A stretch of 64,000 nt of DNA from assembly GCA_025359445.1 (NCBI GenBank), contig JANYGB010000019.1:61478-125477 (forward strand), written 5' to 3'. Source of the stretch: Sphingomonadaceae bacterium. Lineage in GTDB: Bacteria > Pseudomonadota > Alphaproteobacteria > Sphingomonadales > Sphingomonadaceae. The position numbers and the translations under genes are program-made. How positions within the stretch are numbered: position 1 is the first letter of the stretch; each line of letters starts with the position of its first letter. The notes beneath the pieces are model-generated. The model was not told the DNA's origin, made no database searches, and saw nothing but the letters and a program-made list of their open reading frames with translations. Of this stretch, positions 1 to 64,000 are shown piece by piece.

Positions 1-876
1 CAATTGCAGCCGGTGCTCGCGGGTGAAGCCGATCGCGCCGTGCATTTGGGTGGCGATCGAAGCTCCGCTGCCCGCCGCTTCGCGCGCCCGCAGCGAGCCT
101 GCGGCAACCCCCAGCAGATCGCAGCGCGCCAGGGCTTCGGCGGCAAGATCGGCCGCGGCGGTGGCGCAGGCGAGCTCGCCCGCCAGCTTGGCCAATTCGT
201 GCTGCACCGCTTGGAATTTGGACAGCGGCTTGCCGAATTGCACCCGCGTTCCGGTATGCTCAAGCGTCATGTCGAGCGCGGCTTCAAGCGCGCCGGCGAT
301 CTGGAATGCGCGCAAAGTTGAACCCTCAGCCAGCGGGCAGTGGGGCAGCGGGGCGGACACATCGGCCGTCCAATCAATCTGCAACGTGGGCCGCGGCTGG
401 AAATTGAGCGCGAGCCCCGCCTCGGCGACCGTCCAGCCCGAGCGCGGTACGCGGTACAATCTGTCGCCCACCGCCAGCGCGAGGCAATCGAGCTTGTCGC
501 CCCAGGCAATTCGCGCGACTCGCCCAGTCAGGCGGCCCTCGTTGAGCGTCAGCGCATCGGCGCGGGCCAATCCGGCGGCACCCTCGGCCAGGGGCAATCC
601 GGCGGCAGCGAGCAAGCGGTTCGCGCCCATCGTCTCGGCCACCGGCAGCGGCACCGCGTGGCGGCCGAGCAGCCGCAAGGCTTCGCCCTGATCGGCGGGA
701 TCCAGCCCGAACCCGCCTTGTTCTTCGCTGAGCAGCGCCAACGGCAGGCCCATCTCCTCGAACTTGGCCCACAGTTCGGGCAGCCATTCGCCGCCGCGCG
801 CGCGCGCCTGCGCGCTATCATCGAGGTGCCGTTCAAGCAGCCGTTCGATCATGTCCGCCAGCATCGTGATGCGCAT
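1..876 (-). CDS. acyl-CoA dehydrogenase family protein (partial, C-terminus runs off the left edge)
   Basis: Reverse-strand translation from ATG at 876 gives MRITMLADMIERLLERHLDD...LPELWAKFEEMGLPLALLSEEQGGFGL...GTRVQFGKPLSKFQAVQHELAKLAGEL...QMHGAIGFTREHRLQL, typical acyl-CoA dehydrogenase motifs; open to the window edge, so absent from the ORF track. Confidence 0.85.
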   Translation of the reverse strand, partial: MRITMLADMIERLLERHLDDSAQARARGGEWLPELWAKFEEMGLPLALLSEEQGGFGLDPADQGEALRLLGRHAVPLPVAETMGANRLLAAAGLPLAEGAAGLARADALTLNEGRLTGRVARIAWGDKLDCLALAVGDRLYRVPRSGWTVAEAGLALNFQPRPTLQIDWTADVSAPLPHCPLAEGSTLRAFQIAGALEAALDMTLEHTGTRVQFGKPLSKFQAVQHELAKLAGELACATAAADLAAEALARCDLLGVAAGSLRAREAAGSGASIATQMHGAIGFTREHRLQL

Positions 877-886
877 CCCTTGCGAG

Positions 887-962
<76 letters not shown>

Positions 963-993
963 AACGTGGCCTTAAGTGCAGGCGTCCTTAGCC

Positions 994-1866
994 CTAGGCA
1001 GCGCCAAAGGTCCAGCCCTCGGTTTGCGCAATCTGCTCCGTGAGCAGTGACGGGGACCAGGTTGCCGAATCGTGCGCAATGGTACGCAGCCAGGCCGCCG
1101 AAATCAGCGCATCGGCGGCATGGTCGGTTATCGCGCCGGTTCCTGGCACTGGCTTGCTGCTCAGTGCGGCCAGCGCTGCAGTAAGGTCGGCAAAGTCGCG
1201 GATTTTCGAACGGGCTGCGCTGCGCCCTGCGGCTATCGCGGCCAGCGTCGTGTAGATTTCCACCAGCACCGAACCACTGTCCGGCAGAGCATCGAACGGC
1301 CAGATCGCATAATGGTGCTGCAAGCGGTGAAGCAGCCGCATTCCCGCGAGCGAGCCCTTGCCGACTTGCGCGGCGCCGACGAGGTTGAAATTGCTGTAAG
1401 GGCGGCACCCGGCGCGGGCCTGCGCATGCTCGGTCTGGCGAAAGCGCCCGCGCCCGCCACCGAAAACTGCGCCCTCGCGCCCGCCATGGCGGCGGAAATG
1501 CGGCGCGATTTGGGGGTGATCGGCGAACTTTGTGGCTCCCAAGTGGGGTTCGTCGGCGCTGATTTGCTCGACCAGCGCCCACAATTCGCGCGCGCTGTGC
1601 GGACTGTTTGCCCAACCCGGAAAATAGGCGCGCGTGTCAGCGCAGGCGAACGAAAAGCTCATGTCAAAGCCGACCAAGGTATCGGGCGGCAAGTCATTCA
1701 GCAGCCAGTCGAGCACCTCGCCGCGCGACCAGCAGTGGCCAGGGCGGATCAACTCTGGCGCAGCATCGCCGCCTGCACACACCGCCAGCGCAATCCCGCG
1801 ATGCCGCTCCCCCGCCGCCCCCGACCAGTCAATCGCGGCGTAATGCTTGAAGCGGTCGGGCTTCAT
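994..1866 (-). CDS. hypothetical protein, DUF429-like / predicted RNase-H-fold (AIDWSGA N-terminus)
   Basis: ORF from ATG 1866: MKPDRFKHYAAIDWSGAAGERHRGIALAVC...; overlaps rarA stop by 4 bp. Confidence 0.6.
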   Translation of the reverse strand: MKPDRFKHYAAIDWSGAAGERHRGIALAVCAGGDAAPELIRPGHCWSRGEVLDWLLNDLPPDTLVGFDMSFSFACADTRAYFPGWANSPHSARELWALVEQISADEPHLGATKFADHPQIAPHFRRHGGREGAVFGGGRGRFRQTEHAQARAGCRPYSNFNLVGAAQVGKGSLAGMRLLHRLQHHYAIWPFDALPDSGSVLVEIYTTLAAIAAGRSAARSKIRDFADLTAALAALSSKPVPGTGAITDHAADALISAAWLRTIAHDSATWSPSLLTEQIAQTEGWTFGAA

Positions 1867-3182
1867 TCCCCCTGCAGTTCGGCCCGCCGCTTGTCCCACC
1901 ACTCCATTCGCTTCAATACCTCGCGCTCGAATCCGCGTTCGGCTGGCTGGTAATATTGCTGCGGTTCCATTTCCTCGGGCCAGTAGTCTGCGCCCGAAAA
2001 GCCGTCCTCGCTCTGGTGGTCGTAGGCGTAGCCCTTGCCGTAGCCGATGTCCTTCATCAACTTGGTCGGAGCGTTGAGGATGTGCGCGGGCGGGGCCAGG
2101 CTGCCGGTCTGGCGCGCGCTGTCCCAAGCCGACTTTTGCGCCATGTAAGCCGCGTTCGATTTGGGTGCGGTGGCGAGGTAGAGGCAGGCCTGGACGATTG
2201 CCAGTTCGCCCTCGGGACTGCCGAGGAACTGGTAGGCATCCTTGGCCGCGAGGCACTGGATCAGCGCTTGCGGATCAGCCAGGCCTACGTCTTCGCTGGC
2301 GAAGCGGACCAGTCGGCGCAGCACATACAGCGGCTCCTCGCCTGCGGTGAGCATCCGCGCCATGTAGTACAGCGACGCTTGCGGATCGGACCCGCGCAAG
2401 GCTTTGTGCAGCGCCGAGATCAGGTTGTAGTGCCCGTCACGGTCCTTGTCATAAACCGCGACCCGGCGCTGGAGGAATGCGCCAAGTGCGGCAGGATCGA
2501 GCGGCTCCGCGATTGCCGCCGCGTAGAGCGTCTCGGCCTGGTTGAGCAGGAACCGTCCATCGCCATCGGCTGAGGCGACCAGCGCCTCGCGCGCAGCCGG
2601 CGTAAGCGGCAGCGGCCCTTCGAGCGCTTCGCCGCGCGCGACCAGCGTATCGAGCGCCGCCGCATCGAGCCGGTGCAGGATCAGCACTTGTGCGCGGCTG
2701 AGCAAAGCGGCGTTGAGGGCAAAGCTGGGGTTCTCGGTGGTAGCACCGACCAAGGTAACCGTGCCTTTCTCCACGAACGGCAGGAACCCGTCCTGCTGGG
2801 CGCGGTTGAAGCGGTGAATCTCGTCCACAAACAACAAAGTGCGCTGGCCGGCCTTGGCCATGGTCTCGGCCTCGGCGAAAGCCTTTTTGAGATCGGCCAC
2901 GCCCGAGAACACCGCGCTGATCGCCGCAAAACGCATGCCGACCGCCTTGGCCAGCAGCCGCGCGATGCTGGTCTTGCCAGTGCCGGGCGGGCCCCACAGG
3001 ATCATGCTCGACAGGCGGCCTGCGGCGACCATCCGGCCGATCGCGCCAGCGGGGCCGGTCAGGTGCTCCTGCCCGATAACGTCATCAAGCACGCGCGGGC
3101 GCAACCGGTCAGCCAGTGGCGCATCGGCGCGGGGTTCTTCTTCAGGACTCTCGGGAAGGTCTGCAGCAAACAGGTCGGCCAT
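1863..3182 (-). CDS. rarA: replication-associated recombination protein A (AAA ATPase)
   Basis: MADLFAADLPE...PLADRLRPRVLDDVIGQEHLTGPAGAIGRM...ILWGPPGTGKTSIARLLAKA...LLFVDEIHRFNRAQQDGFLP. Confidence 0.92.
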   Translation of the reverse strand: MADLFAADLPESPEEEPRADAPLADRLRPRVLDDVIGQEHLTGPAGAIGRMVAAGRLSSMILWGPPGTGKTSIARLLAKAVGMRFAAISAVFSGVADLKKAFAEAETMAKAGQRTLLFVDEIHRFNRAQQDGFLPFVEKGTVTLVGATTENPSFALNAALLSRAQVLILHRLDAAALDTLVARGEALEGPLPLTPAAREALVASADGDGRFLLNQAETLYAAAIAEPLDPAALGAFLQRRVAVYDKDRDGHYNLISALHKALRGSDPQASLYYMARMLTAGEEPLYVLRRLVRFASEDVGLADPQALIQCLAAKDAYQFLGSPEGELAIVQACLYLATAPKSNAAYMAQKSAWDSARQTGSLAPPAHILNAPTKLMKDIGYGKGYAYDHQSEDGFSGADYWPEEMEPQQYYQPAERGFEREVLKRMEWWDKRRAELQGE

Positions 3183-3261
3183 TCCGACAAGATAGCGGCT
3201 GCGAGAATTTTTGCACCAAGAGGCTTGCATGATCGATCTGCAGATATATCTTAGAGCAATC

Positions 3262-3906
3262 ATGAAAGGAACAAGACACATGAGAATGCACGGATGCGGC
3301 CCACGGGGCCACCGTTATGGCCCAATGGCCGCAATGATAATGACCGGTATGGGACACGGCTGGGGCCGCCACTGGGGCTCTGATTGGGGCGCTGGGTTTG
3401 GCGGCGAAGGCCGTGGCGGTCCGGGACGACGCGGTCCTGGCGGGCGCGGCCGGATGTTCGGCTCGGGCGAATTGCGGCTCGCGCTGCTCGGTCTGATCGC
3501 CGAAACCCCGCGCCACGGCTACGAACTGATCAAGGCGATTGAGGAACTGTCGGGCGGCAACTACGCGCCAAGCCCGGGGGTGGTCTATCCCACGCTCAGC
3601 CTACTGACCGACGAGGGCGTGATCGAAGACCAGGCGGGCGAAGGTGCGCGCAAGTCGTTCGCCGCAACCGATGCCGGGCGCGCTGAATTGGCCGAACGTC
3701 AGGAGGAATACGGCGCAATCGTCGCGCGGCTCAAAGGCCTCGCTGAAGAAAGCGAACGAACCAGCGCGCCGCCGCTCAAGCGCGCGATGGGCAACCTGGT
3801 TCACGCGGTAAAAAACCGCATGGCAGCCGGCGACTTCGACCGCGAAACGGTCCACGCAGTAGCCGCGATCCTCGATGAGGCAGCACAGCGGATCGAACGG
3901 CTGTGA
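3262..3906 (+). CDS. PadR family transcriptional regulator with His/Gly/Arg-rich N-terminal extension
   Basis: GELRLALLGLIAETPRHGYELIKAIEELSGGNYAPSPGVVYPTLSLLTDEG is the PadR winged helix; alternative start at 3280. Confidence 0.85.
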   Translation: MKGTRHMRMHGCGPRGHRYGPMAAMIMTGMGHGWGRHWGSDWGAGFGGEGRGGPGRRGPGGRGRMFGSGELRLALLGLIAETPRHGYELIKAIEELSGGNYAPSPGVVYPTLSLLTDEGVIEDQAGEGARKSFAATDAGRAELAERQEEYGAIVARLKGLAEESERTSAPPLKRAMGNLVHAVKNRMAAGDFDRETVHAVAAILDEAAQRIERL

Positions 3907-4220
3907 GCTACGGCGCAGCAGCCAGCGTGCCGACCGCCAGCGCGAGCAAGTACCTCCAGCAGGTGTGCAAGCACTGGGCCCACAACCTCACGGTCGAATT
4001 CGATGAGGCCAAAGGAACCATCGTGTTTCCTAAGGACGCACGGGGCGCGAACTGGCCTGGTGACGGCGTGGTCACCTTGACCGCCGGGCCTGAAACGCTC
4101 GGTTGCCGCATCGAGGCGAGCGAAGCTGTGCAACGCGACGGCCTGAAAGGCGCGCTTGCCCGGCACATTGACCGCTTCGCGTTCCGTGAGGCGCTGGCTT
4201 GGGATTGGCACGACGGCTAA
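3903..4220 (+). CDS. DUF2218 domain-containing protein
   Basis: ASKYLQQVCKHWAHNLTVEFDEAKGTIVFP...HIDRFAFREALAWDW; GTG start overlapping the padR stop (translationally coupled). Confidence 0.8.
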   Translation: MSYGAAASVPTASASKYLQQVCKHWAHNLTVEFDEAKGTIVFPKDARGANWPGDGVVTLTAGPETLGCRIEASEAVQRDGLKGALARHIDRFAFREALAWDWHDG

Positions 4221-4273
4221 GCGGACCCGGCTCGCGGGGTGCGAAGCGACCGCAAAATCGGCGTTTCCTATTG

Positions 4274-4303
4274 AACCGGCGCGGGTTTGGTCCCGCGCCG
4301 GTT
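4274..4303 (+). terminator. strong hairpin downstream of the padR-DUF2218 pair
   Basis: AACCGGCGCGGG-TTTGGT-CCCGCGCCGGTT, perfect 12-bp stem; no long T tract. Confidence 0.5.
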
Positions 4304-4349
4304 TCGTGTTAGCAAGTCCGCAAATGTCAAAAGACATCGGGAGTGGGAT

Positions 4350-4772
4350 ATGGACGAGCTGAATTGCGGCGCAAGGGTGCCATTGAGCTTCTGGGTCGTT
4401 GCCGGGCTTGGCGTGCTGTGGAACGGCTTTGCCGTCATGGGCTATTGGCTGACCGCGACTCATAATCCGAGCGCGATGGCGCAGACTCCGGCCGAAATGG
4501 TCGAGGCGCTCAATCATACGCCGACCTGGGCGATGGCCGCTTGGGGCTTTGCCGTATGTGCTGCACTGGCCGGATCGGTGCTGCTTGTCCTGCGCCGCCG
4601 CTGGGCGGTGCCTGCTTTTGTTGCTTCGCTTGGCGGACTGCTGATACTGACTATCTATCAAGTCGCCGTGAACATGCCGATGAGCATACCGCAGATCATC
4701 ACGATCTGGCTGGTCGCGCTGTTCCTGCTGCGCTTCAGCAGCAGCGAAGCGGGTAAAGGCTTGCTGCGCTAA
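4350..4772 (+). CDS. hypothetical membrane protein (four predicted TM helices)
   Basis: MDELNCGARVPLSFWVVAGLGVLWNGFAVMGYWLT... hydrophobic segments. Confidence 0.65.
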   Translation: MDELNCGARVPLSFWVVAGLGVLWNGFAVMGYWLTATHNPSAMAQTPAEMVEALNHTPTWAMAAWGFAVCAALAGSVLLVLRRRWAVPAFVASLGGLLILTIYQVAVNMPMSIPQIITIWLVALFLLRFSSSEAGKGLLR

Positions 4773-5926
4773 GCGGGCCGCGTCGATTTCTTTGCAATAA
4801 GACGCAGATAGCTGTCGGCAACCGACTGGTTGATCTGGTCCCAATCGTAGTCTCTGCTGCGCAACTCTCCCGCTTGGCCGTGGCTTTTGCGCAGCTGCGG
4901 ATCGAATGCATAAGCTCTAAGCGCTGTGGCAAATTCGTCCACCGCGCCGGGCGGGATCAGTCGGCCAGACTGGCCATCGGCGATCAAATTCTCACTGCCA
5001 GTCGCCGCCGCCGCCACCACTGGCACGCCGCAGGCCATCGCCTCCAACGAGACATTGCCGAACGCTTCAGTCTCGGACGGAAAGAACATCGTGTCCATCG
5101 AGGCAACCGCGCGGCCAAGGTCTGCTCCGCCAAGAAACCCGGTAAACACCGCGCTGGGCAACCGGCATTCGAACCACTCGCGCGCAGGACCTTCGCCGAC
5201 GATCAGTACGCGGAATGGCACACCGGTTTCAGCCAGCCGGTCAATTGCATCGCAAAATACGTCAAGTGCCTTTTCCATCACCAGGCGGCTGAGGAAACCG
5301 ATCACGAATTCTTCGTCCGCGATGCCGAGGCCGCGCCGCCAGGCCAGATCTCGGCGCTGCGGATTGAAGGTTGTCCGATCCACCCCGCGCGACCAGATCC
5401 CGATATCGGAATTCATCCGTTCGTCGCGCAGCACTTGCGCCATCGATTCGCTTGGCGCGATCAACGCGTCGCAGCGCCGGTAAAACCGGCGTTGCAACGC
5501 CACAGCTGCCGGTGCGAGGAAGCCGATGTGGTAGTATTTGAGGTAGGTTTCAAACCGGGTGTGAACCGAGGCAACCACCGGCAAGTTCCGTTTTCGCGCC
5601 CACGTTACCGCGCGGTGCCCGCTCGCATCGGGGGCTGAGACATGGACGATATTGGGCTTGAACGCCGCCAGGTCGCGCTTGATCCGCGCGTTGACGCCCG
5701 ATGACAACCGGTATTCGCTGCGAAACGGGATTGGCACCGACGGCAGTGAAACCAGATCGCCGGTGGGTTCCATCTCGGGTTGGTCAACCGTCGGCGAATA
5801 GACCCGCACTTGCGCGCCCTGGCGGATCAAGTAGCCGACCAGACGGTTAAGCGCCTTGTTCGCGCCATCGACGGTGATGTTGTAGTTGCCTGAAAACAGG
5901 GCAATGCGCAGGTCGCTGGGCTTCAT
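4769..5926 (-). CDS. glycosyltransferase family 4/1 protein
   Basis: RIALFSGNYNITVDGANKALNRLVGYL...VIGFLSRLVMEKALDVF...FFPSETEAFGNVSLEAMACGVPVVAA. Confidence 0.85.
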   Translation of the reverse strand: MKPSDLRIALFSGNYNITVDGANKALNRLVGYLIRQGAQVRVYSPTVDQPEMEPTGDLVSLPSVPIPFRSEYRLSSGVNARIKRDLAAFKPNIVHVSAPDASGHRAVTWARKRNLPVVASVHTRFETYLKYYHIGFLAPAAVALQRRFYRRCDALIAPSESMAQVLRDERMNSDIGIWSRGVDRTTFNPQRRDLAWRRGLGIADEEFVIGFLSRLVMEKALDVFCDAIDRLAETGVPFRVLIVGEGPAREWFECRLPSAVFTGFLGGADLGRAVASMDTMFFPSETEAFGNVSLEAMACGVPVVAAAATGSENLIADGQSGRLIPPGAVDEFATALRAYAFDPQLRKSHGQAGELRSRDYDWDQINQSVADSYLRLIAKKSTRPA

Positions 5927-5982
5927 CGAGCGGACTTAGCGGCGAAAGGGCCGGGGGGATAGCCGCCCCCGGCGCTCCTTGT

Positions 5983-7830
5983 TCAGGCCGCTTCCTTCTT
6001 GCGGCCCGCCTTCTTGCGCTCGTTGGGATCGAGCAGCGCCTTGCGCAGCCGAATCGACTGCGGAGTGACTTCGACCATTTCGTCGTCGTCGATATAGGCA
6101 ATCGCTTGTTCCAGCGTCATGATCCGCGGCGGGGTCAGCCGGATCGCGTCATCCTTGCCGGTCGAGCGGAAGTTGGTGAGCTGCTTGCTCTTCATCGGGT
6201 TAACTTCAAGGTCAGCGTCCTTGGCATTTTCGCCGATGATCATGCCTTCGTAGATCTTGTCCTGCGGGCGCACGAACAGCACGCCGCGCTCTTCCAGCAT
6301 GTTAAGCGCATAGCCGACTGCTTCGCCGGCGCAGTTGGAGATCAGCACGCCCACCGGACGGCCCTCGATCGTGCCCTTGTAGGGACCGTATTTCTCGAAC
6401 AAGCGGTTCATGATCCCGGTGCCGCGCGTGTCGGACAGGAACTCGCCGTGGTAGCCGATCAGTCCGCGGCTGGGGGCGGAGAAGGTGATCCGGGTCTTGC
6501 CGCCGCCCGAGGGGCGCATGTCGGTCATCTCGCCCTTGCGGAATGCCATTTTCTCGACGACTACGCCGGCATATTCGTCATCGACGTCGATCACCGTGGT
6601 TTCGTATGGTTCGGTGCGCTTGCCGTTTTCATCCTCGGCATAGAGCACGCGCGGGCGGCTGATGCCGAGCTCAAAGCCTTCGCGGCGCATCGTCTCGATC
6701 AGCACGCCGAGCTGCAATTCGCCGCGTCCAGCCACTTCGAAGCTGTCGCGGTCAGCGCTTTCGGTAACGCGGATCGCCACATTACTTTCGGCCTCGCGGG
6801 CGAGCCGGTCGCGGATCATTCGGCTGGTGACCTTGGTGCCCTCCCGCCCGGCCATTGGCGAATCGTTCACCGCAAAACGCATCGACAGCGTCGGCGGATC
6901 GATCGGCTGGGCGTGGAGCGGCTCGGTCACCGACGGATCGCAGATGGTGTTTGACACGGTCGCCTCGGTTAGCCCGGCGATCGAGATAATGTCCCCCGCC
7001 TGCGCTTCTTCGACAGGCACGCGTTCAAGCCCGCGGAACGCCATCAGCTTTGAGGCGCGGCCGGTTTCGACCACGTTGCCGTCGTTATCGAGTGCATGGA
7101 TCGGCGAATTGACCTTGATCTTGCCCGACTGGACCTTGCCAGTGAGGATGCGGCCGAGGAAGTTGTCGCGATCAAGCAGAGTGACGAGGAACTTGAACGG
7201 GCCATCGACATCGGCTGCGGGAGCCGGAACGTGGCTGACGATCTTTTCGAACAGCGGGGTCAAAGTCCCGGCGCGCAGGCTCGGGTCTTCGTTGGCATAG
7301 CCATTGCGGCCAGAGGCGTAGAGCACCGGGAAATCGAGCTGCTCGTCGGTCGCATCGAGGCTCACGAAAAGGTCGAACACTTCGTCGAGAACTTCCTGGA
7401 TGCGCTCGTCCTGACGATCGACCTTGTTGACCACAACGATCGGACGCAGCCCCAGCGCAAGCGCTTTGCCGGTGACGAATTTGGTCTGCGGCATCGCCCC
7501 TTCGGACGAATCGACCAGCAGGATCACCCCGTCGACCATCGACAGGATCCGCTCAACCTCACCGCCGAAATCGGCGTGGCCGGGGGTATCGACGATGTTG
7601 ATGTGGGTGGTGTGGCCGTGCTGATCGTCCCATTCGACCGAGGTGCACTTGGCCAGAATGGTGATCCCGCGTTCTTTTTCGAGGTCGTTGGAATCCATCG
7701 CGCGCTCTTCGATCCGCTGGTTGTCGCGGAAGGTGCCGGACTGGCGGAACAGCTGATCGACCAGCGTAGTTTTACCGTGATCGACGTGCGCGATAATCGC
7801 GATATTGCGCAGGGGAAGCTGAGCGGACAT
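5983..7830 (-). CDS. typA: translational GTPase TypA/BipA
   Basis: [54 protein letters not shown]... Confidence 0.95.
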
Positions 7831-7923
7831 TCAATAACTCTCAATCGGGGGAGGGCGGCACCGTGCTGCGCCGCAACATTGGCCGCGCCCCTAGCCGATG
7901 AAGGGCCTTGGGGCAAGCGCCGC

Positions 7924-10437
7924 CTAAAGCTCGCGCAGGGCCTGTGCCGGTTTTGCGCGGAGCAATGGCAGCGAAGCGGCAAGGGCAAAGCCGATCACCA
8001 GCGCAAGGCCCATGCCGAGCACGCCGAGTACCTCTGTCCAATCGGGCAGCCATTCAAAGCCGAACAGCTTGACCACCACCAGCCACGCGATGGCGCTGCC
8101 CAGCGCCAGCGCGACCCCGGCAAGTACCGTGGCAAGCAGCGCATATTCGGCCAGTTGCAGCACTAGCAACTGCCGCCGGCTCGCCCCCAGCACGCGCAGG
8201 ATCACGTTGTCATAGACCCGTGCCGCGCGCGCCGCCGCAATCGCGCCGAGCAGCACCGCGATCCCCGCCAGCACCGCGACCGAGGCCGCCGCAAGGATCG
8301 CCAGGCTTACTTGACGCAGCAAATCGCGGGCCTGCGTCAGTACCCCACCAACCTCGATCACTGAGCTCGCCGGGAAGGCGCGGACGAGGGAACGGAGCAA
8401 ATCGCCGCGCGGAGTGCTTTTGGGCAGGTTTATCGTCGCCGCCAGATTGTGCGGCGCGTCTTCAATCGCATTGGGACTGAACACGAGCACGTAGTTGAAG
8501 CCCATCGAATCCCAGTCGATCCGCCGCAATGAGGCAATCCGCGCGGTCCGCTCGACCCCGAGCAGGCCGATGGTCAGCTGATCGCCCAGCTTCAGGTCCA
8601 GCGCCGCTGCCAGCTTTTCGTCGATCGAAACCAGCGGTTCGCCGGTGTAATTGTGCGGCCACCATTTGCCTGATGTAACCACATTGCCTTCGGGCACATC
8701 GTCTGAATAAGTAAGCCCGCGTTCGCCGCGCAGGGGCCAGGCTTCCTCGGGAATTTCCTTCATATCGGCGACGCGGATCATCGCATTTTGCGGGCCATAG
8801 GCAAGGATCGCACCGCGCAGCGCGGGAACGAGGCGAACTTTGGCGGCGGGTGCGACCTTGGTCACCGCAGCCACAAATTCCGCCCCGCGCGCCTTCGGCA
8901 CGTCGAGCACGAAGTAATCGGGCGCGCGCTGAGGGACCCGCGCCATGATGTTGGCATCGAGGCTGGTCTGGATCGCAGCCAGCGTCACGAAGGCGGCCAG
9001 CCCGAAGCCCAGCGCGGTCACCAGCGCGCCGGTCTGCGCCCCCGGGCGGTGCAGGTTGGCCAGCGCGATCCGCAGCAGCGGAGTCTTGGGGCGGGGCACC
9101 CGCGCGGCGAGCCAACGGATCAGCCAGCCCAGCGCGCCGAGCAGAAGCAAGAGCGCGAACGATCCGCCCAGAAAATAGGCCGTCACCAGCTTGGCCTTGG
9201 TCGTCAACAGCGCCAAAGCCGCAATTGCCGCGATGCCGAGCCCGACCGGCAGCACCGCATCGCGCCAGTTCTGCTTGAGCGGCGAGACGCGCGCGCGCAG
9301 CAACGCCATCGCCGGGAACCGTCGGGCGGACAGTAACGGCGGCGCGGCGAAGACAAGCGCGATCAGCAAGCCGTACAGCGCGGCCTTGGCGAGCGCACCG
9401 GGGTCGAACACCAGCCCGGGTGAGACCGGCAGCAGGCTGCCCAGCGCGTCCCCCAGCAGCGGGGTAACCAGCACCCCGGCGATCAGCCCCAGGCCACTCC
9501 CGATCAGCGCCGCCACGCCGACCTGAAGCAGGTAAATGCGGGCAATATCGCCGCTGGTCGCGCCGAGCACCTTCAATGTTGCCACGCTGCCGCGCCGCGC
9601 TTCGAGGTACGATGAAACCCCGCCGCCGATCCCGATCCCGGCAATCGCCAGCGCAGCGAGCCCGACCAGTACGAGGAAATCGCCCATCCGGCTGACGAAC
9701 CGCTCGGCCCCGGGCGAGGCATTGTCGCGGGTGCGCAATTCAAACCCGGACGAGGGAAATTGTTTTTTCAGCCGGTCGGCAAGGCCTTGCGCATCGCCGC
9801 CGGGGCCGATCGCGATCCGGTACTTGGCGCGGTACATTGCGCCGGGCGCGGTTAGCCCGGCGCGGGCGGGCACGTCCGAGGCGACGATCACCACGGGGCC
9901 AAGCGTGAAGCCTTCGCCGAGCCGGTCGGGCTCGTCGGCAATGATCCCACCGACGCGCAGGGTGAGGTCGCCGATTATCACACTTTCGCCCGGCTTGACC
10001 CCGAGCCGCTCCGCCGCGCCTTCGGCAAGCCACGCGCTGCCTGCTGGCGGCGCGCCGACGATGCGTCCGTCTTTAAGTTTGAATTGCCCAACCAGCGGCC
10101 AGGCTGTGTCGACGGCCTTTAGTTCAATCGGGGCAGCAAGGTCCCCAGCGCGGGCCATCGCCTGCAGCCGCATTCCGCCCGAAACCTTTCCGGCCATGGC
10201 GAATGCGGCGCTTTCGGTGGAGGATGCCGCACGTTGCCACACCGCAACTTCAACATCGCCGCCCAGGATCGTGCGGCCTCGGCTCGCCAGCTCGCGCTCG
10301 ATCGCGCCGGTCAGCGTGCCGATCGCGGCGAGCGCGCCGACGCCCAGGAACAGGCACACCAGAAGCAACCGCAGCCCCTTGAATCGCGCCGACAGGTCAC
10401 GCCGGGCGATAGTCCACGCGGTGCGCCACGCGTTCAT
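7924..10437 (-). CDS. ABC transporter permease (FtsX/YbbP type)
   Basis: 837 aa with N- and C-terminal FtsX-like TM modules; adjacent overlapping ATPase gene. Confidence 0.85.
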   Translation of the reverse strand: MNAWRTAWTIARRDLSARFKGLRLLLVCLFLGVGALAAIGTLTGAIERELASRGRTILGGDVEVAVWQRAASSTESAAFAMAGKVSGGMRLQAMARAGDLAAPIELKAVDTAWPLVGQFKLKDGRIVGAPPAGSAWLAEGAAERLGVKPGESVIIGDLTLRVGGIIADEPDRLGEGFTLGPVVIVASDVPARAGLTAPGAMYRAKYRIAIGPGGDAQGLADRLKKQFPSSGFELRTRDNASPGAERFVSRMGDFLVLVGLAALAIAGIGIGGGVSSYLEARRGSVATLKVLGATSGDIARIYLLQVGVAALIGSGLGLIAGVLVTPLLGDALGSLLPVSPGLVFDPGALAKAALYGLLIALVFAAPPLLSARRFPAMALLRARVSPLKQNWRDAVLPVGLGIAAIAALALLTTKAKLVTAYFLGGSFALLLLLGALGWLIRWLAARVPRPKTPLLRIALANLHRPGAQTGALVTALGFGLAAFVTLAAIQTSLDANIMARVPQRAPDYFVLDVPKARGAEFVAAVTKVAPAAKVRLVPALRGAILAYGPQNAMIRVADMKEIPEEAWPLRGERGLTYSDDVPEGNVVTSGKWWPHNYTGEPLVSIDEKLAAALDLKLGDQLTIGLLGVERTARIASLRRIDWDSMGFNYVLVFSPNAIEDAPHNLAATINLPKSTPRGDLLRSLVRAFPASSVIEVGGVLTQARDLLRQVSLAILAAASVAVLAGIAVLLGAIAAARAARVYDNVILRVLGASRRQLLVLQLAEYALLATVLAGVALALGSAIAWLVVVKLFGFEWLPDWTEVLGVLGMGLALVIGFALAASLPLLRAKPAQALREL

Positions 10438-11123
10438 GCGGAGGTGTCACTCGCGATAGACCCGTCGGCCAGCGTTACCACCCGTTCACAGCGCGCGGCG
10501 AGCGCGGCATCATGGGTAATGACAATCAAGGTCGCCCCGGCCTCGGCGCGGCGCGCGAACAGCAGATCCATCACGCTGCTGCCGGTGGCGGCGTCGAGGT
10601 TGCCGGTGGGTTCGTCTGCGAAGACCAGCGCGGGCTTGGGCGCGAGCGCGCGGGCAATCGCGACGCGCTGCTGCTCGCCACCCGACAGCTGCGCCGGATA
10701 ATGGCCAAGCCGTGCGCCCAGACCCACCGCCGCCAGCTCCGCCTCGGCGCGCGCCTTGGCATCGGGCATCCCCGCCAATTCCAGCGGGGTGATCACGTTT
10801 TCGAGCGCGGTCATCGTCGGGAGTAGGTGGAACGCTTGCAGCACCACCCCGATCCGTCCGCGCCGCGCCAAGGCCAAGGCGTCCTCACTCATCGCCGAGA
10901 AATCCTCGCCCGCAACTTGCAAAGTGCCGCCGCTGGCACGTTCCAGTCCGGACAGCACTGCCATCAGGCTGCTCTTGCCCGAGCCCGAGGGTCCGAGCAG
11001 CGCCAGCGTCTGGCCGTGCGGCACGGTCAGGTCGATCCCGCGCAATACTTCGACTGCGCTGTCGCCCTGGCCAAGACTGAGGGTAAGATTATGGGCCGCA
11101 ATCGCGGGCAGGGGGCTTGTCAC
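10434..11123 (-). CDS. ABC transporter ATP-binding protein (YbbA/LolD type)
   Basis: LALLGPSGSGKSSLMAVLSGLE (Walker A), LSGGEQQRVAIARAL signature, LVFADEPTGNLD. Confidence 0.9.
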   Translation of the reverse strand: MTSPLPAIAAHNLTLSLGQGDSAVEVLRGIDLTVPHGQTLALLGPSGSGKSSLMAVLSGLERASGGTLQVAGEDFSAMSEDALALARRGRIGVVLQAFHLLPTMTALENVITPLELAGMPDAKARAEAELAAVGLGARLGHYPAQLSGGEQQRVAIARALAPKPALVFADEPTGNLDAATGSSVMDLLFARRAEAGATLIVITHDAALAARCERVVTLADGSIASDTSA

Positions 11124-11170
11124 GTCGCGGGGATGCCATAGCTAGAGGGGGACACGAAGGAAGTTGCAGA

Positions 11171-11857
11171 ATGAAATGGAACCTGGTCGCCCTGCTTGCA
11201 ACCCCCTTGGCGCTGCTCGGCTGCAAGGAAGCTGCGCCGACGCCGCAGCCGAGCGCGCGTCCGGCGGCTTTAGCAGCGCCGGCTGCGGACGAGGTGACCA
11301 TCCTCGCGCTCGGTGACAGCCTGTTCGCCGGCTACGGCCTCGCCCCCGGGCAAAGCTACCCGGCGCACCTCGAGACCGCGCTCAAGGCGCGCGGCATTCC
11401 GGCGCGAATTGTCAATGCCGGGGTCTCGGGCGATACCACCGCCGATGGCTTGGCGCGGGTCGACTTCGTACTAAACGGGATGGGCCGCAAACCCGCCATG
11501 GCGATCATCAGTCTGGGCGGCAACGACATGCTTCGCGCGGTTCCGCCAGCCGAAACGCGGCGCAACCTGGCGGCGATCCTCGTCAAGTTTAGCGCTGCGA
11601 AAGTGCCGGTGGTGCTGCTGCAACTGCTCGCCGCGCCCAATTTGGGCAAGGATTACGCGGGCGGATTCAATCCGATCTATCCACAATTGGCGAAGCAATA
11701 CGGCGCAACACTGGTACCGTTCTGGCTCGCGCCGCTGCAGGGACATCCCGAGCTAGTGCAGGGCGATCATATCCACCCGACTTTGCCCGGGATCGACGCG
11801 TTGGTGGCAGGGACGGTGGATCGGGTTGTGGGGGCGGTGCCCTCAATGCGGAGGTGA
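11171..11857 (+). CDS. arylesterase / SGNH hydrolase (TesA-like lipoprotein)
   Basis: Lipobox-like LALLGC; VTILALGDSLFAGYGL block; divergent from the YbbAP-like pair, a common neighbourhood. Confidence 0.87.
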   Translation: MKWNLVALLATPLALLGCKEAAPTPQPSARPAALAAPAADEVTILALGDSLFAGYGLAPGQSYPAHLETALKARGIPARIVNAGVSGDTTADGLARVDFVLNGMGRKPAMAIISLGGNDMLRAVPPAETRRNLAAILVKFSAAKVPVVLLQLLAAPNLGKDYAGGFNPIYPQLAKQYGATLVPFWLAPLQGHPELVQGDHIHPTLPGIDALVAGTVDRVVGAVPSMRR

Positions 11858-11871
11858 CTTCACCAAAATCC

Positions 11872-12021
11872 GTTCGTCCTGAGGAGCGGCTGAGTTCTTG
11901 GGAAGACGCGTCTCGAAGGACCTGGCGCGGCTGTGGTTCGAGACGGGCCCCTTCGACTGCCCGCAAGGCAGGCGCTCTGGACATGCTTCGCTCCGCTCAG
12001 TCCCTCCTCACCACGAACGGG
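11872..12021. repeat. intergenic palindromic repeat element
   Basis: Terminal inverted segments CCGTTCGTCCTGAGGAG ... CTCCTCACCACGAACGG (15/17 complementary) with internal inverted segments. Confidence 0.6.
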
Positions 12022-12036
12022 TGATGGGTCTTTGAC

Positions 12037-13110
12037 TTAAGAAATCCGCACTGCCCGCCCGCCGCTGACCTGCCACACCGCTGCATGGTCCTTGATCGCC
12101 TCGAACGGCGCGAGTTCGGTCCCGGTTAGCCAGACCTGCGCCGACCCTGCCGCCAGCCGCTCGAACAACGCGGCGCGGCGCAGCGGATCGAGATGCGCGG
12201 CGACTTCATCCAGCAATAGCACGCCGGGGCGATCGGGTGATAGCAACTGCGCGTGAGCCAGCGTAATCGCGATCAGCATCGCCTTCTGCTCGCCGGTCGA
12301 GCAGGCGCTGGCCTCTTGGTCCTTGCCCGCCATGGTCACTGCCAGCTCGTCGCGGTGCGGGCCCACCAAGGTGCGCTGCGCGGCACGGTCGCGGCGGCGG
12401 CCTTCGGCCAATGCCGCAGCGAGATCCGCAGCATTGAGCGGCCCGCCCGGTTGGTAAGCCAGCGCGGGCCGCGCAAAAGGTGCATCGGGCAGAGCCTCAA
12501 GCGTCTCGGATAGCCGTGCGATCAGCCGCGCGCGAGCTCGCGCCACGGCCGCGCCCGCTTCGGCAATCTGTAGCTCGATCGCGCCGAGCCATTGCGGATC
12601 GGGTTCGGCCGGCTCGCCCAACAACCGCCCGCGCTCGCGCAAAGCCGCTTCGAGTTTGGCGGCATGGCGCGCGTGGCCGGGCTCCACCGCCAGCACCAGC
12701 CGGTCAAGAAACCGCCGCCGCGCGCCCGCGCTGTCCATGAACAGGCGGTCCATCGCCGGGGTCAGCCAGCCAATGCTAAGCCATTCGCCCAGCCGCACCG
12801 CAGGCGCATCAACGCCGTTAACCTGCACCACCCGCCGTCCGGGCCGGTCGGGCCGCGTTCCGGTGCCAAGCTGGACCTCGCCCGCAAGGTCGGCGCTGAC
12901 CGCAAATCCGTCGGCCGAGCCATGCGCGGCAATCTCGGCCAGCGCGGCCCGGCGCAGTCCGCGCCCGGGGGCAAGCAACGACAAGGCCTCGAGCACGTTG
13001 GTCTTGCCCGCGCCGTTCTCGCCAACCAGCAGGTTGAACCGCGCGGTCTCGTCGATCGCGGTGTCCAGATGGTTGCGAAACTGGGTCAGCCTGATGCGGT
13101 CGAGCGCCAT
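12037..13110 (-). CDS. recF: DNA replication/repair protein RecF
   Basis: MALDRIRLTQFRNHLDTAIDETARFNLLVGENGAGKTNVLEALSLLAPGRGLRRA. Confidence 0.92.
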   Translation of the reverse strand: MALDRIRLTQFRNHLDTAIDETARFNLLVGENGAGKTNVLEALSLLAPGRGLRRAALAEIAAHGSADGFAVSADLAGEVQLGTGTRPDRPGRRVVQVNGVDAPAVRLGEWLSIGWLTPAMDRLFMDSAGARRRFLDRLVLAVEPGHARHAAKLEAALRERGRLLGEPAEPDPQWLGAIELQIAEAGAAVARARARLIARLSETLEALPDAPFARPALAYQPGGPLNAADLAAALAEGRRRDRAAQRTLVGPHRDELAVTMAGKDQEASACSTGEQKAMLIAITLAHAQLLSPDRPGVLLLDEVAAHLDPLRRAALFERLAAGSAQVWLTGTELAPFEAIKDHAAVWQVSGGRAVRIS

Positions 13111-13256
13111 GCCGGGGCGATAGGTTGGCGCGCCGGGCCTGTCACGCAAAAGGCGCGTGCCGAAAGTTGGGAAATTTTACCAACATTTGTTTGTGAACGT
13201 TGGAGCAATTTTCCGTTCATCTGCGCGAAAGCTTGGATTTGCGGGATTTTTCAAAA

Positions 13257-13273
13257 TTGGCACGGCCGATGCA
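13257..13273 (+). promoter_or_regulatory. putative sigma-54 (RpoN) promoter
   Basis: TTGGCACG-GCCG-ATGCA versus consensus YTGGCACG-N4-TTGCW; 57 nt upstream of the small peptide ORF. Confidence 0.65.
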
Positions 13274-13329
13274 ATCACTGTCGCATCTGCCGGATGGCCG
13301 GCGGAACCAAACAACTCAGGAGACTGACA

Positions 13330-13467
13330 ATGACCAACCAGACCACTTTCACCAGCCGGCTCGTCGCTGCCGCCTCGGCTTTCATGATCTCGCTGCTGCT
13401 GATCAGCACCACGGTCAGCACCCCTTCGGCGGCCCATGCCACCGTCTATGTCGGAGAAGTCGCATGA
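13330..13467 (+). CDS. small single-TM peptide (45 aa)
   Basis: MTNQTTFTSRLVAAASAFMISLLLISTTVSTPSAAHATVYVGEVA preceded by CAGGAGACTGACA; 4-bp overlap with the following pspC-like gene. Confidence 0.6.
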   Translation: MTNQTTFTSRLVAAASAFMISLLLISTTVSTPSAAHATVYVGEVA

Positions 13468-13679
13468 GCATGGCCGACCATAACGATCGCACCGTCGCCC
13501 CGGCCCGCGGCTTTCGCCTTGGCAAAGCCAATGCAAAATTCATGGGTGTTTGCTCGGGGATCGCGGATTTCTTCGGCTGGGACGTCAATCTCGTCCGCAT
13601 CGCCTTCGCGCTGGGCACCGTGTTCGGCTTCGGCTCGCTGCTGATCGTCTACCTCGTGATCGGCCTCATCGCCGATTAA
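13464..13679 (+). CDS. PspC domain protein (short form)
   Basis: RGFRLGKANAKFMGVCSGIADFFGWDVNLVRIAFALGTVFGFGSLLIVYLVIGLIAD matches the PspC fold. Confidence 0.85.
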   Translation: MSMADHNDRTVAPARGFRLGKANAKFMGVCSGIADFFGWDVNLVRIAFALGTVFGFGSLLIVYLVIGLIAD

Positions 13680-13719
13680 GGCAAATCGCGGTGAGGCCCC
13701 GTCCTCTTGGGGATGGGGC

Positions 13720-14502
13720 CTAAACCGCAGACGTTTTTGCAAATGGCGAGAAATCGGTGCCGGTGTCGAACACCTCCACCCCCTCGCGGCGCTTGAGCCA
13801 GCCGACTACCGCATAAGTTACCGGGGTCAGCACGACCTCCCACATCACCTTGAGAAACCAGTTAACCACCATGACCGTGAATACCTGCGTGTTGCTCCAG
13901 GTGCCAAGGAACGCAATCGGGTAAAACAGTGCGCTATCGACGGCCTGGCCGAACACCGTTGAGCCAATCGTGCGGGTCCACAATTTACTGCCGCCGGTCA
14001 GGATCTTCATTTTGGCGAGCACGAAGCTGTTGACGAACTCCCCCGCCCAGAACGCAATCACCGAAGCGACGACGATCCGCCAGGTATTGCCGAACACGCT
14101 TTCGTAGGCGGTCTGGCCGCTCCACCCCGCGGCCGGCGGCAGCGCCACCACGACATAACTCATGAATGCCATGAACAGCAGGGCGGCGAACCCGGCCCAG
14201 ACGCAGCGCCGGGCATTGGCGTAGCCGTAAACCTCGGTCAGAATGTCACCCAGCACATAGCTGATCGGGAAAAACATGATCCCCGCGCCGAAAATCACCG
14301 TATCGCTGGCCGGCCGAAACATCTCAGGCAGCCACGACAGGATCGATGCAAGGCCCGGGACCACCACGAACGAAAGCTTGCTTGCCCCGATCAGGTTCGA
14401 CAGCAGCAGGATCGCGACGAACGCCGCCAGCATATAGTCGAAATAGCGGAAATGGCGGCGCGCGCTGGTAGTGCCATCGAGCGGGGTGAGGTTGCTGGTC
14501 AT
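13720..14502 (-). CDS. queuosine precursor transporter (YhhQ/VUT family)
   Basis: FRYFDYMLAAFVAILLLSNLIGASKL...FPISYVLGDILTEVYGYANARRCVWAGF. Confidence 0.88.
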   Translation of the reverse strand: MTSNLTPLDGTTSARRHFRYFDYMLAAFVAILLLSNLIGASKLSFVVVPGLASILSWLPEMFRPASDTVIFGAGIMFFPISYVLGDILTEVYGYANARRCVWAGFAALLFMAFMSYVVVALPPAAGWSGQTAYESVFGNTWRIVVASVIAFWAGEFVNSFVLAKMKILTGGSKLWTRTIGSTVFGQAVDSALFYPIAFLGTWSNTQVFTVMVVNWFLKVMWEVVLTPVTYAVVGWLKRREGVEVFDTGTDFSPFAKTSAV

Positions 14503-14563
14503 GGCCTGCAGGCTTAGCGGCGTTTGCACCTCTCGAAAAGCCTGCCTATGGATGCCGCTGCGC

Positions 14564-14640
14564 GCGCCCGTAGCTCAGCTGGATAGAGCGCGAGACTTCT
14601 AATCTTGAGGTCGCAGGTTCGACCCCTGCCGGGCGCGCCA
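14564..14640 (+). tRNA. tRNA-Arg(TCT)
   Basis: GCGCCCGTAGCTCAGCTGGATAGAGCGCGAGACTTCTAATCTTGAGGTCGCAGGTTCGACCCCTGCCGGGCGCGCCA; cloverleaf, anticodon TCT. Confidence 0.95.
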
Positions 14641-14647
14641 ATTTTCC

Positions 14648-15448
14648 TTAACCACGCGCTGCGCTTTCCAGCTTTTCGCCAGCGACCGGGTAGCCTGCAT
14701 CGGCCGGGATCATCAGCCACGGCTCTCCGTCGCGCTGCTCCATGAACGGGGTAATCATGCATGAGGGGAACCGCGCCACGTGGTCCAGCGCATCGGCAAA
14801 ATTGCCGAACTGGGCAAGCCGTTCGAGGTTGCGCCGGGTCGGGAAGATCACCTTGATCTCGCCGCTGTCGGCCATCATCAGGGCATCGCACGCACTGGCC
14901 CAGAACAAGTGGGTATTCTCGGTATCGTCGACCGCCAGATCGACCGCGCCGGTACCCAGATCGGCGAGGTAGAAGCGGGTATCAAACACACGCACTTCCT
15001 TGTGGCGCGGCCGCCAGCGCGAGAAGGCTACCAGGCGCTCCAGATCGAGCGTCCAGTCCATCGCGGTAAGGGTTGGGGCGAGTTCGCCGGTTTCAAGCAG
15101 CAATTGCCGCGCCTGGCGGGCCTCAGCGAGCGTTGGGTTCTGGTGGAACCCAACCGCAAGACCGGTTTCTTCGAGCGTTTCGCGCACCGCCGCGATCCGT
15201 GCTGCCACTTCGTCAAGCGCATCGGCATCGCTGGCTCCCAAGTGTTGCGCCAGCACGCGATCGGCCTCATCGACCCGGCCACCGGGAAACACCGCGGCTC
15301 CGCCGGCGAAGCGCATTTCCTTGGCGCGCTGGACCATCAGCAATTGCGGCGCGCCGCCGGTCGGTGCGTGGCGAAAGATGACCATCGTGGCGGCGGGAAT
15401 GGCGGGCGGCGCATCGTCGTCGTGCGCAAACATTTCTATGACATCCAT
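14648..15448 (-). CDS. NUDIX hydrolase
   Basis: GGAAVFPGGRVDEAD...EVAARIAAVRETLEETGL, Nudix-box-like; in-frame upstream start at 15484. Confidence 0.8.
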   Translation of the reverse strand: MDVIEMFAHDDDAPPAIPAATMVIFRHAPTGGAPQLLMVQRAKEMRFAGGAAVFPGGRVDEADRVLAQHLGASDADALDEVAARIAAVRETLEETGLAVGFHQNPTLAEARQARQLLLETGELAPTLTAMDWTLDLERLVAFSRWRPRHKEVRVFDTRFYLADLGTGAVDLAVDDTENTHLFWASACDALMMADSGEIKVIFPTRRNLERLAQFGNFADALDHVARFPSCMITPFMEQRDGEPWLMIPADAGYPVAGEKLESAARG

Positions 15449-15586
15449 GCTGGCCAGCCTGGCGCGGCAACGCCGGTTTGCCAAGCGCTAATCCGCGCTC
15501 ACCAGGTGTCGGCCAAATTTACAAATACACCCAAGCGTGCACGCCCGTGACTAACTAAATCCACGAGATATCGACGAATTTCGTTT

Positions 15587-15603
15587 TTGGCACGGCCTCT
15601 GCA
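15587..15603 (+). promoter_or_regulatory. putative sigma-54 (RpoN) promoter
   Basis: TTGGCACG-GCCT-CTGCA; same spacing and nearly the same sequence as 13257-13273. Confidence 0.5.
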
Positions 15604-15846
15604 TAGATGTTGTTACCCCCAAGTAGTCTCGAATGAGGCGGGGCCGCCCCCTGGTCTCTGCGGTCCCGCCTCCCCGAGTCTCCCTTCACAACTCACAGCG
15701 CCAAGCGCCGGTTAAAGGCGACCTTCCAGACGGTTGGTCAATTTCTCGCTAACGCGCGGGAAAGCGTTTCTTCACGCCTTTGCGCTAGTTACGGCCAGCG
15801 CAGATTTCCGCCCGTTGCGGGACCGGCGCGGGGGGACCAGATAAGC

Positions 15847-18075
15847 GTGAGCGTCGGCACAAACCAGATCCGGGATTGGCGGCGGACCCGTTTGTTCGGG
15901 CCGATCGTGTCGATGGCTCTGGCCGGGCTGGTATTACTGGTGGTCCTTGCCGCATTTCTGATCCAACGGTTCGACGTCGCCTCGGCCGACCATGAGCGAG
16001 CTATCGTCCAGCGCGGGATTGTCGAACAGGGCAAGGAACTTGATGCCGTGATCGCCACCCAAGTCAATTGGGACAGCGCGATCGAAATGCTCGACAACAA
16101 GTTCAATCCGGCCTGGGCTGATTTCAACTTGGGAAACTACCTTTATACCTTCAATGGCTTTAGCCACGTTTTCGTGATCGACGGCACAGAACGGCCGATC
16201 TATGCGGCGGCAAAGGGTGAGCGCAGCGGTCTCGCCGGGTTCGTTCCGTTCAAGCCAATCGCCGACCAGCTCATCCCGCGCATCCGCAGCGCCGAGCTGC
16301 AGCGCGGACCGATCAAGCCGCGGCCGGGCAAGAACAATATTCTGATCCCGCCGATCCAGGGCAATGCCTTCGCCCAAATCGACGGACAGATGTATGTAGT
16401 CAATGCCACGCTGGTCCAGCCTGATTTCGGCAAGAAGCTGCCAAAAGGGCCGCGTGCACCGATTACCATTGCGGCCAAGCCCATCGACCAGGTGATGCTT
16501 CAGGCTTTTGCCGATCGCTATTTGCTTGATGCGCCAATGCTGGTAAAAACCACATACCAATCGCCAGCACGGCAGCACGCCGTGCTCCAAGCACCCGATC
16601 ACACCCCGCTTGCCGCGCTGTCGTGGATCCCGGCCAAGCCGGGTACGTTGCTGCGCGAGAAGATTCAGGTGCCGTTGCTGATCGGCGTACTGCTGTTGGC
16701 ACTGCTCGCGATGAGCGTGGTGAGGCGCGGCGCGGCGATGGTGCAGGAACTCATCGCCAGCGAACAGCGCTCCAAGCATCTGGCCTATCATGATTTGCTG
16801 ACCCAGCTGCCCAACCGGGCCATGCTGTTCGAGCAACTGCGCGCCTTGCTCGCCGCGCGGCAACCCGGCGGAACACCGCTTGCGGTCATTTGCGTCGATC
16901 TCGACCGGTTCAAGGAGGTCAACGATACGCTGGGTCATCATGCCGGCGACCTGTTGATTCAGGCCGTCGCGTCGCGGTTGCGCACGGCTTGCCCGGACGC
17001 TGAATTGATCGCACGGCTTGGCGGCGATGAGTTCGTGATCCTGCACGAAGTGTCGGGCACGGCGCTGCTTGATGTGCTGCCGGGCCGGGTGCTCGCCACC
17101 GTATCGGAGCGGGTCGGGACCGAATACGGCTGGCTCGAGGTTGGCTGTTCGCTGGGCATTGCAGTGATCGATAATCCCGGAGTCGAGCCATCCGAAGCGC
17201 TGCGCTGGGCCGATATCGCGCTTTATCGCTCGAAGGAATCGGGCCGCAACTGTGTGACGCTGTTTGAACCTGAAATGGACGAAGCGCTGCGCTCGCGGTT
17301 GTCGCTTGAAGCCGATTTACGCCGCGCGGTGCAGGATGGCTCGCTCCGCATGGTTTATCAGCCGCAGGTTGATCGCAGCGGCGCAATCACCGGGGTCGAG
17401 GCTTTGCTCCGCTGGGACCACCCTGAACGCGGGCCGGTCCCGCCGGGCGTGTTCGTGCCGCTCGCGGAGGAAACCGGGGTGATCTTGGCGCTTGGCGAGT
17501 TCGTGCTGCGCCGGGTGTTCAATGAAACGCACGGCTGGCAGCAAGCACGAGTGGCGATTAACATTTCGGCGGTACAGCTTCGTGCGTCCGGCTTTGCCGC
17601 GCTGGTCATGCGACTTGCCGCTGAAGCCGGGATCGATCCGGCGCGCTATGAAATCGAACTCACAGAAACCGCGCTGCTTGGGAACGATCCCCAGATTGCT
17701 GCGAATGTCGATGCACTGAAGCGGCTCGGCTTCTCGATTGCGCTCGGTGATTTTGGTACCGGCTATTCGAGCCTATCAGTGTTGCAACGCTTCGCTGTGG
17801 ACCGGATCAAGATCGACCGTTCGTTCGTCAGCGCGCTCGAAAATACGGGGGAGTCCGGTGCGCTAGTGGAATCGATGCTCAAGCTGGCACGGGCGATCAA
17901 CCTTAGCGTCATAGCCGAGGGGGTCGAAACCGAAGCTCAGAAGGAACGTCTGGTGCTGTGCGGTTGCGCCGATTTCCAAGGGCACCTGACCGGCATGCCG
18001 CTGCCAGCGGATGAAACCGCGCAATTACTAGGTGTGGTCGTGCCGGCGGGTCGGAAGGTCAGACGGCAGGGATAA
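15847..18075 (+). CDS. bifunctional diguanylate cyclase/phosphodiesterase with CHASE4-like sensor (GGDEF-EAL)
   Basis: N-terminal TM + [76 protein letters not shown]. Confidence 0.9.
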
Positions 18076-18388
18076 GCCCGGCGCTGGTGAGCGCCTGCTG
18101 CAATTCGCCGGCCTCGTACATTTCCATCATGATATCGCTCCCGCCAAGGAATTCGCCCTTGATGTAGAGCTGGGGGATGGTCGGCCAGTCCGAATAGGCC
18201 TTGATCCCCTGGCGCACTTCCATGTCCTGCAACACATCCACGGTCTCGTAAGTCACGCCCAGGTGATCAAGGATCGAGATCGCCTTGCTGGAAAAGCCGC
18301 ATTGCGGGAACAATGGCGTGCCCTTCATGAACAGCACCACGTCGTTGCTGGTGACGATTTGTTCGATGCGGGCGTTTGCTTCTGACAT
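18059..18388 (-). CDS. grxD: Grx4-family monothiol glutaredoxin
   Basis: [29 protein letters not shown]...[19 protein letters not shown] (CGFS motif). Confidence 0.93.
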
Positions 18389-18407
18389 GGGGGTAACTCC
18401 TTGCCGC

Positions 18408-18641
18408 TCAAATGGGGGCGGCGGTGGTGAGTTGCAAGGCGTGGAGCTCCTCGCCCATTCGCCCGCCAAGCGCGGCATAGACCAGCTTGTGCTGCGCGAT
18501 CCGCGGCTTGCCGGCAAATTCGGGCGCAACCACGTGCGCGGCATAGTGATTGCCGTCACCTGCCAGATCGGTGATCGTCACCTCGGCCCCGGGCAGTCCG
18601 GTGCGGATAAGCGTTTCAATCTCAGCAGCCGCCATCGCCAT
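18408..18641 (-). CDS. bolA: BolA family protein
   Basis: [51 protein letters not shown]. Confidence 0.9.
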
Positions 18642-18652
18642 CGCGCGCGGCC

Positions 18653-18976
18653 TCAGCCTTCGCCCATCAAGGCGCGTTTGGCTTCGACTGCCTTGGCTTC
18701 GAGCGCTTCGCGAATGTCGGTTTCGCTGACCTCGACCCCGGCCGAGGTCAAGTCGCCAAGCAGCTTGCGGATTACGTCTTCGTCGCCCGATTCCTCAAAA
18801 TCGGCCTGGACCACGCTCTTGGCATAGGCCTCGGCTTCGACCGCCGAGAGTCCCATGCGTTCTGCTGCCCAGGTCCCGACCAACCGGTTCCGGCGGGCGT
18901 GAATGCGAAAGTGCATTTCCTCGTCGTGGGCGAACTTGCTTTCGGCGGCCCGCTCGCGGTCTTGAAAATCGGTCAT
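18653..18976 (-). CDS. DUF1476 family protein (ATPase inhibitor zeta-like)
   Basis: MTDFQDRERAAESKFAHDEEMHFRIHARRNRLVGTWAAERMGL... Confidence 0.85.
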   Translation of the reverse strand: MTDFQDRERAAESKFAHDEEMHFRIHARRNRLVGTWAAERMGLSAVEAEAYAKSVVQADFEESGDEDVIRKLLGDLTSAGVEVSETDIREALEAKAVEAKRALMGEG

Positions 18977-19008
18977 GTCAGCTCCTGATGATCTTTGCGG
19001 CGCAGCGC

Positions 19009-19488
19009 TCAGCCCGGCTTGGCCGGCGGCGGCATCTTGTAGGCATCGTGGCAGCCCTTGCATGCCGCGCCAGTGCTGGCAAGCGCGGCATCGAAGGCGG
19101 GTTTGTCATCGGCTGCGGCGGCTGCAGCGAGCGCCTTGGTCGCAATGATATAGACCTGCGCCTTGGCGTTAAACCCGGCGCGATCGGTGAAAACCTCGGC
19201 CTTGGCTTCGCTTTTTGCGCCCTTGGTCGAATCTGCAAACAGCGTTGGCAACGACGCTGCCCACTTGGCCAGACCGCCAGCGGGGAAAGCCAGATTCTTG
19301 AGCGGCACCCCGTTGGCGCTGGCGTTTTTGAGCAGGGTCATCGACGAAGCCGACATGTCCATCCCGGCCTGCCGCGCCGCGATCAGTTCTGCAGCGCTGG
19401 GCGCGACTGAATGCGCGGCTGGCTTGGCGTAAAGCGCGTAGCCCGAGGTAAGCAGGGCTCCGGCAAGAATTAAACGAGCTGCGTTCAT
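19009..19488 (-). CDS. cytochrome c-prime / c556 family protein
   Basis: Signal peptide; C-terminal CKGCHDAYK haem-binding motif. Confidence 0.85.
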   Translation of the reverse strand: MNAARLILAGALLTSGYALYAKPAAHSVAPSAAELIAARQAGMDMSASSMTLLKNASANGVPLKNLAFPAGGLAKWAASLPTLFADSTKGAKSEAKAEVFTDRAGFNAKAQVYIIATKALAAAAAADDKPAFDAALASTGAACKGCHDAYKMPPPAKPG

Positions 19489-20498
19489 GTATCGTCTCCC
19501 GAATTCATCGTTACGACAACCTTGCCGATTGCTTTGCGCATCGCAAGCAACGTGATCGCCTCGCCGCCGCGCTCGAGCGGGAAGCTGGCGGAAACTTTGG
19601 GATTGATTTTGCCGGTTTTGAGCAGATCGAACAATGTCGCGATGTGCACCGCGTTGGCCTCGGGATCGCGCGCCGCAAAAGCACCCCAGAACACCCCGCA
19701 CACGTCGCAGCTTTTAAGCAGGGTCAGGTTGAGCGGCAGCCGGGCGATTCCCGCCGGGAAGCCGACCACGCAGAACCGGCCCTCCCACGCGATCGCGCGC
19801 ACCGCCGGTTCGGAATAGTCACCACCGACGATATCATAAACCACGTTAGCTCCGCCAGGGCCGCATGCTGTCTTGAATGCTTCGGCCAAGGCTTTGGACT
19901 GGTCCTTGTCGAGCGGCGCAACCGGATAGATCACCACTTCATCAGCGCCGTGCTCGCGCGCGACCGCAGCCTTTTCCTCGCTCGACACCGCAGCAACCAC
20001 CTTTGCGCCGTAAGCCTTGCCCAGTTCTACCGCCGCCAGGCCAACCCCGCCAGCGGCACCCAGCACCAGCAAAGTATCTCCGGCCTTCAGGTGCCCGCGA
20101 TCGAGCAGTCCATGCATGTTGGTGCCGTACGTCATCAGCAGCGATGCGCCGGTTTCAAAGCTCACCCCATCGGGCAGCGCAAACAGCTTGTCGGCCGGGG
20201 CGAGCACTTGTTCGGCCAGCCCGCCATTGCCCATCATCGCGATGACGCGGTCACCGACTTGCCACTGGGTCACGCCATCGCCAACCGCGGCAATCACACC
20301 GGATAATTCGCCGCCGGGCGCAAACGGCCGGGGCGGTTTGAACTGATACATGTCCTTGATGATCAACACATCGGGATAGTTGATCGCGCAGGCCTTGACC
20401 GTGATCAGGACCTGGCCGGGGCCGGGGACAGGGCTCGCGATCTCGTCAAGTTGCAGCGTCTCGGGCCCGCCAATGGCGTGGCTGCGTAAGGCTTTCAT
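19485..20498 (-). CDS. NADPH:quinone oxidoreductase family protein
   Basis: [32 protein letters not shown]...[27 protein letters not shown]. Confidence 0.88.
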
Positions 20499-21094
20499 GC
20501 GGCTTCTCCCTGTGCCAGCCATGGCATTTTTGCCCGGGCCGTATGTTCATAAGCGGTGATCGCGGCGTCGCGCGCGAGGGTCAGGGCCACTTCGTCAAGC
20601 CCGCCCATCAGGCAGGCTTTGCGGAAGGGGTCGATCTCGAACGTAAACCGGTCCTGGAACCGCGTGGTGACGGTCTGCTGCTCCAAATCGATATGCACTG
20701 GATCGGTCGCTGCAACGGCCATCAGTCGGTCGATTGCGGACTGCGGCAGGACCACGGTGAGGATCCCGTTCTTGAACGCATTGCCCGAAAAGATATCGGA
20801 AAAACTTGGCGCAATGACCGCCCTGATGCCCAGATCGAGCAAGGCCCAGGCGGCGTGCTCGCGGCTCGATCCGCAGCCGAAATTATCCCCGGCAAGCAGG
20901 ATCGGGCTGCCCTTGAAGGTGGCGCTGTCAAACAGGTTGCCGGGATCGGCGCGCAGAGTTTCAAACGCGCCGCGCCCCAGCCCATCGCGCGTGATAGTCT
21001 TGAGCCATTTGGCCGGGATGATTACATCGGTATCGACATTGGCGAGACCAAACGGAATCGCGCGGCCGTTAACCTCGCGCAGCGGTTCCATCAA
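20495..21094 (-). CDS. leuD: 3-isopropylmalate dehydratase small subunit
   Basis: [24 protein letters not shown]...[47 protein letters not shown]. Confidence 0.95.
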
Positions 21095-21267
21095 TCGGTT
21101 TCCGGCGCGTCTTCGGGATGCGGCGGTGTGGTAGTCTTCTCGGCGCGCTCCTTGCGGTTGGAGGCATAGAGCAGCGCTGCGGCCAGCGCCGCCGAGCCAA
21201 TCGCCGCCCCAGCCAGCGCGGCCTTGCCGGCCCAGCTGCTGTCGGACTTGTCAGAGTTCTTGGTCAT
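21091..21267 (-). CDS. small hypothetical membrane protein
   Basis: [58 protein letters not shown]; overlaps leuD start. Confidence 0.6.
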
Positions 21268-21305
21268 GCGTTTCCTATTCCGCCATTGGCCGCGCAAGGC
21301 AAGGG

Positions 21306-21809
21306 CTAGGCGGCAGGCCGCACGATAAATTGTTGCAATGCCAGCCACGCCTGCTGCTTTTGCAAATAAGGCATCGTGGCATGAGCCGGGCTACTCGACG
21401 GCAAATCAATCAATTGGCACCTCGCACCGGCGAGCAACGGCCGGGCGATTTTGGCGCTGGTCTTGCCATTGCAACCAACCGCTCGAAGCTGCGGCAGCGA
21501 CCGGACCAAATCCAGCAGCGCGGCGGGCTGTATATTGCGCATGGAGCTATCGAGGCTGCCAGGGCGTTCGGCTGAGGCGGCCGCGTCCCACAAGCCAATG
21601 CCAGCCACAAGCAGCACCCTCAGCCGCTCATCATGGCCCAGCTCGGGCAAGTCGGGCCGGGCAATCACCTCGCCCACCAAATGCCAGAACCGGTTGCGAG
21701 GATTGGCGTAGTAGCGCGATGCCGCGAGCGATTGATCGCCCGGCAAGCTGCCGAGGATCAATACCCGGGTGGCTGCATCAATCATGGGCGCAAAGGCCGC
21801 TTTGCGCAT
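21306..21809 (-). CDS. DNA-deoxyinosine glycosylase (UDG superfamily)
   Basis: RVLILGSLPGDQSLAASRYYANPRNRFWHLVGEVI...LPSSSPAHA. Confidence 0.8.
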   Translation of the reverse strand: MRKAAFAPMIDAATRVLILGSLPGDQSLAASRYYANPRNRFWHLVGEVIARPDLPELGHDERLRVLLVAGIGLWDAAASAERPGSLDSSMRNIQPAALLDLVRSLPQLRAVGCNGKTSAKIARPLLAGARCQLIDLPSSSPAHATMPYLQKQQAWLALQQFIVRPAA

Positions 21810-21942
21810 AATAATTGTCTACCGCACTTGACGATTTGATGCAGAACCGAACTTTGGATTTCGATGATCGGTAGGGGTGCGGACTGCGTTCACAGACCGA
21901 ACCTTACAGGGCGGCATGGCGCAGGCAATCTGGTTCAAACTT

Positions 21943-22149
21943 TTAATTAAACGCGCTCGGCGGTGGGACATCTTCGCCGCGCGCGCGGGCGGCTTTCATT
22001 TGTTCGTAGAGATCGAGGTTGCCCGACAGGTTGGCTTCGGTGTGACCCTTGATCGCCCGATCAACGGCACGGTGCGTCTGGTGCGACATGGCAACGCGCA
22101 ACACGATCAGCACGATCACGACCAAACCGGCCAGAATGGATTCGAGCAT
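21943..22149 (-). CDS. small hypothetical membrane protein
   Basis: MLESILAGLVVIVLIVLRVAMSHQTHRAVDRAIKGHTEANLSGNLDLYEQMKAARARGEDVPPPSAFN; N-terminal TM. Confidence 0.55.
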   Translation of the reverse strand: MLESILAGLVVIVLIVLRVAMSHQTHRAVDRAIKGHTEANLSGNLDLYEQMKAARARGEDVPPPSAFN

Positions 22150-22207
22150 AGTCCTCTTCCCTGTACTATTTGCCGCAGCAACGTAACAGGGAGCGGTTAC
22201 CAGAGCG

Positions 22208-22990
22208 CTAATCGGGCCGTGCCAGTACCACGCTCAAAGGCTTGGCCGGCGCTGGCGGCAGCCGGTGCACCGGCACGCGTTTAAGCCACAGCTTGAGCGC
22301 TTCCCAGCCAATCCCGGCGGCCACTTTGAAGGTCATCAGCGGCATTGCGGCAAACGTGCGCAGCAGGGCCGCGTCGGACAGCGGTTGGCGGCGCAGGTCC
22401 ATCACCGCGCTCAGCAGGGGGCCGTCGTCGTCGCGCGAAGTTATGCCCAGCGCCAGCCGTTCGCCGGGCGGAAGGACCCGAAATGCGTAGTGTTGGTCCA
22501 TCGCCATGAAGGGCGAAACGTGCAGTCGTTTGGGAGCGTCCTGATGAACCACCGCCCCAGACTTTTCGCCAACTTCGAGCAGATAGGTGTGCCGTTGGCC
22601 GAAGGTATTGTTGACCTCATACAGCATCGCGATCAGCCGGCCGTCCGCCTGCGCGCAGAAGTACAAGCTGATCGGATTGAACGCGAAGCCGAGCAGACGC
22701 GGCATAGTCAGCAGGCTGACCTTGAGCCCTTCGGAAACTATCCCCGCCGCTGCCAACCGCTCTGCCACCTGATCGCGCAGCGGCACCGCGCTGCCGTCGC
22801 CGAAATCGCGCGGGCGGAAGGAAAACAGGTTGAAGCGCCCCACCGAAAACAGCCGCAAGCGCCGGTCCAACGCGTCCAGCTCGTCCAGATCGAGCAACGC
22901 CATCGCCAGCTTGTAGGCCAGCCGGTGGCGCTTGGGCCGCAACCGCCGGTGCATCACATTGCCGCGGTAGAGGGCGGACGAAAGGGTCAT
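22208..22990 (-). CDS. DUF1365 domain-containing protein
   Basis: SALYRGNVMHRRLRPKRHRLAYKLAMALLDLDELDALDRRLRLFSVGRFNLFSFRPRDFGDG. Confidence 0.88.
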   Translation of the reverse strand: MTLSSALYRGNVMHRRLRPKRHRLAYKLAMALLDLDELDALDRRLRLFSVGRFNLFSFRPRDFGDGSAVPLRDQVAERLAAAGIVSEGLKVSLLTMPRLLGFAFNPISLYFCAQADGRLIAMLYEVNNTFGQRHTYLLEVGEKSGAVVHQDAPKRLHVSPFMAMDQHYAFRVLPPGERLALGITSRDDDGPLLSAVMDLRRQPLSDAALLRTFAAMPLMTFKVAAGIGWEALKLWLKRVPVHRLPPAPAKPLSVVLARPD

Positions 22991-24333
22991 GCCGGGGCCG
23001 GGTGATAGTGGGTTACGGTGATCCGGTCGGAAGGATTGGCAAGGCGCCAAGGCCGCATGACGCCGCCTAGCTGCTCGGCGACCGCCAACCCGGCTTGCAG
23101 GCCGTCCTCATGGAATCCGGCGCCGAAATAAGCCCCGCAAAACCATGTATTGCGGCGGCCTTGCAGCGACCACAGCTGATCCTGCGCCGCAATCGCAGCG
23201 CCATCGAACACCGGGTGCAAAAAAGTCCCCTGCCAGTGGACCAGCGCAGGATCGGGCGCGGTCAGCGGGTTAAGCGTGACCAGCATCGGGACGGGCGTAT
23301 TCAGGTGCTGTAGCCGGTTCATCCAGTAGGTTATCGCCGGGCTCGCCGCCGGATCGTTGCCCGCCAGAAAGTTCCACGCGGACCACACTTTGCGCCGCTG
23401 CGGCATCAGCGTGGGATCGCTGTGCAACACTGCCTCGTTTCGCGAGTAGGCAAACTTGCCGAGCAAATCGCGCTCAGCCGCGTCAGGCTCAGCCAGCATC
23501 GCCAGCGCCTGATCGGCATGCGCGGCGATGACGACATGGTCGAAATGCTGCGGACCGGCATGGGTTTCCAGCGTCACTCCGGCGGCACCGCGAGTGATGC
23601 GATGCACCGGGGTGCTGCATCGCACGGTCCCGCTGAACTGGCCGCGCATGGCATCGACATAGCTGCGGCTGCCCCCGCGTACTGTCTGCCATGGCGGGCG
23701 AGCGCCGGTCTGGAGCAAGTTGTGGTTGCAGCAAAAGGCGATGAATGACGCGGCCGGATAGTCGCGGATGCCCAGCGCCGGGCTGGACCAGATCGCCGCA
23801 GCCATTGGGTACAGATGGTCCTCGCGGAAGGCGGCGCTATAGCCGGAGCGGGTGAGGTAGGCGTCGAGGCTTTCGTCGCCCAATGCTGCCAGATCGCTCG
23901 GCGCGTCGCGGTAAAACCGCCGCAGGTCACGCAACATGGTCCAAAAGCGCGGGCGCAAGGCATTGCGCTTTTGAGCGAAAAGCCCGCGCAGTCCGCTGCC
24001 CGAATACTCGCGCGCGCCGCTATCAAGCGAGACTGCGAACGACATTTCGGTCGGATCAGAGGTTTCGTCCAAGTGCCTCAACATGGCGGTCAAGTTCGGA
24101 TAGGTCTGCTCGTTGAAAACGATGAAGCCGGTGTCCACCGGGATACCCGCCACGTCGACCGTATTGCTGTGCCCGCCGATCCGCCCGTCAGCTTCAAACA
24201 GCGTAACCCGATGCCGCTTGCCGAGCAGCCAAGCCGCCGAAAGCCCCGAAATTCCGCTGCCGACCACGGCGACATTAAGCGGCGGGCCGCCCGGCAGAGT
24301 GGGGCCCAGCGCGGTTACCTGGTCGCGGTACAT
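22987..24333 (-). CDS. FAD-dependent amine oxidase-like oxidoreductase
   Basis: LNVAVVGSGISGLSAAWLLGKRHRVTLFEADGRIGGHSNTVDV; overlaps DUF1365 gene by 4 bp. Confidence 0.88.
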   Translation of the reverse strand: MYRDQVTALGPTLPGGPPLNVAVVGSGISGLSAAWLLGKRHRVTLFEADGRIGGHSNTVDVAGIPVDTGFIVFNEQTYPNLTAMLRHLDETSDPTEMSFAVSLDSGAREYSGSGLRGLFAQKRNALRPRFWTMLRDLRRFYRDAPSDLAALGDESLDAYLTRSGYSAAFREDHLYPMAAAIWSSPALGIRDYPAASFIAFCCNHNLLQTGARPPWQTVRGGSRSYVDAMRGQFSGTVRCSTPVHRITRGAAGVTLETHAGPQHFDHVVIAAHADQALAMLAEPDAAERDLLGKFAYSRNEAVLHSDPTLMPQRRKVWSAWNFLAGNDPAASPAITYWMNRLQHLNTPVPMLVTLNPLTAPDPALVHWQGTFLHPVFDGAAIAAQDQLWSLQGRRNTWFCGAYFGAGFHEDGLQAGLAVAEQLGGVMRPWRLANPSDRITVTHYHPAPA

Positions 24334-24432
24334 GCGGGAAAAAGCTCCTGTTGGACGTTAACGACCGCAGATACGCACAGCCCGGCAAAGTAGATGCACA
24401 ATTGGTTCAACCCACGGTTCAGCCAGAACGAC

Positions 24433-25869
24433 TTAGAGCAGCGGCAGTTCGCGCACATCGGTCAGCCGTCCGGTCACGGCGGCAGCTGCGGCCATCGCGG
24501 GTGAGACCAGATGAGTTCGCGCACCCGGGCCTTGCCGCCCGACAAAATTGCGGTTGCTGGTCGAGGCGCAGCGTTCGCCCGGCGGAACCTTGTCGGGGTT
24601 CATGCCAAGGCAAGCCGAGCAACCCGGTTCGCGCCATTCGAGCCCGGCGGCGATGAAGATTTTGTCGAGGCCTTCGGTTTCGGCCTGACGTTTGACCAGG
24701 CCTGATCCCGGCACGACAATCGCCCACTTGACGTTCACTGCCTTGGTGCGGCCCTTGAGCACTGCCGCAGCGGCGCGCAGGTCTTCGATCCGGCTGTTGG
24801 TACAGCTACCAATGAAGACGTTCTGCACCTCGACCTCGGTCATCGGCTGACCGGGGATCAGCCCCATGTAATCGAGCGACTTCTGTGCAGCTAGCTGCTT
24901 GGACGGATCGGCAAAACTGGCGGGTTCGGGGACCACGCCGGTGATCGGCAGCACGTCCTCGGGGCTGGTGCCCCAGGTTACCGACGGCGCGATAGCGCCC
25001 GCATCGATTTCCACCACCGTGTCGTATCGCGCGCCGGGATCGGTCTGGAGGCTGGTCCACCATGCGACTGCGGCGTCCCAATCGCCACCCCTGGGCGCGT
25101 AAGGCCGGCCTTTGAGGTAAGCAAAGGTCGTCGCATCCGGCGCGATTAGCCCGGCCCGCGCTCCATGCTCGATCGCCATGTTCGATACGGTCAGCCGCCC
25201 CTCGACGCTCAGCGCGCGGATTGTGCTGCCGGTATATTCGATCACGTAACCGGTCCCGCCGGCAGCCCCCAGCACGCCGGTAATGTGGAGGACGAGGTCT
25301 TTGGCAGTAACCCCGGGGCCAAGCTGGCCTTCGACCCGCACTTCCATCGCTTTGGAGCGGGTCAGCTGGAGCGTCTGCGTCGCCAGCACATGCTCGACCT
25401 CGCTGGTGCCGATGCCGAAGGCAAGCGCGCCGAGCCCGCCGTGACAAGCGGTATGGCTGTCACCGCAGACGATGGTTGCGCCGGGCAGCGAAAAGCCCTG
25501 CTCGGGCCCGACCACATGGACGATCCCCTGCTCGGCGTCGGATTCGCCGATCAGCCGGATCCCGAATTCGGGCGCATTGCGTTCAAGCGCGGCGAGCTGC
25601 TGCGCGCTTTCAAGATCGGCAATCGGAATGCGCTGGCCGGTTGCATCGCGCCGCGCGGTGGTGGGCAGGTTGTGATCGGGCACGGCCAGCGTCAGGTCGG
25701 GGCGGCGCACCGCGCGCCCACTCAACCGCAGCGCTTCGAACGCCTGCGGGCTGGTCACTTCGTGCACCAGGTGCCGGTCGATATAGATTAGGCAAGTGCC
25801 GTCTTCGCGTCGCTCAACCAGGTGAGCATCCCAGATTTTCTCGTAAAGAGTGCGCGGGCCAGTGGTCAT
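24433..25869 (-). CDS. leuC: 3-isopropylmalate dehydratase large subunit
   Basis: [43 protein letters not shown]...[23 protein letters not shown]. Confidence 0.95.
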
Positions 25870-25969
25870 GGCCGCTCCGTTAGCCGCAGCCGGTTGCGCG
25901 TGGCAAGCGATCTGTCGCTGCTTTCATCGATGTTAATAGCAATGTCATATTGACCTGCTATGGGGGTGC

Positions 25970-26377
25970 ATGGCCGCGATTCCCCACATCTTTCCAATCA
26001 AGATCCTGCCCGATGATATTGATTTCATGGGACACGTAAACAACGCCCGCTACCTCAGCTGGGTGCAGGATGCGGTGCTGTCGCACTGGCACAAGCTGGC
26101 CCCGGCCGAAGCGGTGGCCGCGCACGCCTGGGTCGCACTCAAGCATGAGATTACCTACCGCAAACCGGCGTTCCTGGAAGACGACGTGATTGCCGACGTC
26201 CTGCTTGAGCGGATTCAAGGCGCGCGCGCGTTTTACCAGACCATCGTCAAGCGCGGCGAGGAAGTGCTCGCGGAAATCCAGTCGAGCTGGTGCTTTATTG
26301 ATCGCGAGACGCTGCGCCCGGCGCGGATCGGGCAAGAAATAGCAGCGTTCTTTTTGCCGGTTGAGCCGGTGGTTTGA
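25970..26377 (+). CDS. acyl-CoA thioesterase (4-hydroxybenzoyl-CoA thioesterase family)
   Basis: IKILPDDIDFMGHVNNARYLSWVQDAVLSHW hot-dog motif. Confidence 0.87.
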   Translation: MAAIPHIFPIKILPDDIDFMGHVNNARYLSWVQDAVLSHWHKLAPAEAVAAHAWVALKHEITYRKPAFLEDDVIADVLLERIQGARAFYQTIVKRGEEVLAEIQSSWCFIDRETLRPARIGQEIAAFFLPVEPVV

Positions 26378-26419
26378 GGCTCGTCAATGACGAAGTCGGG
26401 TGATCAGGACTATATTGCG

Positions 26420-26830
26420 TTATCCGGCCGCATACCGCCCTGCAGTCTCCTTGATCAACGCGATCATATTTGGCACGCCTTGGGTGCGGTTCGACGATAA
26501 CTGACGACTGAGCTCGAACGGCTCCAGCGCTGCCATGATGTCGCAATCAGCCACCTCACGCGCCGAGCGGTCCTGCACTGCGGCCAAGACCAAGGCTACG
26601 ATCCCCTTGGTAATCGCGGCGTTGCTGTCGGCGAGGAAATGCAGGCTGTCATCGTCCAGCCGCGTCGGATAGACCCACACCGAGGCCGAACAGCCGCGCA
26701 CCAATGTGGCATCGGTCTTGAGCGCGGCGGGCATTTCTTCCAGCTCCCGGCCCAGTTCGATCAGCAGCCGGTAGCGTTCATCGCCTTCGAGGAAGTCGTA
26801 TTCTTCGAAAATGTCGGGGAGGGTGCGCAT
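26420..26830 (-). CDS. sufE: SufE family Fe-S cluster assembly protein
   Basis: YRLLIELGRELEEMPAALKTDATLVRGCSASVWVYPTR. Confidence 0.88.
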   Translation of the reverse strand: MRTLPDIFEEYDFLEGDERYRLLIELGRELEEMPAALKTDATLVRGCSASVWVYPTRLDDDSLHFLADSNAAITKGIVALVLAAVQDRSAREVADCDIMAALEPFELSRQLSSNRTQGVPNMIALIKETAGRYAAG

Positions 26831-26865
26831 GACGGGGATGTAGCCTCAGGCTTCAAGTGTGCAAG

Positions 26866-27018
26866 CCCCCTCTCCAAGCTTCGCTAGGCGCAAGCGCCAA
26901 GCTGCGCTTTCCTCTCCCGCAAGGGGAGAGGAGCACAGGCGGCGCGATTCCTCCCCCCCAGCGGGGGAGGATACGCAGGCTTGAGAGCGGAGCGAACTAG
27001 CCGAACTTGGAGAGGGGG
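26866..27018. repeat. nested palindromic (BIME-like) intergenic element
   Basis: Outer arms CCCCCTCTCCAAG ... CTTGGAGAGGGGG (13 bp perfect) enclosing GGCG-CAAG-CGCC, CCTCTCCC-gcaag-GGGAGAGG and CCTCCCCC...GGGGGAGG hairpins. Confidence 0.75.
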
Positions 27019-27024
27019 ATGGCT

Positions 27025-27201
27025 TTACTCCGCAATCCCACCCGGCCGCATTACCGCATAGTAGATCACGTAAAACCAACCCAGCACCCCATGGACAATC
27101 GCCCACACTAGCGATTTGTTGATGCTCCACGACACCGCGACTGCAATCGCCGAGCCCAGGCCAATCCCGGCTTTCGCAGCGCTGCCCCCGCGCTCGTTCA
27201 C
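27025..27201 (-). CDS. small two-TM membrane protein, last gene of the extended psp operon
   Basis: GTG start; MNERGGSAAKAGIGLGSAIAVAVSWSINKSLVWAIVHGVLGWFYVIYYAVMRPGGIAE; 4-bp overlap with the upstream gene; not in ORF track (58 aa). Confidence 0.6.
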   Translation of the reverse strand: MNERGGSAAKAGIGLGSAIAVAVSWSINKSLVWAIVHGVLGWFYVIYYAVMRPGGIAE

Positions 27202-27443
27202 AAGTCCACCCCGGCGGCGATGGCTTCGAGTTTGCGGATGCGTTCCTTTAGGTCGGCGATCTCAATCCGGGCCATCCCTGTCCCTGCGCCGCCCTCGATC
27301 TCCGGGACTCGGCCAGCCGTGACCAGATCAAGCTCACGGGTCTTGAAGCTAAGCCAGCCTTGCCAGCCGCGCAGCGCGGCGACGGCGATGATCGCCACTG
27401 CAAGCAGGGCGGCACTGGCAAACTGGAAGGATTCGCTGATCAT
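27198..27443 (-). CDS. small membrane/coiled-coil protein, degenerate member of PspB-like array
   Basis: N-terminal TM; C-terminus IADLKERIRKLEAIAAGVDL. Confidence 0.6.
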   Translation of the reverse strand: MISESFQFASAALLAVAIIAVAALRGWQGWLSFKTRELDLVTAGRVPEIEGGAGTGMARIEIADLKERIRKLEAIAAGVDL

Positions 27444-27470
27444 TGCGGGTACTCCCTCAATTGCAAGACC

Positions 27471-27752
27471 TCAGCGGTCGCGCAGGCTTTCGATTTCAGC
27501 CGACAGATTGTTGGTATGGCGGCCTTGCGAAGAATTGGCATCGGTGGCGATGCGTTCCAGCACCTTGATGCGCTCGCGCAGGGTTTCGACTTCGTGCTGC
27601 AGCTCGCTGTCGGCGGGCTGGGCAACCATTTGGACGCGGCCCTTGCGGTCCGTCACGATGCCATATTGCGCGTCATGTTTGGCCCGCAGTAACCGGGCTA
27701 ATGAGGTGATGGCGACGCTGCCCAGCACCATAATGACTAACCATTTATCCAT
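27471..27752 (-). CDS. small membrane/coiled-coil protein, PspB-like array member
   Basis: N-terminal TM; LRERIKVLERIATDANSSQGRHTNNLSAEIESLRDR. Confidence 0.7.
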   Translation of the reverse strand: MDKWLVIMVLGSVAITSLARLLRAKHDAQYGIVTDRKGRVQMVAQPADSELQHEVETLRERIKVLERIATDANSSQGRHTNNLSAEIESLRDR

Positions 27753-27771
27753 AATTCAGGCTCCGTCTCGA

Positions 27772-28044
27772 TCAGTTAACAGGGCTGCGCAGGTCTTCGA
27801 TCTGCGAAGCGAGTGCGGTGGTTTTGTCGGTGGCGATGCGTTCAAGCACGCGCAGCCGCTGCTCGAGCTTCTCTACTTCAGCGCTGCGTCCGGCCGGGGC
27901 GGCGCTAAGCGTGCCCTGAACCTGCAACTCGGCAATCCGCTCCTTGTGTTCGAGCCGGCGGCGATAGACCTGCGCCATGATACCGCCAGTCCCGACAACC
28001 CCGGCAACCAGGACCATCAGCGACATAAAATCCCCAAAGCTCAT
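27772..28044 (-). CDS. small membrane/coiled-coil protein, PspB-like array member
   Basis: N-terminal TM; LEQRLRVLERIATDKTTALASQIEDLRSPVN. Confidence 0.7.
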   Translation of the reverse strand: MSFGDFMSLMVLVAGVVGTGGIMAQVYRRRLEHKERIAELQVQGTLSAAPAGRSAEVEKLEQRLRVLERIATDKTTALASQIEDLRSPVN

Positions 28045-28379
28045 TGTACGTCCTTCCGTCCGGCGCGCAGCGCCTCGATCTGGTGGGTTAGTTGGTATCC
28101 GCTGTCAGTAACGATCCGCTCGATATTGCCGAGCCGATCCTTGACGCTGCCAAGTTCGGCCCGCAGCGCAGCGTTTTCCTGGCTGAGCAGCTTGATCCGC
28201 TCGGCTTCATCGCTGCTGGTCTTGGGATAGAGCTTTTGCCCCCAGGTCCCGCTTAGCGGATAGCCGTGCTTCATCTTCAGCCAGGTGTTGGCCAGTACGC
28301 CAGCCGTGATGATCGCCGCGATCACCATAAACAACGGAATCGCCAGGCGGATGATTTCCATGCCGTCTTGCGGGTTCAT
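28041..28379 (-). CDS. small membrane/coiled-coil protein, PspB-like array member
   Basis: N-terminal TM; VKDRLGNIERIVTDSGYQLTHQIEALRAGRKDVQ; 4-bp overlaps on both sides. Confidence 0.7.
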   Translation of the reverse strand: MNPQDGMEIIRLAIPLFMVIAAIITAGVLANTWLKMKHGYPLSGTWGQKLYPKTSSDEAERIKLLSQENAALRAELGSVKDRLGNIERIVTDSGYQLTHQIEALRAGRKDVQ

Positions 28380-28687
28380 GTGCGCGTCTCCTTCAGCGCG
28401 GGCTGATCGCGCAGGGTTTCAATCTGGGTCGCCACGGACAAGCCCTTGTCAGTCACGATCCGCTCCAGCACTTTCACCCGGTCGGCAAAGTGATCGAGCT
28501 GTTCGCGCAGTTCGGCGTTTTCGGCTTTGAGTTGCCGCGCTTCGACATCGGCGCACTTGGCCGTCTTGCCGCCCCATTCATCCTCAAGGGCATAGCCATG
28601 GCGCGCGCGGATCCAGTTGTTGATCAACCACCCGGCGGTCGAGATCGCGATGATCGCGATGACGAAATCTGGTCCGGCAAAGTTCAC
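28376..28687 (-). CDS. small membrane/coiled-coil protein, PspB-like array member
   Basis: N-terminal TM; FADRVKVLERIVTDKGLSVATQIETLRDQ; 4-bp overlaps on both sides. Confidence 0.7.
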   Translation of the reverse strand: MNFAGPDFVIAIIAISTAGWLINNWIRARHGYALEDEWGGKTAKCADVEARQLKAENAELREQLDHFADRVKVLERIVTDKGLSVATQIETLRDQPALKETRT

Positions 28688-28974
28688 CGGCCGGGCTCTT
28701 TGTCACCGGGGCCGAGCAGCGCGTCGACCTTGCGGGCATCGCGCAGCGCCTCGATCTGGGTGGCGACGTCGTAGCCCTTGTCGGTGACGATCCGCTCGAG
28801 CACTCGCAGGCGCGCTTCCAGTTCGGTGTTGTTGGTGGCGTAAAGTGCTGCCTTTTCTGCAGTATCCTTCGCTTGGATCTTGGCCATCTTCTGCTGATGG
28901 CTGGTCCAGATCGCCAGAATGCCGGCGCTGATACCAAAGATCGGTATTAGCGCGCCAATTTCTCCAGGTCCCAT
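28684..28974 (-). CDS. small membrane/coiled-coil protein, PspB-like array member
   Basis: N-terminal TM; LEARLRVLERIVTDKGYDVATQIEALRDARKVD. Confidence 0.7.
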   Translation of the reverse strand: MGPGEIGALIPIFGISAGILAIWTSHQQKMAKIQAKDTAEKAALYATNNTELEARLRVLERIVTDKGYDVATQIEALRDARKVDALLGPGDKEPGR

Positions 28975-28999
28975 GATTTTCCCCTATTTAACACTGTGA

Positions 29000-29377
29000 T
29001 TAGCGCAGGCGTTCGATCTCGGCCGACAGGCGCGGATTGCTGCTGACGTAGAAGGTCTCAACCTCGGCCAGGCGGCGATCGATATCGCGGAACTGGGCGC
29101 GCACTTCGCGGGCGGTGCGGGACGGTGACTGGCGCACCCCCTGCCAAAACTTCTGCTCGCCGCGATCCGTGTAAAGATGGCCCGGTTTCTTGGAGGCGAA
29201 GAACCCGACAAGGAAGTAAGCAGGGATGACCATCGGCGCGCCGAGCATGATCAGGCCGACAAAGCCCAGGCGAACCCATAAAACATCGACCCCGGTGTAG
29301 TCGGCAATCCCGGCGCAAACGCCGAACACCTTGCCGTTGATCTTGTCGCGATAAAAGCGGGTGCGGTCACCGTTCAC
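29000..29377 (-). CDS. pspC: phage shock protein C, envelope stress response
   Basis: FYRDKINGKVFGVCAGIADYTGVDVLWVRLGFVGLIMLGAPMVIPAYFLVGFFASKKPGHLY. Confidence 0.92.
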   Translation of the reverse strand: MNGDRTRFYRDKINGKVFGVCAGIADYTGVDVLWVRLGFVGLIMLGAPMVIPAYFLVGFFASKKPGHLYTDRGEQKFWQGVRQSPSRTAREVRAQFRDIDRRLAEVETFYVSSNPRLSAEIERLR

Positions 29378-29694
29378 TTTGCAGTCCTCCCAGAAACCTT
29401 GGCTTTGGCAGATGCGCGCAGCTCTTCAATTTCGCGCAGCGGTATGTTGTCAACTTCGCGGTCAGGCAGCAGCCGGGCGCGCTGGAAGTCGGGGTTGTCG
29501 GATGCGACCAGCCGTTCGACCGTGTCCATCCGGCTGTCGAGCCGGCGGGCGAGCTGGTAAAGCTCCTCCAGCAGGGTTTCGTCATCGTTGGTCAGCGCGG
29601 GAGCGGTTTTCCACTTGGTCATGTAATGCAGCACCAGCCAGGGCAGTGCGATCACCACCACAAAGACCACGGCGACAACGTCTCCTCCGTCCAT
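29374..29694 (-). CDS. pspB: phage shock protein B-like membrane protein
   Basis: N-terminal TM, then ELYQLARRLDSRMDTVERLVASDNPDFQRARL; position between pspA and pspC. Confidence 0.85.
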   Translation of the reverse strand: MDGGDVVAVVFVVVIALPWLVLHYMTKWKTAPALTNDDETLLEELYQLARRLDSRMDTVERLVASDNPDFQRARLLPDREVDNIPLREIEELRASAKAKVSGRTAK

Positions 29695-29697
29695 TTC

Positions 29698-40595: not shown

Positions 40596-41314
40596 GCGAT
40601 ACCATCATTCAGGCTGCGGCGCTGATCTTGCCGTTGATCTTCGCAATCGTATTTCACGAAGTTGCACACGGCCTGATGGCGCGGCAGCTCGGCGATCCGA
40701 CCGCAGCGGAACAGGGGCGGCTCAGCCTCAACCCGATCAAGCACGTCGATCCGGTCGGTACGGTGTTCCTGCCAGGATTGCTCGCGCTGTTCCACTTGCC
40801 GGTGTTCGGCTGGGCCAAGCCGGTGCCGGTGGTGGCCTCACGCCTGCGCCATCCGCGCCGCGACATGATGCTGGTCGGAGCGGCCGGACCGGGATCGAAC
40901 CTGATCATGGCGGCGATTGCTGCGGTGGTGTTTGGGATGATGCTCCCATCCGGCTTACCGCAAGGGCTCAGACTAGACGAGCTGCTAACGTCCATACAAA
41001 CCCAGTCATTCTTTGTATTTTTCTTCGCGCTGACCGTTTTCCTGTTTATTCAGATCAACGTCTATCTCGCGCTGTTCAACCTCCTGCCGATCCCGCCGTT
41101 CGATGGTTCGCACATTGTCGAGGGCTTGCTGCCCGAGCGGATGGCGCAAAGCTATGCCAAGTTCCGCGCTGTCGGCATGCTGATCCCAATCTTCCTGATC
41201 ATTGTGCTGCCCTACCTGATCCCCGGGTTCAGCGTGACGAAGTACCTGGTCGCCCCGGTCGAATGGGTGATCGGCTGGTACGCCAAGCTCGCGGCGCTTG
41301 TCGCCGGGGTTTAG
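40592..41314 (+). CDS. site-2 protease family (M50) membrane metalloprotease
   Basis: IFAIVFHEVAHGLMARQLGD (HExxH); NLLPIPPFDGSHIV. Confidence 0.9.
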   Translation: MSDTIIQAAALILPLIFAIVFHEVAHGLMARQLGDPTAAEQGRLSLNPIKHVDPVGTVFLPGLLALFHLPVFGWAKPVPVVASRLRHPRRDMMLVGAAGPGSNLIMAAIAAVVFGMMLPSGLPQGLRLDELLTSIQTQSFFVFFFALTVFLFIQINVYLALFNLLPIPPFDGSHIVEGLLPERMAQSYAKFRAVGMLIPIFLIIVLPYLIPGFSVTKYLVAPVEWVIGWYAKLAALVAGV

Positions 41315-41318
41315 CTTT

Positions 41319-42272
41319 ATGCCGCACGGCTGGATCATCTTAGACAAGCCGCTAGGGCTTGGCAGCACGCAGGCGGTGGCGGCGGTCAAGCGCAACTTGC
41401 GCGAGGCGGGCCTCGGCAAGGTCAAGGTCGGGCACGGCGGCACGCTCGATCCACTTGCCACGGGTGTGCTGCCGATTGCGCTGGGCGAGGCAACCAAACT
41501 TGCGGGGCGGATGCTCGATGCGAGCAAGGTCTATGAATTCACCGTGGCGTTCGGTGCCGAGACTGACACTCTCGACTTGGAGGGCAACTTGATTGCCCAG
41601 AGTGACGTAAGGCCGACGGTGGCGCAAGTTGAGGCGGTGTTGCCGCGTTTTACCGGTCCGATCGAACAAGTGCCGCCGGCCTATTCCGCGCTCAAGGTGG
41701 GCGGTGAGCGGGCTTATGACTTGGCGCGGGCAGGAGAGGAGGTGGAGCTTAAACCGCGCAGTGTCACTGTCCACCAACTAACCCCCGTTCGTGTCGAGCG
41801 TAGTCGAGAAGCCTGCGCAGGTGTCTCGACTACGCTCGACACGAACGGATGGTTGGATGAATTATCATTTGAAGTGCACGTCTCCAAAGGCACCTATATC
41901 CGCAGCCTTGCGCGCGATATCGCGCTGGCGCTCGGCACGCGCGGCCACGTTATCATGCTGCGCCGCTTGTCTGCCGGACCGTTCACCGAAAATCAGGCGA
42001 TTTCGCTGGACAAATTGAACGCGGTGGGTAAGGGCGCGCCACTTGAGAACGTACTCTTGCCGCTGGAGGCAGGGCTGGTCGACATCCCGGCTCTTGACCT
42101 CGGTCCGGAACAGGCAAGCATGGTCCGACAGGGCCGGGTTCTATCCGGACTGCCCCAACACGATGGGCTATTCTGGGCGCGAAGCGGGAGCAATCCCGTC
42201 GCACTCGTGGAGCTTTCGGGCGGAGACGCCCGGGTCGTGCGGGGGTTCAACCTTCCCGATGTCGCGGAGTAA
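41319..42272 (+). CDS. truB: tRNA pseudouridine(55) synthase TruB, carrying an in-frame palindromic repeat insertion
   Basis: [24 protein letters not shown]...[24 protein letters not shown]...[15 protein letters not shown]. Confidence 0.95.
41785..41848. repeat. 64-bp palindromic repeat element inside truB
   Basis: CCGTTCGTGTCGAGCGTAGTCGAGA / TCTCGACTACGCTCGACACGAACGG perfect 25-bp inverted arms around AG-CCTGCGCAGG-TG. Confidence 0.95.
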
Positions 42273-42277
42273 ATAAC

Positions 42278-42547
42278 ATGTCGGTATCTGCCGAAAAGAA
42301 AGCCGAAATCATCGCGGACAACGGCCGCGGTAAGGGTGATACGGGTTCGCCCGAAGTCCAGGTCGCGATCCTGACCAGCCGCATCAACACGCTGCAGGGT
42401 CACTTCAAGGATCACCACAAAGACAACCACTCGCGCCGGGGCCTGCTGACCATGGTCAACAAGCGTCGCAGCCTGCTTGATTATCTCAAGCGCAAGGACG
42501 TTGCCCGGTATAATTCGCTGATCCAGAAGCTGGGCCTGCGCAAGTAA
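42278..42547 (+). CDS. rpsO: 30S ribosomal protein S15
   Basis: [55 protein letters not shown]. Confidence 0.97.
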
Positions 42548-42550
42548 CGT

Positions 42551-42586
42551 GATGCTTCGGCCCGCCTTGGCGGGCCGTTTAGCATC
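42551..42586 (+). terminator. rpsO terminator-like hairpin
   Basis: GATGCT..CGGCCCGCC-TT-GGCGGGCCG-TTT..AGCATC. Confidence 0.65.
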
Positions 42587-42587
42587 G

Positions 42588-42640
42588 CGTCATCCCCGCG
42601 CAGGCGGGGATCCCGGGCCTCTAGGCCCGGCTTAGTTGCC
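42588..42640. repeat. REP-like palindromic repeat
   Basis: ATCCCCGC-gcag-GCGGGGAT followed by CCGGGCCT-CT-AGGCCCGG. Confidence 0.6.
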
Positions 42641-42792
42641 AGAGTTCTCCGCCTTCGCGGAGACTCGGGAAATCGGTTACCTTCACAATTCGGTGGAGGG
42701 GCCTGAGGCTAAGGCCTCACACCGGACCGGGACGGAAACCCGGCAGTAAAACCCGCTGCGCAATTGGGCCGGTGGGCTGAAGGAATACCCAA

Positions 42793-45120
42793 ATGTTCGA
42801 CGTTAAAACTGTATCGATGGAATGGGGCGGTAAGACCCTCACTCTGGAAACCGGCCGCATTGCCCGCCAGGCTGATGGCGCGGTGCTGGCCACTTATGGC
42901 GAAACCGTGGTGCTGTGCGCCGTGACCGCCGCCAAGTCGGTCAAGGAAGGGCAGGACTTCTTCCCGCTCACCGTCCACTATCAGGAAAAGTTCTTCGCTG
43001 CCGGGCGCATCCCGGGCGGCTTCTTCAAGCGTGAACGCGGCGCGACCGAAAAGGAAACGCTGGTATCGCGGCTGATCGATCGCCCGGTGCGGCCGCTGTT
43101 CCCCGAAGGCTTCTACAACGAAATCAACGTCATCGCCCATGTGCTGAGCTATGACGGTGAAGTCGAACCCGACGTGCTGGCGATGATCGCTGCTTCGGCT
43201 GCGCTGACTATCTCTGGCGTGCCGTTCATGGGCCCGATCGGCGCTGCCCGCGTCGGTTATGTCGACGGCGAATACACCCTTAACCCGCGTCAGGACGAAG
43301 CTGCCAATGGCCAGCTCGACCTGATCGTCGCCGCCACCGGCAATGCCGTGATGATGGTTGAATCGGAAGCCAAGGAGCTTTCGGAAGAAATCATGCTCGG
43401 CGCGGTGATCTTTGCACACGACGAGATCAAGAAGGTCGTCAATCTGATCATCGATCTGGCTGAAAAGGCTGCCAAGGATCCTTGGGATGTCGCCGTATCG
43501 GACAATACGGCAATGAAGGACGAGCTCAAGAAGCTGGTCGGCAAGGACATTGCTGCGGCTTACAAGCTGACCGACAAGTCGGAACGCTCCAATGCGCTCA
43601 ACCTCGCCCGCGCCGCCGGCAAGGCCGCCTTCGCGGGCAAAGATGGCCAGACCCAGATGGCCGCCGGCAAGGTGGTCAAGAAGCTCGAAGCCGAAATCGT
43701 GCGCGGGGCCATCCTCAAGGACGGCCAGCGGATCGACGGGCGCAAGACCGATCAGGTCCGTCCGATCGAGGCAATTGTCGGCTTCCTGCCGCGCACCCAC
43801 GGTTCATCGTTGTTCACCCGCGGTGAAACGCAGGCGATCTGCACCACCACGCTGGGCACGCGTGAATCTGAGCAGATGATCGACGGGCTCGAAGGCCTGA
43901 CGTACTCGAACTTCATGCTGCATTATAACTTCCCGCCCTATTCGGTTGGCGAAGTTGGCCGCTTCGGCGCTCCCTCGCGCCGCGACACCGGTCACGGCAA
44001 GCTCGCCTGGCGCGCGCTGCGCGCAGTTCTGCCGACCAAGGAAGACTTCCCTTACACGATCCGCGTGGTCTCGGACATTACCGAGTCCAACGGCTCCAGC
44101 TCGATGGCCACCGTCTGCGGCGGTTCACTGTCGATGATGGACGCCGGCGTGCCGATCACGCGCCCGGTTTCGGGTATCGCGATGGGGCTGATCCTCGAAG
44201 GCGACAAGTTCTCGGTGCTGTCCGACATTCTGGGCGATGAAGATCACCTCGGCGATATGGACTTCAAGGTGGCCGGGACCAGCGAAGGCATCACCACGAT
44301 GCAGATGGACATCAAGATCGCGGGCATCACGCGCGAGATCTTCGAAGCCGCGCTGCATCAGGCCAAGGCCGGCCGCGCCCACATCCTGGGTGAAATGACC
44401 AAGGCGCTGGGTTCGGCCCGCACCGAGCTGTCGGACTATGCGCCGCGCATCGAAAGCCTGCAGATCGACAAGTCGAAGATCCGTGAAGTGATCGGTACCG
44501 GCGGCAAGGTAATCCGCGAGATCGTCGCCGAAACCGGCGCCAAGGTCGACATTGACGATGAAGGCCTGATCAAGATCAGCTCGTCCGATCCCGCGCAGAT
44601 CGAGGCCGCCAAGGCCTGGATCCTCGGCATTGTGGAAGAGGCTGAAGTCGGCAAGGTCTACGACGGCAAGGTTGTCACAATCGTCGATTTCGGCGCATTC
44701 GTAAACTTCATGGGCGGCAAGGACGGCCTGGTCCACGTTTCGGAAATGCGCAACGAGCGCGTCGAGAAGCCAACCGACGTCGTTTCGGAAGGTCTGGCGG
44801 TCAAGGTCAAGGTCCTCGAAATCGATCAGCGTGGCAAGGTCCGCTTGTCGATGCGGGTGGTCGATCAGGAAACCGGTGCTGAGCTCGAAGATACCCGTCC
44901 GGCGCGCGAACCGCGTGCTGGCGGCGGCGACCGTCCCGGCGGTGATCGCGGCGATCGCCGTGGTCCGCGTTCAGGCGGCGGCGGTGATCGCGGCCCGCGC
45001 CGTGATGGCGGCGGTGATCGTGGTCCGCGCTCAGGCGGCGGTGATCGCGGTCCGCGTCCTGACCGTGACGAAGGCCCCGCGCCCGATCACGTTCCGGCGT
45101 TCCTCAAGAACGACGATTGA
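42793..45120 (+). CDS. pnp: polyribonucleotide nucleotidyltransferase
   Basis: [42 protein letters not shown] and S1 domains; Gly/Arg/Asp-rich tail. Confidence 0.97.
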
Positions 45121-45185
45121 ATGACCTACTGATCCTCCCCGAGCTAGCTCGGGGAGGTGTCAGCCCGTGAGGGCTGACGGAGGGG

Positions 45186-45218
45186 CGGCCGCGAGCAATC
45201 GCGGCCCTTTTCTTTTTT
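45186..45218 (+). terminator. rho-independent terminator after pnp
   Basis: GGCCGCGA-GCAA-TCGCGGCC followed by CTTTTCTTTTTT. Confidence 0.85.
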
Positions 45219-45674
45219 CGCTGACAAAACGACCGTTCCAGGGCATGAAATTGCCCGTCTAAACCGGCCATTCGTTCACTTGCCACGACTGAGGCCCGAT
45301 CGACCGGAATCAAGACCGTGGGTCGGTGGCCTGAAGGGCCACTTTGGGGTGGATAGCTGCCGTTCGGCTTGCCCAAATCACCACGCGGAAAGCAATAAGG
45401 GCCGCGCCAGGTTCCCCTAAACCGGCCCTCGACCGAGAACGCTCTTGGAGGGACAAAATCGGTCTTCGCATGCCTACCAGCCTCAAAGTTCTTTGCAATT
45501 GATCACTTGTTAGGAGACTCAAAAGGCTGGCGGCTATTTCAGGTCGTCTGCCCACCAGCTGCAACGGTCAGGCTGGCGCGTTTGCGGGGACCGGACACAT
45601 GCTGCGCCTACCCTTAGCTGCTCGAGGCCACCGGTGTGTTTGGTCTGACAGAGCAGTGCTTCTCTAGCTGCGAG

Positions 45675-47006
45675 TTAGCGGCCCGCGATTGGGCCGGCTG
45701 ATCGACGTGTCGGGGCCACCCGCCAAATAGCATGACCGACATCATCGGCAACCAGCAATGCACCGGCATGGTCTAAGGCCAAACCGACCGGACGACCTCG
45801 CGTATCGCCACTCTTACCGTCGATAAACCCGGTCACGAACGGTATCGGCTTTCCGCTGGGCTTGCCACCGACAAAGGGCACATAAACAACCTTATAGCCG
45901 TTGAACACCGTCCGGTCCCAACTGCCATGCTCGCCGACGAAGGCGCCTCCCTGGAAATCTGGCGGCATCATCGCACCGTTCGAGAACGTCAACCCCAAAG
46001 CCGCAACGTGCGGGCCCAAGGCGAAATCTGGCGAAATCGCGCGAGCGACCATGTCGGGACGCTGCGGGTGAACACGCACGTCAACGTGCTTCCCATAATA
46101 GGACCATGGCCACCCATAGAACCCACCATCTTTGACTGAGGTCAGGTAATCAGGCACCAGGTTGTTGCCGATCTCGTCCCGCTCATTGACCACCGCGAAC
46201 AGGTCGTTTGTGCCCGGACGGAAGGTAAGCCCGTTGGGATTGCGCAAACCCGTAGCAAACGGTCGGTGAGCGCCATTGGCGGGATCCACTTCCCAAATCG
46301 CAGCACGATCATGCTCGGCCTCAAGACCGTTCTCAACGATATTGCTGTTCGATCCGATACCGACGTAGAGTTTTGCTCCGTCGGGGCTGGCCACCAGATC
46401 CTTGGTCCAGTGGTGATCGATCGGCCCACCGGGCAGCGCGGTTACAATGCTACCGGGACCGACTGTTGTCGCGCCGGGCGTGAAGGGATAGCGCCAGATC
46501 GCGTCCGTTGCCGCGACGTATAGCGTGTTCCCGATCATCGCGATTCCGAATGGTGAAGTCAGTTTGTCGACCAACACGACCTTCATATCGGCCACGCCGT
46601 CGCCGTTTGTGTCGCGCAACAGCAATACGCGATTGCCCGGCTCGATGGGAGAGTGCGCCTTGCCGATCACCAGCTTGTAGATAATGTTCTTTGGCCGAAG
46701 AACCGGTTCGAAACCGGGACCGCCGCTTTCCACCACCAGCATATCGCCATTGGCAAGCGCCAGAACCCGGCGCGGTGCGTTGAGGTTGCGGGCGAAGGCC
46801 GTGATTGTGAACCCCGCAGGCACTGTGGGGGTTTCGTTTGCCTTGAACCCTACCGGGTTGGCGATGCCCATCGGCGGGAACAAAAACTGTTCCGGGTCTG
46901 GCAATCGCGGGTTGGCGCCGTACTGTTCGTCAGCGGGAAACGGTGGCTGGGAGCAAGCCGACAAAAGGAGCGCGGCGCTGAACGTGATGACAAGGTTCGC
47001 GCGCAT
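45675..47006 (-). CDS. PQQ-dependent sugar dehydrogenase / L-sorbosone dehydrogenase-like lipoprotein
   Basis: Lipobox LLLSAC; beta-propeller motifs RVLLLRDTNGDGVADMKVVLVD, FRPGTNDLFAVVNERDEIGNNLVPDYLTSV, GEHGSWDR. Confidence 0.82.
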   Translation of the reverse strand: MRANLVITFSAALLLSACSQPPFPADEQYGANPRLPDPEQFLFPPMGIANPVGFKANETPTVPAGFTITAFARNLNAPRRVLALANGDMLVVESGGPGFEPVLRPKNIIYKLVIGKAHSPIEPGNRVLLLRDTNGDGVADMKVVLVDKLTSPFGIAMIGNTLYVAATDAIWRYPFTPGATTVGPGSIVTALPGGPIDHHWTKDLVASPDGAKLYVGIGSNSNIVENGLEAEHDRAAIWEVDPANGAHRPFATGLRNPNGLTFRPGTNDLFAVVNERDEIGNNLVPDYLTSVKDGGFYGWPWSYYGKHVDVRVHPQRPDMVARAISPDFALGPHVAALGLTFSNGAMMPPDFQGGAFVGEHGSWDRTVFNGYKVVYVPFVGGKPSGKPIPFVTGFIDGKSGDTRGRPVGLALDHAGALLVADDVGHAIWRVAPTRRSAGPIAGR

Positions 47007-47458
47007 TACAGACGCCCTCCGCGTTGGTGGACGTAGGCGAGCCGATGCCCCAGAAATCCAGTGAAGAAAAGTGCGGCAACCGTCAGAACGGATAACGTCA
47101 GCCCGGTGGGTACAACGCCCGTCCAGCCATCGCGGCTGTGGACAAAATTGTTGAATAGCCCAAGCGTGAGAGTTGTCGCGCTCCCTGCAAAATGGAACCA
47201 GGCGGACGTGGGTCGCGCGCCTCTTGGCGTCCTAAACAGGTCGATCAACCCGAACAGCGCCGCGATGACTCCGAAGAACTCACCGAACGCGAGGAGCCAT
47301 TGGGCAAAGTTGGCCCACTGCACCTGACCGCCGCTATTGTAGTAAGCGATGTCGGCGAGGAGCGTCCCGGTGAAGCAGGCGATCGGGAACGGCACCAGCA
47401 TCGCGTGGAGCGGAACTCCACCGATCATTGCGTGTGGTTTGAAGTTCGTATCCGCCAT
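47006..47458 (-). CDS. DUF2231 domain membrane protein
   Basis: IGGVPLHAMLVPFPIACFTGTLLADIAYYNSG; overlaps the sugar dehydrogenase gene. Confidence 0.75.
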   Translation of the reverse strand: MADTNFKPHAMIGGVPLHAMLVPFPIACFTGTLLADIAYYNSGGQVQWANFAQWLLAFGEFFGVIAALFGLIDLFRTPRGARPTSAWFHFAGSATTLTLGLFNNFVHSRDGWTGVVPTGLTLSVLTVAALFFTGFLGHRLAYVHQRGGRL

Positions 47459-47761
47459 AACATACCGCCCCTGTAAGTTGATACTTTCCTAACGGTGCAG
47501 CCCGCGCTTGGTTGCATGGTCCGGCAAGGTGCTGTCACTCCAATCGCAATTCGTCTCCAATTGGTGGAGCGGTGGGGCTTCTGATTGAAGCGATGATGAG
47601 CGATGACGTGGATTACGTGGATTACGTGCTGGTACGGGTCGGCAATGCCCAACTTTGCCAGCCGTTCTGACTGCGCTGATGGCGCCGAGTGAAATCAAAG
47701 GAATTTTGAACCAAGCCGAGATTGGCGCGTTTATAATCCGAACCGCACAGGATGGTTGGTA

Positions 47762-48310
47762 ATGGATCAAGCAATGCCCATGGGTTGGGGTCGTCTTGCA
47801 GGAATGGTTTTTGCATCGACGGCAACGATGTTCGTCTTGATGTACCAGCTCGTTTATAGCGCAGACGACGTTTATTTCAGTCTCAGTCGATTTTTGTCTG
47901 CGCTCATAATGGGTGGGGTAATGACCGCCATTATGCTGGGTTTTATGTGGCCAATGTATCGGCCCCGACCACTAAAATTGGTGGTGCTTTGGAGCTCACT
48001 CGCCGCCGCCGGAGTGCTATTTGTGCTCAATAGATCGCAAGCCTTGGTGGACGATGCGAGCTTCATGGAGTCTATGATTCCCCATCATTCTATCGCGATA
48101 AACAACTCAAGAAAGGCCAACATAACCGACCCGCGAGTCCGCAAACTCGCTGACGGGATCATTGAAAGTCAGGTACGAGAGATCGAGGAAATGAAGATAC
48201 TGACCGCCGACATAAAAAGAAACGGATCGCGCGGTAGTGCGCCATTGCCTGCGTCTCCTGCTGTCATAACACCGCAAATTATTTCCGAAGTTGCCCAAGC
48301 CGTACGGTAA
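47762..48310 (+). CDS. DUF305 domain-containing membrane protein
   Basis: DDASFMESMIPHHSIAINNSRKANITDPRVRKLADGIIESQVREIEEMK. Confidence 0.8.
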   Translation: MDQAMPMGWGRLAGMVFASTATMFVLMYQLVYSADDVYFSLSRFLSALIMGGVMTAIMLGFMWPMYRPRPLKLVVLWSSLAAAGVLFVLNRSQALVDDASFMESMIPHHSIAINNSRKANITDPRVRKLADGIIESQVREIEEMKILTADIKRNGSRGSAPLPASPAVITPQIISEVAQAVR

Positions 48311-48568
48311 ACTTAGACGATTGGCCCACTAAAGTTTTGATAACCGTATAACGCTTTTTCAGCATTCGAACCGGAAATTGTTATTACTATTTCACGACTG
48401 ATGTATATTAGGATGAGGTACTGGTGAATAAGATGTATTAATTGATAAATACTGTGAAAGATTTGGGTTTAATTAAAGGCGCATTGCGCAAAACGCCAGA
48501 TTTTAAGCCGTTTTCGATAGAAAGAAAAATTTGCCAAGTCGAAAAAGGGGTTGCAGGAGCTTGGAGTT

Positions 48569-49852
48569 TCAGCGGCGGCTCCCGGCGGCGTTACCATGTC
48601 GCCAGGTCAGTCGGTTAATCAGTCCACCAATACTTCCTCCTTGGATGATCACTGCAAACAGCACGACCACGAAGGTTGCCGCCACAATTGGTGAACGGAA
48701 TTCGCCTTCGGGCAGAGACAGCGCCAGCGCTATCGAGATCCCGCCCCGCAATCCGCCCCAAACCAAAGTCGGTATAGAAAGTGGACCCAGATCGATCCAG
48801 CGCCGCAGCAACGCCAGTGGTGCCGAAACAGCTATCCAGCGCGCCGCCAAAGCCAACGGTATTGCCGCCAGGCCAAGGACCAGCAAGCTTGGTTGCCGCG
48901 AAACCAACACAACTTCCAGTCCGATCAGCAGGAACAGCACTGCGTTGAGAATTTCGTCGATTAGGGCCCAGAACTTGAGCAGGTAATCGCGCGTCGTATC
49001 GCTCATGGCATGGGCCACGCCGGCATTTCCGATAAGCAACCCGGCAACCGCCATGGCGACCGGGCCGCTGACATGGAGCATCTGGGCAAAGCTGTATCCA
49101 GCCATGACGACAGCAAGGCTGATGATCACTTCGACCGAGTATTCGTCGATGCTGCGCATAGCGCGAAAGGCAATCCAGCCAGTCATCACGCCGAACGCTG
49201 CACCGCCGAGTGCTTCGCGAGAAAAGTCCTGCAGCGCGTGATACCAGCTGAATTCGGCCTGACCCGATGCCACAGTCAGCAGGATGGAAAACACCACCAC
49301 GCCCACGCCGTCATTAAACAGACTTTCCCCGGCCACAGTCGCCTGCAGCGAAGGCGGCACCGCGGCGCGCTTGAGAATGGCCATGACTGCGACCGGATCG
49401 GTCGGGCTGATCAGCGCGCCAAAGACCAAAGCCCAGGAGAACGGCAGCGGGATACCCGCCAGGGCAGCAAACCACCAGATACCGGCACCAACGATTGCGG
49501 TCGAGATGAGCACGCCAACCGTTGCCAGGATCAGGATCGGTACGCGATTGACGCGCATTTCCTGCCAGTCGACGTGCAGTGCCCCAGCAAACAGCAGGAA
49601 GGAAAGCATGCCCTCCATCAGTGCCTTGTGAAAATCGATATTGACCAGAAAGGCTTCGACGGTCGTCGTAATGCCCCACCCGGGGAACAAGGCGCCGAGC
49701 GCAATGATCACCAGCGCTGCAACGGCTCCCATCAAGGTCATGCCGACCGACGAAGGAAGCCCAAGAACGCGGTGGTTGAAGTATCCAAGGACTGCGGCAA
49801 GCAGCACGAGGATGGCAGCGATGTCGAAGGGTGATAGATCGGCGGAATGCAT
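48569..49852 (-). CDS. cation:proton antiporter (NhaP/CPA1 type)
   Basis: 12-TM; FALVFGALISPTDPVAVMAILKRAAVP-like SPTDPVAV motif; VAGESLFNDGVGVVVF. Confidence 0.9.
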   Translation of the reverse strand: MHSADLSPFDIAAILVLLAAVLGYFNHRVLGLPSSVGMTLMGAVAALVIIALGALFPGWGITTTVEAFLVNIDFHKALMEGMLSFLLFAGALHVDWQEMRVNRVPILILATVGVLISTAIVGAGIWWFAALAGIPLPFSWALVFGALISPTDPVAVMAILKRAAVPPSLQATVAGESLFNDGVGVVVFSILLTVASGQAEFSWYHALQDFSREALGGAAFGVMTGWIAFRAMRSIDEYSVEVIISLAVVMAGYSFAQMLHVSGPVAMAVAGLLIGNAGVAHAMSDTTRDYLLKFWALIDEILNAVLFLLIGLEVVLVSRQPSLLVLGLAAIPLALAARWIAVSAPLALLRRWIDLGPLSIPTLVWGGLRGGISIALALSLPEGEFRSPIVAATFVVVLFAVIIQGGSIGGLINRLTWRHGNAAGSRR

Positions 49853-49859
49853 TTGATTT

Positions 49860-51620
49860 TTAGCCCCAGAAATGTCTGATTAGTACAGTGCCGAATATCA
49901 GCACCAGTGCAGTTAGGGGTGTGCCCACCCTGGCGAAATCTGAAAACCGGTAGCCACCAGGACCCCATACCAATGTGTTGGACTGATGTCCGATCGGCGT
50001 CAGGAAATCGCAGGACGCACCGATTGCAACGGCCATCAGCATGGCGTCAACCGGGACATTGGTGTCAAGGCCGGCGCTTGCAGCAATCGGCCCCATGATC
50101 AGAACCGCAGCGGCATTGTTCAGGAAGGGCGTGACCGCCATAGTCAATCCCAATGCCATGCCAATCAGCACCCATTCGGGCCGCCCTTGCCCAACCGAGC
50201 TGATCAAGCTGGCGACGGCTTCTCCGGCTCCGCTTTTGGAAAATGCGCCGGCAACCGGGATAAGCGCTGCAAGTAGAAGGATAATCGGCCAATCGATGTC
50301 TTGATAGACGTGGCCTTTTAATCGTCCTGTCAGACCGAGCATAGTTACGCCAAGAAGCAGCGCAACGGACAAACTGGTAAAGCCGGTTGATGCCGCCAGA
50401 ATGGCCGCGAGAAGTGCCCCCAACGGTAGCCAGTCTGCCGCCGTTGCACGCAGTTTCAGCGCACGTTCGGCAAGCGGCAAGAGATGGAATGTGTCGGTTA
50501 CTTCGGTGCTTCGATCTGCCGCAACTTGCAGAAGCAGCACGTCGCCGCCCTGCAGGCGCAGCGATGCCAGACCTTCGGCAATGTTCTTGCCCTTTCGGCT
50601 TACTGCCACCAACGATGCGCCATGTTCTGCAAGCACCTGGTTGGCATTCTCGTGCTGGATCAGGTGGCTTCTGTCCGTGATAACGCATTCGATGAATGAG
50701 CCCTCCAGCAAGTCGTCCTCTGCATCGGTGGCGATTTCGAGTCCGAACCGCTCCAGCGCCTGTTCGACAACCGGCGCGCGTCCTTCCACCTGGATGATGT
50801 CACCGGCCAGCAAAGCGCGGCTGAGACGCGGCGCGGTTACCAGTGCGCCTCCGCGGTCGATGGCGTGTACGGCGAGGCGGTCTTCGTTCCCGCCAACCGC
50901 CGCAAGGCTTTCTACCGTGAGCGGTCGCGACGGGCCCTGTTGGGGAACGCGCAATTCAAACAGGTAATCGGCAATGCGGAATTTGAGTGGCTCTCCTTCG
51001 CTTGAAGCGCGCGACGGCAGGAACCTGACCATGAACACGGTGAGGATCAATCCGGCAACAGCAAGCGGAAGGCCAACGCGGGCGAAATCGAACATGCCGA
51101 ACGGCTCACCGCCATAATTCACGCGCAGTTCGGCAAGAATAACATTCGGCGGCGTGCCGATCACTGTCACCAGTCCGCCCAGCAATGACGCGAACGCCAT
51201 CGGCATCAAGATACGGCTAGGCGAGACTTTAGCCGACCGGCAGGTCGCCAATGCGGCAGGCAATAGCAAGGCGAGCGCCCCGACATTGTTCATAAAAGCC
51301 GAGGCAACGCCGCAGAGCACGGCAAAGACGATTGCTATGCCTGTTTCAGCTTGCATCCAGCGGCGGAATGGCCGCAGGGCACGAGCCAGCAAGCCTGAAC
51401 GCGAAATCGCTGCGCTTATAACCATGACAGCAGCCACCGTGATGACCACCGGATCGGCAAATCCCGAAAAAGCCTGGCTGGCTGGGACAAGCCCAAGCAA
51501 CAGGCTGGTCCCAAGCATGGACAAAGCCACCAGATCGTGCCTGATCCGGTCCGTAGCAAAGCCTACGAGACCGAGCAGGAAGATCAAGGCGATCAAGATT
51601 GCATCATGGTGTCCGGTCAT
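49860..51620 (-). CDS. SLC13/DASS family permease with TrkA-C (RCK_C) domains
   Basis: MTGHHDAILIALIFLLGLVGFATDRIRHDLVALSMLG...; central RCK_C; GASCDFLTPIGHQSNTLVWGPGGYRFSDF. Confidence 0.87.
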   Translation of the reverse strand: MTGHHDAILIALIFLLGLVGFATDRIRHDLVALSMLGTSLLLGLVPASQAFSGFADPVVITVAAVMVISAAISRSGLLARALRPFRRWMQAETGIAIVFAVLCGVASAFMNNVGALALLLPAALATCRSAKVSPSRILMPMAFASLLGGLVTVIGTPPNVILAELRVNYGGEPFGMFDFARVGLPLAVAGLILTVFMVRFLPSRASSEGEPLKFRIADYLFELRVPQQGPSRPLTVESLAAVGGNEDRLAVHAIDRGGALVTAPRLSRALLAGDIIQVEGRAPVVEQALERFGLEIATDAEDDLLEGSFIECVITDRSHLIQHENANQVLAEHGASLVAVSRKGKNIAEGLASLRLQGGDVLLLQVAADRSTEVTDTFHLLPLAERALKLRATAADWLPLGALLAAILAASTGFTSLSVALLLGVTMLGLTGRLKGHVYQDIDWPIILLLAALIPVAGAFSKSGAGEAVASLISSVGQGRPEWVLIGMALGLTMAVTPFLNNAAAVLIMGPIAASAGLDTNVPVDAMLMAVAIGASCDFLTPIGHQSNTLVWGPGGYRFSDFARVGTPLTALVLIFGTVLIRHFWG

Positions 51621-51837
51621 ACGAACCGAGCTAGAGCTCTTTGCTCGCAAAGGCCAACCGAACTGCGCTCGCCCCGGCACCGCGAGCCCTTACGGTATTG
51701 CGCTTTCGAACATTAAGGGGTCGCCGATGTGAAGCCGGTTAAGGATTAATTTTGGTTTGGCCAAACGCCGAAAGAAAGCTCTGCTTTCGGGTCGTTTAGC
51801 GTCCAGCCGCTAGGGAGTAATTTGGGTTGGAAGGCGG

Positions 51838-53151
51838 TCAGTCTTCTTTTTGCGGAGGCGCAAGATCATGCGCCGTTGCCGGTTTGAGATACTGGCGGGA
51901 AAGCGCGTGATAGAGTTTGTCTTTGCAGATATTCGAGCTGACCGCGTCTGCTATCAAGGCTGTTGCAAAAAGAGGTAGGATCATGGTCCGATCAGCGGTC
52001 ATCTCCATCATGATAATGACCGACGTCATTGGCGCGCGAACAACTCCGGTGAAATAGCCAACCATCCCCAACAGGACGATTGCACCTGCGGAGCTTTGTG
52101 GGAAAAGACTGGAGATCAATTGGCCCATCCCTGCGCCGACTGAAAGTGAAGGTGCAAAAATGCCGCCCGGAGCTCCGCTAAGTGCCGTAGCCAAAGTGGA
52201 GGCGAACTTCGCGGGACCAAAAGTCATTGATGCCGAATGCCCGATCAGAAGTTGTCTCGTGGTTTCGTAGCCTGTTCCCCAGCTCAAACCATTCGACGTC
52301 CATCCCGTCACTGCTACAACAAGCCCGCATATCCCCGCGAGCAAAACCGGGCGTGATTTGATCAACATCAGCCAAGGATGCCTTGGACGCGTCATTGCAA
52401 TTAGGCTGCGCGAAAAGGCACCGCCGAGCAAACCGCCAAAGATCCCAGCAATTGGTGCTACGATGATCATCGTACGAAGCGGTAGTCCGCTGTCCAACGC
52501 GCCAAAGTAGACATAGTCACCAGCCAGGCCGAGACTTACGAGCCCAGAAATCATCACTGCCAACATGACAAGGACCGCCACCTTCTGCTCGAAAGCTGCA
52601 GCTAGTTCCTCGATAGCAAAGGCGACGCCTGCAAGCGGGGTGTTGAATGCCGCGGCTACTCCGGCCGCACCCCCAGCGATAATGACCCCCGAAGTAACCG
52701 GCACCCGCAACCAACGATGTACAGCAACCATCAACGCCGCACTGATCTGAACAGTGGGACCTTCCCGGCCGACCGAACCTCCGGCGAGCAACATAGCAAT
52801 CGTGCCAGCCAGTTTGGCCCAGGCCGTCTTCAGTGAAATAAGATCGTCTGACTTATGGCGCTCAGGGTTGTGACCAGCCGCCATGACTTGAGGGATACCA
52901 GAGCCGCTGGCCGCGGGGAATGAGCGACGAGTAATATACGCGACACCGGCAAAAACCAATGGAGTGACAGCAAACGGCGCAAAGGGTGAGATTAAAACCA
53001 AGTGGTTGAAAAGCGCTTGTGCAACTTCGCCCATTCGAGCGAAGACGATTGCCATCAAGCCGAGCGCTACTGCGCCAACGACTGCCGCTAAGCGATTGTG
53101 GACTACCCTGATGCGCTTGCCACTGAGTTTCTTGCGCATACCAATAAGCAT
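51838..53151 (-). CDS. ClC family chloride channel/transporter
   Basis: AASGSGIPQVMA, GGSVGREGPTVQI, GAPGGIFAPSLSVGAGMGQL. Confidence 0.93.
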   Translation of the reverse strand: MLIGMRKKLSGKRIRVVHNRLAAVVGAVALGLMAIVFARMGEVAQALFNHLVLISPFAPFAVTPLVFAGVAYITRRSFPAASGSGIPQVMAAGHNPERHKSDDLISLKTAWAKLAGTIAMLLAGGSVGREGPTVQISAALMVAVHRWLRVPVTSGVIIAGGAAGVAAAFNTPLAGVAFAIEELAAAFEQKVAVLVMLAVMISGLVSLGLAGDYVYFGALDSGLPLRTMIIVAPIAGIFGGLLGGAFSRSLIAMTRPRHPWLMLIKSRPVLLAGICGLVVAVTGWTSNGLSWGTGYETTRQLLIGHSASMTFGPAKFASTLATALSGAPGGIFAPSLSVGAGMGQLISSLFPQSSAGAIVLLGMVGYFTGVVRAPMTSVIIMMEMTADRTMILPLFATALIADAVSSNICKDKLYHALSRQYLKPATAHDLAPPQKED

Positions 53152-53618
53152 GGACCGGCCTTAGACCGCTGCGGCTCATTCCGGCAATGGGTGCCGTCAC
53201 GCGATCCGAAATCTGGTTCCCTCAACGTCTGAACGAACAATGAGATCTTTAGTTGATGCCGCAATCGGGTCGTAACCGGACTGTCCGGTTTCGGACTGGA
53301 AACCCTGAAAGCGGACATGGCCGTGCGTTGCCTGGATCGTCCGCTTTCCAAGATTCAATCCATAAGTTGCCGTTCCGGACTGTCCGACATTCCAGCCGTT
53401 CCAATTGCGATTTGCTTTGGCAGGGGAACGTCCCGTTTCAGGCAAGACTCGTTTGCTACCAGATGGCGCGGTTGGAGCGCCAGGCGCCAACCAGAGAAAC
53501 AACTTTCCTACAGCCCCCCGCGTGACATAGCTGACTTGCCTCCCCCACCCGCGGAGGCAACCACAGTGTCCAGAAAATTCACCCAAACTCCTTCGACAGG
53601 CTCAGCACGGACGGTTCG

Positions 53619-54410
53619 ATGAGCGCCAGGATTGGCGCGCGTCGTCGCCGCGCCTTCCTCACCGCGCTATCGCAGACTGGCAACCAGACGCTCGCCGCCG
53701 AGCGGGCGCGGGTTTCGCGGTCTTGGGTCACGCTCCAGCGCTCTGCCGATCCCGCGTTCGATGCGGCGGTGCGGGCGGCGATTGACGCGGCGCGGGTGGC
53801 GTTGCGGGCGCAAGCTGGTGCGGGGGCTGAGGCTCAACGTGGCGGCACTTGCAAGCCTGCCGGGGGCCTTGCCTACCTCGACGGGGTGGAGCTGGTGGTG
53901 CGCGGGACCGGCGGCTCGGTGCTCGGCCCCACCCAGCGCGGCGGCAAGCGGGTGCAGGTGGCGCGGGCGCGGGCGGGGCAGTGGTCGCCGCGCACCGAGG
54001 AGCGGTTTCTCGCTGCGCTGACCGCGAGCTGCAACGTCAAGGCGGCCTGCGCCGAGGTTGGGCTGACCCCGGCTTCGGCCTATAACCACCGGCAGCGCTG
54101 GCCGCGCTTTGCCGAACGCTGGGCGACGGCGGTGGAGGTCGGCTATACCCAGCTGGAGTTCGCGCTGATCGAGGCGGGGTGCAATCCGCTGTCGGGCGCG
54201 GGCCTGTCCGGCGTTGCGCCGCTGACCGGGATGACCTTTGCGCAGGCGCTCCACCTGCTGCACATGCACAAGCACGCAGCGCGGGGGCTGGGCAAGCGGC
54301 CCGGCCTGCCGCCGCGCGCGGACGACATCGAGGCGGTTCGCGCCGAGCTGATCCGGCGGCTGGCGATCCATGAACGCAAAGCGGCGCTGGATAACGACGT
54401 CGCTGCGTGA
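53619..54410 (+). CDS. HTH protein with two internally repeated HTH-like modules (terminase small-subunit-like)
   Basis: FLTALSQTGNQTLAAERARVSRSWVTLQRSADPAFDAAV and FLAALTASCNVKAACAEVGLTPASAYNHRQRWPRFAERW. Confidence 0.5.
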   Translation: MSARIGARRRRAFLTALSQTGNQTLAAERARVSRSWVTLQRSADPAFDAAVRAAIDAARVALRAQAGAGAEAQRGGTCKPAGGLAYLDGVELVVRGTGGSVLGPTQRGGKRVQVARARAGQWSPRTEERFLAALTASCNVKAACAEVGLTPASAYNHRQRWPRFAERWATAVEVGYTQLEFALIEAGCNPLSGAGLSGVAPLTGMTFAQALHLLHMHKHAARGLGKRPGLPPRADDIEAVRAELIRRLAIHERKAALDNDVAA

Positions 54411-54432
54411 CAGCATTTTCTCTAGTGCTGGG

Positions 54433-54450
54433 TCCCGGCCTGCGCCGGGA
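54433..54450. repeat. REP-like hairpin between convergent genes
   Basis: TCCCGGC-CTGC-GCCGGGA, flanked by GTGCTGGG / TGACG. Confidence 0.6.
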
Positions 54451-54482
54451 TGACGTGTAGGTTCAATGCGGCGTGGCATGGA

Positions 54483-55633
54483 TCAGGCGGCCATTGCGCG
54501 CTCTGAATCCTGCGCTCCTGCCAGCAAAATGAGATTGCGGCCTTCCTGCTTGGCCCGATAGAGCGCAGCGTCTGCGGCTTGCAAAGCGCGCGCGGATCGG
54601 GGTAGGCAAATACCTCAGCAACCCCGGCGGAGAAGGTGACTTGCCCGAACGGAGAATCATTGGCACGGTTGACGAGCCGCCGCTGCGCCAGTTCGCTGCG
54701 CACCTTGTCAAGCCGGTCGAGAGCTTGCTGGGGTGATTGGCCGCGCAGCAATACCACGAACTCCTCGCCGCCGTGGCGCGCGACATGGCAGCGATCGTCG
54801 GAGACCTGAGCCAGCATTTCGGCGACCAGCCGCAACACCCGGTCGCCGGCTTCGTGGCCGTGATCGTCGCTGATCCGCTTGAAGTGGTCGATATCGCAGA
54901 ACACCACGCAAAGTTGTTCGCGGGCTTCGCGCGCCGCGCTGTATTCGCTGTCGAATACGGCTTCAAAAGCGCGCCGGTTGGGCAGGCCGGTCAGGTGATC
55001 TTCCTCCGAACAGCGCCGCGCTTCGTCTAGCCGCCGCTTGAGCGCGCGGGTCTGGGCCGAACTGCGCAGCATCTGCCGCTCGACCTCGTGCGTGCGGCGC
55101 AACATCGCTTTGCCGATCTGGGCCATTTCGGTAATCACCGCGCTGGCCTTGGCGACCTGCTCAAGCTCGCTAATCTGGCCCGATAGTGCGCTGTGATATT
55201 CGCTTGCCGCGCCGTGTGCCTCGCGGGTCGATTTGCTGAATTCCTCGACGCTGGTTTCCAGCCGCTGCATCAGTTCACGCAGTTCACACGCCTCGTCCGA
55301 TACGTCGCGGCGTTCGAGAATATCGCCCAGCCATTCAAGCGTGATCATGCGGCCCGACTTGATCCGCCGGTCGAGCGCGAGCACCAGGTTTTCGTCGCTA
55401 CGGCTGAGATAGGTCCAGGCGACAGTCAGCGACGCTGTTGTCAGATCGAGACCGTGCGAATTGAGGAACCGCCCGATATCACTCAATTGCGATTGTGTCG
55501 TGTTCGCTACCGGCGGTGAAAGTTCTGCTGATGCGAGCTCAGCACCGGGGGACCGCGCGCCAAACCCCAGCCAGCCGAGCAGCCCGGAGTGTGCAGAGCG
55601 CTGCGCGGGAAGCGCGGGAGGGTCCATGTCCAT
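54483..55633 (-). pseudogene. GGDEF diguanylate cyclase with C-terminal frameshift at a (CG)4 tract
   Basis: ARHGGEEFVVLL; canonical tail ALQAADAALYRAKQEGRNLILLAGAQDSERAMAA* (stop at 54483) is out of frame; the predicted ORF instead reads to 54422 into a REP sequence. Confidence 0.7.
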
Positions 55634-55705
55634 GCCCCGTTGAACGGCGCAGGACGTCTAGGATTAAGGCAGTGCTCTAGACCCGACAGGCCGGAAAGTC
55701 GCTGC

Positions 55706-56365
55706 TCAGCGCACCCGTGGTCCGCCGAATGGCAGCGGCGGGGGCGGCCGACGGTGACCGCGTGGCAGTTGAGCCTGATAGGCCCGGCCGCAGTGTTCAA
55801 CACAGTACGGGAAGCCCGGATTGACCTTGATCCCGCAGAAGTGGAAGTCCGCTTCGCCCGGGTGACCCATCGGCCAACGGCAGATCCGATCGTTGAGTTC
55901 GAGCAAGCCGGTCTTTTCGGCCATTTCGGGGCTCGGCTTTGCTGGAACCAGGCGGCGCGGCGGGGCGGGCGGGATCGGGGCCTGCTGGTCACCGGGGCCC
56001 TGGCGCAGGAATCCGCCGGGGCCGACCGAAACGATGCGCGGCATCGGGGTCGAGGGGATAGGGGTGGCTCCATCGCCGGTCGCAGTCACCAGCGGCGCGG
56101 CGCGCGGCGGTTCCTTGCGCGCGACGTGCGCGGGGCGCGGCGGGACATCGGCCTTGGGCGCGCGAGGGATGACCGCCGCTGGAGCCGCTGCTTCTTTCTC
56201 GTTGGCTTTGACCGGGGACGGGCGCGCCTTCAGCCCGAGCCGGTGGGCTTTGCCGATCACTGCGTTACGGCTGACGCCGGTCAATTCATCGGCGATCTGG
56301 CTGGCAGTGGAACCACCTTCCCACATCTTGGTCAGCATTTCGATCCGCTCGTCGGTCCAGCTCAT
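55706..56365 (-). CDS. gcrA: GcrA cell cycle regulator
   Basis: MSWTDERIEMLTKMWEGGSTASQIADELTGVSRNAVIGKAHRLGLKAR; C-terminal Cys/His-containing domain. Confidence 0.93.
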   Translation of the reverse strand: MSWTDERIEMLTKMWEGGSTASQIADELTGVSRNAVIGKAHRLGLKARPSPVKANEKEAAAPAAVIPRAPKADVPPRPAHVARKEPPRAAPLVTATGDGATPIPSTPMPRIVSVGPGGFLRQGPGDQQAPIPPAPPRRLVPAKPSPEMAEKTGLLELNDRICRWPMGHPGEADFHFCGIKVNPGFPYCVEHCGRAYQAQLPRGHRRPPPPLPFGGPRVR

Positions 56366-56468
56366 GCTTAATCTCTTTCATACCGCAGGCGCAGGCCCGC
56401 AAAATTACAATGGGCGGCGCAGCGCCGCAAACTTGCTATCCGGGCCGCGCGGCGATAGTCGCCAGATC

Positions 56469-57350
56469 ATGGCCGATCAACCTATTCCCGCACCTGCAAC
56501 CACGATGCAGCATGGCGCAGCACCACTCCCCGGTTTCCCCGAACGGGGAGTGCCCGTTTTCGGCAGGTTTAACCGCCTCGGGCTGTGGACCCTCTATATG
56601 AAGGAGGTTCGCCGTTTTTTCAAGGTTCAGACGCAGACGATCTGGGCCCCGGCGATGACCACGCTGCTTTACCTGATGATCTTCACCGTTGCGATGGGCC
56701 GAACTGGGCGCGAGGTGCTCGGCGTGCCCTTCGCCACATTTATCGCGCCGGGGCTGATCGTGATGGGGATGGTGTCAAATGCCTTTGCCAATACCAGCTT
56801 CAATTTCCTCGCCGGCAAGATCCAGGGGACCATCGTGGATTACCTGATGCCGCCCTTGTCCAACGCCGAACTGATGATCGGGCTGATCGGTGCAGCCGTG
56901 ACTCGCGCGGTGCTGGTTGGCCTCGCGATTGCGCTCGCCATGCTGCTATGGCCGGGCGTCTCGCTCTCCATTGCGCATCCGTGGGCGATCGTGTGGTTTG
57001 GGGTTGTGGGTTCGACCTTGCTGGCGGTCGTTGGCCTGATTGCCTCGCTGTGGGCTGAAAAATTCGATCAAGCGGCGATGGTCACCAATTTCGTGATAAC
57101 CCCGCTCACAATGCTGTCTGGCACGTTTTACGTGATCCACAACCTGCACCCGACCTTCCAGGCAATCAGCCGGATCAACCCGTTTTTCTACATCATCTCG
57201 GGCTTCCGCTTCGGCTTCCTCGGCCAAAGCGACATCGGCGCGACCAATGCGGCGGTGTTCAATGGCGCGCTGTATCTCGGTGTACTGACCTTGGTGATGG
57301 GCTGGGTGCTCTACGCGCTACTCAAAAGCGGCTGGAAGCTGAAGAGCTGA
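56469..57350 (+). CDS. ABC-2 type transporter permease
   Basis: LWTLYMKEVRRFFKVQTQTIWAPAMTTLLYLMIFTVAMG...GTFYVIHNLHPTFQAISRINPFFYIISGFRFGFLG. Confidence 0.88.
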   Translation: MADQPIPAPATTMQHGAAPLPGFPERGVPVFGRFNRLGLWTLYMKEVRRFFKVQTQTIWAPAMTTLLYLMIFTVAMGRTGREVLGVPFATFIAPGLIVMGMVSNAFANTSFNFLAGKIQGTIVDYLMPPLSNAELMIGLIGAAVTRAVLVGLAIALAMLLWPGVSLSIAHPWAIVWFGVVGSTLLAVVGLIASLWAEKFDQAAMVTNFVITPLTMLSGTFYVIHNLHPTFQAISRINPFFYIISGFRFGFLGQSDIGATNAAVFNGALYLGVLTLVMGWVLYALLKSGWKLKS

Positions 57351-57353
57351 AGC

Positions 57354-57734
57354 TCAGTGCGTCAGTGACGCGCGCAGCCGGTAACGGCCCTTGGCGAAGT
57401 CTTCGAACAGTTCGGACACCGAAGGGTGATCGACCGGACCTGAATCGCCGTCTTCAAGCAAGTTCTGCTGGCTGACATATGCAGTGTAGCTCGATTCTCC
57501 ATTCTCGGCGAACAGGTGGTAGAACGGTTGTTCGCGGAGTGGGCGGACTTCTGCGGGGATAGATTCGTACCATTCCTCGCTGTTGGCGAAGACCGGGTCG
57601 ACATCGAAAATCACCCCGCGGAAGTCGAACATCTTGTGGCGCACAATGTCGCCGATCCCGAACCGCGAGTGGGTGCTGCGCGGTGCATCAATCTCGCGTC
57701 CGGCGGTGGGCGAATAGTATGTGGCGCGATCCAT
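57354..57734 (-). CDS. hspQ: heat shock protein HspQ
   Basis: SRFGIGDIVRHKMFDFRGVIFDVDPVFANSEEWYESIP...QPFYHLFAENGESSYTAYVSQQNLLED. Confidence 0.92.
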   Translation of the reverse strand: MDRATYYSPTAGREIDAPRSTHSRFGIGDIVRHKMFDFRGVIFDVDPVFANSEEWYESIPAEVRPLREQPFYHLFAENGESSYTAYVSQQNLLEDGDSGPVDHPSVSELFEDFAKGRYRLRASLTH

Positions 57735-57901
57735 AACCTGCAATATAGGCGCTTGGCCGCTGCGAAACAACGCCAAGCCGCGCTCGTCCCCCGAATTTGG
57801 CTCAAACCGCAACCTTGGGGGCTTGGCAAGGCTGCCGCCATCGGCTAACCGCCCGGCTCTTCGACCCCCAGACCTTCGGTTCCGGGCCGGGCATATCTCG
57901 C

Positions 57902-57989
57902 GGAGAGGTGGCAGAGTGGTCGATCGCGCCGCACTCGAAATGCGGTTTACGGAAACGTAACGTGGGTTCGAATCCCACCCTCTCCGCCA
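57902..57989 (+). tRNA. tRNA-Ser(CGA)
   Basis: GGAGAGGTGGCAGAGTGGTCGATCGCGCCGCACTCGAAATGCGGTTTACG...GTGGGTTCGAATCCCACCCTCTCCGCCA; long variable arm, anticodon CGA. Confidence 0.95.
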
Positions 57990-58135
57990 CATCCCCGTCT
58001 CCACGAGTTCACAGCCGTTCAACATCCGGCAAAAAATCGGCTGTAAAACGTGCGTTTTGTCCGCCTAGAGTTTGCCTTGCCCATCGAATTGGCGGAAATA
58101 CGTGGCGGCCCAATCGCGGCCACGACTTAGGGACA

Positions 58136-58168
58136 AATTTAGGGTTGAGCAAATTCAGACCCTAAATT
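58136..58168. promoter_or_regulatory. inverted repeat upstream of integrase
   Basis: AATTTAGGGT-13 nt-ACCCTAAATT, perfect 10-bp arms, ~30 nt before the ATG. Confidence 0.5.
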
Positions 58169-58197
58169 ATGCCGTTACCATCGGCAATTTACCGGAT

Positions 58198-59376
58198 ATG
58201 GACATGGCACGAGCACGCGACCGTTTGACCGTCAAAAGCGTGGAAGCGCTCAAATCGCCGGGACTGCATGCCGATGGGGGCGGGCTCTATTTGAACGTGA
58301 AGAAGTCCGGGGCACGCTCTTGGTGCTGCATCTTTCAATGGCAGGGCAAGCGCAGGGAGGCCGGTTTAGGGCCGCTCCATATCGTTTCGCTCCAAGACGC
58401 CCGTGACAAACGCGACCAACTCCGGCGGCTGGTCCGGGACGGGATTGACCCGCTCGCGGAAAAGACGGCCCCCAAGTCAGTTCCCACCTTCGGCGCTGTG
58501 GCCACCGCGCTCGTGGACACGCTGGAGGCCGGGTGGGTCAATCCCAAACACCGCCAGCAATGGCGCAACACCCTAGAGACTTATTGCGAGCCCTTTTGGA
58601 ATCGCCCGGTGGACGAAGTGGGCACCGCGGACATCGTGGACGTGCTCAAGCCGATTTGGATTGAGAAGCGTGAAACGGCCACCCGGCTCCGCTCGCGGAT
58701 TGAGCGCGTGCTTGATGCCGCGAAGGTCAATGGCCACCTCACCGGGGACAATCCCGCGCGCTGGCGCGGCCACCTCCAAGCCATCCTCCCCATCAACACC
58801 CGGACGAAGACCAACCACCACGCCGCGCTCCCCTATGACCAAGTGCCGGACTTCGTGAAGGGCTTGGGTCCGCGCTTGAGCACGGCCGCCCGGGCGCTGG
58901 AATTCCTCATCTACACGGCCGCGCGCACTGGCGAAGTGCTTGGCGCCGTTTGGGGTGAGGTGGACATGGCCGCCAAGACGTGGACCGTGCCCGCCAGCCG
59001 CATGAAAATGAAGCGGGAGCACGTTGTCCCGCTCACGGAGCCCGCCCTCGTGGTGTTCCGGGCCATGGCCATCGCGGGCACCAAGCCGGATGCGCCAATC
59101 TTTCCCACGCCGAAGGGCAAGCCGCTCTCCAACATGGCCATGCCGATGTTGCTCCGGCGGATGGAGTGCGATGGCGGCACCGTCCACGGTTTTAGAAGCG
59201 CCTTTCGCGATTGGGCTGGCGACAAGACCGCCTTCCCGCGCGAGGTGGCCGAAGCCGCCCTTGCGCACATTGTGGGCTCCGCCGTTGAGCAAGCCTATCG
59301 GCGCGGGTCCGCGCTGGAGAAGCGCCGCGAATTGATGGAGGCTTGGAGCGAGTTCGTGGTGGGGGAGGTAGACTAA
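58198..59376 (+). CDS. tyrosine-type site-specific integrase (P4-like, Arm-DNA-binding N-terminus)
   Basis: LTVKSVEALKSPGLHADGGGLYLNVKKSGARSWCCIFQWQGKRREAGLGP; EFLIYTAARTGEVLGAVWGEVD; VHGFRSAFRDWAG; LAHIVGSAVEQAYRRGS. Confidence 0.93.
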   Translation: MDMARARDRLTVKSVEALKSPGLHADGGGLYLNVKKSGARSWCCIFQWQGKRREAGLGPLHIVSLQDARDKRDQLRRLVRDGIDPLAEKTAPKSVPTFGAVATALVDTLEAGWVNPKHRQQWRNTLETYCEPFWNRPVDEVGTADIVDVLKPIWIEKRETATRLRSRIERVLDAAKVNGHLTGDNPARWRGHLQAILPINTRTKTNHHAALPYDQVPDFVKGLGPRLSTAARALEFLIYTAARTGEVLGAVWGEVDMAAKTWTVPASRMKMKREHVVPLTEPALVVFRAMAIAGTKPDAPIFPTPKGKPLSNMAMPMLLRRMECDGGTVHGFRSAFRDWAGDKTAFPREVAEAALAHIVGSAVEQAYRRGSALEKRRELMEAWSEFVVGEVD

Positions 59377-59382
59377 GCCTGC

Positions 59383-59643
59383 CTACCTACGTGCCAGCCG
59401 CCTTTGGACGAACGGGTCATTTTCGCAAAGGTTCGCTTCGTCTTGCCAGCGCGATTCAGCGTCAAGCAACGTGTGAAAGTTCCATGTCTCGGGTGTGCGG
59501 AGGGTGGCCACGTGAAACCGTTGTTCAACGATGGCCCCATTTGAACGCAAGCTGATTTCGGTCAGTGTGGCGCCATGCGCCGCCCTCAAGATTTTCTTCT
59601 CACTGCCCATGATGCGAATCTCCATTCGGTTGAGATTGTGCAT
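59383..59643 (-). CDS. hypothetical protein
   Basis: 86-aa ORF convergent with the integrase; no recognised domain. Confidence 0.4.
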   Translation of the reverse strand: MHNLNRMEIRIMGSEKKILRAAHGATLTEISLRSNGAIVEQRFHVATLRTPETWNFHTLLDAESRWQDEANLCENDPFVQRRLARR

Positions 59644-59789
59644 ATCATCAAATCAGGCGTAAACCATGGCGGCGGCAGGCCGGTGCACCGTGGTTCACAC
59701 ATTCACCCCCGCAAGAGCGGCCGCCAGCGAACCGCGCCATTAACCGGCTGGCTGGGGCATTGGCCGGATAAGAAAAAGGGACGGGGGCC

Positions 59790-64000: not shown

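Follow-up and report, generated by a model that had tools for sequence, protein, structure and literature searches.

Unrelated palindromic repeats recur in frame at one turn of TruB across Sphingomonadaceae

The truB locus and its palindromic insert

The window, which is the whole stretch of 64,000 nucleotides that was analysed, carries the gene for the tRNA pseudouridine-55 synthase TruB together with rpsO and pnp (Table 1), and tblastn places rpsO next to truB in relatives too. The truB reading frame is open from 41298 to 42272, with a likely ATG start at 41319, and Pfam matches to TruB_N and TruB_C_2 account for the protein to either side of a palindromic insert, which bears out the initial annotation, where a palindrome had been placed in frame inside an otherwise canonical truB. 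Counted from this ATG, the insert codes for residues about 156-177. The catalytic Asp44 motif and other invariant positions are kept in an alignment with PDB structures.

Table 1. Features of the truB region and related sequences in the window
Feature	Coordinates	Strand	Basis or remark
truB, tRNA pseudouridine-55 synthase, 317 aa, with in-frame insert	41319..42272	+	ORF, Pfam, PDB alignment, AF2
beta-strand codons before the turn, model residues 147-156	41757..41786	+	DSSP on AF2 model
64-bp palindromic repeat element within truB	41785..41848	.	perfect inverted repeat, fold, diverged copies
left 25-bp arm, CCGTTCGTGTCGAGCGTAGTCGAGA	41785..41809	+	
central 14 nt, AGCCTGCGCAGGTG, containing the CCTGCGCAGG palindrome	41810..41823	+	
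right 25-bp arm	41824..41848	+	exact reverse complement of left arm
beta-strand codons following the turn (model residues 181-188), running into VSKGTYIRS	41859..41882	+	DSSP, AF2 model
rpsO (ribosomal protein S15), just 3' of truB	42278..42547	+	
pnp (polynucleotide phosphorylase)	42793..45120	+	
REP-like composite with the terminal CCGTTCG motif in common, in the gap between convergent genes	11870..12020	.	not a full truB-element copy
partial REP-like sequence with shared motif CCGTCCGTGCTGAGC	53587..53614	-	

The AF2 model of TruB has a mean pLDDT of 83.7, and its best match among solved structures is E. coli TruB with RNA (1k8w, TM 0.82). Only residues 160-171, residues 173-176 and the last four residues fall below a pLDDT of 50, and the first two of these stretches sit between the strands 147-156 and 181-188. 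Mapped onto this model, the insert falls in the turn between two antiparallel strands, and its approximately 22 extra residues are probably disordered. Judging from the open frame, the palindrome would be translated as part of TruB, and the enzyme carrying it would be expected to keep its activity.

The perfect 25-bp inverted repeat that had been described was confirmed around AGCCTGCGCAGGTG, and an inverted-repeat search extends it to arms of 32 nt that are 94% complementary, the longest inverted repeat listed for the window. Two more imperfect inverted repeats lie at 26861-27023 and 61056-61172, with arms of 27 and 26 nt that are 81% complementary. As RNA, the truB palindrome has a folding energy of -65 kcal/mol; dinucleotide shuffles give -27.3 +/- 3.1, and none of 200 folds as well. 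The proposed check of mRNA structure puts the palindrome 12 SD below the shuffles (z = -12). A known structured RNA was rejected as an explanation, since an Rfam search of the window returned only tRNAs.

Inspected by eye, the element ends in CCGTTCG...CGAACGG, and the terminal inverted repeats that are a criterion for MITEs are present. In a 2013 survey (Di Nocera et al., PMC3733652), CGTC REPs are defined by a terminal CGTC (or TGTC/CCTC), an AT-starting stem of 8-9 bp, a loop of 4-5 nt and a CCA tail; by eye, the truB palindrome does not conform to this combination of tag, stem, loop and tail. It likewise has no terminal GTAG tag by eye, as GTAG occurs only inside the arm and is replaced there by GAAG or GAAA in other full-length copies of the element, which is referred to below as F1.

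Copies of the element in the host genome

The host genome (2.96 Mb in 71 contigs, 99.7% complete) is placed in or near Novosphingobium by its relatives. The genome-wide repeat search called for by the initial annotation found diverged full-length F1 copies elsewhere in it (for example C54:16301-16364, C2:14357-14416 and C30:33855-33915), which are 78-81% identical and have their ends and arms in common with the truB copy. A 13-base core, searched with at most one mismatch, occurs 25 times in the host genome as compared to 5 times for a reversed control. Among the F1 copies inspected, none lies inside a recognisable gene except the truB copy. Similar intergenic sequences had also been pointed out within the window itself, at 11872 and 53585; these share only the terminal motif and are not full copies. 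The first is a composite in the gap between the end of one gene at 11857 and the end of recF at 12037, recF being on the opposite strand.

A search of the host genome for PF01797 (Y1 transposase, RAYT) gave no match, although 5 of 14 control genomes were positive, and a resident RAYT was therefore rejected as the mobiliser.

In the four-genome clade that contains the window, which is fully supported (100) in a smaller first tree from a quick search without bootstrap, three states are found at the TruB turn: the window carries F1, two relatives (L091 and L092) carry an insert of another family, F5, and one (L146) is empty. L091 is 96% identical to the window over 621 columns and is closer to it than L146, yet it has a different insert. 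As asked of an ortholog alignment, the insert is absent from the close relative L146 and from many others, and a non-palindromic segment of similar length is not a general feature of the relatives, with one large subgroup having a long non-palindromic loop. Absence from L146 and the presence of diverged copies elsewhere identify the truB palindrome as a dispersed repeat. The loop outside the element measures 41 nt in the window as compared to 51 nt in L146, hence the difference is not a simple lengthening. No target-site duplication was seen when occupied and empty relatives were aligned, and the loops are too diverged to show one.

Insert families at the TruB turn

From relatives, the part of TruB that lies between the VTxH strand and VSKGTYIR was extracted, and the insert families were named by their peptides. 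Many relatives have long in-frame inserts of differing kinds in this same beta-hairpin turn, and at least six unrelated palindromic families were found there: F1 (VRVERSRD...STSLDTNG and kin), CGTC-type REPs (HAELVSAS...WTLKQVQGD and HPGEGRDP...LRRGD), F4 (PFRGG...SPEGEG), F5 (GRWRAEG...PPPPEGE), F6 (ETGRGT...GPPPRAGE) and F7 (SPLAGED...PLPQGER). The HAELVSAS..WTLKQVQGD inserts of relatives begin with CGTCATGCTGAA. One relative (L096) has a decayed F1-like insert in which the palindrome is lost and the frame is kept.

For three further truB inserts, a search of the genome that carries each showed it to be a dispersed repeat: there were 5 matches in G089, 22 in G125 and 194 in G146, and the places are fewer than the matches because palindromes match in both orientations. 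The 194 matches are those of F5 in G146 (L255-L280), a single-contig genome of 3.4 Mb, and several of them lie in tandem-like clusters.

A further type, F8 (STFATTxGRPDPYDPxAPLELAD), is inherited and non-palindromic. Its protein sequence is conserved across many genera of the family (L173, L174, L193, L196, L202, L204, L210 and others), and it is perhaps an old domesticated insert. In two genomes (L177 and L207), a CGTC-like REP (HPREGGDPE...LDSRLR) stands beside the inherited F8, as a further insertion into a turn that F8 had already extended.

Frequency and independence of the inserts

Of the 150 family genomes in which TruB was found, about 78 show an alignment of the protein that is split at residues 155-160, and about half of the family genomes have no long insert at the turn. 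When 50 of the genomes with a split TruB were read at the turn, about half had F8 and about half had repeats. A tree of 147 genomes was built from TruB without the loop, RpsO and the start of Pnp. With plain F8 set aside, the 52 remaining inserts require at least 29 changes of occupancy on this tree, a number that comes from quick tree searches without bootstrap and that horizontal exchange of truB alleles could inflate as a count of gains. F6 shows 12 changes for 12 rows and the CGTC REPs show 11 changes for 15 rows, and F8 is clustered on the tree, as inheritance predicts. The insert is not an isolated event: insertions have recurred at the same TruB turn in many members of the family.

In the same kind of search, a split RecF was found in 1 of 81 family genomes, and one more case coincides with a contig break. 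Among other Alphaproteobacteria, two TruB matches were obtained in 3 of about 228 genomes that have TruB, and two of these three also have a full-length unsplit match. In the 20-kb neighbourhoods of 60 genomes, no insert of at least 20 residues was found in the genes at the NusA, RimP and YlxR positions, and IF2 and Pnp show only scattered length variation in some genomes; 50 of these 60 genomes had been chosen for a split TruB, the truB rate itself being taken from the unselected sample of 150. This neighbour control includes antisense ORFs; the reading was confined to genes on the same strand as truB, which were named by their position and size. Elsewhere in G125, inspection by eye found an in-frame repeat in a linker of methylmalonyl-CoA mutase, with more REP-type peptides beside it (L247, C3:80927-80973), and another in an apparent linker of an Smr-domain-like protein (L253, C2:597380-597426).

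Frame, position and fold of the loops

The distinct long loops that were analysed have lengths divisible by three and contain no stops, and each alternative frame would hit a stop in about 70% of them, a result that is partly built in, as only loops with both TruB halves recognised were counted and disrupted copies could drop out. The CGTC-type inserts provide stronger evidence: all 15 are read in a single phase, and in 11 of these the frame used is the only open one. Across families, the inserts start mostly 4-15 nt after VTxH and lie about 28-32 nt before VSKG, and 11 of the 15 CGTC-type inserts start 12 nt after the VTxH codon. The regular expression used for the boundaries misplaced several F1, F4 and F6 ends, and reliance was therefore placed mainly on the 5' offsets and on the F1 and CGTC phases.

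The 58 long inserts other than F8 have a median RNA fold z of -6.7, and 83% of them fall below -3, while the median is -0.28 for 90 short loops and the F8 loops lie at about -0.3. A pre-existing hairpin as the target of insertion was rejected, because RNA structure at the empty sites is weaker than in other windows of truB.

Possible origins of the recurrence

We consider it fairly probable that dispersed palindromic repeats insert repeatedly and that in-frame, stop-free copies survive in the permissive turn of an active TruB. A small REP- or MITE-like repeat without genes of its own would enter the turn between two antiparallel strands without shifting the frame, and there it would be transcribed and translated as about 22 extra residues while TruB stayed active. 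Unrelated palindromic families would land independently in this turn across Sphingomonadaceae and would then pass a survival filter, in which length and phase have to keep the frame and the repeat has to read without a stop. The insert would be tolerated because only an exposed turn gets longer, and we infer that such permissiveness at the protein level is the main reason for reuse of the site.

Permissiveness alone does not obviously account for the frequency seen at truB, since other proteins also have exposed turns. A positive cause rather than mere tolerance, be it targeted insertion or selection acting on the hairpin or the peptide, might make the turn a family-wide landing pad, and we regard this as possible, if on balance doubtful. 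If it were true, truB would keep a natural record of how repeats have moved in Sphingomonadaceae.

The near-constant position across families is what would be expected if a short turn were the one place where inserts are tolerated, and it is also compatible with an insertion preference, in which the mobilising machinery would recognise a stretch of truB and the recurrence would reflect targeting rather than survival. Such targeting would explain the tight clustering of the offsets, including the shared start of most CGTC-type inserts, and why no such recurrence is seen in RecF or most neighbours. However, start offsets and phases differ between families, nothing unusual is seen in the structure of the empty site, inheritance may account for some of the shared offsets, and the turn comprises only about seven residues, so that a protein filter yields the same clustering. 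We judge a site preference to be unlikely.

It is more doubtful still that the hairpin is a selected RNA element in the truB-rpsO-pnp message, kept for mRNA processing, mRNA stability or TruB synthesis with the peptide as a by-product. Most non-F8 inserts fold far better than shuffles, truB lies directly upstream of rpsO and pnp, and unrelated palindromes at one place could represent convergence on a hairpin. Newly inserted palindromes would fold well even in the absence of selection, however, and F8 loops of similar length lack such structure. Furthermore, the L096 insert is no longer palindromic, a long insert is missing in about half of the family, and empty sites are less structured than the remainder of the gene.

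Removal of the insert at the RNA level or ribosome bypassing, leaving the protein unchanged, could be imagined for so stable a hairpin within a coding sequence, but it is very improbable, as the in-frame and stop-free state of the insert here and of essentially every long loop examined would be needless if it were skipped. An assembly artefact or chimera is hardly credible: the host genome is a 71-contig draft and the contigs of a few draft relatives end at the TruB turn (G019, G023, G031 and G057; L077, L080, L082, L083, L085, L086 and L089), which is expected if the insert is a repeat, but the window copy lies well inside its contig and inserts of the same kind occur inside single-contig genomes such as G146, for which reason assembly error was rejected as a general cause.

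Relation to known repeat systems

Translated palindromes have so far been treated as a curiosity, mainly of Rickettsia. That at least six unrelated repeat families have entered one short run of codons in a housekeeping gene, and have done so in many lineages, amounts to a replicated natural experiment, which can help to separate targeting from survival, to date repeat activity and to find the mobiliser of tag-less and CGTC repeats. The inserts also show how selfish DNA can extend a protein loop, and many long odd TruB loops in Sphingomonadaceae are repeat DNA and not gene-calling errors. In text searches of freely accessible main texts, no paper described a single site as the target of many unrelated families, and the family-wide recurrence of unrelated palindromic families at a single site appears to be new within the searchable papers.

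REPs and REPINs with RAYT are likewise short, palindromic, dispersed, mostly intergenic and devoid of genes, but the truB element differs from them in that it has no terminal GTAG tag and its host genome has no PF01797 match. MITEs are also short non-coding elements with inverted repeats; for the truB element, no target-site duplication was seen against empty relatives, whose loops are too diverged to show one, and the PF01797 search identified no parent transposase.

The closest precedent is the 2013 survey, which reports truB genes interrupted by REPs in 'E. lithoralis', S. alaskensis and S. maltophilia, the first two being sphingomonads (PMC3733652). These are likewise palindromic repeats in the truB coding sequence, but the element of the window differs from them in having no CGTC tag. 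According to the same survey, CGTC REPs have no known transposase, and RPE-1 occurs in truB of R. conorii (PMC3733652). The main text of the survey makes no mention of one turn being hit by many unrelated families.

RPEs are about 150 bp long and spread over many genes, and a 2024 review considered a similar process conceivable in other prokaryotes (PMC10969869). The initial annotation had proposed an RPE-analogous case in another lineage. The analogy itself holds, as the insert is absent in L146, recurs in the genome and is apparently read through with the TruB fold and catalytic motif kept, but the 2013 survey shows that it is not the first outside Rickettsia (PMC3733652). Like RPEs, to which it is likened by description and not by sequence, the truB element is a palindrome that is open in frame within a gene, absent from the orthologues of relatives and repeated in the genome. 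Occurrence in several genes of one genome, which is characteristic of RPEs, was not found for F1, whose only genic copy among those inspected is in truB. In the other lineage RPEs are distributed over many genes, whereas in Sphingomonadaceae many families are found at one site of one gene.
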